A program made the translations under genes and the position numbers. A stretch of 64,000 bases of DNA, taken from positions 496,001 through 560,000 of the forward strand of contig CALDSU010000008.1 in NCBI GenBank assembly GCA_937924525.1, given 5' to 3'. The DNA is from an uncultured Bryobacteraceae bacterium. Lineage in GTDB: Bacteria; Acidobacteriota; Terriglobia; Bryobacterales; Bryobacteraceae. Below the pieces are notes generated by a model that was not told the origin of the DNA, searched no databases, and saw only the letters and a program-made list of their open reading frames with translations. Shown here one piece after another: positions 1 to 64,000 of this stretch (positions within the stretch are counted from its first letter, which is position 1; each line of letters opens with the position of its first letter).

Positions 1-14
1 TGATCCGGTGAGGA

Positions 15-710
15 TTACTTCACCGGTTCCAGCCGCGCGGTGAGGAATTGCCAGTCCGGAAGCTCGTACGCCTTCTTAGTGGTATTGAGCGGTGCGCTAA
101 ACTCCTTGGATTCATAGGGTCCTAAAGCGCCCCCCTTCAGCAGGCACTCGCCGACCATCACCGGCGGGGAATCGTTCGCCTTCGCCATCAGGCGGACCTT
201 CGCGTTGAGGTCCGTCACGGCGGCGGCCGAATGGTTCACCACCACGAAGCGCATCTCGACTTTCTGGCCCGCGCTTTGAATCAGGCGCAGCCCGGTGACT
301 TCGAGGTGCTTGAGCATGGGGTCGGCCTTGCCCGACGCCTCCTCGGCGACGGTCACGTTTTCGAGCTTCAGGGCGCCCGCCGCGCCCCGTCCGCTTCGAT
401 TCTCAATGTAGTAGTACACGCCCCCGACGATGGCGCCGAACACCGCCGCAAACAGGATGGTCAACAGCCAGGTCGGCATCCCCTGGCGAGGCTGGGGCAC
501 GGAATATACGGGCGGATGCGGCGGCGGGGGCAGGTAGGGCGCCTGAGGTGGCAGATAAGAGGCCTGGGGCGGTAGGACAGGGGACGCGGCGGCGGGCGGC
601 GGCGCCGCGGCGGGCGCAGCCCTCGCCTTCTCCCGCGCGACGCAGTCGGGACACTCGGTCATCGAGGGCGCGCACTCACGCCCGCATTGCGGACAGATCC
701 ACGTAAACAT
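15..710 (-). CDS. Zinc-ribbon, proline-rich single-pass membrane protein (hypothetical)
   Basis: 231 residues. The N-terminus holds a short zinc-ribbon-like cluster (Cys6, Cys9, Cys13, Cys20, Cys23). A Pro/Ala-rich linker at about 30-75 follows, then one hydrophobic segment at about 80-101, then a soluble C-terminal domain of about 125 residues. The C-terminal part reads like a beta-rich FxxL-type domain seen in unnamed acidobacterial proteins, but I do not recognise the family. The layout suggests a cytoplasmic zinc ribbon linked through one membrane span to an extracytoplasmic domain. It is the last gene of a minus-strand series, about 80 bases after a second single-pass protein. Function unknown. 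Confidence 0.75.
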   Translation of the reverse strand: MFTWICPQCGRECAPSMTECPDCVAREKARAAPAAAPPPAAASPVLPPQASYLPPQAPYLPPPPHPPVYSVPQPRQGMPTWLLTILFAAVFGAIVGGVYYYIENRSGRGAAGALKLENVTVAEEASGKADPMLKHLEVTGLRLIQSAGQKVEMRFVVVNHSAAAVTDLNAKVRLMAKANDSPPVMVGECLLKGGALGPYESKEFSAPLNTTKKAYELPDWQFLTARLEPVK

Positions 711-791
711 CTTTCGCTGTCAGGACAGAGGCGGCGGCTACGCTCACCAGCTCCTCTTCAACTGTATCGCACCCGGCCTCCGGGCGCGGGC

Positions 792-1565
792 TCAAAAGCG
801 GCGCAGCGACCGCAGCAGCGGCGCCGTGTCGCGCCCGTCGGGCCGCTGGACGAAGTGGATCACATTCCACTCGCGATCCATCGCACCGATGTAGCGCAGC
901 GAATCCTTGTCGCCGCCCATCAGCACCACGCTATAGCCGCGCGCGGGATAGTCGAGCACCCGATATTGAATTTCGGCCGATCCCATCCGTTCGCGGACGC
1001 TGGCAGGCTGCCCCAGGCGGTGAATCACCGCATGGTAATCGTCCTGGTAGCGAAGTTCCAGAAACGCCTGATCGCGGTTCGTGTAGGAAACGCGGGGCAC
1101 CACGGTCTTTTCGCGCGTGACCAGGACGAGGGCAAACAGGGCGACGGCGAGCACGGCCAGAGTGGCGAGAATCAGGCGGCCCACGCGCTGCTCCGCGGGA
1201 GACTCCAGCCGGATCGCCCCCGCCCCCGTGGGCGCGGGCGGGGTGAACGCCGCGGTCTCCCCGGCAGGCGCGGGAGGCATCTCAATCACCCGTTTTTGGC
1301 GCGGCCACACGGCTCCCGCGCGAAACTCCAGTTCTTTCGTCAGCCCCACGATGACCACGGGATCCGCCACCGGCGACACCTCGCCGAAGAAACGCCGCGG
1401 GATCCACAGGTCCAAGCCGCTTTTCGCGTTGCGGACCTCGATCTCGGACCAGGTGGCGCGGCCGAAACGCCACTCGTTATGTTCAATGCCGAAAATCGCG
1501 GGGTAAAAGGAAAACGGACGCTCTCCCAACTGCGCATACTGCGGAGGCAGAGGAGCGACGCTCAT
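792..1565 (-). CDS. Hypothetical single-pass membrane protein
   Basis: 257 residues with no recognised family. Residues 1-95 form a soluble, Trp/Phe-rich region. A Pro/Ala linker at 97-115 leads to one clear membrane segment at about 130-149. The C-terminal 100 residues are charged and hydrophilic. The gene is read in the same direction as its neighbours at 15-710 and 1596-2015 (30 bases away) and is probably co-transcribed with them. With the zinc-ribbon protein next door it makes a pair of small membrane-anchored proteins of unknown role. Confidence 0.75.
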   Translation of the reverse strand: MSVAPLPPQYAQLGERPFSFYPAIFGIEHNEWRFGRATWSEIEVRNAKSGLDLWIPRRFFGEVSPVADPVVIVGLTKELEFRAGAVWPRQKRVIEMPPAPAGETAAFTPPAPTGAGAIRLESPAEQRVGRLILATLAVLAVALFALVLVTREKTVVPRVSYTNRDQAFLELRYQDDYHAVIHRLGQPASVRERMGSAEIQYRVLDYPARGYSVVLMGGDKDSLRYIGAMDREWNVIHFVQRPDGRDTAPLLRSLRRF

Positions 1566-1595
1566 GGACGCCTCTCAATCATAACAGCGCCGGTT

Positions 1596-2015
1596 TCAGG
1601 CCATGTCGAGCGCGTCCAGAATGCCGGCGACGTCCTCTCCGGTAACGCGTACTTCGGCGTGGGCGGCCAGCCGGGGATGCTCCCACCGATCGAGCGCCTG
1701 GAACAGGGCCATCTTGGCGATGGCGTAACGCTCGGTGCTGTTGAGCGCATGATGAGCGGCTTCCCACGGCGCCAGCACGGCGCGCGCGAGGAAGACCGAT
1801 ACAGGGGCGTAGGCCTTGCGGTCGCCGGACACCTGAAAGACGTACTGCGTGCCCGTCTGGTGATCGCGGGAGGCGGCACGCTGGCCCTCGTAGAAGTATT
1901 GGTAGACGTAGCCGCTCAAGGCGGTGTAGAGCTTGAGCCGGCGGATGGCAGGCGCGCCGGTCAGCGGCGGTTCGGGCGGCCGCTTTAATTTGTGGAACCA
2001 CTCGCGCCAGCCCAC
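1596..2015 (-). CDS. Hypothetical protein, 139 aa, GTG start
   Basis: 139 residues, starting at a GTG four bases after the stop codon of the cobalamin adenosyltransferase gene, so it is very likely translated from the same message. The N-terminus is basic and Pro-rich. The rest is predicted mainly helical, with no signal peptide and no membrane span. No family recognised. Close spacing to pduO suggests co-expression, but nothing in the sequence ties it to cobalamin metabolism. Confidence 0.7.
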   Translation of the reverse strand: MGWREWFHKLKRPPEPPLTGAPAIRRLKLYTALSGYVYQYFYEGQRAASRDHQTGTQYVFQVSGDRKAYAPVSVFLARAVLAPWEAAHHALNSTERYAIAKMALFQALDRWEHPRLAAHAEVRVTGEDVAGILDALDMA

Positions 2016-2019
2016 CAGA

Positions 2020-2658
2020 CTACTCCGGCGCTTCTCGTCGGGCGGAGGCGGCGCGATTGGGTTGCCACAGCGTCTCGGCTTCTCCCAGCCGGTGCGACGC
2101 CCAGCGGCTCCACACGAAGAGCGCGTCGCTCAGGCGGTTCAGGTACGGAACGCATTCGGCCGGGATCTGCTCCTCGCTCGCCAGCGCCACGCACAACCTC
2201 TCCGCGCGCCGGCAGACCGTCCGGCACACATGCAGTTCCGCGTTCAGGCGGCAGCCTCCCGGCAAAACGAACGACCTGAGGGGCGGCAGGTCCGCGTTCA
2301 TCCGGTCCAGTTCGTCCTCCAGTTGCCGGACCTCCGCGCTGGTCACTCGTGGTTGGCGCGGGTGAATATCTTCAGGCAGGGTGGCCAGAACCGAGCCCAG
2401 GTTGAACAGTTCGTGCTGGACGCGGTGCAGGATGGCGGCCAGTTCAGCGAGTTCGGGCGCGCGCGCCGCGTTTTCCGCGGCTGTGACCGCGGCGATACCC
2501 AGAAAGGCGTTCAATTCGTCCACCGCGCCATAGGTTTCAATCCGCAAGGCGTCCTTGGGCACGCGCTGGCCGCCGACCAGGCTGGTCTCGCCCTGGTCTC
2601 CGCGCTTGGTGTAGATACGATTGAGCGCGATGCGCGGCTCGTTGAATTTCGCTTCCAT
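2020..2658 (-). CDS. pduO: Cob(I)alamin adenosyltransferase, PduO type
   Basis: 212-residue ATP:cob(I)alamin adenosyltransferase, which transfers the adenosyl group of ATP to cob(I)alamin to make coenzyme B12. The PduO-family landmarks are present: the N-terminal nucleotide-binding stretch YTKRGDQGETSLVGG, the YGAVDELNAFLG motif, the LPGG segment, the Arg-rich CRTVCRRAER helix and the C-terminal YLNRLSDALFV helix. The start is set at 2658; longer readings would run into gap. A strong hairpin (2666-2688) sits directly upstream of this start. Lies between gap and a small hypothetical gene in the same direction. Confidence 0.92.
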   Translation of the reverse strand: MEAKFNEPRIALNRIYTKRGDQGETSLVGGQRVPKDALRIETYGAVDELNAFLGIAAVTAAENAARAPELAELAAILHRVQHELFNLGSVLATLPEDIHPRQPRVTSAEVRQLEDELDRMNADLPPLRSFVLPGGCRLNAELHVCRTVCRRAERLCVALASEEQIPAECVPYLNRLSDALFVWSRWASHRLGEAETLWQPNRAASARREAPE

Positions 2659-2665
2659 GGCAGAG

Positions 2666-2688
2666 GGGCAGGCGCGGCGCGCCTGCCC
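2666..2688 (-). promoter_or_regulatory. GC-rich hairpin between gap and pduO
   Basis: A perfect 9-bp inverted repeat (2666-2674 with 2680-2688, loop 5) lies between the end of gap and the start codon of pduO. It ends only 7 bases before the pduO ATG, so it either attenuates read-through from gap or hides the ribosome site. No T-run follows it on the minus strand. Confidence 0.5.
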
Positions 2689-2738
2689 GGTTTCAATTGG
2701 CGGTGGTCGCGAGGCCTCGAGGTCCCGCGAGGGAACGA

Positions 2739-4692
<1,954 letters not shown>

Positions 4693-4696
<4 letters not shown>

Positions 4697-5535
4697 TCGG
4701 GCGCTCCCTCGAGCAGAGGCGCAACCTGCCGCCGGACGGGCGCTTTCCACACAAACACGGCCAGCAGCACGAAAGCGACGCTCGTCAACAGGCTGGCTTC
4801 GGGACCATAGTCTCCGCCGCTCCACAGCGGACCGGCGTTCCAACGCATTTCGTAGGCCGTCAACTTCATTGTAAACCCGCTGACGTTGGCGCCGAACAGC
4901 GGCAGGACAAGATTCCAGCCGTAGTGAAGTCCAATAGGCAGCCAGAGATCGCGGCTCCGCCAGAAGGCAACGCCGAACAGAATCCCGAAGCCGGCGGTGT
5001 TCAACAGAGCGTGCCAGGTGGAATAAGGGTTGCCGCCGTGCAGCAGGGCGAACGCCGCGCCCACCGGGAAGATGGTGGAAAATGGGCCCAGCCGCCGGAT
5101 GAGGAGTTGGAACGCGTAGCCGCGGAAACACATCTCCTCACCGACCGAGCCGGCCGCCAGCATGGCGACCAGCAGGGCGGCGCTGGCCAAATCCGGCGCG
5201 CCGGCTGCCGGTTCCAGACGAGCCATGCCCGCCAGCAGCGGCCCGCCGAGAACCAACAACGCCATCGCCCCGCCGCCCGCCAGGCCCCAGCCTAGGTTGA
5301 TGGCGGAAGCGCGGCCGCCCCGCAAACCGATGTCCCGCCAGTGGCGCCGCTCGTAGATCCGGAGCGTGAGCAGATTCGTGGTAAACGCCGCCACCAGCGT
5401 GCCGAGCGAGCCGCCTGCCAGGTAACCGGACAGACCCACCAGCAGATGCGACACGACCAGCAGCGTGACCCAGTAGAAGAAGATGTAAAGCCCGACGCGG
5501 AGAGCGACGGATTTCGCGTCCAGCGGTTGCGCCAC
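4693..5535 (-). CDS. CPBP-family intramembrane metalloprotease
   Basis: 280-residue multi-pass membrane protein of the CPBP/CAAX protease (ABI) family. The catalytic motif EExxxR is present as EEMCFRG near residue 154. The second motif FGxxF appears as ILFGVAFWR, and the final conserved His lies in the IGLHYGWN motif. About seven hydrophobic segments are visible. Members cleave within the membrane or process prenylated peptides and are often involved in envelope maintenance. Downstream neighbour overlaps by 4 bases and encodes a secreted BamE-like protein. Confidence 0.88.
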
Positions 5536-5621
5536 TTAACGGCTCGCTTTCCTGGCGCAGCCGCAGACCCCATCCGCCCGGGGGGCTGTTGCGCCAAGCT
5601 CTATCCGCATACACTGTGGGC

Positions 5622-6140
5622 ATGGCTGCCCGGCGCATTCGCCAGCTTGGCGATCCGGTCCTGCGCGAGAAGTCCGCGATGGTGGCGGAGCCGGCCGCCG
5701 AAGCGGAACTGCTCGCGGACTTGCGCGCGACGTTGCATGCATTCCAGCAGACCCGAGGTTTCGGGCGCGGCATTAGCGCCGTCCAGATCGGTGAGCCAAA
5801 AAGACTAATATATATCGAATCCGGCGCCGCTTCGTTTTGTCTCTTCAACCCGGTTTACGAACGCACCAGCGAAATCACCTTCGAGCTTTGGGACGATTGC
5901 TTCTCGTTCCCTGATTTGATGGTCTGGGTGCGGCGCCACCGCGCCGTGCGCGTACAATATCGGGACGAGAAGGGCGCGGCCCGCGCGCTGGACGCCGAAG
6001 GCGATCTGGCCGAGTTGCTGCAACACGAAATGGATCACCTGGATGGGGTGCTGGCGCTTGATCGCGCTCTGGACGCGCAGGCGCTCGCCACGCGCGAAGA
6101 GTGGCTCCGCAGGGGCGCCCCGCGCTTTTCCCGCTGGTAG
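5622..6140 (+). CDS. def: Peptide deformylase, divergent
   Basis: 172 residues. Peptide deformylase removes the formyl group from nascent N-terminal fMet. Motif 1 is GRGISAVQ (residues 48-55) instead of GxGLAAxQ. Motif 2 is DDCFSFPD (91-98) with the metal ligand Cys93, in place of EGCLS. Motif 3 is QHEMDHLDG, with His135 and His139 as metal ligands and Glu136 as the catalytic base. All metal ligands are present, so it may be active, but the divergence suggests a type III or specialised enzyme. Start at 5622 chosen because the domain begins there; no fmt gene is adjacent. Confidence 0.8.
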   Translation: MAARRIRQLGDPVLREKSAMVAEPAAEAELLADLRATLHAFQQTRGFGRGISAVQIGEPKRLIYIESGAASFCLFNPVYERTSEITFELWDDCFSFPDLMVWVRRHRAVRVQYRDEKGAARALDAEGDLAELLQHEMDHLDGVLALDRALDAQALATREEWLRRGAPRFSRW

Positions 6141-6155
6141 AAAGGAAACCGCCCG

Positions 6156-7370
6156 ATGACTCGTCGCGACCTCGCCGCACTGTCCGGATTCACCGCTTCC
6201 GCCCTGGGCTTCGCCGCCAATGAGACGCTGCACATCGGCTGCCTGGGCTCGGGCGGACGCTGCCGCCACTTACTGCAATCGCTGGTAAAAATCCCCGGGG
6301 TCCGGGTCGCGGCGGTGTGCGATGTCTGGGAGCGCCATCGCGAGATGACGCGCGCCCTGGCCGCCCCCCGGGCGTTCGTCACCGGCGATTTCCGCGCCGT
6401 GCTGGACCGTAAGGACATCGACGCCGTCCTGATCGCTTCACCGGACCATTGGCACGTACCGATGACCATTGCGGCGTGCGACGCGGGCAAAGATGTCTAT
6501 GTGGAGAAGCCCCTGACGCATAAACTGGCCGAAGGGCGGCAGGTGATCGACGCCTGCCGGCGTTCAGGGCGGATCGTGCAGGTCGGCATGCAACAGCGCA
6601 GCATGCCCCATGTGCAACGGGGCTGGGAGATCATCCGTTCGGGCGCGCTTGGCAAGATTCTGAAGGTGCACCTGACCTGGAATCGCAACGCGCCCCGGGG
6701 ACGCCCCGCGCCTCTGGAAATCCCGCCCGCCAGCGTGGATTGGAGCGCGTTCCTCGGCAACGCTCCCCCGCAGCCGTTCGATCCCTACCGGCTCCGTAAC
6801 TGGCGCTGGTTTTGGGATTTCGGCGGCGGCTTGTTCACCGACCTGATGGTGCACTGGATCGACGTGGTGCACTGGTGCCTGGATCTCGATCATCCGGCGA
6901 TGGCCACCTCCATTGGCGATCATATGGCGTTTGGCGACCTGTGGGAGACGCCGGACACCGTCCAGACCCTGATGCGCTATCCGAAACAGGGCGTGCAGGT
7001 GTATTTCGAAGGCACCTTCTCGAACCAGCGCAACGCCGCCATGATCGAGTTCATGGGCACCGAAGGCACGCTCTACGTGGATCGCGGCCGCATCGAGGTG
7101 ATTCCGGAACGCAAGCGGGGCGCCGACGGCAAGTTTTACGAAACCCGCATTCCCGCCGAGGACTGGATCCTCGGCGAAGGGCCGCGCGGAGCGGACTTCT
7201 ACGCGCAGCCAGACGCCGAACTGCTGCACCTGACCCATTGGCTGGAATGCATCCGGGCGCACAGGCAACCGAACACGCCGGTGGAGGCGGGCGTCAGCGC
7301 CGCATCGGCCGCGCACCTGGCGAACCTGGCGTTGCGGTCCGGACAGGTGGCGCAATGGCCAGACGGGTAG
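6156..7370 (+). CDS. Gfo/Idh/MocA-family oxidoreductase with Tat-type leader
   Basis: 404 residues. The N-terminus (MTRRDLAALSG) is a twin-arginine signal with a short hydrophobic stretch. The NAD(P)-binding fold follows: LHIGCLGSGGRCRHLL with its Gly-rich turn. The family signature EKPLTHKLAEG lies at about 117-127. The C-terminal domain has the expected beta-sheet and the TNDLMVHWIDVVHW-like region at 224-238. Such enzymes oxidise or reduce sugars and inositols. Exported, NADP-loaded versions are common in Planctomycetes and Acidobacteria. It follows the deformylase gene by 15 bases. Confidence 0.87.
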   Translation: MTRRDLAALSGFTASALGFAANETLHIGCLGSGGRCRHLLQSLVKIPGVRVAAVCDVWERHREMTRALAAPRAFVTGDFRAVLDRKDIDAVLIASPDHWHVPMTIAACDAGKDVYVEKPLTHKLAEGRQVIDACRRSGRIVQVGMQQRSMPHVQRGWEIIRSGALGKILKVHLTWNRNAPRGRPAPLEIPPASVDWSAFLGNAPPQPFDPYRLRNWRWFWDFGGGLFTDLMVHWIDVVHWCLDLDHPAMATSIGDHMAFGDLWETPDTVQTLMRYPKQGVQVYFEGTFSNQRNAAMIEFMGTEGTLYVDRGRIEVIPERKRGADGKFYETRIPAEDWILGEGPRGADFYAQPDAELLHLTHWLECIRAHRQPNTPVEAGVSAASAAHLANLALRSGQVAQWPDG

Positions 7371-7444
7371 GGTCCGGTCGGCACTCGCGCCCCGCGCCGG
7401 GCCAGCAGGTTACCCCGCGATCAGTGGTACGCTGAAGCAAGCGT

Positions 7445-7521
7445 GGGCGGTTAGCTCAGCCGGTTAGAGCGCCTGCCTTACAAGCAGGAGGTCGCAGGTT
7501 CGAGTCCCGCACCGCCCACCA
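7445..7521 (+). tRNA. tRNA-Val (anticodon UAC)
   Basis: Full cloverleaf. Acceptor stem GGGCGGT (7445-7451) pairs with ACCGCCC (7511-7517). The D arm has AGCTCAGCCGGTTAGAGC. The anticodon stem CCTGC/GCAGG encloses loop CTTACAA, with anticodon TAC at 7479-7481, reading GUA. The T loop is GGTTCGAGTCC. The CCA tail is encoded. An 8-bp hairpin (7527-7534 with 7540-7547) follows six bases after the CCA and may help end or process the transcript. Confidence 0.98.
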
Positions 7522-7704
7522 TCGGATTTCGCGCCGCGTGCGCGAAAACCAGCGTTGGCCCTCCCCGGGCTGGGGGACAGGCGGAACCGGTTGAGAATGT
7601 CGTGTTGAGCTTCTCTGAGTGGTTTTTTTGGGGCCCTCCGGGGATGGGCACCCAAGATGTTGGGGCATTCGCAAGATTACTACTGTGGGCAGTATGGCAA
7701 CCGC
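7522..7704. other. Non-coding spacer downstream of tRNA-Val
   Basis: No credible gene. It contains the small hairpin after the tRNA (7527-7547) and a T-run near 7621-7628 inside a GC-rich context. Antisense reading of the tRNA gives an artefactual peptide only. Confidence 0.6.
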
Positions 7705-7733
7705 TTTACATTTCCCTCGGGCGCGTTTAGTAT
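7705..7733 (+). promoter_or_regulatory. Predicted sigma-70 promoter for smc
   Basis: -35 TTTACA (7705-7710) and -10 TAGTAT (7728-7733), spaced 17 bases, about 36 bases before the smc start codon. Confidence 0.55.
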
Positions 7734-7769
7734 AGTGACATCCCCCGAGCAATGACGTGAGGGTGCCTC

Positions 7770-10700
7770 TTGCTACAGCTCAAACGGGTTGAAATTCAGG
7801 GTTTCAAGTCCTTCTACGACCGGACCGAATTGCGATTTGACGGAACCGGAATTGCCGCCATCGTGGGGCCAAACGGTTGCGGCAAGTCCAATCTGAGCGA
7901 CGCCATCAGTTGGGTGCTAGGCGAACAATCGGCGAAATCCCTCCGCGGCACGCGGATGGAGGATGTGATCTTCGCCGGCACCAGGGACCGCAAACCGCTT
8001 GGCATGGCGTCGGTCACCATGACCCTGGTGGATCCGGTCGCGACCGGCCAGATCCCTTCCGACCTGCCGAAAGAATCGCTGCAAACCGGCAACCGGCCCG
8101 CGGAGGTCACCATCACGCGGCGGCTGTATCGTTCCGGCGAGAGCGAATACCTCATCGATGGCAGGCCAGCGCGTTTGCGCGACATTCAGGACCTGTTCAT
8201 GGGCACTGGATTGGGGCCGGAGAGCTACGCCATCATCGAACAGGGCCGGATCGGCCAGATTCTGAGCTCGAAGCCCCAGGACCGCCGGGCCATTATCGAG
8301 GAAGCCGCCGGGGTCACCAAGTACAAGACCCGCCGGCGCCTCGCCGAGGGCAAACTGGAAAGCGCCAAGCAGAACCTCTCGCGAGTGTTTGACATTCTCG
8401 AAGAGGTGACGCGGCAGTTGAATTCGCTGAAGCGCCAGGCGGCCAAGGCGAAACGGCACAGCGAACTGAAAGCGGAGATGGACGGCCGGTTGCGGGTGGT
8501 GCTGGCCGGCCGGTTCGAGCGGCTGAGCGAGGGCGAGGCCCGGGTGGCGGAAACCAGGGGGCAGGCCGCCCGCGACTTCGAACGGCTGGCGCAAAGCCTG
8601 GCCGCGAAGGAACAGGATCACGCGAGGCTGCAGGCAGCCTGCTTCGACCTGGAGAAAGAGTTGACCGCGATTCGCTCGCGTCTGGCGGAACTCCACGTGG
8701 AGGCGGAACGCACGCGCGGCCGGATCGAGTCGCAAGCGCGCCAGATCGGCACGATTGATCAGCGGATGGAGCAGGGCGAAAGCGAGTCGCTGCAACTGGA
8801 AACCGGGCTCGCCGCACTCGAGGCGGAAATTCAGAACCACCGGGCCGTGCTCCAGGAATTGGAAGCCCAGGCTGGGGATGCCCGGGAGCAGAGCCTAGCC
8901 GCCAACGAGCATCGCGAAGTGCTACAAGGCCAGGTCCGGGACCGGGAGAAGGCCCTCGAGGCGGGCCGCGCGGCGGTGCTGCGCCTGATGGGCGAAGCCT
9001 CCACGCTCCGGAATCAGCTTGCGCAAATCGACGAGTACCTGGCGGGGATTGAACGGGAAACGGCGCGCGCCCGCCGCGAGGAGGAAGCCGCGACCGCGGA
9101 TCTGGAACGCGTCCTGCGGGCCCAGGAAGAGGTCTCGGCATCCCTGTCGGCACAGCAGTTGCAGCTTGAGACGCTCCAGGGAAAGCGCCAGAAGCTCGAC
9201 GAGGAGCTGGGCGTGCACAAGCAGTTGGCCCACGAGACGCGGCGGCGGCTCGAGCAGTTGCGGAGCGAGGTCTCGCAGCTTCAGGCGCGCAAGGAGTCGC
9301 TGGAAGGGGTGATCGCCCACCGCGCCTACACAACCGAGTCGGTCAAACGGGTGTTCGCGGCCATCGAGAAGGGTGCGATCGCGGACTTCAAGCCGCTGGG
9401 CGTGCTGGCGGATTTTGTGGAGGTGGACCGCAACTTCGAAAAGGCCGCCGAGGAGTTCCTGCACGAGGAACTCGAGTACATCGTGGTCTCGAACTGGGAG
9501 CAAGCCGAGCGCGGTGTGGACGTGATCCGGGGCGAACTGGAAGGCCGCGCCACGTTCCTGGTGCACCCGGACAGCAACGGCGCGCCGGGACAGGAGACCG
9601 CGCCGCTGCCGGAACCGGCCATCGGTCCCGAGACCGGCATCGTGGCGAGGCTGAGCGACGGCTTACGCCTGGTGAACGGGCTGAAAGACCGCGCCCAGGA
9701 CTTGCTGCCGCGGCTGGCCACGTGTTTTCTGGCCGAGGACCGCGCGGCCGCGCAGCGCCTCTCCGCGCAATATCCCCACCTCTATTTCCTGCTGCCGGAC
9801 GGCGTTTGCTACCACGGTCACGCCTTGAGCGGAGGCAAGAAGAAGGGCGGCGGCCCCCTCGGGTTGAAGCGCGAATTGCGCGAGGTGACCGCGGCCGCCG
9901 AAGCCAGGGAGCGCGCGATGGAAGCGCAAGCCCGCCGCCTGGCCGAGCTCGACGACCGGATCGCTGAGCTAACCGAAGAACTGGAACGCCTGCGCCAGTC
10001 CCAGCAAGCCGCGGAAAAAGACGCGGTCGCGCTGGGCAGCGAAATGCGCAAACTTACCGAGGAACTGGCGCGCACCAATTCCCGCCTCTCGGTGGCGCGC
10101 GTAGAACTGGAACGGCTCCGGCAGGAACGCGAACGCTCGACCCAACAGCGGCAGAAAAGCCAGACGCTGCTGGAAGAGAAAGAGCAGGCCCGCCATCGTC
10201 AGGAGGAGGAACTGGCCTCGCTGCGCCAGCACCTGGAGGAGCTCGAAGGCGAGTTCACGCGCGCTCAGGAGGAACACGCCGTCCTTCGGGTGCGGCTGGC
10301 TGGCTTGGACGAACGGGTGCGGGCGGAAAGCGCGACCCTGCAGCGGCTGGATTCGCAAGGGAAGGAACGCTCGCACCGGCGGCAGGCGCTGCACCAGGAA
10401 ATCGAGCGCCTGGCCGTCGAGCGAGCCCGCCTGCTGGCCGACAACGTCGAACTGGACCGCAAGGCCGGACATCTGGCGGAGGAGGTCCAGGAGGCCGAAC
10501 AGCAGGTGGCGAGTCTCGCGGCCCACGAGGGAGAAACCCGGGCGGCGCTGGCCGCCGCTGAGGAGGAAATCCGCCAGCTTCGCGCCGAGGCCGACGCCGT
10601 CCGGGAAGAGCGCTCGCGCCTGGAGGTGGACCTGGTGCAACTGCGGGCCGATTTGAAGTATCTCGACGAAACCAGCCGCAAAGAACTGGGGGTGGGCGTG

Positions 10701-11483
10701 GCGGAACTGCGGGCGGAATTGCTGGCTCCTCCCGCTGGTGAAGACGGGCAACCCGCGCCGGTGCTGGAACTGAGCGCCGAACTGCTCGAGGAATCCGAGC
10801 GGGCTTATGCCGAGTTGAAGAGCCGGATCGAAGCGATGGGTCCGGTGAACCCGCAGGCCCTCGAGGAATTCCAGGAAACCCAGCAGCGCTATGACTTCCT
10901 GAACGCCCAGCGGCAGGACCTGCTCGATTCGATCCGCGATACGGAAAAGGCGATCGCAGAGATCGACCAGGTGTCGCGCCAGAAGTTCGCCGAAGCGTTC
11001 CGGGCCATCAACGAACACTTCCGCCAGACGTTCCAAATCCTGTTTGGCGGCGGCACGGGCGAGATGCGCCTGACCGACGAAGAGAACGCGGCCGAATCCG
11101 GGATCGATATCGCCGCGCAGCCGCCGGGTAAGAAGCTTCAGAACGTCCTGCTGCTCTCGGGCGGGGAGAAAGCGCTGACCGCGATGGCCCTGTTGATGGC
11201 GATCTTCCGCTATCAGCCGAGCCCGTTCTGTGTGCTGGACGAGGTCGACGCGCCCCTCGACGAAGCCAACATCGGCCGCTTCACGAAGCTGATCCAGGAG
11301 ATGTCGCTGGAAACGCAGTTCGTGCTGATTACGCACTCCAAGAAGACGATGGAGGCGGCGCACGCCATGTACGGCGTCACCATGCAGGAGCCGGGCGTGT
11401 CGAAGCTGGTGTCGGTGAAGTTCCCGGGCATGGCGGGCGGCAACGGGAACGGCAACGGCGTCCGCAAGCTGCCGGCTTCGTAG
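7770..11483 (+). CDS. smc: Chromosome segregation protein SMC
   Basis: 1237 residues, a full-length SMC ATPase that compacts and segregates the chromosome with ScpA/ScpB. Residues 1-160 hold the N-terminal ATPase half with Walker A GPNGCGKS (33-40). Long Glu/Arg/Gln-rich coiled coils occupy about 170-510 and 690-1010. A globular hinge lies at about 515-680. The C-terminal ATPase half has the signature LLSGGEKALTAMALL and Walker B FCVLDEVDAPLD near 1150. It starts at TTG (7770), which gives the canonical MLQLKRVEIQGFKSF start; no in-frame ATG fits. It ends with a short Gly/Asn-rich tail. Confidence 0.97.
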   Translation: MLQLKRVEIQGFKSFYDRTELRFDGTGIAAIVGPNGCGKSNLSDAISWVLGEQSAKSLRGTRMEDVIFAGTRDRKPLGMASVTMTLVDPVATGQIPSDLPKESLQTGNRPAEVTITRRLYRSGESEYLIDGRPARLRDIQDLFMGTGLGPESYAIIEQGRIGQILSSKPQDRRAIIEEAAGVTKYKTRRRLAEGKLESAKQNLSRVFDILEEVTRQLNSLKRQAAKAKRHSELKAEMDGRLRVVLAGRFERLSEGEARVAETRGQAARDFERLAQSLAAKEQDHARLQAACFDLEKELTAIRSRLAELHVEAERTRGRIESQARQIGTIDQRMEQGESESLQLETGLAALEAEIQNHRAVLQELEAQAGDAREQSLAANEHREVLQGQVRDREKALEAGRAAVLRLMGEASTLRNQLAQIDEYLAGIERETARARREEEAATADLERVLRAQEEVSASLSAQQLQLETLQGKRQKLDEELGVHKQLAHETRRRLEQLRSEVSQLQARKESLEGVIAHRAYTTESVKRVFAAIEKGAIADFKPLGVLADFVEVDRNFEKAAEEFLHEELEYIVVSNWEQAERGVDVIRGELEGRATFLVHPDSNGAPGQETAPLPEPAIGPETGIVARLSDGLRLVNGLKDRAQDLLPRLATCFLAEDRAAAQRLSAQYPHLYFLLPDGVCYHGHALSGGKKKGGGPLGLKRELREVTAAAEARERAMEAQARRLAELDDRIAELTEELERLRQSQQAAEKDAVALGSEMRKLTEELARTNSRLSVARVELERLRQERERSTQQRQKSQTLLEEKEQARHRQEEELASLRQHLEELEGEFTRAQEEHAVLRVRLAGLDERVRAESATLQRLDSQGKERSHRRQALHQEIERLAVERARLLADNVELDRKAGHLAEEVQEAEQQVASLAAHEGETRAALAAAEEEIRQLRAEADAVREERSRLEVDLVQLRADLKYLDETSRKELGVGVAELRAELLAPPAGEDGQPAPVLELSAELLEESERAYAELKSRIEAMGPVNPQALEEFQETQQRYDFLNAQRQDLLDSIRDTEKAIAEIDQVSRQKFAEAFRAINEHFRQTFQILFGGGTGEMRLTDEENAAESGIDIAAQPPGKKLQNVLLLSGGEKALTAMALLMAIFRYQPSPFCVLDEVDAPLDEANIGRFTKLIQEMSLETQFVLITHSKKTMEAAHAMYGVTMQEPGVSKLVSVKFPGMAGGNGNGNGVRKLPAS

Positions 11484-11575
11484 CCAGCCCGCAAGACTTC
11501 GGCGCGGCCGGCGCGCCGCGGGCGCTAGTCGCCAACGCAAGGCGACCGCGGGTTGATACACTTTCTCCGGGTAAC

Positions 11576-14353
11576 ATGTCCCGGATCCTGCCCGCCTCTT
11601 GTCTGCTGGCCGTCCTTGCCGTCGCCTCCCGCGCCCAGGTGGTCGCCGGGCACGACTTCGATCCGGTCTCCGACGCGGTGGTCAGTTGGCGGATCGCTCC
11701 GGGGCGGAGCGTGGGCCAGTCGATGCGCGCGCCCGCATCCCTCCTCGCCGGCGTGCGGGTGAAATTGTTGCGGCAAGGCCAGCCGGCCGACCTGGAGTTC
11801 CGGTTGGGTTCGCGTCCCGGCGCGGCGGACCTGGCCGCGGGGCGGTTCGCTGCGGCCGGGGCGAATCCTTGGTTCGAACGCTGGCAGCAGGCGAGGTTTT
11901 CCCCGCGCCGCGTCACGGCCCGAACCCTCTACCTGGAGTTGCGCCTGCCGGCATCCAGCGCGGGATCTTACGAAGTTTTCGGCACGGCGCAAGCCCGCCT
12001 CGCGCGGCCCGAATTTCAGGTGCGGTTCGGCTACCGGCCGAACTGGTACGACCCCGGCGGCGAACCCGCGGCATTCGAAAGCGCCCCCAACCTCGACTAC
12101 GGCGTGCGAACGCCCCGCTACGACGCCGGTGCGGCGTTCGATGATCAACGGCGGCCGCTGGACTCGATGGACCTCGCCTTTCAGTTGTTGGGACCGCAGC
12201 CGGTGACGCCGGAGGGCGAGGAACGCTTCGCGTTTGTCACCGAGATTACCGGGCCGCTGTACCCGAGGCGGCTGCGCGAGCCCGGGCGCCGCGCGCAACC
12301 GGGCGAGGTCCTGGTGGACGGGAGCTGGCGGCTGGAAGGGCCGCCGGCGCCAGGCGTGGCGCTGGACACCGCCGTGCGCGAGTTTCGCGAATTCCTCGAC
12401 CGCGCGATGGACGTGCGTCTGGATTCGGCGCCCGTCCACACGATCACGGTGGCGGCCGGGTGTGGCGAACCGGCCGCCCAACCGGAAGCGTTTCACATCC
12501 GGGTAGCCGAGGCTCGCATCGAGGTCTGCGGCCGCGACGAAGTGGGCGCCTTGCGCGGGCTGCACTTCCTCGAGGCGGAAATGAAGCTGCGCCACGCGCC
12601 CCTGCTGGCCTTGGGGGAAACCCGCCTGGCGCCGGTCCATGCGCTGCGTATCGCAGCCGGGCCGTTGCACGCCAAGAGCGAACTTGACGGCCCGGACCAC
12701 CCTTACACCGACGGTTTGCTGGGGCGGATGGCGCGGGCTGGATTTAACTCGATCTGGGTGTGGGGCGATCTCGACGAGATTGCCCATTCCCGCGTCTTCC
12801 CGGAACTCGACCACGGCGTCCGGACCCGGCAGGCGCGCCTCCGCCAGTTGCAGGCGCGCGCCGCGCGCTACGGCATGGGCGTGCATGTCTATCTCGCCAG
12901 CCGGCCGCTGCCGGAGGAGTTTTTCCAGCGCCATCCGGAAACCCGCGGCAGCGCGTTGCCAGCCTACGGGGGCGTGAACATCCTGTGCTCCAGCGTCCCG
13001 GCGGTGCGGGATCATTACCGGGCGGCGCTCGGCGACCTGTTCCAGGCCGCGCCGGGCCTGCGAGGCGTTTCCTTCATCGTGGGCGGCGAGGGATTCATGC
13101 ACTGCTACACCCGCAAGAACACCTGTCCGCGCTGCTCGCGGCGTCCGCCGGAGGAGACCATCGCCGAACTGGCCGCGGCGGTGTTCGCGGGCGCGCGCGC
13201 CGCGGACCCGCGCGCCGAGGTGGCCCTGTGGCCGTATAGCGCCTCGAATACCTGGTCGCGCCACGACATCACCCAAGCGCGCCTGATCGAGCGCCTGCCT
13301 CCCGGGTTGATCTTCATGACCGAATTCGCCAAGGAAGCAGCGATCTCCTTCGGCGGCATCACCATTCCCGCCTACGATTACCCGCTCAGCATCGTCGGTC
13401 CCGCCGAGCGCTTTGTCCGGCAGAGCGAACTCGCCGGCCGGCGCGGTCTCGGTTTCTGGGCGCGCACCGAGCACGCCATCGCCCTGGAGTTCGTCCAGAC
13501 GCCGTACATCCCGGCGATGCACCAGTGGGCCGAGCGTTTCGCGCGCGTGCGGGCCGCGCCCGGCGTGACGGGCGTGTTCGCCAACTGGATGCATTACGGC
13601 TTCATGCCCACCGTGGCCGCGGACCTGTTCGCGGCCAGCCTGTGGGATCACGCCGCCGCGCCGGACGAGATTTTGCGCCGCCTGGCCGAGCGCGACTACG
13701 GCGCCGAGGGCGCGCCTCACGCGCTGGCCGCCTGGCGAGCCTTCAGCGAGGCGATCCGCGAGTACCCGTTTTCCGGGAGCGTCGCCCTGGGGATCGTGCA
13801 AACCGGACCCGCGCATCCGTTGTTTCCTTCCGCCGGATACCGGCCGGTCCACGGCGCGGGCCGGCAGTTCCGGAACGATCTTGGCTGGACTAGGCCCTGG
13901 GGCCCGGAACTCACACTGGCGCAGTTCCGCAAGCTGGAGCGACGCTGGAGCGAGGGGGTGGCCGCCATGGAACAGGCGGTAGCCGCGGCGCCCGCCGCCC
14001 TGCGCCCGGCGGCCCGGCGCGAAGCCAACGTGGCCCGCGCCCTGCTGGCCTGCGTCCGCTCCACGATCCACGTCACCGAGTTTCTTCTGCTGCGCGAACG
14101 GCGGGACGCGGCCGGCGGGGACGAGGCGCGACACGATTGGGAACGCCAGATGGCGCGGGTGGCGCGCGCCGAGCTGGCCAACGCGCGGGAGGCCGCGCCG
14201 CTGGTCGCCGCCGATTCGCGCCTCGGCTACGCCAACAGCGGCAGGAACGAACAGACCGGCGTCGCCCGCGCCGGCATCTACTCGGCCGTGATGATCGAGA
14301 AGAAAATCGCGCAGGTCGAGCGCCTGCTGCGGACCGAACTGGCCGGACGCTGA
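11576..14353 (+). CDS. Large secreted GH67/GH20-like (TIM-barrel) protein
   Basis: 925 residues with a Sec signal peptide (about 1-20). An N-terminal beta-sandwich-like region of about 280 residues is followed by a small alpha/beta module (about 300-345: 'VCGRDEVGALRGLHFLEAEM'). That module matches the domain preceding the barrel in GH20 hexosaminidases and GH67 alpha-glucuronidases. A barrel-like domain follows (about 355-680) with a Cys pair in 'NTCPRC' near 510, as in related DUF4838-type proteins. I cannot assign catalytic acids securely. Likely a periplasmic or outer-surface glycosidase on complex glycans. It sits upstream of a beta-propeller and an enolase-superfamily gene. Confidence 0.7.
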   Translation: MSRILPASCLLAVLAVASRAQVVAGHDFDPVSDAVVSWRIAPGRSVGQSMRAPASLLAGVRVKLLRQGQPADLEFRLGSRPGAADLAAGRFAAAGANPWFERWQQARFSPRRVTARTLYLELRLPASSAGSYEVFGTAQARLARPEFQVRFGYRPNWYDPGGEPAAFESAPNLDYGVRTPRYDAGAAFDDQRRPLDSMDLAFQLLGPQPVTPEGEERFAFVTEITGPLYPRRLREPGRRAQPGEVLVDGSWRLEGPPAPGVALDTAVREFREFLDRAMDVRLDSAPVHTITVAAGCGEPAAQPEAFHIRVAEARIEVCGRDEVGALRGLHFLEAEMKLRHAPLLALGETRLAPVHALRIAAGPLHAKSELDGPDHPYTDGLLGRMARAGFNSIWVWGDLDEIAHSRVFPELDHGVRTRQARLRQLQARAARYGMGVHVYLASRPLPEEFFQRHPETRGSALPAYGGVNILCSSVPAVRDHYRAALGDLFQAAPGLRGVSFIVGGEGFMHCYTRKNTCPRCSRRPPEETIAELAAAVFAGARAADPRAEVALWPYSASNTWSRHDITQARLIERLPPGLIFMTEFAKEAAISFGGITIPAYDYPLSIVGPAERFVRQSELAGRRGLGFWARTEHAIALEFVQTPYIPAMHQWAERFARVRAAPGVTGVFANWMHYGFMPTVAADLFAASLWDHAAAPDEILRRLAERDYGAEGAPHALAAWRAFSEAIREYPFSGSVALGIVQTGPAHPLFPSAGYRPVHGAGRQFRNDLGWTRPWGPELTLAQFRKLERRWSEGVAAMEQAVAAAPAALRPAARREANVARALLACVRSTIHVTEFLLLRERRDAAGGDEARHDWERQMARVARAELANAREAAPLVAADSRLGYANSGRNEQTGVARAGIYSAVMIEKKIAQVERLLRTELAGR

Positions 14354-14391
14354 TCCGCGCCGGTTGCATTCCGCCCCTCCCGTGTCATCCA

Positions 14392-15186
14392 ATGCTTCGA
14401 AAGCAGCTTATGCAGCGGCGTCTTTTTCTCGGATCCCTGGCCCTGACTGCTGGCCTGCACGGCGCAGGCCGCGTGCCGACTCACACGGCGCGAGTCACCA
14501 AACTCTGGAAGTCGCCCGACGGCTACCCGAACGCTCTGGAAGCCACGCCCGAAGGCCTGTGGGTCGGCGAGCAGTGCACCGACCGCGCGTACCTGCTCGA
14601 TGGGCAAACGGGGCGCGTACTCAGGAAAGTCGAAACCGAATCGTCCAATACGAGCGGCATCGCCTTTGGCGGCGGTTACCTTTGGATGGCCGCCAACGGC
14701 CGGGCGCTCGGACGCCTCGGCAGGCCCACAGACGCGACCGGCGGCAACGTGGTGAAGGTGGATCCGGAAAACGGACGGACCGTGGGCCGTTATCCCATTC
14801 CGGACGGGGGCGGCGTCCACGGCCTGCTCTACATCGACGACACGCTCTGGATCACCTGCTTCAAATGGCAGGCGCTGGTGCAAGTCGATGTGCGTACGTT
14901 CAAGCAAGTGCACCGCATCCCCCTGCACCTGCCGCGCGCGCACGGCCTGGCCTGGGATCCGCCCGGGATCTGGGTGGGACACTCGAACGATTTCATCTTC
15001 CAGAAACTCAACGCGCAGACCGGCGAAGTGATGGAACAGATCCTGCTGACCAAGGGCGTGGATCCCGATCCGCACGGGATGGATCTGTATCAAGGGAAGA
15101 TGTACTACTGCGACGCGGGTATCGCGCCGCCGGGCGTGGCTAACCACAGTCCGGCCGCCGGCTACATCTGCCGGATCGATCTTTAG
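14392..15186 (+). CDS. Tat-exported beta-propeller (YncE/SMP-30-like) protein
   Basis: 264 residues. A twin-arginine leader (QRRLFLGSLALTAG) precedes repeated beta-blades with motifs such as 'EGLWVGEQCTDRAYLLDGQTG', 'GGYLWMAANG' and 'PDPHGMDLYQGKMYYCD'. These fit a PQQ/YncE-like or streptogramin-lyase-like propeller. Two starts are possible, 14392 and 14410; the second leaves the Tat motif almost at the N-terminus. Substrate unknown. It lies between the large GH-like gene and an enolase-superfamily gene in the same direction and may form an operon with them. Confidence 0.72.
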   Translation: MLRKQLMQRRLFLGSLALTAGLHGAGRVPTHTARVTKLWKSPDGYPNALEATPEGLWVGEQCTDRAYLLDGQTGRVLRKVETESSNTSGIAFGGGYLWMAANGRALGRLGRPTDATGGNVVKVDPENGRTVGRYPIPDGGGVHGLLYIDDTLWITCFKWQALVQVDVRTFKQVHRIPLHLPRAHGLAWDPPGIWVGHSNDFIFQKLNAQTGEVMEQILLTKGVDPDPHGMDLYQGKMYYCDAGIAPPGVANHSPAAGYICRIDL

Positions 15187-15215
15187 TCTATGAGCGAGAA
15201 TTGCAGGAGGCAAAC

Positions 15216-16370
15216 ATGCTTGTGAGAACCAGTCGCCGCCACGCCGCCCCGGCGATCGCCTCCTTGGGTTTGACGCCCGCCCTGAGCCGGCCATTACTGG
15301 CCGCCGCCGGCGCGGCTCCGGCCTCCGCCCGGACCATGCGCTTTTCGAAGTACGAAATTCTGCCCGTCAAGGTGCCGATGGCCGCCCGGCTGCGCGATGC
15401 GTGGGCCGAGAGCTACCGCTTGCAGGGCCGCCCGCAAACCGCGTACGAATCGACCATCATCAAGCTCCACACCGATGAGGAACTGGTGGGCATCGGCGAC
15501 GCGCTGATGCCGCCGGCGCGCGCCGAGGCGATCCTCCAGCGCATGATCGGGCGCACGCCGTGGGAATACCTCCAGGACGATGCGATCGGCGGCATTCTCA
15601 TGGCTGTCTACGACGTCATCGGCCACGGCACGGGTTTGCCGGCCTGCCGCGTCCTGGCCAGCAACCCCAAGCCGTCGATTTTTCACACGTACTGGACGCA
15701 CTGTTTGCCGCCCGAGCTCATGGCGGCCGAGGCCCAGCGTGCGGCGGGCCTGGGCTACCGCGCGCACAAGGTCAAAGCCCGGCCGTGGCAGGATCCGGTG
15801 AAACAGGCGGAGGCCATGTGCGCGGTGGTGCCGCCATCGTACCGGTTTTGGGCCGACGCCAACGCCTGCTGGGGAACGCCCGGCCGCGCGCTGCACTTCA
15901 TCCGCGAACTGGCGCGCTTCCACAACTACTTCGCCGTGGAATCGCCCGTCCAGTACCGCGAAGTCGGCTATTTTCGCGAATTGAAGAAAGCCAACCCGCC
16001 GCTGCGCATCGCCGAACATATGGGCCCCGATCCGATGACCTTCATCAAGGAAGGGCTGCTGGACGCCTTCGTGATCGGCGGCCCCATCGGCCGCAGCCTG
16101 GCGCAGCGGGCGCTGATGGCCGAGGTGACCAGTGTGCCGCTCTGGATCGAGTACGGCATCACTAACGGGGTGTGTCAGACGTTCCAGGCCCACCACGCCG
16201 CCGCCTACCCCGGCATCGAGTACACCATTGCCATTTCCCACTGCCTGGAAGACGACCTGGTCGTGGAGGAGTGGAAAATGCGCGACGGCTACTTTGATCT
16301 GCCCCGGAAGCCGGGACTCGGCGTGACGCTGAACATGAATGCGATTGAGAAGTACCGTGTCAAGGCCTAG
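15216..16370 (+). CDS. Enolase-superfamily (mandelate racemase/muconate lactonizing type) protein
   Basis: 384 residues. A strong ribosome site (AGGAGG) lies 5 bases before this ATG. The N-terminus has an arginine-rich, probably exported leader (about 1-40). The superfamily residues are visible: KVK on strand 2 of the barrel, metal ligands in 'ADANACWG' (Asp), 'AVESPVQY' (Glu) and 'RIAEHMG' (Glu), then 'ISHCLEDD' late in the barrel. Members dehydrate or epimerise sugar acids, or racemise dipeptides. The context of GH67-like proteins favours sugar-acid dehydration or epimerisation (inference). Export of such an enzyme is unusual. Confidence 0.8.
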   Translation: MLVRTSRRHAAPAIASLGLTPALSRPLLAAAGAAPASARTMRFSKYEILPVKVPMAARLRDAWAESYRLQGRPQTAYESTIIKLHTDEELVGIGDALMPPARAEAILQRMIGRTPWEYLQDDAIGGILMAVYDVIGHGTGLPACRVLASNPKPSIFHTYWTHCLPPELMAAEAQRAAGLGYRAHKVKARPWQDPVKQAEAMCAVVPPSYRFWADANACWGTPGRALHFIRELARFHNYFAVESPVQYREVGYFRELKKANPPLRIAEHMGPDPMTFIKEGLLDAFVIGGPIGRSLAQRALMAEVTSVPLWIEYGITNGVCQTFQAHHAAAYPGIEYTIAISHCLEDDLVVEEWKMRDGYFDLPRKPGLGVTLNMNAIEKYRVKA

Positions 16371-16685
16371 GTCGGGAAAGTAAAGGTTTTTTCCATTAGA
16401 TACGGCCCACGCGGTTCTTTCTGGACTCCAAAAATAAGGGGGGTTACACTGCGAGTCCAAGTCCCTTGTTTTCATGGGCATGATGGACGCCGGAGCCCTT
16501 CCCCAGCGGCGCGCAGGCCGGTTCGTGCTCCTGCATCCACCGGCGCTGGAATACGGCAGCCCGACCTTGGTCTGATTGGGTTCTGGCGCGGAAACCTCGC
16601 TTGAAAAGAAAACGGCGCGGGCCGGCGGGCGGGGCAGGTGTTGCATACGCCCGCCCCGGTTCGCTCGGCGCTCCGGTTTGACACA
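16371..16685. other. Intergenic region, no gene seen
   Basis: About 315 bases with an AT-richer patch at 16380-16430. No credible coding sequence, RNA or repeat was found. A TTGACA-like box lies at 16676-16681, immediately before the next start codon, with no convincing -10 element in the right place. Confidence 0.5.
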
Positions 16686-19004
16686 ATGCTTTCCAGAATG
16701 CACATCGTTCCCTTTGCGCGACTGGTGAGCGCCGCCGTGCTCATGACCGCCGCGGCGGCGCAGGAACAGGACCCCGCCATCGCCGCCGCCCGCGAAGACC
16801 TCGCGGCGGCGCTCGCGTCCATCGGGCACGCCGAGTCCGGCTCGGCGTTGCAGGTGCGCTTCGACTCCGAAGTCCTGCCCGCGGAAGGCTACGCATGGAC
16901 CACGGAAGGCGGCCGGTTGCGGCTGCGCGCGGGCAGCGCCCTGGGCGCGGCCTACGCCCTCGAGCGGATCGCCTGGCTGACGCGCGCGCTCCGCTCGTTT
17001 CCGCCGCCCGCCGGCGACGATCGTCCGGTCCTGCCCTACCGCTTCTTCATCATCCGGCCCGTGGTGACCAATTCGCTCGAGGGACCGCCCGCCGGACCCG
17101 CGGAGATCGCCCGCTCCGTGCAGGAATTCCGCCAGAGGCTCCGCGACGCGCTTCGCTTCGGATACAACTACGTGGTGATCGCTGGACTGGAGCACTATGT
17201 TCCCACGGAAGAGAAGCCCTACGCGGAGCGATCGGAACGCTACCGCCGCCACCTGCACGCGGCGATCCGCGAGGCGCACGCGCACCATCTGAAGGTCCTG
17301 CTGATCGGCGATGAGGCCATCTATCTCCCTTCCTGGCTCGCCGCCGCAGGTGCGCGCCCCTCGGTGAAGGACCCCCGGTTTTGGGTTGCCTTGCAGGACA
17401 AGTACCGCCGCCTGCTGCGCGCCGTCCCCGAACTGGACGGCGTGGCCACCCGGATCGGCGAGTTTATCCCGGGCCACGGTTTTGCAAGCCTGGACGTCAT
17501 CCATTCCCGCGAGCCGGAACCGGATCCCCGCATCGAAGAGCGCTACCGCCTGTTCCTGACCAGGATCCACGAGGTGGTGAGCGGCGAGTTCGGAAAGCTC
17601 TTGCTGCACCGGACCTGGGTCACTAACGATTGGGAGCAGCACAGCGTACCCGAGATCTACCGCCGGACCTTTACCTCCGCCCTCCCGGCGGACAACCTCT
17701 TTGTCGCAATCAAGCTGACCAAGCAGGACGCCTGGTATTACGGATCGGCGTTCAATCCCACCTTTGGACACACGCCTCACCGGACCATCGCCCAGGCCGA
17801 GCTGTACAGCCAGTATCAGGGCCTGGGTACGGTGGCGGATTTTCCCGCGCGCTGGATGGGAGCCGCGCTGGAGTGGGCGACGGAGCGCGGGGCGCAGGGT
17901 GTGCTCACCACGCAGCCGCTGCCGAACCTGCTCTCGCCCGGCATCCTGTACGTCTTCTCCCGGCTGAGCTGGAACCCGAAATCCGACGTGCGGGGAGCGG
18001 CGCGGGAGTGGGTGGCCGCGACCTTCGGTCCCGCTGGCGCGGACGACCTCACCAGCTTGCTGCTGAACTCCGCCGAGGTGGCCCGGCACGTGTATTACCT
18101 CCCGCCCGTGGCGCTGGACGGCTGGGATCCGCTGCCCGCCATCCGGGTGGATAAGTTCGTGGCCAAAGGCAATCCGCGTTGGGACCACGGACGCGGCCAT
18201 GATCAATTTCTGCGGTCGCTCTATCTAAAATTGAAGCCCTATTTCGACGACACCTACGCTCAGGCCGGCCGGGGTTTCGAACTCGCCGGGAAAATGCAGA
18301 CAGACTTCGGCCGGCTGCGAGAGCGGATGGAACCCTCGCCCCAGGCGGCGCAGTTCGAGGAGATCCTCCGCCATACCACGGCGGTCGCCGCGCTGACGCG
18401 CGACTATACCCGCGCCATGCTGAGCTACTTCGCATATCGCGAGCAGCCCTCGGCGGCCAGGCGGGAGCGGCTGGAGGCCGACTCGGCGAAGCTGAAGGCG
18501 TCGGCCGCGGCGTACCGGCAGGCCCACCGCTTTTACGGCCTGGCGGGGATCGACCAGACGCTGGAACTGACCGCGCGGATGCTGGAGGACCGTGAGCGCG
18601 CCGAGCGGGTCCTGCGCGACGCTCCCACCGAACAGCAGATCGCCGCCCGTTTCCGGGAGGCGCGCGAGGAAGATCAGCGACTGCTCGACGGCAATCCGCG
18701 GGCTGAATTGATCCTGCGCTGGAAGGGCACCATCGACGGCAGGGACATCCTCCACATCCGCGGTGACCAGATCCGGGTCGAACCCATTTCCGGAGACGGG
18801 GTCCACGCCGTCACCGCCCGGTTTGCGCGGCCGCTGCCGCGGGCGGCAGGAAGCCGGTGGGCGATCCGGCCGGTCGCGGTCCGCGGAGTGGCGTATGTGA
18901 TGACGCCGCCCGGTCCGGACAATGATTTCACGCTATCGATCTACCTGGACGATCCCGACCCTGGCAGTGGGGTGTTTGACTTCGAGGTGTACCGCATCCC
19001 GTGA
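16686..19004 (+). CDS. Large secreted GH67/GH20-like protein, second copy type
   Basis: 772 residues from the ATG at 16686 (an alternative is 16698). A Sec signal peptide ends near 'TAAAAQ'. Residues about 45-95 form the small module ('LRAGSALGAAYALERIAWL') found ahead of GH67 and GH20 barrels. The barrel-like domain starts at 'PYRFFIIRPVVTNS'. Later segments are helical ('RERAERVLRDAP') and the C-terminal 110 residues are beta-rich. Overall length matches GH67-like alpha-glucuronidases, but the catalytic acids cannot be named with certainty. It probably works with the enolase-superfamily gene upstream. Confidence 0.68.
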   Translation: MLSRMHIVPFARLVSAAVLMTAAAAQEQDPAIAAAREDLAAALASIGHAESGSALQVRFDSEVLPAEGYAWTTEGGRLRLRAGSALGAAYALERIAWLTRALRSFPPPAGDDRPVLPYRFFIIRPVVTNSLEGPPAGPAEIARSVQEFRQRLRDALRFGYNYVVIAGLEHYVPTEEKPYAERSERYRRHLHAAIREAHAHHLKVLLIGDEAIYLPSWLAAAGARPSVKDPRFWVALQDKYRRLLRAVPELDGVATRIGEFIPGHGFASLDVIHSREPEPDPRIEERYRLFLTRIHEVVSGEFGKLLLHRTWVTNDWEQHSVPEIYRRTFTSALPADNLFVAIKLTKQDAWYYGSAFNPTFGHTPHRTIAQAELYSQYQGLGTVADFPARWMGAALEWATERGAQGVLTTQPLPNLLSPGILYVFSRLSWNPKSDVRGAAREWVAATFGPAGADDLTSLLLNSAEVARHVYYLPPVALDGWDPLPAIRVDKFVAKGNPRWDHGRGHDQFLRSLYLKLKPYFDDTYAQAGRGFELAGKMQTDFGRLRERMEPSPQAAQFEEILRHTTAVAALTRDYTRAMLSYFAYREQPSAARRERLEADSAKLKASAAAYRQAHRFYGLAGIDQTLELTARMLEDRERAERVLRDAPTEQQIAARFREAREEDQRLLDGNPRAELILRWKGTIDGRDILHIRGDQIRVEPISGDGVHAVTARFARPLPRAAGSRWAIRPVAVRGVAYVMTPPGPDNDFTLSIYLDDPDPGSGVFDFEVYRIP

Positions 19005-19293
19005 CCAGTCACGAGCGCGCTGGTAGCCAGCTTCGCGGCTGACATCCGGATGCGCCCACGGTTCCGGCGGCCCCAGCAACTGCCGGTCCGTTCGACTTTC
19101 TGTCTATTAGCCAGATTGAAAATTTCGATTGGAATTTTTGCGACCCTGAACCCTACAATCACCTAAACATCCGGTTCGAGCTCGTTGAAGGGCTATGGCC
19201 GCGTAGGACGCGAACGAAAAAGTCTCTTGTCCGTGCTGCGGGAACTGCCATCGGCGGGCGGCGGAACCAGTTTCCCTGGGCATGAGGAGAGAG

Positions 19294-20391
19294 ATGACCT
19301 TCTTGAGGGCGTTGTGTGTCCTGACCGCCGCAGTCAGCGGCGCGCTGAGCCAGACCGAGTCTCCGGCGCCGCCACCAGCGCCTCCCTCAGCCTGGCCGTT
19401 TGGCCGCCTCCAGGCCAGCGGTCTGGTGGACAGCTACTATAGCCTCAATTTCAACCATCCCATCAGCCACGCAAACCAATACCGTAACTTCGACGTGCGC
19501 GCCGACCGGATCAGCGTGAACATGGCCCGGCTGACGCTGGAACGCAGTCCCGAGCCACTGGGGTTCAGAGCCGATTTCGGCGTGGGGCGAGCCTTTGAGG
19601 TGGTGCATGCCACGGAGCCGGCGGGAGACGTGCTCGACTGGCTGCCGCAGGCCTATCTCAGCCTGAAGCCGACCAAGGATCGAGGCCTGCAAGTCGACTT
19701 TGGCAAGTTCTTCACCAGCGCTGGCGCGGAACTTACTGAGACTCACTTGAACTGGAACTATTCCCGGTCACTGCTTTACGCCAACGGCCCATACTATCAC
19801 CTGGGCGTCCGGTTGACCCGCCCCCTCGCCGGCAGCTTCACGGTCGGCTTTCAGGCCGTCAACGGCTGGAATAACATTAAGGACAATAACAGCGGAAAGA
19901 CTCTCGGGCTCACTACCGCCTGGAATGGCTCCCGGGTCTCCTGGTTCAACAGTTACTACGCCGGGCCGGAAAAGAACGGCTCGAATAGAGGAATTCGTCA
20001 TTTCTACGACACCGTTCTCACGGTCACGCCCCGGGACACGGTCTCCGCCTATGTGAACTTCGACTACGGGACGGAGAAGGCGGACACGGCCGGGAATCAC
20101 ATTTGGGTGGGCATTGCCGCAGCCGCCCGGTTTTCCTTGACCAGGCGCATCGCGCTCAGCCCGCGCGCGGAGTACTACTCGGACCGGGACGGCTTCATCA
20201 CCGGGACCCCGCAGAACTTGAAGGAAGTCACCCTGACGGCCGAGTATCAGTGGCGGGAGGGGCTGCTGTCCAGATTCGAGTACCGGCGGGACTGGTCGGA
20301 CCGGGAGGTCTTCGAACGCGGTCGCCATGGCGCTTTTCGCAGCCAGAACACGTTGCTGTTGGGATGCGTGGCCTATTTCGGACCGAAGTAA
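19294..20391 (+). CDS. Outer-membrane beta-barrel porin (BBP2-like)
   Basis: 365 residues. A signal peptide and a Pro-rich linker precede a series of alternating beta-strands with aromatic girdles ('GLVDSYYSLNFNH', 'DFGKFFTSAGAE', 'RLTRPLAGSF', 'AVNGWNN') and a C-terminal Phe-rich strand ending FGPK. This is the pattern of the putative beta-barrel porin-2 family, which forms outer-membrane channels for small solutes. The start at 19294 is preferred to 19282 because an AGGAG ribosome site precedes it. Placed after the GH-like genes, it may import sugars. Confidence 0.8.
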   Translation: MTFLRALCVLTAAVSGALSQTESPAPPPAPPSAWPFGRLQASGLVDSYYSLNFNHPISHANQYRNFDVRADRISVNMARLTLERSPEPLGFRADFGVGRAFEVVHATEPAGDVLDWLPQAYLSLKPTKDRGLQVDFGKFFTSAGAELTETHLNWNYSRSLLYANGPYYHLGVRLTRPLAGSFTVGFQAVNGWNNIKDNNSGKTLGLTTAWNGSRVSWFNSYYAGPEKNGSNRGIRHFYDTVLTVTPRDTVSAYVNFDYGTEKADTAGNHIWVGIAAAARFSLTRRIALSPRAEYYSDRDGFITGTPQNLKEVTLTAEYQWREGLLSRFEYRRDWSDREVFERGRHGAFRSQNTLLLGCVAYFGPK

Positions 20392-20411
20392 GGCTTGACG
20401 CCACGGCGTTG

Positions 20412-20798
20412 CTATTTCAACTTGTCGCGCAGCAGGACCGCGAATGACTGGGCAGCCCGTTTCCGGGCGGAATCCTCCTCCTGCATGACGAAGCGGAAGG
20501 TAACCAGCGTCTTACCCGTTTTGACATCGATCGCGCGGAGGATACTCTCACCTTTTCTTCCCGTTTGACGCTGGTAGACGATTTCGGCGGCGACCGACGT
20601 GAACTGCTTGCCAAGGAGGATCCTCAAGTCAGGGTGCTCCTCCTCGGTGATGAACTCAATATTCAGCTCCTGTTGCCGGATCGCATCCTCGACAAAACGC
20701 TCAAAGCCATTCATGCGGCCGAGGAAGATCGTCTTGCGATCTGCGGCGGCCGCGAAGGCAATCAGCATAAGAAAGAGAGCCGCCGCCACGTTACGCAC
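20412..20798 (-). CDS. Small secreted hypothetical protein
   Basis: 128 residues, Sec signal peptide (about 1-19) followed by a compact alpha/beta domain. Its plan, an extended N-terminal strand with 'AIRQQELNIEFITEEEHPDLRIL' and a C-terminal helix with 'RAAQSFAVLLRDKL', resembles the C-terminal half of the protein encoded at 21130-21765. The two may be distant relatives of CsgG/TolB-N-like periplasmic proteins. Convergent with the porin gene (21 bases between the stop codons). Confidence 0.72.
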   Translation of the reverse strand: MRNVAAALFLMLIAFAAAADRKTIFLGRMNGFERFVEDAIRQQELNIEFITEEEHPDLRILLGKQFTSVAAEIVYQRQTGRKGESILRAIDVKTGKTLVTFRFVMQEEDSARKRAAQSFAVLLRDKLK

Positions 20799-21129
20799 GT
20801 CCTCAGGCTAGCATGAGGAGGCGGAGATCCGGGTCCGTCACCCCCAAGCGCCCTGGTCGCGGCCGCAAAACAGCCAGCTCTATCAAGAAAAGCGGCAAGA
20901 TCCCTGACTTCCGGCGCACTCCGGGCCTCAAGCAGCGCGCGATGCGGCGGGAGAGACGTTTCCCGTGCGGCGCCCTTCGGGGCGGAGCCCTTGGGGACAA
21001 GTATCTTCGCCGGGCCTGGTGCCCGATGCCCTTTCGCGCCTCCCGTTCCCACGCGGTGGCGCCATCGGGCTCGGGCAAGCACGGCCCAATTTAACGGCTC
21101 CCTTTCCCGAAGTATGCGGATGCTGCCGC
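20799..21129. other. Intergenic region, no gene seen
   Basis: About 330 bases of GC-rich DNA between two minus-strand secreted proteins. A plus-strand reading of 93 codons exists but is Arg-rich, lacks a family and has no ribosome site, so I do not call it. No strong hairpin with a T-run was found. Confidence 0.5.
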
Positions 21130-21765
21130 TTACCGCTTCAGCCGGCGGGCGCGTTCGTAATCTTCGGCGAGGCGGCGGGTGATTTTCTCGGCGACGTCGG
21201 CGCCTGCGCCGCGGAATTTGGCGCCCTTGCTCTCCTGGGTGGTGGCCCAGATTACGTCGCCGTCGCGGTTGACCAGCCGGACAGCGGCCATGGCTTCATG
21301 CCGGCGTTCGGTGACGTTCATCGACTCGCGCTCACCCACGCCCGCGGCCGCGCCGAGGCCGGAGGCGCGGATATTGGCTGTGCGCCGGCCTACGTTGAAC
21401 GACGCCCGGGCGTCGATGCCGTCGCTCGACTGGTGGTGCTCGTTGTAGATCAGGTCTTCGGCCGCCCCGCGCAGGATCGCATCGGCGCGGTCGGGGTTCT
21501 CCGTGATCACGAAAAGGCGCGACTCGCGCAGGCTGGCCATCAGCAGGTCGCGCATCTGGTCGGCGGTCGCCCCGCCGGTGAGTTTGTCGACGTAAATCCG
21601 GCGCACGCCCAACAGTTGGACCAGCCCCTCGAACTCGACCTCCCGCTGCTGGACGATGCGCTGCGCTTCCAGGCTGAGCGGCGCCGGCGCGGCGCCCGCC
21701 GCGCGGACGCTCTCGGCCGCGCCCGCCGCGCTCACGCATACCCACAGACACCACAGCACCCGCAT
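21130..21765 (-). CDS. Secreted CsgG/TolB-N-like hypothetical protein
   Basis: 211 residues with a signal peptide (about 1-22). The domain reads as alternating strand-helix, with 'YVDKLTGGATADQMRDLLMASL', 'ADAILRGAAEDLIYNE' and a late 'AMAAVRLVNRDGDVIWATTQES' strand. It ends in a helix 'ITRRLAEDYERARR'. This plan recalls CsgG/TolB-N-type periplasmic proteins. The start at 21765 lies 4 bases after the stop of the upstream small secreted protein, so the two are co-transcribed. Confidence 0.75.
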   Translation of the reverse strand: MRVLWCLWVCVSAAGAAESVRAAGAAPAPLSLEAQRIVQQREVEFEGLVQLLGVRRIYVDKLTGGATADQMRDLLMASLRESRLFVITENPDRADAILRGAAEDLIYNEHHQSSDGIDARASFNVGRRTANIRASGLGAAAGVGERESMNVTERRHEAMAAVRLVNRDGDVIWATTQESKGAKFRGAGADVAEKITRRLAEDYERARRLKR

Positions 21766-21769
21766 CGCG

Positions 21770-22240
21770 CTATCCCTTGCCACCTTTCCGCGCCTCCTGA
21801 TCCTGGTATTCCACCCGCCGGCCGGTCCGCGCCTCCAGGCCCACCAGAATCGGGCGGATGTGGTTCTTGTCGACTTCGAACACCATGGCCTGATTGCGCC
21901 CGTCCTCATCGGCGTAGCCGACCGAAAGATAATGCCGGCGCTTCTTCGCGAGCAGCAGGATCGGCGACACCAGCACGGCGCTGACGTAGCGCCGGCTGAC
22001 CTGCTGGCCGTACTCGAGAGTATGAATGCGCGAATAAGGAATCCGGATCGCGCCAGTTTTGATCCGGAAGGAGAATTCCTCCGGATCGGTGATGGAAAGT
22101 TCGCCTTCCGTTCTGCTGGGAAGGCCGGTGACCGTGCCGCCGACGTATTCGGCGCGGCCGCCTGTGTCTCCCGCCAGGAGCCGAGGCGGGAGGAGCGCCA
22201 GGCTCGCGGCCGCGAGCCCCAGCCACGCGAGTGTTCGCAT
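21770..22240 (-). CDS. Small secreted hypothetical protein
   Basis: 156 residues. The start at 22240 is chosen for the signal peptide (MRTLAWLGLAAASLALLPPR) and a GGGAG ribosome site. After the signal comes a beta-rich domain ('GGTVTGLPSRTEGELSI', 'FRIKTGAIRIPYSRIHTLEYG', 'RHYLSVGYADEDG'). No family recognised. It is the first gene of a two-gene unit with the CsgG-like protein and diverges from the MBL-like/ThuA gene, which starts 73 bases away on the other strand. Confidence 0.75.
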   Translation of the reverse strand: MRTLAWLGLAAASLALLPPRLLAGDTGGRAEYVGGTVTGLPSRTEGELSITDPEEFSFRIKTGAIRIPYSRIHTLEYGQQVSRRYVSAVLVSPILLLAKKRRHYLSVGYADEDGRNQAMVFEVDKNHIRPILVGLEARTGRRVEYQDQEARKGGKG

Positions 22241-22313
22241 GCGAGCTCCCTTCTTCGGCGCTCTCATTACAGCATGGAAGAGAGTAAACTGGCCATGCAG
22301 CGGGTGTACCAAG

Positions 22314-23729
22314 ATGAAACAAGCTCAGGTCCTGTTTTTTCTGCCGGCGGCGCTGGCGGCGCTGCCGCATCACGAGCAAATCGCGCCCGGGGTGTGGGCG
22401 GCGGGGTTCGCCGACAAGTACGGTTCGGCCACCTGTGGATGGATGGTCCGCGGTGGAGAAACCCTGCTCATCGATCCGCCTCGCGGCGTCGAGGTAAACA
22501 AGTTTCTGCAGGAGGTGGCGGCGCTGACGGGCCGGCCGGTTCGGAGCTTCGCGCTGACAGCGCGCGCCGGCCAGGACGAGGCGCTGATCGCCGCGCTCGA
22601 ACAGGCCGGCGTGAAGCTGGTGACGGCGGGCGAAGGCCTTCCGCTCGAGCGGGCGTTCGGCGGCGCCGCGCGGGCGCTCTATTTCGCGGATAAGCGGGTG
22701 CTGTTCGCCGGTCCGGCGGTGGTCCACGGCCCGCGCGCCGCGCTGCCGGGGACGGATACCGCGGCGTGGCTGGATGCCCTGGCGGTGCTGAAGACCAAAC
22801 GCCCGGCGCGCGTTGTGCCCGGCCGCGGGTCGTGGGGCGGCCCGGACCTGCTCGACCGCCAGCAGCGGTTCCTCAAGGAGATCCGCCGCCAGGTGGCCTA
22901 CGGCATTTCGCTCGGCCGCGCCCTCGAGAAGATCGCCGACGCGGTGCTGCTGCCCGCGTCCTACTACGCCTGGATGCCATACGACAACCCGCAGCCCGAA
23001 GATGTCCGGCACGTGTACGAGGAACTGACCGCGCCGCGCGCGCCGTATGACGGCAAGCCCCCGCAGCGCTCGAAACAGAAACCGCACGCCCTGGTGCTGA
23101 TTGCCGACCGCTATCACGAACCCGAGCATATCGAGGACGGGCTGCGGCCCGTCTTCGCCGCCACCGGGGTCACCCCGCATTTCCTGGTCGACTACCGCGC
23201 GCTGAACGCCGAGAACCTGGCGCACGTCGACTTGCTGGTGATCCTGCGCGATGGCATGGTGTGGCCGAACGATTTCAAAGAGCCCGCCATCTGGATGACG
23301 CCCGCGCAGGAAAAGGCCGTGGTGGACTTCGTCGAAGGGGGCGGGGCGTTCCTGAACCTGCACAATTCGATGGGCGTCTACCCGGAGAACGGGCCGTACT
23401 TGAACCTGGTGGGCGGGCGGTACATCGGCCACGGACCGCTCGAACGCTTTCTGGTGGAAGTAGCCGACCAGGATCATCCCATCACGCGGGGCGTCACGCC
23501 GTTCTTCGCGGCTGACGAGCAGCATACGCCGCCCTATGATGAAAAGCGGGTGCGCTTGTTGCTGCGGAACCGGTCCGATGACGGAAAAACCGCCGCGGCG
23601 GGCTGGTGCTACGAACCCGGCCAGGGCCGCCTGGTGCACTTGGCCAGCGGGCACACGCGCGAGGCGCTGGAGCATCCCATGTTCCAGTTGCTCATGCGCA
23701 ACGCGGTCAACTGGCTGTTGCGGCGCTGA
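22314..23729 (+). CDS. Fusion of degenerate metallo-beta-lactamase-like and ThuA-like domains
   Basis: 471 residues. Residues about 20-215 look like a metallo-beta-lactamase fold: the strand 'GWMVRGGETLLIDPPRG' (43-58), a later 'VVPGRGSWGG' (167-176) where the family has PGHG, and 'DLLDRQQRFLKEI'. The HxHxDH metal motif is missing (the matching loop reads 'LTARAGQDEA'), so this half is probably not a hydrolase. Residues about 255-470 form a ThuA-like glutamine-amidotransferase-like domain ('EGGGAFLNLHNSM', 'GPLERFLVEVADQDHPIT', 'RLVHLASGHTREAL'). Signal peptide at the N-terminus. Role unknown; ThuA domains are linked to sugar metabolism. Confidence 0.75.
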   Translation: MKQAQVLFFLPAALAALPHHEQIAPGVWAAGFADKYGSATCGWMVRGGETLLIDPPRGVEVNKFLQEVAALTGRPVRSFALTARAGQDEALIAALEQAGVKLVTAGEGLPLERAFGGAARALYFADKRVLFAGPAVVHGPRAALPGTDTAAWLDALAVLKTKRPARVVPGRGSWGGPDLLDRQQRFLKEIRRQVAYGISLGRALEKIADAVLLPASYYAWMPYDNPQPEDVRHVYEELTAPRAPYDGKPPQRSKQKPHALVLIADRYHEPEHIEDGLRPVFAATGVTPHFLVDYRALNAENLAHVDLLVILRDGMVWPNDFKEPAIWMTPAQEKAVVDFVEGGGAFLNLHNSMGVYPENGPYLNLVGGRYIGHGPLERFLVEVADQDHPITRGVTPFFAADEQHTPPYDEKRVRLLLRNRSDDGKTAAAGWCYEPGQGRLVHLASGHTREALEHPMFQLLMRNAVNWLLRR

Positions 23730-23761
23730 GGCGGCGCACGCGGAAAGGGACGAACGGAATC

Positions 23762-24517
23762 ATGTCATACGATCTGAACGGGCGCGTCGCCCTGGTCACG
23801 GGCGCTTCGCGCGGACTGGGCGCGGCCATCGCCCGGAAACTGGGTGCGTGCGGCGCCAAGGTGGCGGTGAACTACCATGCCAGTCACGATTTGGCGCACG
23901 CCGTGTGCCATGCAATCCGCGGCGCCGGCGGCACAGCCGAGGTGTTTCACGCTGATGTCACCGATGAAGAAGCCGTACGGCGTCTGGTGCGGGAGGTACA
24001 CGAAAAGCTGGGCCCCATCGGCATCCTGGTCTGCAATGCGACGGGGCCGCAGCCGTTTCTGCCCATCGAGGAGCAGAGTTGGAAGCACTGTCTGGACCAG
24101 TTGCGGTTTTTCGTCAAGTCTCCCCTCATTCTGCTCCAGGAAGTGCTGCCGGATATGAAGGACAAGCGCTACGGGCGCGTCATCCAGATCGGCAGCGAAG
24201 TGGTGGAGTTGGGGCGAATCGAGTTCGCACACTACGTGGGAGCGAAAGCGGCGCAACTGGGCATGACGCGTTCCTGGGCCAACGAGTTGGGACCCTACGG
24301 AATTACCGTAAACCTGGTGGCGCCGGGCTGGATTCCGGTGGAACGCCACGCCGACGTGCCCCGGCGCGACTTCGAACAGTACCGGGCGCACGTGCCGCTG
24401 CGGCGTCAGGGCTCGCCCGAAGACGTCGCCGAAGCGGTGGCGTTCCTGGCCAGCGACGCGGCCAACTTCATCACCGGCCAGAAGCTCTCGGTCAACGGCG
24501 GGAACACGCTGGAGTAG
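23762..24517 (+). CDS. Short-chain dehydrogenase/reductase (SDR)
   Basis: 251 residues, classical SDR. The cofactor motif TGASRGLG is near residue 14. The catalytic set is present: Ser in 'IQIGSEVVE', then Tyr and Lys in 'HYVGAKAAQLG'. The C-terminal 'PGWIPV...ITGQKLSVNGGNTLE' closes the family pattern. Substrate cannot be inferred from sequence. It starts 32 bases after the MBL/ThuA gene, in the same direction. Confidence 0.88.
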   Translation: MSYDLNGRVALVTGASRGLGAAIARKLGACGAKVAVNYHASHDLAHAVCHAIRGAGGTAEVFHADVTDEEAVRRLVREVHEKLGPIGILVCNATGPQPFLPIEEQSWKHCLDQLRFFVKSPLILLQEVLPDMKDKRYGRVIQIGSEVVELGRIEFAHYVGAKAAQLGMTRSWANELGPYGITVNLVAPGWIPVERHADVPRRDFEQYRAHVPLRRQGSPEDVAEAVAFLASDAANFITGQKLSVNGGNTLE

Positions 24518-24652
24518 TTCGCATCTGCAGGATATCCGCGAAGCGGCGAACGCAACTGCGCGGAACCGCTCCTTAGGCTTTTCCGCTGCGTCGGGATCCA
24601 CCCGCGAGAAACTCCCAGCCGGTTCCCAGGAATCGGTGGCCGGCGCCCGCGC

Positions 24653-25612
24653 TCAGCGCGGACCCGGATCTCTCCGGAAGCGTTTCAGGCAATCCAGCAC
24701 AAACGCATCCCGCCGCGCGCGAACCTCGTCCGCGCTTTTCACCGACCAGTCATAGAACCCGCGGCCGGTCTTCACGCCCAAGTTGCCGCGGGCGACCAGG
24801 TCGTTCATCAGTTGGGGCGCGCGCGGCAAGTTGTACAGATCCTGCGCGACATAGTTCACGATCGCGGAGCCCATATCCAGGCCCACCATGTCCTGGTGTT
24901 CGAGAATCCCGTACACCGGCAGGCGGAGGCCAAAGCCGTACTTGGCGGCGGTGTCGACATCTTCAGCGCTGGCGATGCCCTCCGCAACGATGTGCACGGC
25001 TTCGCGGACCAGCGCCATCTGCATCCGGTTGCCCAACTGGCCAGGGGTGTCCTTGCGGACCACCACCGGCACTTTACCGCAACGCAGCAACAGCGCGCGC
25101 AGGTCCTCCACGGCCGCCGGGTCGGTGCGCTCGCCGCGGACCAGTTCCACCAGCGGCATCAGGTGAGGCGGATTCCAGAAGTGCGTGGTCAGCACGCGTT
25201 CAGGGCGGCGGCAGCGCGCGGCGATCGCGGTGATGCTCAAGCCGGAGGTGTTGCTGGCCAGCAGCGCTGAAGGCCGCGCCAGGGAGTCGAGGCGGGCGAA
25301 CAAATCCCGCTTGAATTCCATGTCCTCCGGCGCCGACTCGATCACCAGATCGACCGCCTCTACGCTCTCGGCGAAGGAGGTGGTGGCGGTCAACGCCTGG
25401 CGGGCGCGGGCGGCGGCCGCCGGGTCCGCCAGCCCATGCGCGGCTAGCAGGTCGAGTTGAGCGTGAGCTTTCGCCAGGCCGGCGGCGGCGTTCGCTTCCG
25501 ACCGGCTGAGAATGGCGGCGCGCAGGCCGCCTAGCGCCAGCGTGAGCGCGATGCCGGGGCCCATCATCCCGGTGCCGATGACCGCCGCGGTTTCCAGAGC
25601 GTGCGCAGACAT
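24653..25612 (-). CDS. 3-hydroxyacyl-CoA dehydrogenase
   Basis: 319 residues. The N-terminal NAD-binding motif is GTGMMGPGIALTLALGG and the fold continues through 'VIESAPEDMEFKRDLFARLD' and 'ASNTSGLSITAIA'. The catalytic His lies in 'TTHFWNPPHLMPLVE' and the C-terminal domain has 'DTPGQLGNRMQMALVREAVHI' (substrate side). It catalyses NAD-linked oxidation of 3-hydroxyacyl-CoA in beta-oxidation or butyrate-type pathways. The start at 25612 leaves 46 bases to the divergent S4-protein gene. Confidence 0.9.
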   Translation of the reverse strand: MSAHALETAAVIGTGMMGPGIALTLALGGLRAAILSRSEANAAAGLAKAHAQLDLLAAHGLADPAAAARARQALTATTSFAESVEAVDLVIESAPEDMEFKRDLFARLDSLARPSALLASNTSGLSITAIAARCRRPERVLTTHFWNPPHLMPLVELVRGERTDPAAVEDLRALLLRCGKVPVVVRKDTPGQLGNRMQMALVREAVHIVAEGIASAEDVDTAAKYGFGLRLPVYGILEHQDMVGLDMGSAIVNYVAQDLYNLPRAPQLMNDLVARGNLGVKTGRGFYDWSVKSADEVRARRDAFVLDCLKRFRRDPGPR

Positions 25613-25658
25613 TGACCGCAATCGTACCAGACGCCCGCATGCGTACGAGAATAGAGCC

Positions 25659-26039
25659 ATGGACCGGGTCCGTATGGACAAATGGCTGTGGGCGGCGCGT
25701 TTATTCAAGACGCGCGCCCTGGCCGCGCGCGCCTGCGAGCTTGGCAGAGTCGAAGCGAACGGACACTCGGCCAAACCCTCCCGCGAGGTCCATGCCGGCG
25801 ACCGCCTGCGCGTGAGAACCGAGCGGGGCGAGTATGAGTTGGAGGTGGTGACGGTGAGCCAGATCCGCGGTCCGGCGGCAGTCGCGCAGACCTACTACCG
25901 GGAGACCGAGGCCAGCCGCGCGCTGCGGGAAAAACTGGCGGAGGAGCGCAAGGCGGCGGCCTTCTTCGACGGGGCGGCGGAAACCAGGCCCTCCAAGCGG
26001 GAACGGCGCGCGCTCGAGCGGTTGCGCGGCCGCGGCTGA
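25659..26039 (+). CDS. hslR: S4-domain RNA-binding protein (Hsp15-like)
   Basis: 126 residues. The S4 RNA-binding fold fills residues 4-70: 'MDKWLWAARLFKTRALAARACELGRVEANGH', then 'KPSREVHAGDRLRVR'. A charged C-terminal tail follows (Lys/Arg/Glu-rich). Matches the Hsp15/YrfH group, which in E. coli binds 50S subunits that carry stalled nascent chains. Divergent from the 3-hydroxyacyl-CoA dehydrogenase gene. The first Met (25659) is chosen; 25674 is an alternative. Confidence 0.85.
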   Translation: MDRVRMDKWLWAARLFKTRALAARACELGRVEANGHSAKPSREVHAGDRLRVRTERGEYELEVVTVSQIRGPAAVAQTYYRETEASRALREKLAEERKAAAFFDGAAETRPSKRERRALERLRGRG

Positions 26040-26080
26040 CGGCAGGAAGAGCGGCTCCCGGACGCGTCATAATACGGTCG

Positions 26081-27673
26081 ATGACGCGGCGGACATTCCT
26101 GGGGGTGATGGCGGGCGGGCTGGCCGCGCCCGCGCGCGTGACCGTGTTCACGGAGGAAGGCGACTTCCCGCTCGAGCGGAGCGGCGCGCGGTGGGCGGCG
26201 CGGGATGTTCTGCTCGCCTGGGAGGGAAACGCGCTGGTGCTGGAAGCGCCGCGGCACGCCGTATTGAAGTTGCGGGTGCGCTGGCCCGGCGGCCTGCCGG
26301 AACGATGGCGCTATCTCGGCGATCAGTGGGAACGCAGTTACGGCGACCTGGAATGGCGGGCGGGGAACGGGGATCGCCTGATGCCCTGGTATTTCCTGGC
26401 CAGCGACGGGAAGGCCGCGCGCGGTTGGGGCGTGAAGACCGGCTGCCGCGCCCTGTGCGGATGGCAGGCCGATCCGGCCGGCGTCTCGCTGTGGGCCGAT
26501 GTCCGTTGCGGCGGACGGGGCGTGCGCCTGGGCAAGCGCAGGCTCGCCGTCGCCGAAGTGGTGACTGCGTCCTCGGAGCGGGGGCAGTCGCCCTTCGAGT
26601 TTGCGCGCGCCTTTTGCCGGAAGCTGGCGCACGCGGCGATCCTGCCGGCGGCCCCGGTTTACGGATGGAATACTTGGTATTACACCTATGGCCGCGGTCT
26701 GACGGCGGAAAGCGTCCGGCGAGACGCGGCCGCCCTGGCCTCGCTCGCGCCGGCCAGGGTGGAGAACCGGCCTTTCCTGATGATCGATGACGGCTGGCAG
26801 GAGGTCCCGGGCGCGGGCCCGTGGACGCGCGGGCACGCGGGCTTTCCTGATCTCGCGGGCCTGGCGGCGCGCCTGCGCCAGGACGGAGTGCGGCCCGGCA
26901 TTTGGGTCCGTCCGCTCTACACCGCCGAGAAACTCCCCGCAGGGTGGCGTCTGGAGGGAAACCGGCTGAACCGCCGGGTTCCCGAAGACCGCATGGTGCT
27001 GGATCCAAGCGTGCCGGAAGCGCTCGAACACGTCCGCCAGGAGACCCGGCACCTGGCCCGCGCCGGCTACGAAATGATCAAGCACGACTACACTACCTTC
27101 GACCTGTTCGGCCGGTGGGGATTCGAAATGACCCAGGATCTGACGAACGCCGGCTGGGCCTTCCGGGACTCGGCGAAGACGACCGCGGAAGTCGTGCTGG
27201 ACCTGTATCGCGCGCTGCGCGAGGCTGCGGGCGGGGCGATGCTGATCGGCTGCAACACCATTGGTCACCTGTGCGCCGGCCTGGCGGAACTGCACCGGAT
27301 CGGGGACGACAACAGCGGGCAAGAATGGTCGCGCACCCGCCGCATGGGGGTGAATACGCTGGCGTTCCGCAACGTGCAGCACGGCGCCTTCTTCGCGGCG
27401 GACGCCGACTGTGCGCCCATCACCCCGCAGACGCCCTGGGAGATGAACCGGCAATGGCTGGACCTGCTGGCGCGCAGCGGGACGCCGCTGTTCGTCTCCG
27501 CCCATCCCGAGCAGTTGAGCCCCGAGCAGCGGGAGGCGGTGCGGCGGGCGCTCGCCGAGGGCGCCACGCCACGCGCTCCCGCCGAGGCGCTGGACTGGAT
27601 GGAAACGCCGATCCCGCGCAAGTGGCGGATCGACGGCAAGGTCACCCACTACGACTGGTGGGCCGCGGAGTAG
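26081..27673 (+). CDS. Alpha-galactosidase-like glycoside hydrolase, Tat-exported
   Basis: 530 residues. The leader MTRRTFLGVMAGGLA is a clear twin-arginine signal. The barrel contains 'YGWNTWYYTYG' (194-204), 'FLMIDDGWQEV' (232-242) and the nucleophile motif 'EMIKHDYTTFD' with Asp336, as in GH27/GH36 enzymes. The later 'CNTIGHLCAGLAELHRIGDDN' supplies the acid/base side. It should release terminal alpha-galactose or related sugars outside the cytoplasm. Next to a divergent S4 gene and upstream of an alcohol dehydrogenase with its own promoter. Confidence 0.82.
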   Translation: MTRRTFLGVMAGGLAAPARVTVFTEEGDFPLERSGARWAARDVLLAWEGNALVLEAPRHAVLKLRVRWPGGLPERWRYLGDQWERSYGDLEWRAGNGDRLMPWYFLASDGKAARGWGVKTGCRALCGWQADPAGVSLWADVRCGGRGVRLGKRRLAVAEVVTASSERGQSPFEFARAFCRKLAHAAILPAAPVYGWNTWYYTYGRGLTAESVRRDAAALASLAPARVENRPFLMIDDGWQEVPGAGPWTRGHAGFPDLAGLAARLRQDGVRPGIWVRPLYTAEKLPAGWRLEGNRLNRRVPEDRMVLDPSVPEALEHVRQETRHLARAGYEMIKHDYTTFDLFGRWGFEMTQDLTNAGWAFRDSAKTTAEVVLDLYRALREAAGGAMLIGCNTIGHLCAGLAELHRIGDDNSGQEWSRTRRMGVNTLAFRNVQHGAFFAADADCAPITPQTPWEMNRQWLDLLARSGTPLFVSAHPEQLSPEQREAVRRALAEGATPRAPAEALDWMETPIPRKWRIDGKVTHYDWWAAE

Positions 27674-27753
27674 GTCACCCTGGCGTCGCGAGCCGCAGGC
27701 TACCGCCTCTGGCGCTTGCCCTGCGCCGGTCGGGACCGGCGCCAAATGCCGCG

Positions 27754-27783
27754 TTGACTTGCGCTTCCGGGCCACCCTAAACT
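27754..27783 (+). promoter_or_regulatory. Predicted sigma-70 promoter for the alcohol dehydrogenase gene
   Basis: -35 TTGACT (27754-27759) and -10 TAAACT (27778-27783), spaced 18 bases, 26 bases before the GTG start, with a GGGGAGGA ribosome site in between. A good match to the housekeeping consensus. Confidence 0.7.
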
Positions 27784-27808
27784 GAAAATCCACTCAAGGG
27801 GAGGAAAA

Positions 27809-28828
27809 GTGCGCAGACTGGTTTGGGAAGGGGACAGCCGCTTTTCCCTTCAGCAAGTTCGTCCTCCGGAAGCGCCGCCCGCCGGACGCGTTCGCGTGCG
27901 GGTCCGCGCGGTGGGCGTCTGCGGGACGGACATTCACATCTTGACCGGCGAATTCCCGCTCGCCCGGCCGCCGCTGGTGCTTGGACACGAGATCGCGGGA
28001 GAGATCGACGCCGTTGGTGAGGGAGTCACGCGCGTCCGCCCGGGCGACCGGGTGACGGTCGACCAGGTCATCGGGTGCGGCGCGTGCTTTTTCTGCCGCC
28101 GTGGCAGCCGCCAGTTCTGCGCAAACGGTTACGAAATGGGCATCACCGCGGACGGCGGGTCGCAGGACTTCATCGAATTGCCGGAGAGCAACGTCTATCC
28201 GATTCCGGACACGATTTCGTTCGAAGAAGCCGCCGTGCTGGACATGGAGGTGTACGGCGCGCTCAAGAAAGGCGGCGTCGGTCCGGGCGATGTCGTGGCC
28301 GTTTTCGGGCACGGCCCCGCCGGACTGGTGGCGTGCCAGGAAGCGCGGGCGCTGGGCGCCGCGCGCGTCATCCTTTGCGGACGCTCACGGGCGCGGCTCG
28401 AAGGCGCCCGGGCGATCGGCGTCGCCGACCGCTACCTCTCGGCTGAAGACGCCGACGTGGTGGAAGCGATCCGGGCGGAGACCGACGGGCGTGGCGTGGA
28501 TGTCGCCGTGGAGTGCGCCGGCAGCCCCCGGAGCATCGCCGACGCCATCCAGGCGACGGTCGCGGGCGGCCGAGTCGTCCTCTACGGAATTCAGAACCGC
28601 CCCGTCCCGGAGTTCGATTTGGACGCGGTCGTGCTGAAGGACCTGACTTTGTACGGGTCGATCGCGGACCGCGTGGGCTGGGAGGAGGTAATCGATCTCG
28701 CGCACACGGGACGGCTGCGGCTCGGCCCGCTGGTTACGCATCGTTTCCCGCTGGAGGCGGCGCCCGCAGCTTACGACCTGGTCAGGCGTCGCGCGGATGG
28801 CGTCATCAAGGCCGTGCTCGCGTGGTAG
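27809..28828 (+). CDS. Zinc-dependent alcohol/polyol dehydrogenase (MDR family)
   Basis: 339 residues, starting at GTG with a strong GGGGAGGA ribosome site. Catalytic zinc ligands: Cys in 'GVCGTDIHI' and His-Glu in 'GHEIAGEI'. The structural zinc loop is complete, four Cys in 'CGACFFCRRGSRQFC'. The cofactor motif is 'GHGPAGLVACQEARALGAARVI'. The family covers threonine, sorbitol and xylitol dehydrogenases; the exact substrate cannot be told. It has its own promoter. Confidence 0.88.
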   Translation: MRRLVWEGDSRFSLQQVRPPEAPPAGRVRVRVRAVGVCGTDIHILTGEFPLARPPLVLGHEIAGEIDAVGEGVTRVRPGDRVTVDQVIGCGACFFCRRGSRQFCANGYEMGITADGGSQDFIELPESNVYPIPDTISFEEAAVLDMEVYGALKKGGVGPGDVVAVFGHGPAGLVACQEARALGAARVILCGRSRARLEGARAIGVADRYLSAEDADVVEAIRAETDGRGVDVAVECAGSPRSIADAIQATVAGGRVVLYGIQNRPVPEFDLDAVVLKDLTLYGSIADRVGWEEVIDLAHTGRLRLGPLVTHRFPLEAAPAAYDLVRRRADGVIKAVLAW

Positions 28829-28918
28829 GCCGGAGACGAGCCGTGCATTTGCGCGGGCTGCCCCCCCGGCGGCGCTTCCCGCTTAGGGCCGTGCGAACAT
28901 GAGAAATCTGAGGACCGG

Positions 28919-30223
28919 ATGCACTACGTCATCATCGGCAACGGCGTGGCGGGAATCTCGGCGGCGTTTCAGATCCGGCAGCGGGAACGCGCCGCCCGCA
29001 TCACCGTGGTCAGCGGCGAGAGCGACTACTTCTTCTCCCGCACGGCGTTGATGTACGCCTACCTGGACCGGATGAATTTGCGGGACCTGGAGCCGTACGA
29101 GCGCACGGTGTACGACAGGCAGCGAATCGAGCGGGTGCGAGGCTGGGTGCGGGATCTCGATGCCGGGCGGCGCGCGATCCGCCTCGACGATGGCCGCGAA
29201 ATCGGCTACGGCAGGCTGCTGCTGGCGGTAGGCTCCGTGCCCCACCGGCTTCCTTGGCCCGGCCTGGAAAGCGCCCGGGAGGGCGTGGTGCACTTCGTCT
29301 CGCTCCAGGACCTGGCGGCGTGCGAGCGCTGGACTCCCTCCACGCGCCGCGCCGTCGTGGTGGGCGGAGGATTGATTGGCGTAGAACTGGTGGAGTGCCT
29401 GGTCCATCACGGGGTCGAAGTAGACTTCCTGGTCCGCGAATCGTGGTATTGGCCGATGGCGCTCGCCCGGGAAGAAGGCGATCTGATCGCGGAGCATCTC
29501 CGGGGGCACGGGGTGCGGCTGCACCTGGATCATGAAGTCGAATCGGTGGTCGCCTCGGCCGGGGGGCGGATCGCCGCCGTGCGTACGAGCCAGGGGAGGG
29601 AGTTTCCCTGCGAGATGCTGGGCATTTGCATTGGCGTCCGCCCGGCGGTTGACTGGCTGGCCGCGGTGCGGACGCCCCCCGCGCTGGGCCGCGGCATTCG
29701 AGTGGACTCATCGTTCCGCACCTCTCTGCCGGACGTCTGGGCGGCGGGTGATTGCGCCGAGTTCCCGCTCCCGGATGGCGGCGCGAAGGTAGAGCAGATC
29801 TGGTACGCCGCCAAGCGGCAGGGGGAACTGGCCGGGCGGGCTATGCTGGGCGATCGCGTCGCCTACCAGCCGCCGCTGTTTTACAACAGCGCCAAGTTCT
29901 TCGACGTCGAGTACACCACCGTGGGCGAGGTGACGCGCCTGCCGGGCGATGCTGTCAGCTTCTTCCACCGGTTCCCGGGCCGCGCGGCCAGCCTGCGCCT
30001 GATCGAGCAGGACGGCCGAGTGACCGGGTTCAACATGCTGGGCTCGCGCTGGGACCACACCTGGTTCGAGCGCTGGATTCATGAGCGGCGGTCCATGGAC
30101 GAAGTGATGGAGCACCTGCACCTGGCGCAGTTTGATGTCGAATTCGGCCGCGTGAGGCTGGACGAGGCGCGGGCCGCCTACCGCGCCTTCCGCGGCGCGG
30201 CCCGCCGGCAGGAGCGCGCATGA
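28919..30223 (+). CDS. FAD/NAD(P)-dependent oxidoreductase coupled to a membrane polyferredoxin
   Basis: 434 residues. FAD-binding GNGVAGISAAFQ at the N-terminus, a central NAD(P)-binding GGGLIGVELVE, and the flavin motif 'DVWAAGDCAEF' near 275. The C-terminal region ('NSAKFFDVEYTTVGEV' onward) has extra residues not seen in plain rubredoxin reductases. The stop overlaps the start of the next gene by 4 bases (ATGA), so the two are made together. Likely moves electrons between NAD(P)H and an iron-sulfur partner; direction unknown. Confidence 0.85.
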   Translation: MHYVIIGNGVAGISAAFQIRQRERAARITVVSGESDYFFSRTALMYAYLDRMNLRDLEPYERTVYDRQRIERVRGWVRDLDAGRRAIRLDDGREIGYGRLLLAVGSVPHRLPWPGLESAREGVVHFVSLQDLAACERWTPSTRRAVVVGGGLIGVELVECLVHHGVEVDFLVRESWYWPMALAREEGDLIAEHLRGHGVRLHLDHEVESVVASAGGRIAAVRTSQGREFPCEMLGICIGVRPAVDWLAAVRTPPALGRGIRVDSSFRTSLPDVWAAGDCAEFPLPDGGAKVEQIWYAAKRQGELAGRAMLGDRVAYQPPLFYNSAKFFDVEYTTVGEVTRLPGDAVSFFHRFPGRAASLRLIEQDGRVTGFNMLGSRWDHTWFERWIHERRSMDEVMEHLHLAQFDVEFGRVRLDEARAAYRAFRGAARRQERA

Positions 30224-31311
30224 CCAGAAGCGGCGCCAGGCACTGGCTGTTGCACGACGTCAAGAACCGCGGCGTCACCGCGTGGCTGCTCGGCGGCCTG
30301 TTCACCGCGTTCTACCTGGCGCTGTATTTCACCGATTGGCTCACCCTCGTGGCGCGCGGCATCGGCCTCGACAACAAATGGACGCTGTACGGAGCGCTCT
30401 ACACGCTCGCGGTCACGGCGGGCGGCGCATACGTCATCCGCAAATACCGGCATAACCGGTATCAGGTGGTGCGCACCTTGGTGGTGATCTTCGTGCAAGC
30501 CACCTTCGCCTTCTCCATTCCGCACCTGCTCAAATTCTTTCAGCAGCCGGAGTACTATTTCAGCTACTTCTGGCCGCTGAAGATGGATTACCTGACGCCG
30601 TCGTATATCTTCTCCCTCCCGCTGCCGTTCGTTCTCTATAGCTTCCTCGGCGCCGTTTTGCTGGCGCCGTTGCTGGCGGTCCTGTTCGGGAAGAGATGGT
30701 ACTGCTCGTGGGTCTGCGGCTGCGGTGGTCTGGCTAACACGTTCGGCGAGCCGTGGCGGCATCTCTCCGACCGCTCGTCGCTGGCCTGGCGGATCGAGAA
30801 GGTGACGATCCATACCGTGCTGGGAGTCAGTCTGCTGCTGACGGCGCTGCTGTTCGTCAGTTGGGGCGCGGGCAAGAGCCATCCCGAGCTGGCCCGATTC
30901 ACCGCCGGGTTCCAGTCGTTTTATGCGCTGGTGGTTTCGTCGCTCCTGGCGGGAGTGGTTGGGGTGGGACTTTATCCGATCGGCGGGACGCGCATCTGGT
31001 GCCGGTTCTTCTGCCCGATGGCCGCCCTGCTCGGTTTGGTGCAGAAGTTCGGCCGGTATCGCATCCGGGTGAAGGAGAACATGTGCATTTCCTGCGGACT
31101 GTGCTCGAAGTATTGCGAAATGGGCATCGATGTCCGCTCGTATGCGCAGGCCAATCAGAGTTTCACGCGGGCCTCGTGCGTGGGCTGCGGTCTGTGCGCC
31201 GAGGTGTGTCCCCGCGGGGTGCTGCGGCTGGAGAACGCCCGGGCGGTCGATCCGCAGGAGGCCATGCTGGTCCAGATTCAAGGCGCGCCGGCCGCCAGGC
31301 CGCTCATTTGA
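30220..31311 (+). CDS. NapH/NosR-like membrane polyferredoxin
   Basis: 363 residues. Six hydrophobic segments at about 24-42, 60-75, 85-105, 128-150, 190-212 and 225-250. Between and after them lie Cys motifs typical of NapH/CcoG/NosR proteins: 'WYCSWVCGCGG' near 165 and 'WCRFFCPMAAL' near 261. The C-terminus carries two [4Fe-4S] motifs, 'CISCGLCSKYC' and 'CVGCGLCAEVCP'. Such proteins carry electrons across or along the membrane. Overlaps the flavoprotein gene upstream. Confidence 0.87.
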   Translation: MTRSGARHWLLHDVKNRGVTAWLLGGLFTAFYLALYFTDWLTLVARGIGLDNKWTLYGALYTLAVTAGGAYVIRKYRHNRYQVVRTLVVIFVQATFAFSIPHLLKFFQQPEYYFSYFWPLKMDYLTPSYIFSLPLPFVLYSFLGAVLLAPLLAVLFGKRWYCSWVCGCGGLANTFGEPWRHLSDRSSLAWRIEKVTIHTVLGVSLLLTALLFVSWGAGKSHPELARFTAGFQSFYALVVSSLLAGVVGVGLYPIGGTRIWCRFFCPMAALLGLVQKFGRYRIRVKENMCISCGLCSKYCEMGIDVRSYAQANQSFTRASCVGCGLCAEVCPRGVLRLENARAVDPQEAMLVQIQGAPAARPLI

Positions 31312-31325
31312 GCGTGGGCGCTGCC

Positions 31326-31359
31326 GAAAACAAAACGGCGCGCCACCCCGGGCGCGCCG
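31326..31359 (-). terminator. Rho-independent terminator after ahcY
   Basis: A perfect 9-bp GC stem (31336-31344 with 31351-31359, loop 6) is followed on the minus strand by TTTTGTTTT. It ends the metK-ahcY transcript. It also faces the plus-strand polyferredoxin operon. Confidence 0.85.
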
Positions 31360-31383
31360 CGATTCTGTCTTCCGGTAGCCCGG

Positions 31384-32685
<1,302 letters not shown>

Positions 32686-33852
32686 TCAGCGCGCCGCTGC
32701 TTCCACCCCGGCTTCCCGCCGCAACTCGGCGGCTTTGCCGGTCTGCTCCCAGGTGAACGTGTCCTCGGTGCGGCCAAAGTGTCCAAACGCGGCGGTCGCC
32801 CGGTAGAGCGGGCGGCGCAACCGCAGGTGGTCCATGATGGACTTGGGCGTCAGCGGGAACAACTCACGCACCAGCGTCATGATCCGCTCGTCGGCGATCA
32901 CGCCGGTGCCGAACGTATTCACCAGCACGGAAACCGGTTCGGCCACCCCGATCGCGTACGCCAGTTGCACTTCGCAGCGCCGGGCCAGTCCCGCGGCCAC
33001 GATGTTTTTCGCTATGTAGCGCGCCATGTAGGAGGCCGAGCGGTCAACCTTGGTGGGATCCTTTCCCGAGAAAGCCCCGCCGCCGTGCCGGCCCATGCCG
33101 CCGTAGGTGTCGACGATGATCTTGCGCCCGGTCAGCCCGGTGTCTCCGTGCGGACCGCCGATGACGAAACGGCCCGTGGGATTGATGTGGAACTTGGTCC
33201 CCGCGTCCAGCATCGCCTCCGGCATCACCGGCAGAATCACGTGCTGTCTGACGGCCGCCCGCAAGTCCTCGGTGGAAACCTGGTCGGAGTGCTGCGTGGA
33301 CACCACCACCGCGTCAATCCGCTTCGGCCGGCCATCTTCGTATTCCACGCTCACCTGGCTCTTGCCGTCCGGCCGCAAGAAATCCACGAGCCCCTGCCGG
33401 CGCACCTCGCTCAGCCGCCGGACCAGTTTGTGGGCCAGCATGATGGGCATCGGCATCAACTCGGGGGTCTCATCGCAGGCGTAGCCGAACATCAATCCCT
33501 GGTCGCCCGCGCCGCCCGGGTCGACGCCCATCGCGATGTCCGGACTCTGCCCCTGGATCGCGTTCAACACGCCGCAGGTATGGCAGTCGAAGCCAAAGGC
33601 CGCGTCTGTGTAGCCCACCTCCCGGATCGTTTCGCGCACGACCTTCGGCACGTCTACGTAACAGTTGGTGGTAATCTCCCCGGCCACCACGCAGATGCCT
33701 GTGGTCACCAGCACCTCGCAAGCCACCCGTCCGTAAGCGTCCTGCGCAAGCACCGCATCCAGCACGGCATCCGAAATCTGATCGGCGATCTTGTCGGGGT
33801 GGCCCTCGGTCACAGACTCCGACGTGAATATCTGACGCTGCTTTTCTGCCAT
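32686..33852 (-). CDS. metK: S-adenosylmethionine synthase
   Basis: 388 residues, the standard length. Makes SAM from methionine and ATP. Motifs visible: '[21 protein letters not shown]' (N-terminal ATP/methionine region), '[12 protein letters not shown]' (methionine binding) and the P-loop-like '[17 protein letters not shown]'. First gene of the metK-ahcY operon; own promoter (33914-33943) and a hairpin leader (33874-33905). Confidence 0.97.
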
Positions 33853-33873
33853 GAAGGTTTTTCGACTCCCGGA

Positions 33874-33905
33874 GCGTCCGGTTCCCCGGCGGGGGACCAG
33901 GACGC
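33874..33905 (-). promoter_or_regulatory. Structured 5' leader of metK
   Basis: In the metK leader, GCGTCC (33874-33879 in plus numbering, read from the minus strand) pairs with 33900-33905, with an inner GGGG/CCCC stem. The stem lies between the promoter and the start codon. It does not match a SAM or SAH riboswitch that I recognise, but its place before metK makes a regulatory role plausible. Confidence 0.45.
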
Positions 33906-33913
33906 AAACTTCG

Positions 33914-33943
33914 AGTGTAGCGGAGGGGCAAAGAACTGGTCAA
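33914..33943 (-). promoter_or_regulatory. Predicted sigma-70 promoter for metK-ahcY
   Basis: On the minus strand: -35 TTGACC (33938-33943), -10 TACACT (33914-33919), spaced 18 bases. Transcript would start near 33907. Confidence 0.65.
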
Positions 33944-34007
33944 TTCGGGCAGGGCTCCGCAACCGGCGCCGGGTCCAGTACCGGGCTTGTGTTTTGCCGG
34001 CCAAAAG

Positions 34008-34023
34008 ATTAAACTAGTTTAAT
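34008..34023. promoter_or_regulatory. AT-rich perfect palindrome (putative operator)
   Basis: ATTAAACTAGTTTAAT, a perfect 16-bp inverted repeat in a region of about 65% GC, lies between divergent metK (upstream of its promoter) and the trehalose operon. This is the usual form of a dimeric-regulator binding site. The regulator is not identifiable. Confidence 0.6.
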
Positions 34024-34150
34024 AACGGCTGTCTGGCGGACTTAGCAACCGCCGAGGATCGCCGTGGTCCCCATTCGGACGAGGCAGGCGCCGTGGGTCA
34101 TCCTGCCCCGGCTGGTCACACAACCATGCAAGTCGGAGAAAGGATCCCCG

Positions 34151-34804
34151 ATGAGTCACGCTGAACCCTTCCGGTTCTTCACCGAGCGCCGCCTGGTGGA
34201 ACTCACTGGCCGGCGGGCGCGAACGGCGCCGGAGTTGCTGCGCCACCTCGAAGACGTTTCCGGCGCTTCCGTATTCTTCCATACGCACCAGGCGTTTCTC
34301 TCGCACCATTTTCAGAAGCCGGTGGTGTATAACGACTTTGCGATCTGGGCGGAGGAAGCGTTGCGGGAGGACGCCCTGGCGGAAAAACTCGCGGCCGTGG
34401 ACCTGCTGCGGTTTACCAGTGTCCGGGAATTGCGCGGGGCGCTGGTGGCGGTACTCCAACAGCACCTGGCGAGGTCGGGCGGCGTTGCGCGCGAGTGCCC
34501 CCCGGGCGAGGAGTTCCATTTCTGCCGCTCGAAGAGTTTTGTGATGTCGACCGGGCTGGTGGCGGCGGACGTGCGGGAGTTCTTCGCGCTGCTTGAGCGG
34601 GTGTCGAACGTGTCGCTGTATTTTCACCTGCTGGAGGCCCGTTTGCGGCTGGGCCGCGCGACTAACGATTTTTCCCAGTGGCTGCAAGACCGCGGCGAGC
34701 CCGAACTGGCCCGCAGGATTGACGCCATCAATCCTTATACGCATTCGCTCGACGAGGTGAAAGACAGCATCCTGCGGCTGGGGCGGCAAGGAGGTTGGCG
34801 CTAG
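34151..34804 (+). CDS. DUF5752-family protein, first gene of the trehalose operon
   Basis: 217 residues. I recognise the DUF5752 pattern: 'PFRFFTERRLVELTGRRA', 'SVFFHTHQAFLSHH', 'NDFAIWAEEALRED', and a near-repeat later 'NVSLYFHLLEARLRLGRATNDFSQWLQD'. The internal repeat of the 'V[SF][LFV][YF]FH' and 'NDF..W' motifs suggests two similar halves. No membrane span or signal. The start at 34151 has AGGA upstream. It is followed 2 bases later by treT, so a role in trehalose metabolism or its control is likely (inference). Confidence 0.82.
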   Translation: MSHAEPFRFFTERRLVELTGRRARTAPELLRHLEDVSGASVFFHTHQAFLSHHFQKPVVYNDFAIWAEEALREDALAEKLAAVDLLRFTSVRELRGALVAVLQQHLARSGGVARECPPGEEFHFCRSKSFVMSTGLVAADVREFFALLERVSNVSLYFHLLEARLRLGRATNDFSQWLQDRGEPELARRIDAINPYTHSLDEVKDSILRLGRQGGWR

Positions 34805-34806
34805 CG

Positions 34807-36036
34807 ATGTCGGTGAGACTAGAGGAATACGAAGCGATCGTCGGGCGCGACGTGATCGAAGAACTCCGGGTGGTCGCCGAGCGGGTGGCGGGCCGGCGGC
34901 TGCAAAACATCAACTCGACCCCGGTGGGCGGCGGCGTCGCGGAGATTCTGACGCGCCTGGTCCCGTTGCTGCGGGAGCTGGGCGTCGACGCCACCTGGGA
35001 TGTCATCAAGGGCGACGAGGCGTTCTTCGCCACCACCAAGGCGTTTCACAACGCGCTGCACGGCGCTCCGGAAGAGATCACCGGGGAAATGCTGGAGTGC
35101 TACCGGGAGACCACCGCGCTCAACCTGGAACTGATGCAATTCACCGGCGACATTGTCTGGATCCACGATCCGCAGCCGGCGGGCCTGATCGCCAGGAAGA
35201 AGGAAATCGGCGGGCGCTGGGTGTGGCGGTGCCATATCGATTTGTCCGCTCCGGATCCGCGCGTGTGGGACTTCCTGCGGCCTTACGTCGAGGCCTACGA
35301 CGCTTCGATTTTTTCGATGCCCGATTTCGCGCAGCAGTTGTCCATTCCGCAGTACATGGTGACGCCGTCGATCGATCCACTGGCGGACAAGAACCGCGAA
35401 CTGCCGGAGGAACAGGTGCGCGCGGTGGTGGACAAGCACGGGCTGGATCCGGAGCGGCCGATCGTGACGCAGATTTCGCGCTTCGACCGGCTCAAGGATC
35501 CGTTGGGGGTGATTGCGGCGTACCGGCTGGCGAAACGGCAGCAGGATTGCCAGTTGCTGCTGGCGGGCGGCGGAGCTCCGGATGATCCGGAGGGCATGGA
35601 AGTGCTGCGTGAAGTGCAGGAAGCGGCCGCCGATGATCGCGACATTCACGTGCTTCTGCTGCCGCCGCAGAGCGATCTGGAGATCAACGCCCTGGTGCGC
35701 GGCTCTACGGTAGTGATGCAGAAGTCGATCAAGGAAGGCTTCGGACTCACCGTCAGCGAGGCGTTGTGGAAGGGGAAGCCGGTGATCGGGGGCGCCGTCG
35801 GGGGAATTCGCGTGCAGGTCATCAACGGGCTAACCGGCTACCTGGTGCACTCGCCGGAGGGCGCGGCGCGGCGGCTGGTGCGCCTGCTGGCCGATCCCGA
35901 GCTTTGCCGCCAGCTCGGGGAGAACGGACGCCTGCACGTGAAACAGAACTTTCTGTTGACCCGTCACGTCAAGGACTACCTGCTGGTGATGCTCGCGCTC
36001 GAGCATCCCGAGGAGAGCCTCGTTTTTCTGAACTAA
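34807..36036 (+). CDS. treT: Trehalose synthase, GT4 type (TreT-like)
   Basis: 409 residues. GT4 glycosyltransferase that joins NDP-glucose and glucose to trehalose. Typical TreT features: 'NINSTPVGGGVAEILTRLVPLLRELG' near the N-terminus, 'WIHDPQPAGLI', 'RCHIDLSAPDP', 'PSIDPLADKNREL', then the C-terminal nucleotide-sugar site 'QISRFDRLKDPLGVI' and 'QKSIKEGFGLTVSEALWKGKPVIGG'. Starts 2 bases after the DUF5752 stop. Stands with treY and treZ, so the operon encodes two trehalose routes. Confidence 0.88.
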   Translation: MSVRLEEYEAIVGRDVIEELRVVAERVAGRRLQNINSTPVGGGVAEILTRLVPLLRELGVDATWDVIKGDEAFFATTKAFHNALHGAPEEITGEMLECYRETTALNLELMQFTGDIVWIHDPQPAGLIARKKEIGGRWVWRCHIDLSAPDPRVWDFLRPYVEAYDASIFSMPDFAQQLSIPQYMVTPSIDPLADKNRELPEEQVRAVVDKHGLDPERPIVTQISRFDRLKDPLGVIAAYRLAKRQQDCQLLLAGGGAPDDPEGMEVLREVQEAAADDRDIHVLLLPPQSDLEINALVRGSTVVMQKSIKEGFGLTVSEALWKGKPVIGGAVGGIRVQVINGLTGYLVHSPEGAARRLVRLLADPELCRQLGENGRLHVKQNFLLTRHVKDYLLVMLALEHPEESLVFLN

Positions 36037-36040
36037 GGCC

Positions 36041-38989
36041 ATGACGAGCGCTCAGGAGGAAACCACCGCACGGGAGGCCGGCTGGACGCCCGCCTCGACA
36101 TACCGCATCCAGTTTCATGCGGGCTTCCGTCTTGCGGACGCGGTGGCGCTCCTCGATTATTTCGAGGAACTGGGCGTGGGCGCCATCTACGCCTCGCCGC
36201 TGCTGGCCGCCCGGCCGGGCAGTCTGCACGGCTACGACGTCGTGGATCCCGACCGGTTGAATCCGGAGCTGGGCGGGATCGAAGAGCTGGCGGCGTTTGC
36301 GCAGGGTTTGGAACGGCGGGGCATGGGCCTGGTGCTGGACATCGTTCCCAACCATATGTGCATCGCTTCGGCGGAGAACAAATACTGGTGGGACGTGCTC
36401 GAGAACGGGCCAAGCTCCCCCTACGCAACGTATTTCGATGTCGACTGGCAACCGCCGAAGCCCGAGCTGGCGAATAAGGTGCTGCTGCCGTTTCTGGGCG
36501 AGCAGTTCGGTGCGGCGCTCGAGGCCGGCAAACTCCGGCTCCTCCGCAGCGGCGGGAGCTTCGTCATCGAGTATTACGACATGCGGTTTCCCGTGGCGCC
36601 GCGCTCGTGGCCGCTGATCCTGGAGCCCGCGCTGGGTCTGATCCGGGCCGAGCGCGGCGGCGCCGACCCGGCCGTGCTGGAGCTGGAAAGCATTCTCACC
36701 GCCCTCGGCTATCTGCCTGCCCGACATGAGACCGGCGCCGAGCGCGTGCGGGAACGCCAGCGCGAAAAAGCGATCATCGCCCGGCGGCTGGCGGCGCTGC
36801 TGGAGAGCGAACCGGCGGCGCGCGAGGCGGTCGACCGGACCATCGAGGAGATGAACGGGCAACCTGGCCAGCCGCGCAGCTTCGACCGGCTGGAAGCACT
36901 GCTGGACCAGCAGGCGTGGCGGCTCAGTTATTGGCGGGTGGCCGCGGACGAGATCAACTATCGCCGCTTCTTCGACATCAATGAACTGGCCGCGGTGCGG
37001 GTGGAGCAGCCCGCGGTGTTTGATGCGATCCACCGCCTGCCGCTCGAGTGGATCCGCAACGGCTGGGCGCAAGGCCTGCGGGTTGATCATCCCGACGGGC
37101 TCTTCGATCCCGAGCAGTACTACGCGCAATTGGCCGAATCCTGCCAGCAGGCGAGGCGCGAAGGCCCCGGACGCGCCGGCGCGAACGGGAAGCCAATGTG
37201 GGTGATCGGCGAGAAAATCCTGATTGGCCGGGAGCAATTGCGGGAAAGCTGGCGGTTCCACGGCACCACCGGCTACGGATTTCTGAATCAGTTGAATGGC
37301 GTGTTTGTGAAGAGTTCCGCGCGGCGGAGCCTGGAACGCGTCTACGCCGCCTTTACCGGCGCGGCGGTGGACTTTCAGGATCTGCTGTACGCCTCGAAGA
37401 AACTGATTCTCCAGGTATCCATGTCCAGCGAGTTGAACGTGCTGGCGCGACGGCTGGACCGGGTCAGCGAACAGCAGCGCGGCTCGCGCGATTTCACGCT
37501 GGAGAGTTTGCGCGGGGCGCTCCGCGAGGTGATCGCCTGTTTTCCGATCTACCGCACTTACACACGGACGGGCTCGTCCGGTCCGGACCCGGAAGATGCC
37601 CGGCACATCCGCCACGCGATCGCCGAAGCGAAGCGGCGCAATCCCGCGGTGGCCGTTTCCATCTACGACTTCCTGGGCGACCTGCTGCTGCTGAACGATC
37701 CCGAGGGGCTGAGCGACGCGCAGCGGGCCGAGCGGCGGCTCTTTGTGATGCGGTTCCAGCAGCTCACCGCGCCGGTGATGGCCAAGTCGATGGAAGACAC
37801 CGCCTTCTACCGCTATGTTCCCCTGGCGTCCCTGAACGAAGTGGGCGGAGACCCGGATCAATTCGGCTGCCCGCTCGAGCGGTTCCACCAGAAGAACCTG
37901 ATCCGGCGCAGCCACTGGCCGCACGCGATGATCTCGACCTCTACGCACGACACCAAGTGGGGCGAAGACGCCCGCGCGCGGCTCAACGTCTTGTCGGAAC
38001 TGCCGGCGGAGTGGTTGCAGGCGTTGCGTCAGTGGGAAGCCGTGAATCGCCGGCACAAACGTCAGGTGGGCGGCGGCGCCGCACCGTCGGCCAACGACGA
38101 ATACCTTCTCTATCAGGTCCTGGTGGCGAGCTGGCCCCCCGGAGGCCTCCGCGAAGAAAACCGGGCGGCCTACCTCGCCCGGATCCAGGATTACCTGGTG
38201 AAGGCCGTGCGGGAAGCGAAGTTGTACTCCAGTTGGGTGAGTCCCAACGAAGCCTACGAAGAGGCGGTACGGGAGTTTGCCGCCGGCATCCTGGCCCCCG
38301 GGGAAGAGAACCGGTTTCCGCCGGAGTTCGCGCGGTTCCATGCCCGCATTGAGCGGGCGGGAGTGTGCAACGCCCTCGCCCAAGTGGTGCTGAAAATCGC
38401 CGCGCCCGGGGTTCCCGACATCTATCAGGGCAGCGAGTTGTGGAACCTCAGCCTGGTGGATCCGGACAACCGGCGGCCGGTGGACTTCGCCCGCCGGCGG
38501 GCGCTGTTACGGCAGTTGCGCGGCAACGTCGTGGGCGACCTGGGGCCCTGCGCCGCCCGGTGGCTGGATCGGCACGAAGACGGCCTGATCAAGCTGCATG
38601 TGACACGGGCCGGCCTCCGGTTGCGGCGCGCGCACCCGGACTTGTTTCTGCGGGGCGAGTACCTCCCCTTGGCAGTTCGCGGACCGCTGGCAACGCACGT
38701 GGTCGCCTTTGCCCGGCGCCTGGAAGGGCGGGTGGCGCTGGCGGTGACCGGCCGCTTCTTCCAGTCCCTGGGCGCCGCCGACGCCTGGCCCGTGGCGGAA
38801 GCTTGGAGAGACACCGCGCTCCTGTTGCCCGCTGGGCTCCTGGCGGCGGGTCCGTTTCGCGACTTGCTGACTGGCGAGACGCTGACGGGGGAGCGGCGAG
38901 GAAGCCGCTCGGTGTTCGCGCTGGCGGAGGTGTTCCAGCGACTGCCGTTTGCCCTGCTGACCGGCGCGGGGGTGGGTTTGGATGTCTGA
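36041..38989 (+). CDS. treY: Maltooligosyl trehalose synthase
   Basis: 982 residues, GH13. Converts the reducing end of malto-oligosaccharides to a trehalose linkage. The N-terminus 'STYRIQFHAGFRLADAVALLDYFEELGVGAIYASPL' is the family start. 'VLDIVPNHM' is GH13 region I. 'GLRVDHPDGLFDPEQYY' holds the nucleophile Asp. 'WVIGEKILIGREQL' holds the acid Glu. The late 'ISTSTHDTKWGEDARARLNVL' motif is typical of TreY. Starts 4 bases after treT ends and its end overlaps treZ by 8 bases. Longer than many TreY proteins (700-850 aa). Confidence 0.95.
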   Translation: MTSAQEETTAREAGWTPASTYRIQFHAGFRLADAVALLDYFEELGVGAIYASPLLAARPGSLHGYDVVDPDRLNPELGGIEELAAFAQGLERRGMGLVLDIVPNHMCIASAENKYWWDVLENGPSSPYATYFDVDWQPPKPELANKVLLPFLGEQFGAALEAGKLRLLRSGGSFVIEYYDMRFPVAPRSWPLILEPALGLIRAERGGADPAVLELESILTALGYLPARHETGAERVRERQREKAIIARRLAALLESEPAAREAVDRTIEEMNGQPGQPRSFDRLEALLDQQAWRLSYWRVAADEINYRRFFDINELAAVRVEQPAVFDAIHRLPLEWIRNGWAQGLRVDHPDGLFDPEQYYAQLAESCQQARREGPGRAGANGKPMWVIGEKILIGREQLRESWRFHGTTGYGFLNQLNGVFVKSSARRSLERVYAAFTGAAVDFQDLLYASKKLILQVSMSSELNVLARRLDRVSEQQRGSRDFTLESLRGALREVIACFPIYRTYTRTGSSGPDPEDARHIRHAIAEAKRRNPAVAVSIYDFLGDLLLLNDPEGLSDAQRAERRLFVMRFQQLTAPVMAKSMEDTAFYRYVPLASLNEVGGDPDQFGCPLERFHQKNLIRRSHWPHAMISTSTHDTKWGEDARARLNVLSELPAEWLQALRQWEAVNRRHKRQVGGGAAPSANDEYLLYQVLVASWPPGGLREENRAAYLARIQDYLVKAVREAKLYSSWVSPNEAYEEAVREFAAGILAPGEENRFPPEFARFHARIERAGVCNALAQVVLKIAAPGVPDIYQGSELWNLSLVDPDNRRPVDFARRRALLRQLRGNVVGDLGPCAARWLDRHEDGLIKLHVTRAGLRLRRAHPDLFLRGEYLPLAVRGPLATHVVAFARRLEGRVALAVTGRFFQSLGAADAWPVAEAWRDTALLLPAGLLAAGPFRDLLTGETLTGERRGSRSVFALAEVFQRLPFALLTGAGVGLDV

Positions 38990-40832
38990 CGTCTGGCGGT
39001 TGCGTCAGGGCGCGTCCGTCCTGCCCGAGGGCGGGGTGGAGTTTCGCGTGTGGGCGCCGCACGCCCGGCGGCTGACCGTGGAGACCCGCGGGCGGCAACC
39101 TGCCCGGACAGCGCTCGCGCGGGACGATGCCGGCGAGTTCCGCGGATGCGCGCCGCGCGCGCAGGCCGGCGATGACTACGTGTTCCTGCTCGACGGCGGC
39201 CGGGCGCGGCCGGATCCCGTGTCACGCTTTCAGCCGCACGGCGTCCACGGCCCCTCCCGGGTCGTCGATCCGCAGGCGTTCGCCTGGACGGACCACGCGT
39301 GGCGCGGCCTGGCGCTCGAAGACTACGTGTTTTACGAACTGCACACCGGCACGTTCACCCCGCAGGGCACGTTCGCCGGCGTGGGCGAGAAGCTGGAGTA
39401 TCTCCGCGAACTGGGCGTGACCGCCGTGGAGCTCATGCCGGTGGCCGAGTTCCCGGGCGCCCGAAATTGGGGATACGACGGCGTCGCCTTGTACGCCCCC
39501 CAGTCCAGCTACGGCGGGCCGGAGGGGCTGAAGCGCCTAGTGGACGCCTGCCATCGCGCGGGCCTGGCGGTCGTGCTCGACGTTGTCTATAACCACCTGG
39601 GTCCGGAGGGGAACTACCTGGGAGAGTTCGGGCCTTACTTCGACGCCGGCCGGCAAACGCCCTGGGGACCCGCGATTCATTTTGATGGACCGCACCGCGA
39701 GCAGGTCCGGCGGTACTTTGTCGAGAACGCTCTGTACTGGGTGACGGAATACCACATCGACGCCCTCCGGCTGGACGCCATCCACGGCATCTTCGACACC
39801 AGCGAGCCCCACATTCTGGCCGAACTTTCCGAGCGCGTCCAGCGGCAGGCGGAAGCCCTGGGACGCCGGATCTGGTTGATCGCCGAGAGCGACCTGAATG
39901 AGGTTCGGCTGATTGAGCCGCGCGCGGAGGGTGGCCATGGCCTAGATGCCCAGTGGCTGGATGATTTTCACCATGCCGTCTTCACGGTCCTGACCGGCGA
40001 ACGGCGGGGATATCTGGGGGATTATGGCCGGGTGGCGGATCTCGCCAAATGCCTGCGCGAAGGGTTTGTTTACGATGGGTGCTGGTCGGCATACCGCCGC
40101 CGCATCTACGGAACTTCCTCCAAGGAACGTCCCGGCCGCCAGTTTGTCGCCTTCGTCCAGAATCACGACCAGGTTGCCAATGCCAGCGTCGGCCAGCGGC
40201 TGGCGGCGCGTGTCTCGTTCGAGCAGGAAAAGGTGGCGGCGGCGCTACTGCTGGCGTCGCCCTTCCTGCCCTTGCTGTTCATGGGCCAGGAGTACGGCGA
40301 GACATCGCCATTTCTGTACTTCGTCAGTCACACCGATCCCGGTCTGATCGAGGCGGTGCGGCGCGGGCGTTTCCACGAGTTTGCCTGGTTCTACCAGGGC
40401 CGGGATTTTCCGGATCCGCAAGCCGAAGAGACCTTCCTGCGTTCGAGGCTGGCCTGGCCGCCGCTGGACGAACCGAGGCAGGGCGGCCTCTGGCGCTGGT
40501 ATAAGGATTGGCTGGCGTTGCGGAGGCGGCATGCCAGCCTTGGCAATGGCCGTAAGGATCTCACCCGGGTCGCGTTCGACGAGGCCGGGCGGTGGCTGCG
40601 CATCGTGCGGGAGGATCCCGCGGGAGAGCGGGCGCTGTTGCTGGCGAATCTGGGTCCGCAAGAGGCGGAGGCGTCCGTCCCCGGCGGGACGTGGACGCTC
40701 GCGCTGTGGAGTGGCGCGGAAGCCTACGGAGGAGCGACCGGCCATCGGCCGCCTGCGCGGCTGTCGCCGCCGGGGGACGTGTTCTCCTTGGCTGCCGAAT
40801 CCGCGGTGTTGTACTTGTCCGGCACGGCGTAA
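38982..40832 (+). CDS. treZ: Maltooligosyl trehalose trehalohydrolase
   Basis: 616 residues. Cleaves trehalose from maltooligosyl trehalose made by TreY. N-terminal Ig-like module (about 1-100) followed by a GH13 barrel. Region I 'VVLDVVYNHLGPEGNYL', nucleophile Asp in 'IDALRLDAIHGIFD', acid Glu in 'IWLIAESDLNEVR', and transition-state Asp in 'AFVQNHDQVANAS'. Start overlaps the last 8 bases of treY (ATGTCTGA), so the two are coupled. Last gene of the operon. Confidence 0.95.
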   Translation: MSDVWRLRQGASVLPEGGVEFRVWAPHARRLTVETRGRQPARTALARDDAGEFRGCAPRAQAGDDYVFLLDGGRARPDPVSRFQPHGVHGPSRVVDPQAFAWTDHAWRGLALEDYVFYELHTGTFTPQGTFAGVGEKLEYLRELGVTAVELMPVAEFPGARNWGYDGVALYAPQSSYGGPEGLKRLVDACHRAGLAVVLDVVYNHLGPEGNYLGEFGPYFDAGRQTPWGPAIHFDGPHREQVRRYFVENALYWVTEYHIDALRLDAIHGIFDTSEPHILAELSERVQRQAEALGRRIWLIAESDLNEVRLIEPRAEGGHGLDAQWLDDFHHAVFTVLTGERRGYLGDYGRVADLAKCLREGFVYDGCWSAYRRRIYGTSSKERPGRQFVAFVQNHDQVANASVGQRLAARVSFEQEKVAAALLLASPFLPLLFMGQEYGETSPFLYFVSHTDPGLIEAVRRGRFHEFAWFYQGRDFPDPQAEETFLRSRLAWPPLDEPRQGGLWRWYKDWLALRRRHASLGNGRKDLTRVAFDEAGRWLRIVREDPAGERALLLANLGPQEAEASVPGGTWTLALWSGAEAYGGATGHRPPARLSPPGDVFSLAAESAVLYLSGTA

Positions 40833-41190
40833 GCGGCACGCCGAAGCCGGCATGGTTCGGCGGGCGTCACCCGCAAGCCTGCGCCCCTCCGCGCCACCGC
40901 CGCGGCCTGCAACGCGGGCACGCCGTCGAGAAACCGTACAAATCACGTGACCTGCTCTCCGTCCCGAGCTTGGTGGAAGTTCCCCCGGAGCGGCCCCTGA
41001 GCGCCTACCGCGAGGCGGGAGCGGACCCTGCAACCCCGGGGCTGGTCGCTCTCGTTTCGCCTCCGAGCGTCAGCCGGGAGGTCCCCGGCCGTGTCAAACC
41101 GACACGCCGCTGGCGCCGAAGGGACGCATACCCGCTTCGCGCGGGCTGGCGCGGGGAAAGATTTACCTGGGAATTCTTACCACTTCGACG
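40833..41190. other. Intergenic region between treZ and rnpB
   Basis: About 360 bases. A 6-bp stem (GCCGAA/TTCGGC) soon after treZ may stop transcription, without a T-run. No coding sequence, tRNA or repeat seen. Confidence 0.5.
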
Positions 41191-41557
41191 GCAGCCTGCC
41201 GGACGATAAGCCGGTTTCTGTTCCCTTGCGGGCGGTGGTCATTCCTCTGGGCCGCACCATTGCTGGCGGGCTCTAGCGACCTACCCGGGAGTCGAGCGGG
41301 ACGGGCCGTCCCTCCCCCCCTATTTGGTCTTGCTCCACGTGGGGTTTACCCTGCCAGCCGGATCGCTCCGGCCGCGGTGCGCTCTTACCGCACCTTTTCA
41401 CCCTTACCGGAACTGCTTCCGGCGGTATGTTTTCTGTGGCACTGTCCGTGAAGATCGCTTTGAGCGATCCCCCCCGGCCGTTAGCCGGCACGCTGCCCTC
41501 TGGAGACCGGACTTTCCTCCCCCGTTTCCGGGAGCGACCACCTGTCCGGCAGGCTTC
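41191..41557 (-). ncRNA. rnpB: RNase P RNA (class A)
   Basis: Catalytic RNA of RNase P, which matures tRNA 5' ends. P1 is a perfect 12-bp stem between 41544-41555 and 41193-41204. In the minus reading the universal segments appear in order: GGAGGAAAGTCCGG; then ACAGAAAACATACCGCC; GGTAAGGGTGAAA; GGTAAGAGCGCACCGC; AGGGTAAACCCCACG; GGAGCAAGACC; and near the 3' end GAACAGAAACCGGCTTATCG, one base short of the usual form. Ends are estimated from P1. About 367 bases, the normal size. The protein subunit gene rnpA lies 21 kb away. Confidence 0.97.
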
Positions 41558-41726
41558 CTTTTTCCATTGTGTCACCAACCCGCCGGGCCGTTCGCGTTCA
41601 TTTGCCCGGAACGGCTTGCGGGGGTATGCTGGAAAAGTCAAGAGCACCGCCAGCGGGTGGTCGAAGAATTGCAGCCAGGACTCGCTGGTCTTTCATGCAT
41701 ATGCTTCCAACGGAGGAGACATCAAA

Positions 41727-44726
41727 ATGTCATTACGACGTTGGGCGGTTCTGATCGCGTGCGCGCTGCTCGTTCCCGGCCTGTTCGCGCAGGGGAACGA
41801 AACCAAAGCCACGAAGGACGACTGGGAGGAGATCAACTTCGAGTTCGACTCGGCGGTTCTCTCCGACGGGTATCCCTCGTTGCTGCGCCTGGCGGAACTG
41901 CTCAAACAACACCCGGACTATCGCGTCAAACTGGAGGGCCACACGGACTATCGGGGTTCGGTGGATTACAACGAGAAACTGGCCCTGCGCCGCGCTGAAG
42001 CTGTCAAGAGCTTTCTGGTGAAGTACGGCGCCGGGAGCAACCAGTTGATCGTTGCCGGCCAGGGGAAGCGGTCGCCTTCCGTTCCCAATACGACCCGCGA
42101 AGGTCGCTTTATCAACCGCCGGGTCACCATGACGGTGACCGACGGGACGGGCAAGATCATTGCCGCCGGCGGCATCAGCGACGTGGTCCCCACGCTGGAC
42201 GACCGGCTGAAAAAGCTGGAGGAGTGCTGTAGCGCGATCCTGAAAAAGCTCGACAAACTCGACGAGATTCTGGCCGCGCTCCGCGACTTGAAGGGAGAAA
42301 ACGACCGGCTGAAGGCGGATCTGGCGCAGTTGCGCGACCAAGTCAACGCCGCGCCGAAGCTGACCGCCGCCGATCTGCCCAGACCGCTTACGGAACAGCA
42401 GGTGACCGACCTCGCCGCCAAGGCGCTGGAAGATCACGACGCGCGGAAGGGCAAGAAATTCTCTATCGGAACCATCAACCTGGGCCCCACCACTTACGGC
42501 AATCTCAGCGTCAGCGGACAGGGCCGCTTCTTTGGCGTCTTCGCCGAGCGGCACGCGTTACAGGCGCAGGGCGAGTATATGTACTACCGGGGTCCGAACC
42601 GGATCGAGGGCCGGCAGGAAGGCCAGTTTGACATCGGTCTGGTGAACCGGTTCGGCAACGTGCAGGCGGGCGCCTTCGCCAGCTTCAAGTACGTCAACAT
42701 GAACCAGTTCCAGCGGGGCGGCGCGCTCGGCCAGGCGGCTTTCACGCTCGATTACGTCTTTAACCGGGGCCGCGTGGGCGGTTTCGCCACGCATGGTTTC
42801 CTGAACGATGCGGTGGTCAACAAAGTCCAGCTTGGCCCGGCTTCCTGGACCGAAACCTACTTGCGCATCGTCAACCAGTATGGCGGCAGCGCCGCGATCG
42901 GCCTGTGGAAGGACGCATGGGCGGAGGGCAACCTTGGTTTCCTCCAGACGCAGTCACGCAACAACGCGCCGGGCGGCATGATTCGGCTAGTTCAGCCCAT
43001 CCGGCCGGGTCTCGCCTTCACGGTGGAAGCGGGGCTGAACGAAACGTTGCTGCTCGCCAAAAACAGCGGCCGCGTGGTCTTCGGTCTGCAATTCGGCAAC
43101 TGGCTGAGCCCGAAGGATTACGGCCAGACCAAGGGGCCGGTGCCTGTAGACGTGCCGCGCGTCCGGTATGAAATTCTGACGCGTCGCGTCGGCAATTCCG
43201 CGCCGGTGGCCGACGCCGGACCGGACATTGTCACGCAGGCCGGCCAGGTGACGCTGGACGGCTCGGGTTCGTACGATCCGGACGGCGACCCGCTCACCTA
43301 CGCGTGGACCCAGATCGCCGGACCGTCCGTGTCGCTCTCCGGCATGAACACGGTGCGGGCGACCTTCACCGCGGCGGAGGACCAGATCTATTCGTTCCGC
43401 CTCACGGTGAGAGATCCCGAAGGGCTGCAAAGCACGGCTAAGGTTACGGTTACGACCCGACGGAACCCGTCGGTGCGGATCGCGCGCTTCCAGGCGCAGC
43501 CCACCAATATCCGGGCGGGCGAAACCACCACGCTGATCTGGCAGGTGGAAAACGCCGAGTCGATCACCATCTCCGGGCTTGGCTCGGTCCAGCCGAACGG
43601 CAACTCGGTGGTCAGCCCTGCGGAGACCACGCAGTACGTGTTGACGGCCCGGGGCCGCGACGGCAGTTCCGCGACGGAGACCATCGTGATCACGGTGGAA
43701 CGTCCGGAGGCGCGCATCCTGCGCTTCCTGGCGACGCCTACCACGCTGCTGGCCGGCGAAGTAGCCACGCTGGCATGGGAGACGGAGAACGCCGAGACGG
43801 TGGAAATCTCCGGCATCGGCGCGGTGCGGCCCAACGGATCCACCACTGTGTCGCCCACTCAGACCACCACCTACACCATTACGGCGCGCGACCGGTTTGG
43901 ACGCACGGTGAACACCACCGCCACCGTCCAGGTGACGCAACCCGGCCTGCCGCGCATCATCCGTTTTGCGGCCACGCCGACCGAGATCCTGCCCACCGAG
44001 CAGGCGTCCCTGGTCTGGCAGGTGGAGGGCGCGACCGAGGTCACCATTTCGGGCCTGGGCCGCGTCGAATCGCAGGGCACGTCCACGGTCAGCCCGCAGC
44101 AGAACACCACCTACACCATCACCGCCAAGAGTCCGGCGGGCGAGGTGAGCGCGTCGGTGGTGGTCGGGGTCATCGCTCCGGTGAAGATCCTCGACTTCGT
44201 CGCCGATCCTCCCAGCGTGGTGCAGGGGCAGCCGGTGACGCTGCGCTGGAACACCGTGAACGCGACTGATGTCACCATCACGGGCATCGGCGAGGTGCCG
44301 GCCAGCGGTTCCCTCACCGTGACGCCGGCGTCGGACATCAGCTATACGCTGCTGGCCTACGGCAAACGGTCGCAAGCCAGCGCCTTTGTGCTGGTGAAGA
44401 CCGTGCCGCCGCCGCCCACCAACCGGCCGCCGATTGCGGACGCGGGACCGGATCAGCTTGTTTACCGCACCACGGTCATGCTGGACGGTTCGCGCTCGTT
44501 CGATCCGGACGGCGATCCGATCACCTTCTCCTGGCGTCTGGTGGAATACCGGCGCGATCCGGCCCGGGGCCCGGGTCCGGACGGCGTCGACATCTCCGGC
44601 GCGGAAACCGCCAAGCCGGTGATCCGCATGCTGGGCTGGGGAACCTATATCTTCGAACTGACCGTTCGGGATAACAAGGGCGCCTCGGCGACAGCGTTCA
44701 CTCGCGTAACCTTCGAAGATCCGTAA
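41727..44726 (+). CDS. OmpA-domain envelope protein with PKD and Ig-like repeats
   Basis: 999 residues. Start at 41727 has a perfect GGAGGAG ribosome site. Signal peptide 1-21; OmpA-type peptidoglycan-binding domain about 32-138 ('NFEFDSAVL', 'LEGHTDYRGSVDYNEKLALRRA', 'REGRFINRRVTM'); coiled coil 155-206; a beta-barrel-like region 245-465; PKD domain 492-578; four similar Ig-like repeats of about 78 residues (581-659, 660-738, 740-816, 818-892); second PKD domain 900-999. Likely anchors to peptidoglycan, crosses the outer membrane, and exposes the repeats. Function unknown, perhaps adhesion. Confidence 0.85.
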   Translation: MSLRRWAVLIACALLVPGLFAQGNETKATKDDWEEINFEFDSAVLSDGYPSLLRLAELLKQHPDYRVKLEGHTDYRGSVDYNEKLALRRAEAVKSFLVKYGAGSNQLIVAGQGKRSPSVPNTTREGRFINRRVTMTVTDGTGKIIAAGGISDVVPTLDDRLKKLEECCSAILKKLDKLDEILAALRDLKGENDRLKADLAQLRDQVNAAPKLTAADLPRPLTEQQVTDLAAKALEDHDARKGKKFSIGTINLGPTTYGNLSVSGQGRFFGVFAERHALQAQGEYMYYRGPNRIEGRQEGQFDIGLVNRFGNVQAGAFASFKYVNMNQFQRGGALGQAAFTLDYVFNRGRVGGFATHGFLNDAVVNKVQLGPASWTETYLRIVNQYGGSAAIGLWKDAWAEGNLGFLQTQSRNNAPGGMIRLVQPIRPGLAFTVEAGLNETLLLAKNSGRVVFGLQFGNWLSPKDYGQTKGPVPVDVPRVRYEILTRRVGNSAPVADAGPDIVTQAGQVTLDGSGSYDPDGDPLTYAWTQIAGPSVSLSGMNTVRATFTAAEDQIYSFRLTVRDPEGLQSTAKVTVTTRRNPSVRIARFQAQPTNIRAGETTTLIWQVENAESITISGLGSVQPNGNSVVSPAETTQYVLTARGRDGSSATETIVITVERPEARILRFLATPTTLLAGEVATLAWETENAETVEISGIGAVRPNGSTTVSPTQTTTYTITARDRFGRTVNTTATVQVTQPGLPRIIRFAATPTEILPTEQASLVWQVEGATEVTISGLGRVESQGTSTVSPQQNTTYTITAKSPAGEVSASVVVGVIAPVKILDFVADPPSVVQGQPVTLRWNTVNATDVTITGIGEVPASGSLTVTPASDISYTLLAYGKRSQASAFVLVKTVPPPPTNRPPIADAGPDQLVYRTTVMLDGSRSFDPDGDPITFSWRLVEYRRDPARGPGPDGVDISGAETAKPVIRMLGWGTYIFELTVRDNKGASATAFTRVTFEDP

Positions 44727-44733
44727 GAAGCCT

Positions 44734-44772
44734 AGCGGGCGGCCCGAGGCATGCCGTTCCGGGCCGCCCGCT
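44734..44772 (+). terminator. Hairpin terminator after the OmpA/PKD gene
   Basis: Perfect 13-bp stem (44734-44746 with 44760-44772, loop 13), eight bases after the stop codon. No long T-run follows, but the stem is very strong and nothing else explains it. Confidence 0.7.
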
Positions 44773-44869
44773 GTTCCCGGTTATTACCAAGTTTTACCCT
44801 TCCTGCCCGTCCTCCCTGCCCCTGCCAAGTATCGTTCCGGCAATCCTCGGCACCTCACTTTGCGTTGAG

Positions 44870-45490
44870 AGTCGTCCCGATTCTATTCCTCTTGGCCGGC
44901 GGCCACGGCGATTTCTCCGTCATCCTCGGTGAGCGGAGAGAGTACTTCTCCTTTTTCTTCTCGAACTACGATGGCGGACCGCAGGAAGGCCTCGCCGTGG
45001 CGCGCATGCCTTACGCGGCCCGCGCGCGTCCGGTCGGCCAGGTAGTCAAGTACTTCGCGGGGCATTGGTCCGAACCCGGACTTGGCGGACGCGTTACGCC
45101 GGTGATCCCCGCCGCCATCTCGCGGGCGGCCGTGCACGCCGATGCATCCTGGGGGCCGTCAGTGCACTTCAACACACACCTGCTCCATTACGTGCTGTTG
45201 ATGACGCGCTCGTGTCGCCAGCCGGGCTGGCCGCCCGCCGACATCTATGTCAGCTTCAGCCCGGATTTGACGAACCCGGCCTCGTGGATTTCTCCGGCGC
45301 TCCTGAGGGATCAACCGGGCTGGTACTCCCAGGTGTTCGGGAGCGAAGCGGGAGAGTCGGATTCCCGCGCCGGCCGCACGGCCAGACTTTACCTGGGGAG
45401 CGATTCGCGCTGGCCAGTGGAGTTCTTCCCCGGCCGGGCGCCCGAGGCCGTCGCGGCCGGAACGCCGACCGCGGCCGGCAGCGGGGCCCT
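44870..45490 (+). pseudogene. 5'-truncated remnant of a secreted hydrolase-like gene
   Basis: About 200 codons read openly in one frame ('GDFSVILGERREYFSFFFSNYDGG', 'EGLAVARMPYAARAR', 'PADIYVSFSPDLTNP'). The style resembles the beta-propeller of DUF4185/GH43-like secreted proteins. No signal peptide, no N-terminal half and no plausible start codon with a ribosome site are present. Read-through into the pdxA remnant also argues against an intact gene. Family placement is tentative. Confidence 0.5.
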
Positions 45491-45499
45491 TCGCTGTCG

Positions 45500-46110
45500 G
45501 GCGTCCGCGCCGTCCCTGGATGAAATAAACCGCTACAGTAGAGGGCTGCTCCGGCCCGCGGATGAAAAGATCGGCCAGCTCTGGGCGGCTGCGGGGGCGG
45601 CGGCGCGGGAAGATGGGATTGCCGCGGCCAGGGCCGCGCTGGCGGCGAAGTGGCGGCTATGGTCACGTTGCCCATGAACAAGGAGGCGACGCAACTCTCC
45701 GAGCCCACCATTGTCGGCACTGATCGGCCGGGTTTGCGGCGCCGCCGATGTCACCATCATGCTGGCGTCCGAGCACCTGATCGTCACGCACGTGAGCACC
45801 CATGTGTCGCTACGGGATGCCATCGCGCGGGTGAAGCGGGACCGCGTCCTCCGCATCATTGAATTGAGTTGACCTGCGCCGCGGTCGCGCGGCTGAGACC
45901 CAAAACCGCATCGCCGGTCGCCGGTCTGAACCCGCATGCGGGTGAGAACGGGCTGTTCGGGAGGGAGGAAATCGAAGAGATCCGGCCGGCGGTCGAGGAC
46001 GCACAGGCCCGAGGCCTGCCCGTCGAAGGGCCGTTTCCACCCGACACGCTGTTCTTTCAGGCGGTGCAGAAACGCCGCGATGCCGGCCAGTCCGATGCGC
46101 GCGGCAGCGC
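45500..46110 (+). pseudogene. pdxA-like pseudogene (4-hydroxythreonine-4-phosphate dehydrogenase family)
   Basis: Three consecutive pieces in different frames match the PdxA/PdxA2 family in order: (1) 'VTLPMNKEATQLSEPTIVG' near 45660-45715; (2) 'IMLASEHLIVTHVSTHVSLR' to 'RVLRIIEL' near 45720-45868; (3) '[20 protein letters not shown]' and '[12 protein letters not shown]' near 45890-46070. A one-base loss near 45645, a loss of about 10 bases near 45715, and a shift near 45868 separate them. The catalytic C-terminal part (HDQG region) is missing. A real gene once stood here, now decayed. Confidence 0.85.
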
Positions 46111-46169
46111 GCCACCTCACGCCGCTCGTATGACCAAACTCCAGAGCCACTTCGGACACCGGCACGGGG

Positions 46170-48176
46170 TCACGGCCTTGGCCGGGCGGCTGACGATTGG
46201 CCCAGCGCGCGCTTCCCTGCTTCCAGAAGCTCGATGATGCGGTCCGGATCGTAGACGCAGCCGGCCCACGTGCCCCCGCTGGCATCGGTCAGCGCGGCCC
46301 ACAGGCGGGTGTCCGCCGGCAGGTCTTCGTCCGGCGCCAGTTCGGGATTCGGCGGGCGGGCGGCCAGTTCGCGATTGCCCCAGTCGACGCCGTGCACCTG
46401 TCCCGCCGCGCCGACCAGATTCACAGAGCCATCCAGCTTTCCCCGGTCGATCACGATCTCGATCAGGTCCCCATCGCGCACCTTGCCAATTGGGCCGCCG
46501 GCAAGCGCCTCCGGGGTCACGTGGCCGATACAGGCGCCGGTCGAGACGCCGCTGAACCTGGCGTCGGTGAGGACAGCGATTTCCTTGCCGAATTTCAGGT
46601 AACGCAGAGAAGAGGTGATTTGAAAGATCTCCTCCATGCCGGACCCCATCGGCCCGCGGCAGATCAGCACCAGGATCTCGCCCGGCTTCACGCGCTCGGG
46701 ACCGGTGCTCTTGATGGCCGCGATGGCGTCTTTTTCGCGCCGGAACACGCGGGCGGGGCCGGTCTTGCGGTAGACCCCGTCGGGATCCACGACGGAAGGG
46801 TCGATCGCCGTGCTCTTGATCACCGAGCCGCCGGGGGCGAGATTCCCCTTCGGAAACGTGACCGTGGGGGTCAGCCCATGGGCGCGCGCCGCCTGCGGGT
46901 CCATGATGACCAGATCGGGATCGACGCCGTCCCGGTCGCGCAGGATCTGGCGCAGTCGCGCGCGGCGCTCGGAGGTCTCCCACCAGTCCAGCATCGCGCC
47001 CAGCGTTTCGCCGGAGGCGGTGAGCACCCCGGTTTCCAGCAGGCCGGCGCGGCGCAGGTGCAGCATCACTTCCGGAACGCCGCCGGCGAGGAACACCTGG
47101 ACGGTGGGATGGTAGCGCGGGCCATTCGGCAGCGCGTCGACCAGGCGCGGAATCTGGCGGTTGTAGCGGATCCAGTCGTCGACGGTGGGGCGCGGGAGAC
47201 CCGCGGCGAACGCGATGGCCGGAATATGCAAAATCAGATTGGTGGAACCGCCGAACGCGGCGTGCGTGACCATCGCGTTCCGGACGGATTCCGGCGTAAG
47301 CAGGTCGCGCATGGTGAGACCGCGCGATTCCAGTTGCAGCACGGCGCGGGCGGAGCGGCGCGCCATGTCGGTCCAGATGTTGGCGCCCGAAGGAGCCAGC
47401 GCGGAATGGGTGAGGCTCATGCCGAGCGCTTCGCCGACCACCTGCGAAGTCGCCGCCGTGCCGAGGAACTGGCAACCTCCCCCCGGCGAAGCGCAGGTGC
47501 GGCACAGCGCCTCTGCCGCGTCTTCGAACGAGATCTGGCCGTGGGCGTAACGCGCTCCCACAGACTGGACCACGCCGGCGTCCTCGCCCTGCTCCGGCAA
47601 CAGCGTCACGCCGCCCGGCACCAGCACCGCGGGCAGGCGGTGCTGCGCCGCCAGGGCCATCATCATGGCCGGCAAACCCTTGTCGCAGGTGGCGACGCCG
47701 ATCACGCCTCTGCGCGTGGGCAGCGAGCGGATGAGGCGCCGGAACACGATGGCGGCGTCGTTCCGGTACGGCAGGCTGTCGTACATGCCCGTGGTGCCCT
47801 GGGTGCGGCCGTCGCAGGGATCGGTGCAATAGCCCGCGAACGGCACCGCGCCGCGGGCGGCCAGTTCCTGGGCCGCGGCCTGCATCAGCAAACCAACTTC
47901 CCAGTGGCCGGTGTGGTAGCCGAGCGCCACCGGGGTTCCGTCGGCGGCCCGGACGCCGCCGTGCGTGCTGAGAATCAGGATTTCGTGGCCGCCGAGTTTT
48001 CGCGGGTCCCAGCCCATGCCCGCGTTCTGCGCCCACCCGAACAGGTCGCCCGAGGGTCGGTGCAGCAGCATTTCGGGAGTAATCGGCAGCGCACCCTCGG
48101 GGCCGGGGGCTTTCGAGCGCAAATCGTAGATCGAGGGGTCACCGCTATCCACCAGAGTTGCAAACCGGGAGGTCAT
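46170..48176 (-). CDS. Dihydroxy-acid dehydratase-family protein, YjhG/YagF type (sugar-acid dehydratase)
   Basis: 668 residues. IlvD/Edd superfamily with the YjhG/YagF layout (xylonate dehydratase group), longer than IlvD. The iron-sulfur ligand motifs are '[20 protein letters not shown]', '[16 protein letters not shown]' and '[20 protein letters not shown]'. Start is the ATG at 48176; a TTG one codon earlier gives the same reading. Expected to dehydrate aldonic acids such as xylonate to 2-keto-3-deoxy acids. It converges on the pdxA-like pseudogene, whose relatives act in sugar-acid pathways. Confidence 0.85.
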
Positions 48177-48280
48177 CAACCGCGAGTGTAGCAGAGCGGC
48201 TTTCCGCAGCCTGAGAGATCCGTTTCGGCGGGAAAACCACGCAAAACGGACTGGGCCGGTTGCTAGAATGAAGTTTCATC

Positions 48281-48814
48281 ATGGCTTCCGCCAGCATCCG
48301 CGGTTCCCTGAAAGAGCGTGGCGTCCGCCTGACCCGGCAGCGCCAGATTCTCCTGGACCTGATCGACAAGTCGGGCAAACACCTGGACGCGGAAACGCTT
48401 TTCCAGTTGGCCAAACAGCAGGACGCGAAGCTGAATCGCGTCACCGTGTACCGGACGCTGAAACTGCTGAAAACCGGCGGGTTGATCGACGAACTGGACC
48501 TGATGCACTACGGCGGGGACCAGCATTACTACGAGACCCGCATGAAGCAGGAGCACGCGCATATCATTTGCCTGCGCTGCGGGAAGGTGGAGGAGTTTTT
48601 CGGGGAGCCGCTCATGCGCCTGCGGCGGCAGATCGAATCGCATTTCGGATTCGAGATCCTGCTGGCGCGCACCGAGGTCGGCGGCTACTGCGCGAACTGC
48701 CAAGCCCAGCGCGCGCGGGAAGTGGAGGAAGCGCGGGGCCTCGCGGACGGGCGGGTGGACGAGGGGGAGACTCTTCCCGCGCCGCGCGCCAAACGCCGCC
48801 GCAAACAGACATGA
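48281..48814 (+). CDS. Fur-family metal-dependent regulator
   Basis: 177 residues. Winged-helix DNA-binding half 'LKERGVRLTRQRQILLDLID' to 'RVTVYRTLKLLKTGGLID'. The metal-binding half has 'EHAHIICLRCGKVEEF' with His and Cys ligands, and a second Cys pair 'CANCQA' for structural zinc. A basic, Arg/Glu-rich tail of about 30 residues follows. It could be Fur, PerR or Zur; the ligand set alone does not decide. The stop overlaps the FHA-GAF-phosphatase start (ATGA). Confidence 0.92.
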   Translation: MASASIRGSLKERGVRLTRQRQILLDLIDKSGKHLDAETLFQLAKQQDAKLNRVTVYRTLKLLKTGGLIDELDLMHYGGDQHYYETRMKQEHAHIICLRCGKVEEFFGEPLMRLRRQIESHFGFEILLARTEVGGYCANCQAQRAREVEEARGLADGRVDEGETLPAPRAKRRRKQT

Positions 48815-50583
48815 GTCCGGGAGCCCTGCCGCCGGCAGCGCCCTCCGCCGCCACGCTGATCGTGATCGACCCCAGCGGCAATCGCAGCACGGCGCAGGTG
48901 TCTTCCTTCCCCTTCCGGATCGGCCGCCATCCGGAAAACCAACTGGTGCTGCGGGACAACCGGGCCTCGCGGACGCACGCGCAGATCGTCTGGACGGACG
49001 GAGAGTATTACGTGGAAGATCTGGCCAGCCGCCATGGCACGTACGTCAATGGCGTGCGGATTCAACGGCACAAACTCCGGCATGGCGACCGGATCGAGTT
49101 CGCGGCGCAGGAATCGTACCAGTTGGTGTTCCACTTGGCCGGAACGGCGTTTCATCAGTTGCTGGAGACGCTGCCCCCACTGGAGAAGGGAGCGAGCGCC
49201 CTGCCCCCGGACGCGGCCGGCAACCTCGCCAAACTGCGCGCGGTTATGGAGGTGGCGCGCGCGCTCCAGACTTCACTTTCTGTGAACGACGTGCTGGCGT
49301 CGGTGGTGGACGCCGCACTCCTGGTGACGGGCGCCGAGCGGGGTTTCCTCTTGTTGCGCGACGGGGACCGTCTGGAAGTGCGCGTGGCGCGCGACCGGCG
49401 GGGGACTCCGCTGGCGGAAAGCGATTTGCGGGTGCCGCGCCGCCTGATCCGGCGCGCCCTGGAGACCCGGCGGGAACTGCTCTCGATGCAGTTCGACCCG
49501 CTGGGCGCCGAGGGGGTCAGCCCGGATCTCTCGGTAGCGGGTCTGGACCTGCGCGCCGTCGTTTGCGTCCCGCTCGTGCGCATTCGGATCGGCGCCAGCC
49601 AGGAGACCAGCGCGCTCGACACCGCCGCGGACACGGTGGGCCTGCTCTACATGGATTCGCGGGCGGGGAACGCGGATCTGTCGGCCGGCAACCGGGAACT
49701 GTTGCAGACGCTGGCGCTGGAAGCGTCGACCATTCTCGAGAACGCGCGGCTGCTGGAGCAGGAACAGAGCCGCCGCAAGATCGAACAGGAACTGATGCTG
49801 GCCCGCGAAATCCAGCGCAGCCTGGCGCCGGCCCATCTGCCCCAAAGCGGATGGCTGCGCGCCTCCGGTTCGAGCGAACCCTCCTACCAGGTGAGCGGCG
49901 ATTCCTACGATCTGGTGCCCCTGGCGGATGGGCGCTGGGCGGCCGCGGTGGCCGACGTATCCGGCAAGGGCGTGAGTTCGGCGCTGCTGGCGTGTTTTCT
50001 GCAAGGGGCGTTTGCCTCGGCGGCCAAGACCGCGTCCGACCCGGCGACGATGATGGGGCTCATCAACCGTTTTCTGCATGAGCGCACCGGTGGCGAAAAG
50101 TATGCAACGGTCTTCTGCGGAACGGTGAGGCGCGATGGCCGCCTGGATTATGTGAACGCCGGACACTGCCCGGCGATTCTGATTGCTCCGGACGGCCGCC
50201 TGGACGTCCTCGAAACGACCGGTTTTCCGGTAGGGCTCCTGCCCGACGCCGATTTCGAGGCTGATTCGCGGATGCTGCGGCCGGGTCATAAGATCGTGAT
50301 CTACTCGGACGGTGTTTCCGAAGCGCACGGCCCCAAGGGGGAGTTCTACGGGACCGGCAGATTGCTCGGCGTCGCGCGGGCGCAGGCCGTGGCATCGGCC
50401 GAAGCGCTGCACGAGGCGATCCTCGACGACGTGGCCCGCTTCACCGAGGGCCGGCCGCAAGCCGACGACGTGACGCTGCTGGTGCTGGAGTATCAGCCCG
50501 GCGAGACGCCCTGCCCCGAGCCGGCGGCTGGAGCGGGCTCGGCGCGATCCGATACAATCGGGAAGAATTGCCCGCGCAAGTGA
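48811..50583 (+). CDS. FHA-GAF-PP2C (RsbU/SpoIIE-type) phosphatase
   Basis: 590 residues. FHA domain about 30-95 with 'RIGRHPENQLVL' and 'SRTHAQI', 'DLASRHGTYVNG': binds phosphothreonine peptides. GAF domain about 140-320. Coiled linker, then a PPM-type serine phosphatase 350-570 with 'SGDSYDLVPL', 'VADVSGKGVSSALLA', 'VNAGHCPAI' and 'IYSDGVSEAHGPKGEFYG' metal motifs. Acts in sigma-factor partner-switching in known RsbU-like proteins. Overlaps the Fur-family gene upstream, and its 3' end overlaps the first GT2 gene by 16 bases, so the chain is one unit. Confidence 0.9.
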   Translation: MSPGALPPAAPSAATLIVIDPSGNRSTAQVSSFPFRIGRHPENQLVLRDNRASRTHAQIVWTDGEYYVEDLASRHGTYVNGVRIQRHKLRHGDRIEFAAQESYQLVFHLAGTAFHQLLETLPPLEKGASALPPDAAGNLAKLRAVMEVARALQTSLSVNDVLASVVDAALLVTGAERGFLLLRDGDRLEVRVARDRRGTPLAESDLRVPRRLIRRALETRRELLSMQFDPLGAEGVSPDLSVAGLDLRAVVCVPLVRIRIGASQETSALDTAADTVGLLYMDSRAGNADLSAGNRELLQTLALEASTILENARLLEQEQSRRKIEQELMLAREIQRSLAPAHLPQSGWLRASGSSEPSYQVSGDSYDLVPLADGRWAAAVADVSGKGVSSALLACFLQGAFASAAKTASDPATMMGLINRFLHERTGGEKYATVFCGTVRRDGRLDYVNAGHCPAILIAPDGRLDVLETTGFPVGLLPDADFEADSRMLRPGHKIVIYSDGVSEAHGPKGEFYGTGRLLGVARAQAVASAEALHEAILDDVARFTEGRPQADDVTLLVLEYQPGETPCPEPAAGAGSARSDTIGKNCPRK

Positions 50584-51569
50584 CGGTTGCCATCCCCACC
50601 CTGACCGCGGGTGCGGCTCTGACGCGCTGTGTGGAAGCGCTGGCGCGGCAGACCTATCGCAGCTTTGAAATCGTGGTCGTGGATAACGGCGGCGCGGGGG
50701 CGGCGCGCCGGCGTTTACGGGGCTGGGACGTGGTGATCCTGGAGAACCCCGGCAACGCAGGCTTCGGCGCGGCGGTGAACCAGGCGTGGCGAACGGGCGC
50801 CGGACCTTACCTGGCGGTGCTGAACGACGACACCGAACCCTGCCCGCGCTGGCTGGGTGCGCTGGTGGAGGCCATCGAGCAGCACGCACGGGTCGGCATG
50901 TGCGCTTCGCGCGTCCTGCTGGCGGGCGAGGCACTGGTGGATTCCGCGGGAATGAGACTGTGCCGCGACGGCAGCAGCCGGCAGCGGGGGCATCGCGAAC
51001 CGCCGGGAGCATGGGAGCAGCCAGATGAAGCGCTCTGCCCCAGCGGATCGGCCGCTCTCTACCGGAGGCAAATGATCGACGAAATCGGCGGCTTCGACGA
51101 ATCGTTCTTCCTCTATTGCGAGGACACGGACCTGGGACTCCGCGCGCGTTGGGCGGGCTGGCGGTGCGTGTATGTCCCGGACGCCGTGGTCGAGCACGCG
51201 TATTCGCAGACCGCCGGACTGGCGTCCGCGCTGAAGGCCTACCTGGTGGAACGGAACCGACTTCAGGTGGCCATCAAGAATTTGCCGGCCCGGTGGCTGT
51301 GGCAGGCGCCGGCCGTGACGCTGGCCCGCTATGCGTGGCATCTTTGGTGGTTGCGGCGAGGACGCGGGAAGACGTCCGAGTACGCCGCCGCGGGCGGGTC
51401 GGTGGCGGCGCTGGGTTGGATGATCGTGAAAGCTCACGCCGCGGTGGCATGGCGATTGCCCCGCCTGCTGCGGCAGCGAAGGGGGCGGTTGAACCGGATT
51501 TCCCCGGGAGAGTTTGCCCGGCAACTGGCGGCTTGGGAAATCAGCGCCCGGGAGGTCGCGTCGTTATGA
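50568..51569 (+). CDS. GT2 glycosyltransferase
   Basis: 333 residues, from a TTG start preceded by GGGAAGAA; an in-frame GTG at 50580 is an alternative. GT-A fold: 'VTVAIPTLTAGAALTRCVEALARQTYRSFEIVVVDNGG', metal motif 'VLNDDTEPCP', then 'GGFDESFFLYCEDTDLGLRARWAG', which is the family acceptor-side pattern (rhamnosyltransferase-like). Ends with a basic tail and two hydrophobic stretches. It overlaps the upstream phosphatase and the next GT2 gene. Confidence 0.85.
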   Translation: MPAQVTVAIPTLTAGAALTRCVEALARQTYRSFEIVVVDNGGAGAARRRLRGWDVVILENPGNAGFGAAVNQAWRTGAGPYLAVLNDDTEPCPRWLGALVEAIEQHARVGMCASRVLLAGEALVDSAGMRLCRDGSSRQRGHREPPGAWEQPDEALCPSGSAALYRRQMIDEIGGFDESFFLYCEDTDLGLRARWAGWRCVYVPDAVVEHAYSQTAGLASALKAYLVERNRLQVAIKNLPARWLWQAPAVTLARYAWHLWWLRRGRGKTSEYAAAGGSVAALGWMIVKAHAAVAWRLPRLLRQRRGRLNRISPGEFARQLAAWEISAREVASL

Positions 51570-52303
51570 GGTCCCCGGCGCCCGCCGCGGCGGCGGGTCG
51601 CGACTCCCTGCTGATCGTCGTGCCGGCTTTCAACGAAGAGGGCGCCATCGGACACGTGGTGCGCGGCATCCGGGAGGCTCTGCCTGGCGTGCCCGTGCTG
51701 GTGATCGACGATTGTTCGCTGGACGGCACCGTCGCGGCGGCGCGGGCCGCCGGCGCGCACATCCTTCCCCTCCCTCACCACCTCGGTCTTGGCGGGTGCG
51801 TCCAGGCCGGCTACCGCCTGGCTTACGAACTCGGCTATCAGTACGTGATTCGCGTGGATGGCGACGGGCAGCACGACCCGGCCGACATCCCCGCTCTTCT
51901 CACCGCCCTGAAGGTATCCGGCGCCGAAATGGTGATCGGTTCGCGCTTCCTCACCGGCAACCGGGAATACTCCAGCCTGCTGCGTTCGCTGGGGATCCGG
52001 TTTTTCCGCCTCGTCCTGCGGCCGATCCTGGGCAAGTGGGTGCACGACCCGACCTCCGGGTTCGTGGGCGTAAACCGGCGGGCGCTCGAAGTGTTTTCCA
52101 AGAGCTTTCCCCTCGAATACCCCGAGATTGAAGCGCTGGTGGTCTTGCAGCGGAAGCGCTTCCGTTTTCAGGAGGTGCCCTGCCGTATCCGACCGCGCAT
52201 GGCGGGCCGCTCTTCCATCACGCCCGTCCGATCGATGTATTACATCCTGCACGTCCTGCTGGGGGTGCTGGTGAACGTGCTGAGGCTGAAGCCAAAGCCG
52301 TAG
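51566..52303 (+). CDS. GT2 glycosyltransferase, polyprenyl-phosphate mannosyl/glucosyl-transferase type
   Basis: 245 residues; ATG overlaps the stop of the previous gene (ATGA). 'LLIVVPAFNEEGAIGHVVRGI', 'VIDDCSLDGTV' and 'YVIRVDGDGQHDPADIPALL' are the DPM1/GtrB-like metal and nucleotide motifs; 'GSRFLTGNREYSS' and 'HDPTSGFVGVNRRAL' follow. The C-terminus has a hydrophobic stretch. Probably charges a polyprenyl phosphate for cell-surface glycans, working with the preceding GT2. Confidence 0.87.
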   Translation: MRSPAPAAAAGRDSLLIVVPAFNEEGAIGHVVRGIREALPGVPVLVIDDCSLDGTVAAARAAGAHILPLPHHLGLGGCVQAGYRLAYELGYQYVIRVDGDGQHDPADIPALLTALKVSGAEMVIGSRFLTGNREYSSLLRSLGIRFFRLVLRPILGKWVHDPTSGFVGVNRRALEVFSKSFPLEYPEIEALVVLQRKRFRFQEVPCRIRPRMAGRSSITPVRSMYYILHVLLGVLVNVLRLKPKP

Positions 52304-52327
52304 CCGGACGCGACGCCTCCGCACAAA

Positions 52328-52385
52328 GAAAAAACCGCATCCTTCACGGCGAGGAGACCAACTCGCGCCGGAAGCAATGCGGTTT
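52328..52385 (-). terminator. Rho-independent terminator of the minus-strand non-coding locus
   Basis: A 9-bp stem (52332-52340 with 52377-52385) encloses a second GC stem, and on the minus strand it runs directly into TTTTTTCTTT. It faces the end of the GT2 operon. Confidence 0.75.
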
Positions 52386-52597
52386 GCCCCAAGGCAGGGC
52401 GAAGGATCTGGAACCGGTCTGGCCAGGGAGAGCCGGTCTCGCTGCCGGTCACCAACCGGGAACTCCGCATCCGTCGCGATTCCCGGGACCCCTTCCCAGA
52501 GCCGCTACCGAGGACCCAACGACACTGAAGTTACAGCCTGCCCGGCTCTTCCTCGCCGGGCCTTTCATACATCAAGCTATGAAATCGAATCAAGCCC
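52386..52597 (-). ncRNA. Structured minus-strand region, function unknown (module B)
   Basis: Successive perfect stems: 52563-52569 with 52578-52584 (TTTCATA/TATGAAA), 52540-52546 with 52555-52561 (GCCCGGC/GCCGGGC), and 52456-52462 with 52480-52486 (CCGGGAA/TTCCCGG). The region ends at the terminator at 52328-52385. No coding frame fits. It may be the 3' part of the same transcript as module A. Not matched to a known RNA family by eye. Confidence 0.4.
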
Positions 52598-52752
52598 AAA
52601 AAAACCCCTCTGTTGCAACCAACAAGCGATCAGTGAGGTACATCGCTTCAAACAACCGGCTCCCGCAAGCACGTTGTTCCGTCACTCACCGGTAGCATCG
52701 CCTGTCTAGTCACAACAGAGGGCAGGTTGAAAAGCACTTCTACCGATTCGCC
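52598..52752 (-). ncRNA. Putative small structured RNA, 6S-like outline (module A)
   Basis: Minus-strand RNA of about 150 bases. Its ends close through a perfect 10-bp stem (52606-52615 with 52713-52722). Inside lie a 6-bp stem and, on the 3' side, a small hairpin (AAGCGAT/ATCGCTT, 52624-52630 with 52641-52647). A TTTTTTT run follows the closing stem. A long closed rod with a 3'-side hairpin in a central bulge is the outline of 6S RNA, which binds sigma-70 RNA polymerase. Sequence identity to 6S could not be checked. Confidence 0.4.
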
Positions 52753-52756
52753 AGTC

Positions 52757-52785
52757 ATCTTAGCATCGCGGATGCCACTTTGAAA
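52757..52785 (-). promoter_or_regulatory. Predicted promoter of the minus-strand non-coding locus
   Basis: Minus strand: -35-like TTTCAA (52780-52785) and -10 TAAGAT (52757-52762), spaced 17 bases. The -35 match is weak, the -10 good. Confidence 0.45.
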
Positions 52786-52878
52786 AGTCCGTAAGTGATT
52801 GATTTTGCGTAATCCAATTTGTGCAGATGGGCTGGTTTGGTGCGGCGGGTGTGTCCATATGACACAATCGGAGACGGA

Positions 52879-54264
52879 ATGAGTCGCCTGCTGTGGCTCC
52901 TGCCGGTCCTGGCCGGCGGCGGGCTGCCAATCTGGGCGCAATCGGCGCCCCCTTCTGGATCCATATCGTCCCAGGAAGAGTTTTTCGATATTTATGCGGA
53001 GCATCCCCGCCTGTTTCTGGGCTCGCAGCGTCTGCGTTTGCTTCGCCGGGAGCGGGAGCGCCGCACCATGCGCTGGCTGCAATTTGAGACCCTTGTCACC
53101 GGCGGGGCGCCGATGCCTGAACCCGGGTTCGCCTACGCGCTGTTTTACCAGGTGAGCGGCGACGTAGTCATCGGCCAGAAGGCGGTGGATTGGGCGCTGT
53201 CGCCCAGGGCTGCCGACCTGCGCCAACTGGCGCTGGTGTTCGATTGGTGCCAGCCGTTGCTGGATGATCGGGACCGGGAGGCGCTGGCGGCGAGACTGCG
53301 CGCCCGGGCCGACGAACTCGAGAAAGATTCGTCCCTGCCAGCGCGGCGAAGCCGGGTTTTGGCCATGGCCGCCCTGGCTGGCCATAACTCCTTTCGCCCG
53401 AACCGATTCTTTGAGAACCTGGTGAAGCAGTGGTGGCGGGGACAGATCGCGCCCGCCCTCAAAGCCGGCCGGGACGCGATCCCCCGCGACGATTCGTTCC
53501 CGCTGCTGGAGATCCTGCATGTGGTGCGCGACAACTTGCAGATCGACCTCCGCGAGGACGTCCCGTTCTGGTTCAAGGAACTCCCGATCTACCATCTGCT
53601 CAGCTATTACCCGGCCAGCTATCCCGCCGCGGAAAACGAATACCGGATCCCCGCCCTCAAGCGCCTGGGGGAACCTGATACCCGGCGCGCCCTGTTCTCG
53701 CGCGCGGCGGAGCTGGCCATGGTGGCGTTTGAAACCAACGCCCCGGAAACCCAGGTGCTGCAAGGCTGGCTGATGCACGACCGGTTTCTGCTGCGAGGCG
53801 CCCTGGGGATTCCCTACGAGTTTCTCTGGGCTAATCCTTACCAGCCGGGCCTCAGCTACTATCACATCCCGCTGGTGCACCATGATCCGAAATTTGGCCG
53901 CCTGTTCGTGCGCTCCTCGTGGGAGGAGGATGCGGTCTGGCTGGGGTATTGGGATGGCCAACTGCAAACCTTTCAGGACGGGAGCCCGGCCAATCTGAAG
54001 TTGGACGCCTCCCAGCCCCCCCTGTCGTTCCCGGACGTCCTGGTCGCGACGGCGGGGCTGGCGGCCCGGTGCGAGATCCGCCTGGAGGAAGACCAGGACC
54101 TGCTGATCGTCGGACTGAAACCGCACACCCGTTACGAGTTTGAAGTGGAGAACCTCGAGCTGTTTGAAATGAAATCCGACGCGGGCGGAATCGTCCACCT
54201 GAAGCTTCCGCGCAACAAGAGCCTCGATGTCCGCGCGCGCGAGGCGGCCGCCGGGCAGTCGTAA
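52879..54264 (+). CDS. Secreted hypothetical protein, alpha/alpha-toroid-like
   Basis: 461 residues with a signal peptide (about 1-22) and a start preceded by GGAGACGG. The helical region ('HPRLFLGSQRLRLLRRERERRTM', 'RQLALVFDWCQPLLDDRDREALAARL') and the later beta-rich part ('FGRLFVRSSWEEDAVWLGYWDG') recall heparinase II/III-like polysaccharide lyases. I see no safe catalytic set, so the name stays open. The gene stands alone, with the unexplained non-coding locus upstream. Confidence 0.7.
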   Translation: MSRLLWLLPVLAGGGLPIWAQSAPPSGSISSQEEFFDIYAEHPRLFLGSQRLRLLRRERERRTMRWLQFETLVTGGAPMPEPGFAYALFYQVSGDVVIGQKAVDWALSPRAADLRQLALVFDWCQPLLDDRDREALAARLRARADELEKDSSLPARRSRVLAMAALAGHNSFRPNRFFENLVKQWWRGQIAPALKAGRDAIPRDDSFPLLEILHVVRDNLQIDLREDVPFWFKELPIYHLLSYYPASYPAAENEYRIPALKRLGEPDTRRALFSRAAELAMVAFETNAPETQVLQGWLMHDRFLLRGALGIPYEFLWANPYQPGLSYYHIPLVHHDPKFGRLFVRSSWEEDAVWLGYWDGQLQTFQDGSPANLKLDASQPPLSFPDVLVATAGLAARCEIRLEEDQDLLIVGLKPHTRYEFEVENLELFEMKSDAGGIVHLKLPRNKSLDVRAREAAAGQS

Positions 54265-54280
54265 GCGGAACCTGGCCCGA

Positions 54281-55354
54281 CTAGCGTTTCGGCAGCGTGA
54301 TGGTGGTGCTGACGGCGGCTTCGGCCGGCTTCAACTCTCCGCTGGGGCTGCGGCGGCTGACGTCGGTCGCCGATTGCTTAATCTGGCGCCCCTCGGCATC
54401 GGTGGACACGATCGTCGTTTCCGCCACTCGCTCGAAGTTGCCGAACCGGCTGGGGTCGTTGGGCATCCGCTGCCGCACGCTGGTGACTTCCGAGATCGTG
54501 CCGTCCGCCGCCAGCGTGCGTTCCCGCAACACCTGCTGCTGCAATCGCGGCGCGGTGGCGTTGGCGTCGGCCGCGTATCCGACGCCGCGCCCATACACGT
54601 CCACCTCTTCGACCAGGCCGCCATCGGCTTTCCTGGTGACCGTCCCGACCGTCCGGGTGGAGAGTTGCAGTTTGCCGTCCGGACCCGCGATGTAGATGGT
54701 GGAATCGGTGGTTTCCTGGTTGCCCCGCGCGGTTTTCACCATGCTCTGGGTGGAGGCGACATTGAGATTGCCGTTCAGGTCCCGTTGATAGGTGGTCGCC
54801 TCGACCTCGGCGCCGGACTGAGTTTTCCGCTCCAGGCGGGAGGTCTTCTCGACCAGTTCCAGGCCGCCATTCAGGGTGCCGCGCTGGACCGTGGTCACGC
54901 TCTGCGTCCGGTCGCCCTGCTCGCGGATCTCGGTGACCGAGCGTTCCTGCAACTGGGGTCTGCCGTTCAGGTCCTCCCGGTATACGGAATTCAGAATGGT
55001 CTTCGAACCATCCGGATTCACCCGCTCCTCGATGCGGACGCGCTCGGCGGGTCCCGGATTGCCGTTGGCGTCGAAGCGGCGCACCACGCGTTCCACCGTC
55101 CGGTTGCCCCGCCCATCATCGCTGAGGACTTTGTCTTCCGCGGACTCGAGCGGCACGCGCCGCCCGTTGATCGAGCGCGTCGTTTCCACCTTCTGACTGC
55201 CCGAGGGCGAGGAGCGCTCCGCGTACGACGCCGCTTCCACGCGGCGGCCGTTCGGATCGACGGTAAACGTGGTCGTCTGTTGCGTACGTTGCTGACCCAA
55301 GGCTGCCGCCAGCATCGCCGCTCCCAACGCGAAGAACCGGCTGGTACCCTTCAT
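54281..55354 (-). CDS. Secreted protein of repeated beta-hairpins (hypothetical)
   Basis: 357 residues. Signal peptide about 1-20. The rest is built of repeats of about 32 residues, each with an Asn/Asp-Gly turn: Gly98, Gly131, Gly163, Gly195 and Gly227 are spaced 33, 32, 32, 32. Strands between turns are rich in Thr, Val, Arg and Glu. This pattern suggests an elongated beta structure such as an envelope filament or adhesin. No family recognised. Divergent from miaB. Confidence 0.75.
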   Translation of the reverse strand: MKGTSRFFALGAAMLAAALGQQRTQQTTTFTVDPNGRRVEAASYAERSSPSGSQKVETTRSINGRRVPLESAEDKVLSDDGRGNRTVERVVRRFDANGNPGPAERVRIEERVNPDGSKTILNSVYREDLNGRPQLQERSVTEIREQGDRTQSVTTVQRGTLNGGLELVEKTSRLERKTQSGAEVEATTYQRDLNGNLNVASTQSMVKTARGNQETTDSTIYIAGPDGKLQLSTRTVGTVTRKADGGLVEEVDVYGRGVGYAADANATAPRLQQQVLRERTLAADGTISEVTSVRQRMPNDPSRFGNFERVAETTIVSTDAEGRQIKQSATDVSRRSPSGELKPAEAAVSTTITLPKR

Positions 55355-55440
55355 ACCTTCACCATAGCGCAGGAGCCGGGAAAGCAATCCCCTTAATCGG
55401 CCCCGAATTTTGCCTGCGATCCGTCCGGGGGCCGCCGGCC

Positions 55441-55446
55441 TATAAT
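55441..55446 (+). promoter_or_regulatory. -10 element TATAAT for miaB, short leader
   Basis: A perfect TATAAT ends 9 bases before the miaB GTG. A transcript starting at the normal distance would have a leader of only a few bases. No matching -35 box at the right spacing; no clear ribosome site. Confidence 0.5.
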
Positions 55447-55455
55447 AGAGAAATC

Positions 55456-56784
55456 GTGGCCAGCAAGACCTTCTATATCGAAACTTTCGGCTGCCAGATG
55501 AATGTGCACGACTCGGAAAAGGTCGCCGGCGCCTTGCTCCAGCGGGGGTACGCCCGGGTGGAAGCTCCGGACGCCGCGGACCTGGTCTTCTACAACACGT
55601 GCAGCATCCGGGACAAGGCCGAGCAGAAGGTTTTCCAGCGGCTCCAGCAGTTCAAGCGGGGCGCCAACGGCAAGGTGTTCGCCGTGCTGGGATGCGTGGC
55701 GCAGCAGGAGGGCGAAAAGATCTTCGAGCGCGCGCCGCACGTCAGCCTGGTGGCCGGTTCGGCCAGTTACGCCAGGCTGCCGGAACTGCTGGCCAGAATC
55801 GAGGCCGGCGAGCGCCGCGTGACCGGCCTGAGCCTGGACACGGACGAGACGTTCGAAACGCCCCTGACGCGCCGTGACCATCCCCATCGCGCCTACCTGA
55901 CCATCATCGAGGGCTGCGACAAGTCCTGCGCGTATTGTGTGGTGCCCTTCACCCGCGGTCCCGAGCGGAGCCGTGCGAGCGCCAGCATCCTCCAGGAGGC
56001 CCGCGAACTGGCCGAGCAGGGCTACACCGAAATCCAATTGCTGGGGCAGAACGTGAACAGCTACCGCGACCCCTCGCCGGCGGGCTGGAATTTCGCGCAA
56101 CTGCTGCGGCAGGTCGCCCGCGTTCCGGGCATCCGGCGGGTCCGCTTTACGACGTCCCACCCGCGGGACTTCGGCCGTGACATCGTGGAAGCGATCGACG
56201 AGAACCCCGTTCTCTGCAACCATGTTCACCTGCCCGTGCAGTCCGGTTCGTCGCTCGTGCTCGCCCGCATGCAGCGCCTGTACACGCGCGAGGAATACCT
56301 GCGGCGCATCGAGTGGCTGAAGCAGTCTCCCCGCCAGATCGCGATCAGCACCGATATCATCGTGGGATTTCCCGGCGAAACGGAAGAGGACTTCCAGGAC
56401 ACGCTCCGCCTCCTCGACCAGGTTGAATACGATTCGATTTTCAGCTTCAAGTACTCGCCCCGGCCGAACACGGCGGCGCTGGCGCTTGGGGACGCCGTGC
56501 CGGACGAGGAGAAGCAGCGGCGGCTCCTGATGGTGCAGGAAAAGCAGCGGGCCATTCAGATCCGCCGTCATGCGGCCCTGATCGGCTCGGTCGCAGAGGT
56601 GCTGGTGGAGGGCCGGAACCAGGCGCTGGGCCAGTGGATCGGGCGGACGGCGCAGCACCGCATCCTCAATTTCACGCACCCGGACAAGTCCGCCTCGCTG
56701 CTGGGCGCGTACCTGCCCGTCCTCGTCACGCGCAGCGGACCGAACTCCCTGGTGGGCGAAGCCGTGACGGGCGCTGTGGTGTAA
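55456..56784 (+). CDS. miaB: tRNA-2-methylthio-N6-dimethylallyladenosine synthase
   Basis: 442 residues. Adds the methylthio group to A37 of tRNAs reading UNN codons. N-terminal cluster Cys13 (in FGCQMN), Cys49 (NTCSIR) and Cys80 (LGCVAQ) hold one [4Fe-4S]; the radical-SAM motif has Cys154, Cys158 and Cys161 ('CDKSCAYC'). The C-terminal TRAM domain is present. Starts at GTG (55456). The stop TAA shares a base with the ATG of the next gene. Confidence 0.96.
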   Translation: MASKTFYIETFGCQMNVHDSEKVAGALLQRGYARVEAPDAADLVFYNTCSIRDKAEQKVFQRLQQFKRGANGKVFAVLGCVAQQEGEKIFERAPHVSLVAGSASYARLPELLARIEAGERRVTGLSLDTDETFETPLTRRDHPHRAYLTIIEGCDKSCAYCVVPFTRGPERSRASASILQEARELAEQGYTEIQLLGQNVNSYRDPSPAGWNFAQLLRQVARVPGIRRVRFTTSHPRDFGRDIVEAIDENPVLCNHVHLPVQSGSSLVLARMQRLYTREEYLRRIEWLKQSPRQIAISTDIIVGFPGETEEDFQDTLRLLDQVEYDSIFSFKYSPRPNTAALALGDAVPDEEKQRRLLMVQEKQRAIQIRRHAALIGSVAEVLVEGRNQALGQWIGRTAQHRILNFTHPDKSASLLGAYLPVLVTRSGPNSLVGEAVTGAVV

Positions 56785-57290
56785 TGAAGGGGGGTGAGCC
56801 GACCGTGGAACTCGAAATGAAGATTCGTGGCCTGATGATGGATCCCGTCACGAACATGCCCATCGTCATCCTGAAGGATGTCAATGGGAACAGCGTCCTC
56901 CCGATTTGGGTGGGCATCTACGAGGCAAACGCCATCGCGCTGGAAATCGAAAAGGTCACCACGCAGCGGCCGATGACCCATGACCTGATCAAGAGCTTGC
57001 TCCATGGTCTGGACACGGGCATTCGCAAGGTCGTCGTCAACGAACTGAAAGACGATACTTTCTATGCCATCATCTGGCTGGAACGCAACGGGGAGTTGAT
57101 CAGCGTCGACTCCCGCCCGAGCGACGCGCTGGCGCTGGCGCTGCGGCTCGATTGCCCCATCTACGTCGAAGAGTCCGTGTTGAAGTCGTCCAAGCTTTCC
57201 ACGTCCACCGCGGAGCGGGTGAACAACGAAGAACTCCGCCGCTGGCTCGAGGGCCTCAACGACGAGGATCTCGGCCGGTACAAGATGTAG
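56784..57290 (+). CDS. Bifunctional nuclease family (DUF151) protein
   Basis: 168 residues. DUF151/BFN pattern: 'VNGNSVLPIWVGIYEANAIALEIEKV', 'RPMTHDLIKSLLHGLD', 'SRPSDALALALRLDCPIYVEES'. The plant member has both RNase and DNase activity; the bacterial role is unclear. The start overlaps the last base of miaB (TAATG), so they are coupled. Confidence 0.9.
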   Translation: MKGGEPTVELEMKIRGLMMDPVTNMPIVILKDVNGNSVLPIWVGIYEANAIALEIEKVTTQRPMTHDLIKSLLHGLDTGIRKVVVNELKDDTFYAIIWLERNGELISVDSRPSDALALALRLDCPIYVEESVLKSSKLSTSTAERVNNEELRRWLEGLNDEDLGRYKM

Positions 57291-57296
57291 GCTCCA

Positions 57297-57593
57297 GTGA
57301 CCGCGCAGCTTGAGAAACTGGCGGCGGCCGGCATTGAGTTGGTCCCTTCCCTGGCCGTGCCGCAGTACTTTGTGTTCACGCGCGACGGTTTCGTGTCCCT
57401 GGTGGAGCGGAAGGGGGACGGCTTCGGCGCGGCGGGCGCGCCCGCGCTCATCACCGAGCACGGCCTCGCCATGCTGATCTGGCGGGGAGACCAAGGGTTT
57501 TTTATCGCCAAGGATCACGAGCAGCCCGCCACCGCCGGGCAGGTCGCGGCGCTCCGGCGCTTCGCAGCCGATCTGGCGGCGGCGCTCGCGTAG
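57297..57593 (+). CDS. Small hypothetical protein
   Basis: 98 residues from a GTG start 6 bases after the DUF151 gene, in the same operon. The sequence is globular ('TRDGFVSLVERKGDGFGAAGAP', 'AMLIWRGDQGFFIAKDHE'), with no signal peptide and no membrane span. No family recognised. Confidence 0.7.
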   Translation: MTAQLEKLAAAGIELVPSLAVPQYFVFTRDGFVSLVERKGDGFGAAGAPALITEHGLAMLIWRGDQGFFIAKDHEQPATAGQVAALRRFAADLAAALA

Positions 57594-57951
57594 CCGCCGA
57601 TGGGGGAGACCGCAGCGGCCCGCTCGCTGCCGAGCCTGTCAAAGAACCGGGGCAGACAGCCTGGTTCGACGACGATTCGTTAATTCCTCGCTACTGTGGA
57701 CTCGAAAAAGGTGTCTGACCCCGACGCCGGCGACTCGGATCCAGCGGATGGTTAAGGGGCGACGATCGTTCCACATCTTGCGGCCCGCCTCTGCCAGGCG
57801 CGCGGGCGACGCCGATCCGCGCATGGAAATTCACAATTTTTTCCGCGAAGAGAAAGCGCAGGATTCCTTCGTACTTACGCCCCCGGAAGACCGAAAATCC
57901 AGGACAAGCCGTGCGAAGTTGAGAGCAGGAGGCGAACTTCACGCCGGTTTC
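57594..57951. other. Intergenic region, no gene seen
   Basis: About 360 bases. An AGGAGG at 57927-57932 is too far from the next start (57952) to be sure of its use. No RNA, repeat or coding sequence is clear. Confidence 0.5.
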
Positions 57952-58329
57952 ATGGGTGACCCGATCTTTGGCCGGGGCGATTTCGAAGGGTTTTTATCGC
58001 GCGGATTCGACTGTCCGGTTTGCGGCGCCTGGTTTTGGCGTCTGCCGGCTCTGGCCGAATGCGCGGCATGCGGCGAGGAGTTATGTCCGAGTTGCCAGCC
58101 CGTCGAGTGCGCCTGTGGCGACACGTTCTGCCAGAGCTGCATTGTCCGGTTGCGGGACGGCGACGGCGAGTACGGCATGTGTCCCGCCTGCCTGCGCGCG
58201 GCGGGCCTGTGCGAGGCCTGCGGGGAGGCTCCGCAGGAGATCCGGCGTCCGGAGGAGGGTGGAACCGAAAGACGGCTGTGCGCGGACTGCGCGCTGGCCT
58301 GCGTGGAGAACATCCTGCCGCTCCGGTGA
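57952..58329 (+). CDS. Cysteine-rich zinc-binding protein (hypothetical)
   Basis: 125 residues. At least seven Cys pairs or single Cys in the style of zinc ribbons and B-boxes ('FDCPVCGAWFW', 'CAACGEELCPSCQPVECACGDTFCQSC', 'CPACLRAAGLCEACGEA', 'LCADCALAC'). No signal peptide. The upstream 68 codons in frame lack protein character, so the start is put at 57952. Possibly a zinc-knuckle scaffold or nucleic-acid-binding protein. Convergent with mnmE. Confidence 0.7.
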   Translation: MGDPIFGRGDFEGFLSRGFDCPVCGAWFWRLPALAECAACGEELCPSCQPVECACGDTFCQSCIVRLRDGDGEYGMCPACLRAAGLCEACGEAPQEIRRPEEGGTERRLCADCALACVENILPLR

Positions 58330-58343
58330 AGCGGCCGGGCGCG

Positions 58344-59681
58344 CTACTTGCCGATGCAGAAGGTGGAAAAAATGCGGTGGAGGATGTCGTCGGCGGTGGT
58401 CGCGCCGGTAAGGCCGTCGAGGGGCGCGAGCGCCGCGTACAAGTCGACCAGCAGCATCTCGTGGGGGATGCCGGCGGCCGCGGCGGTTTCGGCGCGCGCC
58501 AGCGCTTCTGCTGCTTCCTCGAGCAGGCGCCGGTGGCGCAAGCTGGTGATGAAGCCGTCCTCCGGCTCGTGCCGCTCGGGCAGAATGGCCTGGCGGAGCG
58601 CGTCGATGCCCGCGCCGGTCAAGGCCGACACTTCGAAACAATCGTCCATCGGTTCCGCTCGGCGCGGAAGATCCGCTTTGTTGCCCGCCAGCAGGCAGCG
58701 CCCCTGTTGGCGGGCGCGCTCGATGATGGCGCGATCGGCCGCCGTCAGCGGCTCGGACAGGTCCACCACCACCAGCCGCACATCGGCATCCGCCATTGCC
58801 TGATACGTCCGCTCGATACCCAGCGACTCCACCAGGTCCTGCCCTTCCCGGATGCCCGCCGTATCCACCAGACGCACGGGAATGCCACCGAGCGACGCGG
58901 TTTCCGAGACGGTGTCGCGGGTGGTGCCAGGGATGGGAGTGACGATGGCGCGATCTTGTTCCAGCAGGCGGTTGAATAGGCTGCTCTTGCCGACGTTCGG
59001 GCGGCCGGCGATCGCTAGCGTCATGCCCTCGCGGACCCACTTGCCATAGTCAAAGGTAGCCGCCAGAGCGGCCACCCCCTGCCGGACCGGCATCAGCCGG
59101 GCCAGGATCTCCTCGCTGCCCGCCACGGCGACGTCGTCTTCCGCGAAGTCGATGCCGGCTTCCAGCAGCGCAATCAACTCCAGCAAGTGGCGCTTGACGG
59201 GCGCCAGGCGGCGGGACAGGGAACCGTCGGCCTGCTGCGCAGCCACCCGAGCCTGGTACAAAGTAGTCGCTTCGATCAGGTCGCGCACAGCCTCCGCCTG
59301 GGGCAGGTCGATGCGACCGTTCAGGAAGGCCCGCAGCGTGAACTCTCCCGGTTCGGCCAGCCGCGCTCCCGCGGCCACCGCCCGCTCGAGGCAGAAGCGC
59401 AGGACGACGGGTGCTCCGTGGCACGAGATTTCCACCACATCTTCGGCGGTATACGACTTCGGCTTTGCGAAATAGGTGACCACCACCTGATCGATGACCT
59501 GGCCCCGCTCATCGACCAGCGCGGCGCGAGCGGCGGTCCAACTTTTCCACTCGAAGGCAGGTTGCAGACGCAGGACGGACTCGGCGATGGCGCGGGCGCG
59601 CGCGCCGGACAGCCGCACAATGCCGATCCCGCCGCGGCCCGGCGCGGTGGAAATGGCGCCGATCGTATCACTTAATTGCAA
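58344..59681 (-). CDS. mnmE: tRNA modification GTPase MnmE
   Basis: 445 residues. With MnmG it installs cmnm5 groups on wobble U34. N-terminal TrmE domain ('[22 protein letters not shown]'), G1 loop GRPNVGKS (226-233), 'PGTTRDTV' and 'DTAGIREG', and the C-terminal FCIGK (441-445) with the conserved Cys. Starts at TTG (59681). Last gene of the rpmH-rnpA-yidD-yidC-jag-mnmE cluster; mnmG is not seen next to it. Confidence 0.96.
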
Positions 59682-59693
59682 GGCGGATGGTCG

Positions 59694-60293
59694 TCAACGG
59701 CGGGGTCGGCCCCGGCCCCGGTCCGGCCGGGCGCCCGCGCCGCGCGGCGGACCGCCCTGCCGGGGGGGCTGGAACGCCGAAGCCGGCGCCGATGGCATGC
59801 CCGCCGGGTAGACAATTACCTGCCGGTGCGGACCTACGCCCGCGCTTTCGCTCCGGATCTCCTGTTCGTCGCGCAGGGAAAGATGGATCACCCGGCGCTC
59901 GCGGCTGTTCATCGGGTTGAACGCGAAAGGCTTGCCGCTTCGTTTCACCCGCTCGGCCGCGGCGCGCGCGCTCAGCCGCAGTTCTTCAATGCGCAACATC
60001 CGATAGTCGTTGGCGTCGAAGGCAATGCGGGAATGGTCTTCCGACGGCACGCGGAGCACCTCCAGGCAGATCTGCTCTAAGGCAAGCAGCAGTTCGGCCC
60101 GATTGCTCAACAGCAGGTCCACGTCCCGCCCGGCGAACTTGACGCTGATGTCCGGGTTCTCAAAATCGGGATGGGGCGCCTCGCCCTCGGCCATCTCGAA
60201 TTGCAAGTCGAAGCCCGCATTGCGGATGATCCGGCTCAGGCAGCGGTCCAATTGGGGTCCAACCGACGCAAGGGTGTACTTTCGCTCGCTCAC
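59694..60293 (-). CDS. jag: KH-R3H RNA-binding protein Jag
   Basis: 199 residues. A KH-like half (about 15-95) precedes the R3H half ('MLRIEELRLSARAAAERVKRSGKPF', 'NSRERRVIHLSLRDEQEI'). The R3H core is RxxxH. A Pro/Gly/Arg-rich tail of about 40 residues is longer than usual. Co-occurs with yidC in many bacteria and binds RNA in cell-envelope and division control. Sits 3 bases after yidC. Confidence 0.9.
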   Translation of the reverse strand: MSERKYTLASVGPQLDRCLSRIIRNAGFDLQFEMAEGEAPHPDFENPDISVKFAGRDVDLLLSNRAELLLALEQICLEVLRVPSEDHSRIAFDANDYRMLRIEELRLSARAAAERVKRSGKPFAFNPMNSRERRVIHLSLRDEQEIRSESAGVGPHRQVIVYPAGMPSAPASAFQPPRQGGPPRGAGARPDRGRGRPRR

Positions 60294-60296
60294 CGG

Positions 60297-62009
60297 CTAT
60301 TTCCTGACGGGTTTCTTCTTCTCGGGCGCCGGGGGCGCCGCCGGTACGGCCGCCGCTGTCTTATTGAAAAACCATTGCTGCCCGATGGCGACCAGATTGC
60401 CGGTCAACCAGTATAACATCAGGCCGCTGGAAGCCCCATAGAACATAAACCCGAAGACCAGGGGCATGAACAACATCATGCGCTGCTGGGTGGGGTCCAC
60501 GCCCGCGGCCGGCGTCATTTTTTGCAGCAGGAACTGCGTGGCGATCATGGTGATGGGCAGCACCCGGATAGGAATGGTTTCGGGCTGCGAGAGATCCTTG
60601 ACCCATAGCCACGACGCGCCCCGCATCTCGATGGCCAGCGTGAACACCTGGTAGAACGCCCACAGAAACGGCAGTTGGAGCAACAGCGGCAGGCAGCCGC
60701 CCAGCGGGTTGACGCCATGTTTCTGGTAGAGCGCCATGACCTCCTGGTTCTGTTGCTGCCGCTTGGGATCGCGCATGCTCAAGTTGCGGTACTTGTCGTT
60801 GATCGCCTTGATCTGCGGCTGGAGCATCTGCATCTTCTTGGCCGACTTCAGGCTCGTGAGCTTGAGCGGGAACAGCGCCATGTTGATGACGATGGTCACG
60901 ATGATAATCGACCAGCCGTAGTTGTGAATATAACTGTCGTTCAGCCAGTGCACCACCAGAAAGATCGGCTTGGCGATGAAGCCGAAAAAGCCCCAGTCCA
61001 CCACCTGTTCGAGCTTGGGGTTTACCTCGCGCAGGATGTCGAGGTCCTTGGGCCCGACAAAAAACGAAAACCGGTTGCCGCCGGATACCGCCCCGACGGC
61101 GGCGCCGACATGCGCCACCTCTTCCTGGTCCTTGGCCGAGGGCAGCAAATCGCTGAACGTCTGCAACGCGATGGTCGCGTTCGCCTCGGGGAGAAAGACC
61201 GCCGCGAAGTAGGTATCTTCGACGCCCGCGAACGAAAACTTCCCGGTGTCGGTGGTGACTCCGTCCTTGGCGTGCTTGTGATCGTGAGTCCGCAGTTTCC
61301 CGGCTTCCGTCTCGTAGTAGATCGCACGCTGAAGGGGTGGGGGATTGGGAACGGTAAAATCGCCGAAGCCGCCGCGCCAGGTGAGACCGTGGGGCACCGC
61401 CACGCCGCCGAGACCAACCTCCGAGCGCACCTCCGCCAGGTAGCGGTCCTTTTGAAAGAGCAAGGACTTCCTCGCCGTCACCTTGCCATCGGAGTATGCG
61501 AACTCGACCCCGAGTCCATCCTCAGCGGTCTTCACCGCGAACAGCGCCTGGTTCAGGTCGACCGGCGGCGGTTTGTCGCGAAAGGTGAACGAGAGCGGAT
61601 AACCGACCTTCTCGGCCGCCTTCGCGTAGACGAATTCGACAGGGTTTCCGGCGTGATCGCGATATCGCTTCAGTTTCCAACTGCGGACCACGCCTCCGCG
61701 GTTGGAGAGCTCCACGCGATACAACCCGGTTTCGACCACCACCGTCTCCTCCCGCGCGGCCGCCACCGCCCCGGCGGCCGGGACCACGGGGGCGGGCTCC
61801 GGGGCGGGGGCTTCGGCGGGCGCCGCCTTTCCCGTTGCCGCTTCGGTTTTCTCCTGGGTTCGCTTGGCGTCCGGAGGAGGCTGCGGGGGATAGAAGTACG
61901 GCGTCAGGAACATCACGACGCCCATCAGGAGAAACGCGAGCAGAAGGCGCGTCTCCATGGAGATCTCGCCGGGAGCCTTTGGCGTCAAACCCTTGTTTTC
62001 GTCAGCCAT
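60297..62009 (-). CDS. yidC: Membrane protein insertase YidC
   Basis: 570 residues. N-terminal membrane anchor about 20-41, large periplasmic beta domain about 60-330, then five core segments with the groove residues ('WSIIIVTIVINMALFPLKLTSLKSAKKM', 'LGGCLPLLLQLPFLWAFYQVF'). A basic C-terminal tail follows. Inserts membrane proteins alone or with SecYEG. Starts 6 bases after yidD. Confidence 0.97.
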   Translation of the reverse strand: MADENKGLTPKAPGEISMETRLLLAFLLMGVVMFLTPYFYPPQPPPDAKRTQEKTEAATGKAAPAEAPAPEPAPVVPAAGAVAAAREETVVVETGLYRVELSNRGGVVRSWKLKRYRDHAGNPVEFVYAKAAEKVGYPLSFTFRDKPPPVDLNQALFAVKTAEDGLGVEFAYSDGKVTARKSLLFQKDRYLAEVRSEVGLGGVAVPHGLTWRGGFGDFTVPNPPPLQRAIYYETEAGKLRTHDHKHAKDGVTTDTGKFSFAGVEDTYFAAVFLPEANATIALQTFSDLLPSAKDQEEVAHVGAAVGAVSGGNRFSFFVGPKDLDILREVNPKLEQVVDWGFFGFIAKPIFLVVHWLNDSYIHNYGWSIIIVTIVINMALFPLKLTSLKSAKKMQMLQPQIKAINDKYRNLSMRDPKRQQQNQEVMALYQKHGVNPLGGCLPLLLQLPFLWAFYQVFTLAIEMRGASWLWVKDLSQPETIPIRVLPITMIATQFLLQKMTPAAGVDPTQQRMMLFMPLVFGFMFYGASSGLMLYWLTGNLVAIGQQWFFNKTAAAVPAAPPAPEKKKPVRK

Positions 62010-62015
62010 CTTGCG

Positions 62016-62225
62016 TTACCGGACCGGGTCGTAGCCACCGGCATGAAACGGGTGGCAGCGCCCCAGCCGCTTCAAGCCCATCCACACGCCGCGCGCCACG
62101 CCATACCGGCGCACCGCATCGCACATATATTCCGAGCAGGTTGGAACAAACCGGCAGGCGGAAGGCAACAGAGGAGAAAGCATCAATTTGTAGGCCCGGA
62201 GGATGCCGATGACCAGCCCGCGCAC
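62016..62225 (-). CDS. yidD: Membrane protein insertion efficiency factor YidD
   Basis: 69 residues from the GTG at 62225. Family pattern: 'ILRAYKLMLSPLLPSACRFVPTCSEYMCDAV' and the end 'CHPFHAGGYDP'. A longer reading from an ATG at 62282 would overlap rnpA by 100 bases; the GTG choice cuts the overlap to 43. Helps YidC insert proteins. Confidence 0.88.
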   Translation of the reverse strand: MRGLVIGILRAYKLMLSPLLPSACRFVPTCSEYMCDAVRRYGVARGVWMGLKRLGRCHPFHAGGYDPVR

Positions 62226-62548
62226 CGGCGGAACAGACGGTCCACTTCGCGTTGCAGTTCGGAAAAGGGGGCGTCCAGACATCGGCGGCGGGGATTAATG
62301 ACAATCAGCCAATCGGTTTCCAAGGCCTTCCGCTGGAGGCGAACGGCTTCACGCAGGCGACGCTTAATGCGGTTGCGGACCACCGCCGGTCCCAGCGCCC
62401 GCGGCGTCGTGAAGCCAAAACGCGCCTCCCCGGAGGCGCGGAGGCAAAACGCCGCGAACAACGGACCGCTGAACTTGACGCCTTGCTCATAAACCTTGCG
62501 GAATTCTTGCGAGCGCAGAATCCGGGCGCTCTTGGGAAAGCCGGCGAT
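62183..62548 (-). CDS. rnpA: RNase P protein component, apparent non-AUG start
   Basis: About 121 residues if it begins at the ATC at 62548. The conserved N-terminal strand 'GFPKSARILRSQEFRKVYEQG' and the RNR motif 'VVRNRIKRRLREAVR' are intact. Yet between the in-frame stop (62567-62569) and this region there is no ATG, GTG or TTG; the only candidates are ATC (62546-62548), ATT (62519-62521) and CTG (62516-62518). A TTG at 62461 would drop the conserved first strand. A purine-rich AGAGG stretch precedes the ATC. Start uncertain; identity sure. Confidence 0.85.
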   Translation of the reverse strand: MAGFPKSARILRSQEFRKVYEQGVKFSGPLFAAFCLRASGEARFGFTTPRALGPAVVRNRIKRRLREAVRLQRKALETDWLIVINPRRRCLDAPFSELQREVDRLFRRCAGWSSASSGPTN

Positions 62549-62552
62549 TCCT

Positions 62553-62702
62553 CTACCTCTCGTCGCTTACGGTCAGGCGCTTTCTTCCGCGGGCCCGCCG
62601 GCGCGACAGCACCAGGCGGCCGGTCGCGGTCCGCATGCGGACGCGGAATCCATGGGTCTTGGCGCGCCTCCGGTTATTCGGTTGAAAGGTTCTTTTCGGC
62701 AT
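62553..62702 (-). CDS. rpmH: Ribosomal protein bL34
   Basis: 49 residues: [19 protein letters not shown] at the start and a Lys/Arg-rich tail ('[16 protein letters not shown]'). Canonical bL34. Start at 62702. First gene of the cluster, with a good promoter upstream and rnpA following. Confidence 0.97.
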
Positions 62703-62769
62703 GGGTATTCCTTTGAGACGGCACCCACGCGGACGGGGCGCGGCCCAACTAGTTTCTCTGCAATTTTTC

Positions 62770-62798
62770 AGTATAGCGAACCGCCCGGTGTTCGGCAA
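62770..62798 (-). promoter_or_regulatory. Predicted sigma-70 promoter for rpmH cluster
   Basis: Minus strand: -35 TTGCCG (62793-62798), -10 TATACT (62770-62775), spaced 17. No DnaA-box (TTATCCACA) is present between rpmH and the divergent gene. Confidence 0.7.
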
Positions 62799-62826
62799 AC
62801 GCGGAAGTTGCTAAACTGTCCGCGTC

Positions 62827-63630
62827 ATGTACATCAGCCGGCGTGAACTCTTGCTGGCCGGAGTCGCCTGGCCGGCACGCAGTCAGGACCAGACGCCCTT
62901 CCCTTGGTCGGAGGGCCAGCGCGCCGCCGTAAGCCTGACCTTCGATGACGCTCGCGTCAGCCAGATCGACACGGGAATCGCGCTCCTCAACCGTCACGGC
63001 GTGAAAGCGACCTTCTACGTCAACCCGGGCGCGGTCCAACGCCGCCTCGCCGGGTGGCGGGAGGTGGTCGCGGCGGGCCAGCATGAAATCGGCAACCACT
63101 CCTATTCCCATCCGTGCAGCGCCAACCTGGCGTTCTCACGCTCCAACGCCCTGGAAGACTACACGCTGTCCCGGATGGAGGAAGACATCGACCGCTGCAC
63201 GGCGGAACTTCGCCGGCTGCTCGACGTCACTCCCGTCAGCTTTGCGTATCCGTGCGGCCAGGATTTCGTGGGGCGGGGTGAATCAACGCGAAGCTACGTG
63301 CCGGTGGTCGCCAAGCGATTCCTTACGGGTCGCGGGTTCCGCGACAGATGGGCGAACGACCCGCGGAGCTGTGACCTGGCGAACCTCACCGGCATCGACT
63401 TTGACGGCTGGACATTCGACCGGATGCGCGCATTCGTCGAGAACGCCGCCAAAGAGCACCGCTGGGTGATCCTGGCCGGTCACGAAATCGGCGTTCCCCG
63501 CCACCAGACCGTCATCGCGGAGGAACTGGAGTCGTTCTGCAAATACCTGATTGATCCGGCGAACGGCGTCTGGACCGGCACGGTGGCCGAGATCGCCCAG
63601 TACGTGCAGGCCCGCCGGCGGAAGAACTGA
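62827..63630 (+). CDS. Tat-exported polysaccharide deacetylase (NodB-like)
   Basis: 267 residues. Twin-arginine leader 'MYISRRELLLAGVAW'. NodB motifs: 'AAVSLTFDDARVS' (metal Asp), 'HEIGNHSYSHPC' (metal His pair), and later 'SFAYPCGQD'. Removes acetyl groups from polysaccharides such as chitin or peptidoglycan in known relatives. It is divergent from rpmH where dnaA is often found in other genomes. Confidence 0.88.
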   Translation: MYISRRELLLAGVAWPARSQDQTPFPWSEGQRAAVSLTFDDARVSQIDTGIALLNRHGVKATFYVNPGAVQRRLAGWREVVAAGQHEIGNHSYSHPCSANLAFSRSNALEDYTLSRMEEDIDRCTAELRRLLDVTPVSFAYPCGQDFVGRGESTRSYVPVVAKRFLTGRGFRDRWANDPRSCDLANLTGIDFDGWTFDRMRAFVENAAKEHRWVILAGHEIGVPRHQTVIAEELESFCKYLIDPANGVWTGTVAEIAQYVQARRRKN

Positions 63631-63643
63631 CGGCCGCGTCCCG

Positions 63644-64000
63644 CTACGCGAACCGCTCCCGGAACGCCCACAACCCCAGCGCGGGATTCGAGATGTAAAA
63701 GATCTCTTCGCCACCGACAAGGTTGGGGCCATCGGTCAGGCGGCCCGGATCATACTTGCGCAGCATCTCGTCCAGCGGGGCGTAGCGGAAGCCGACCCCT
63801 TCGATTTCCTCCCGCGTCAGATGGCCGGGGCAGTAGGTGATGGAGAAGCGGCCTTCTGATGATCCATGGATCAGGTGAGCGGCGGCGCTGAGGTTGGCGG
63901 CCAAGTCCGGGTTCCGCTCCACCGCCTCGAGCACCCGCGGCGTGCCGGCGTAGCCGTACTTGCGAATCAACCGGTCGATCGTGGGGTCCTCGCCGAACTC
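63644..64000 (-). CDS. Hypothetical protein, 5' part cut by the window edge
   Basis: Open to the end of the window, so the N-terminus lies beyond 64000. The visible 118 residues include 'GYAGTPRVLEAVERNPD', 'SAAAHLIHGSSEGRFSITYCPGHLT' and 'GFRYAPLDEMLRKYDPGR'. Possibly the C-terminal part of a lactate-racemase-like (DUF2088) protein, but I am not certain. It converges on the polysaccharide deacetylase with 13 bases between. Confidence 0.65.
   Translation of the reverse strand, partial: EFGEDPTIDRLIRKYGYAGTPRVLEAVERNPDLAANLSAAAHLIHGSSEGRFSITYCPGHLTREEIEGVGFRYAPLDEMLRKYDPGRLTDGPNLVGGEEIFYISNPALGLWAFRERFA

Follow-up and report, generated by a model that had tools for sequence, protein, structure and literature searches.

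What is encoded on the minus strand between positions 52328 and 52785 of the window, the 64,000-nt stretch of DNA from an uncultured Bryobacteraceae bacterium that was analysed here? An earlier note, made from the sequence alone, had described a structured RNA locus on that strand, with two ends marked by T runs, and had offered three explanations: 6S RNA followed by a second RNA, a new two-module RNA or a repeated element. The general description was borne out by the sequence, by relatives and by covariation, and the homologous loci together with covariation supported the two-module alternative. The minus strand of this region folds at −203.3 kcal/mol, compared to a mean of −176.4 kcal/mol for shuffled sequences (sd 6.7, z −4.0), with none of 100 shuffles being as low. 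We refer to the 5′ module as RNA1 and to the 3′ module as RNA2; both recur in relatives and show compensatory changes there, and it is this conservation that sets the locus apart from chance. The reading that we favour, with a probability of about 0.72, is that the locus is a family-restricted pair of structured noncoding RNAs that would be co-transcribed from a sigma-54 promoter and act in trans.

The features of the locus are collected in Table 1. The 10-bp long-range stem and the T7 run described in the earlier note can be read directly from the sequence, the arms of the stem being perfect complements. The distal terminator is likewise present, recognised as an inverted repeat with a T6 run and by a terminator scan; its repeat consists of 20-nt arms (52332–52351 and 52366–52385) that are 75% complementary, and the scan found an inner hairpin as well.

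Table 1. Features of the locus, in window coordinates
Feature	Position	Strand	Basis or remark
RNA1	52598..52751	-	~154 nt; leader, bulged rod, tip, T7 end; start predicted by sigma-54 geometry, end set by the T run
RNA1 closing stem, 3′ arm CCCTCTGTTG	52606..52615	-	sequence; helix 1
RNA1 closing stem, 5′ arm CAACAGAGGG	52713..52722	-	sequence; helix 1
RNA1 nearly invariant tip CGTGCTTGCGGGAGCCGG	52656..52673	-	conservation, 74 loci
RNA1 5′ leader, conserved, mostly unpaired	52723..52751	-	conservation, 74 loci
T7 run right behind RNA1 closing stem, terminator-like	52598..52604	-	sequence
Sigma-54-type −24/−12 promoter	52763..52776	-	GG 52776-52775, GC 52764-52763; 74/74 loci
Palindrome TGTGTCCATATGACACA, candidate activator site	52850..52866	.	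sole exact 12/12 genome match
RNA2 core, probable diverged copy	52377..52525	-	covariance-model match, 33.3 bits
RNA2 terminator, stem CCGCAT.../...ATGCGG + T6	52329..52385	-	inverted repeat, terminator scan
RNA1-RNA2 linker, locally G+C-rich	52526..52597	-	sequence
Divergent gene, predicted heparinase II/alginate lyase-like fold	52879..54264	+	tblastn, AlphaFold2, Foldseek

By blastn against 61 genomes (our own and 60 relatives) the locus was matched in 18, and outside its own genome none of these matches extended beyond base 210 of the query. A covariance model of RNA1 (R1), built from seven loci with the window sequence excluded, recovered RNA1 in the window with 98.9 bits (E 6.2e-22 in its own genome) and detected it in 171 of the 200 genomes sampled from the family, covering 70 of 76 genera. 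The search for further copies across the genome returned one RNA1, and elsewhere RNA1 is usually single too, with two to four copies in a minority of genomes, which speaks against the repeated element entertained earlier. A refined model based on 74 loci found RNA1 in 196 of the 250 genomes of an order sample, all but one of them members of the same family, and in three of the 347 genomes of a phylum sample, all three again from that family. The eight genomes of one genus, g62 (G073, G124, G151, G180, G189, G197, G205 and G213), gave no RNA1 match, and rpoN is present in seven of them. An exact-pattern scan of named genomes yielded at least 80 loci, in records titled Bryobacterales, Bryobacteraceae, Solibacter, Paludibaculum, Acidobacteria, Terriglobia and similar. 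The pattern was also seen in two records titled Arcobacter and Planctomycetota (L139 and L152), which are probably mislabelled bins. The 74 loci used for the alignment and the promoter counts were drawn from 88 (L002–L089) by leaving out six repeats and eight presumed near relatives; they are mutually related, and counts over them are not independent events.

In RNA1 a leader that is for the most part unpaired precedes a bulged rod, the tip of which, CGUGCUUGCGGGAGCCG, hardly varies; a T run comes after the rod. The leader begins with GAATCG in the window and has the consensus GAATtG..Gaagt...AACCTG over the 74 loci. Conservation is concentrated in the tip, the unpaired leader and the closing stem, and the sequences of the internal loops are variable; the tip departs from the consensus in L018, L016 and L087, the last of which is without the conserved tip. 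In the 74-sequence alignment (A5) 89.5% of the cells at paired positions can pair, compared to 78.5% in shuffles, and both-side changes occur in 32 of 43 pairs versus 22.5 in shuffles. The number of both-side-changed cells was 322 against a shuffled average of 98.7, and not one of 500 shuffles reached 322; when partners were slid by one to three columns, pairing dropped to 47.6% at most. These slide and shuffle controls matter because A5 was fitted to the model structure and leans towards it. In the closing stem, four pairs are the same throughout and are thus neutral with respect to covariation. An earlier, unfitted MAFFT alignment (A2) showed double changes in two of 20 predicted pairs; the central part of the rod was misaligned in it, and it was set aside in favour of A5. 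The covariation test that had been proposed for homologous loci thus gave compensatory changes beyond the controls in RNA1, and in RNA2 as well (below), as befits structured noncoding RNAs.

The suggestion that the first part of the locus is 6S RNA did not survive. A cmscan of 52250–52900 against 4227 Rfam families gave none over cut-off, and at E values up to 10 the hits were confined to three miRNA families (E 1.9–7.1), 6S not being among them; 14 homologous loci likewise had no Rfam match at E up to 1, 6S included. The 6S RNA of the genome (RF00013) was found at 62.2 bits on another contig (G000:C16:28134-28331). Among 21 genomes searched, our own and 20 relatives, 6S was detected in 10 at E up to 0.01, in three of these over the curated cut-off; all 10 belong to the 13 same-family genomes, own included, and none of the 6S matches lay at the RNA1 places listed for those genomes. 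Two 6S RNAs occur in some genomes, and with its long rod, asymmetric internal loop, T-run end and similar size RNA1 does have the outline of a polymerase decoy of this type. However, it is the tip, the leader and the closing stem that are conserved in RNA1 while the internal loops vary and, given the lack of a model match here and in the 14 homologues and a separate 6S gene elsewhere, we consider it very improbable that RNA1 is the 6S RNA of this genome or a second copy of it. Pairing of the RNA1 tip (GCGGGAGC) with 6S RNA (GCUCCCGC) was considered and rejected, as it held for the genome's own 6S and for none of nine other 6S matches (one partial). A protein sponge of the CsrB/RsmZ type was also discarded: the 74 loci contain on average 9.6 GGA motifs versus 7.2 in mononucleotide shuffles, and 1.8 A-N-GGA motifs versus 1.4.

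Located 3′ of RNA1 is a second conserved structure, RNA2, with a GGACGCGG loop and its own terminator. Of 50 candidate stretches, 28 went into the covariance model of RNA2 (R3), which again excluded the window sequence. The loop is invariant in the 28 loci of the corresponding alignment (A6), which had been selected by that very motif. In a plain MAFFT alignment of the 28 loci both-side changes were seen in 17 of 31 pairs, a value that none of 500 shuffles attained (6.8 in shuffled alignments). RNA2 follows RNA1 in 63 of the 74 loci at E up to 0.1. A threshold of 0.001 leaves 61, and of the two matches lost by it one is a short piece; the 28 loci that built the model are included in these counts. 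RNA2 was not found in the remaining 11 loci. The gap between the two RNAs ranges from 8 to 216 nt over the 63 loci and is 73 nt in the window. Under strict filters RNA2 was detected in 79 of 121 family genomes, and our own genome was missed by these filters. In the window the match has an E value of 2e-7 when 651 bases are searched and 1.1e-4 for 343 kb, with the next best place in the same stretch scoring 3.8 bits, and the window RNA2 is probably a diverged homologue. It occupies the part of the locus to which the earlier note had assigned three further perfect stems. The two structures thus occur in a conserved order.

How might the pair be transcribed? The hexamer TAAGAT, taken in the earlier note for a −10 box, is indeed present at 52757–52762, but its reading as a stand-alone promoter element has to give way to a sigma-54-type element, immediately 3′ of which this stretch is located in the 74 loci, and a sigma-70 promoter scan of 52000–53200 returned no site. 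A GG-N10-GC element with its first G 26–28 nt ahead of the conserved GAAT start of RNA1 is found at all 74 loci; the control spacings of 6–9 and 11–15 were found in at most 11 of 74 loci in the best 3-nt window. A T precedes the GC in 74 loci and the GG in 63, and the flanking bases agree with the sigma-54 consensus. The usual sigma-54 geometry presumably places the start of transcription at about 52751, with GAAT beginning one or two bases later; relative to this predicted start the −24/−12 element lies at the distance appropriate to a sigma-54-dependent small RNA. On these grounds we infer that RNA1 is transcribed from a sigma-54 promoter, which would probably respond to a signal. The genome encodes rpoN (PF04552), as do 13 of 13 sampled family genomes (own included), and contains 17 matches to the sigma-54 activator domain (PF00158); one RNA-bearing genome that is 64% complete (G039) had no rpoN match. 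In another family of the same order (f3), rpoN was found in one of six genomes in one sample and in four of nine in another. Co-occurrence with rpoN is nevertheless uninformative as proof of sigma-54 use, because the gene is also present in 12 of the 13 family genomes in which RNA1 was not matched. A TTGACA-like −35 hexamer at sigma-70 distance, overlapping the sigma-54 promoter, was present at 28 of the 74 loci versus approximately 1.5 expected, which makes an overlapping sigma-70 promoter possible in that subset. An overlapping sigma-54/sigma-70 promoter is stated for GlmY by the title of a paper cited in PMC3162934.

The neighbouring genes give some hints as to the context in which the RNAs may operate. 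At 63 of the 74 loci a divergent gene is detected by tblastn, always upstream of RNA1; the number of loci counted as lacking it was 18 at first and 11 after tblastn. The divergent protein of the window had no Pfam match, and no family was common to the 19 homologues scanned. Its AlphaFold2 model (mean pLDDT 86.5) was matched by Foldseek to 8khv as the best hit (E 1.6e-7, TM-score 0.52, rmsd 12.7) and to 3a0o_B (E 6.9e-7), with TM-scores of about 0.5, and a profile search of solved chains gave weak matches, the best of them (E 0.0068) to a lyase that is unrelated, with heparinase II at E 0.18. As judged by the model, the protein resembles glycosaminoglycan/alginate lyases of the heparinase II/alginate lyase-like type, which hints at control of the envelope or of exopolysaccharide. 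On the 3′ side of RNA1/RNA2, 34 of the 74 loci carry a small convergent gene (approximately 2479–2763 in L064, and 33 more; a 35th match lies upstream), the product of which has an end similar to ...YRCENCKTLYLPNPDETPRSGT. In the window it is instead a convergent glycosyltransferase gene that adjoins the locus. Among the same-strand downstream frames the largest shared cluster comprised nine of the 74 loci. An mRNA leader or riboswitch is therefore unlikely: no consistent same-strand gene follows the RNAs, and the glycosyltransferase gene of the window runs against them.

Further upstream lies a candidate site for an activator. The palindrome TGTGTC-N5-GACACA occurs once in the 5.52 Mb of the genome. 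Its centre is approximately 107 bp upstream of where the RNA is predicted to start, and 12 bp separate the palindrome from the divergent gene. Its inner part, TGTC-N5-GACA, is present within 300 nt upstream at 59 of the 74 loci, and other spacings from 0 to 15 occurred at most once each. In the 343 kb of sequence comprising the loci, the longer form was found 53 times, in each case between −160 and −80 of RNA1; the first base of the palindrome is 105–142 nt, mostly 113–130 nt, before GAAT. Across 121 family genomes the palindrome was detected in 86, mostly once, with the reversed control detected in three; it was present in 86 of 109 genomes with RNA1 versus none of the 12 without an RNA1 match (Fisher 7e-8, relatedness uncorrected). 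At least 48 of 75 listed sites (55 genomes) are within 400 nt of RNA1; among the other 27, the G014 site adjoins RNA1, G126 and G132 had no RNA1 place entered, and the places of some further RNA1 copies (e.g. in G035 and G086) were absent from the comparison. One could imagine that the palindrome acts in the divergent mRNA, where it would form a hairpin, but at several loci GACA is changed to GCCA with the other arm unchanged; this breaks the pairing, and a DNA site is therefore favoured. As to the protein that might bind there, 10 of the 17 PF00158 matches were scanned and none exceeded an NCBIfam cut-off. Our guess that the palindrome resembles PilR sites found no support in a literature search, and PrsR/PEP-CTERM is an idea for the activator.

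A scheme can be proposed that would accommodate these elements. An enhancer-binding protein, possibly bound at the palindrome, would activate RNA polymerase-sigma-54 at the −24/−12 element, and minus-strand transcription would begin at the predicted start. RNA1, with its bulged rod, exposed leader and nearly invariant tip, would be released at the T7 end, and RNA2 would arise from a common transcript by read-through or by cleavage and extend to the second terminator at 52329. RNA1 would then act in trans, as probably would RNA2, each by way of conserved stretches that are left unpaired: the leader and tip in RNA1 and the GGACGCGG loop in RNA2. These would either pair with mRNAs or bind a protein.

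In this scheme the assignment of the palindrome is ambiguous. A perfect TGTC-N5-GACA is found in 54 of the 63 loci that have the divergent gene and in five of the 11 that do not, and the extra RNA1 copies of multi-copy genomes (L086–L089) keep the sigma-54 box and lack both the palindrome and the divergent gene. Because it tracks the gene and is absent from these secondary copies, the palindrome may belong to the lyase-like gene, the start codon of which is 12 bp away in the window; its role could lie with the RNA, with the gene or with the two together. Taken to its extreme, this would make the palindrome an operator of the lyase-like gene only, and transcription of the RNA would depend either on sigma-54, with an activator site that is distant or a different one, or on a sigma-70 promoter that overlaps, in keeping with the TTGACA-like hexamers at 28 loci. 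We regard this as rather unlikely, as the distance from the palindrome to the RNA start is near-fixed, the palindrome is kept at five loci without the gene, and, in a comparison that scored RNA1 and the palindrome over 121 genomes, the 12 that have no RNA1 match lack it.

A different arrangement of the same parts would turn RNA1 into a conditional terminator, controlled in the manner of a riboswitch or by a protein, that gates RNA2 as its output. The closing stem and T run are terminator-like and RNA2 is close behind in 63 of 74 loci; moreover, the tip is nearly invariant while most stems vary. However, no conserved alternative (antiterminator) pairing was seen on inspection by eye and RNA2 was not found behind RNA1 at 11 of the 74 loci, making such gating doubtful. 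Equally doubtful is its more specific form, in which RNA1 would be a sensor-terminator with a single activator site, the tip binding a ligand, a protein or an RNA and thereby setting the amount of RNA2; if true, it would represent an RNA switch with a noncoding RNA as its output, under sigma-54 control. That the locus is a repeated or mobile element, or an untranslated region without RNA function, is scarcely credible: the two to four copies of RNA1 in a minority of genomes would fit a mobile element, but RNA1 is usually single-copy, the divergent neighbour is conserved at 63 of 74 loci, and both the fixed promoter and the covariation argue against it. We thus return to the trans-acting pair under sigma-54 as the preferred reading.

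The enterobacterial GlmY/GlmZ are structured small RNAs that have a sigma-54 promoter and, further upstream, sites for an activator. The locus described here resembles them in its RNA structure, its sigma-54-type element and its candidate activator site, and differs in belonging to another phylum and in having two unlike modules in tandem. Rfam includes GlmY/GlmZ models, and these matched neither the locus nor its 14 homologues. For GlmY/GlmZ, QseF and upstream activating sequences have been described (PMC6075780). In the survey by Weinberg et al. 2010 (PMC2864571), Solibacter-1 is a candidate motif from Solibacter usitatus only, with its RNA status given as ‘?’ and no Rfam accession in Table 1 of that paper. 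As judged by its table row, Solibacter-1 shares with RNA1 an occurrence in Solibacter, since Solibacter-titled records are among those that carry RNA1; RNA1 is mostly single-copy, while Solibacter-1 would be multi-copy in one genome. The same survey reports Acido-1 and Acido-Lenti-1 (RF01686 and RF01687, accessions as submitted to Rfam) as noncoding RNAs of Acidobacteria (PMC2864571); the locus and the 14 homologues gave no match to either model. In the part of the literature that was searched there was no description of this RNA pair and no characterised regulatory RNA of Bryobacterales, the candidate motifs of the 2010 survey (PMC2864571) being all that was met with. Since no Rfam family exceeded its cut-off and the literature searched held no description, we call the RNA pair new, or apparently undescribed, with the reservation that it may yet coincide with Solibacter-1, for which the comparison covered the table row.

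The pair is found in most of the sampled family and had no match elsewhere in the phylum sample; its sigma-54 promoter is strikingly regular. Bryobacterales are widespread in soil, and the promoter, the candidate activator site and the conserved RNA segments offer a handle on sigma-54 control in this order. A large catalogue of candidate RNAs reportedly appeared in 2017. Elsewhere in the window, the minus strand at 41191–41553 encodes RNase P RNA of bacterial class A (283.9 bits).
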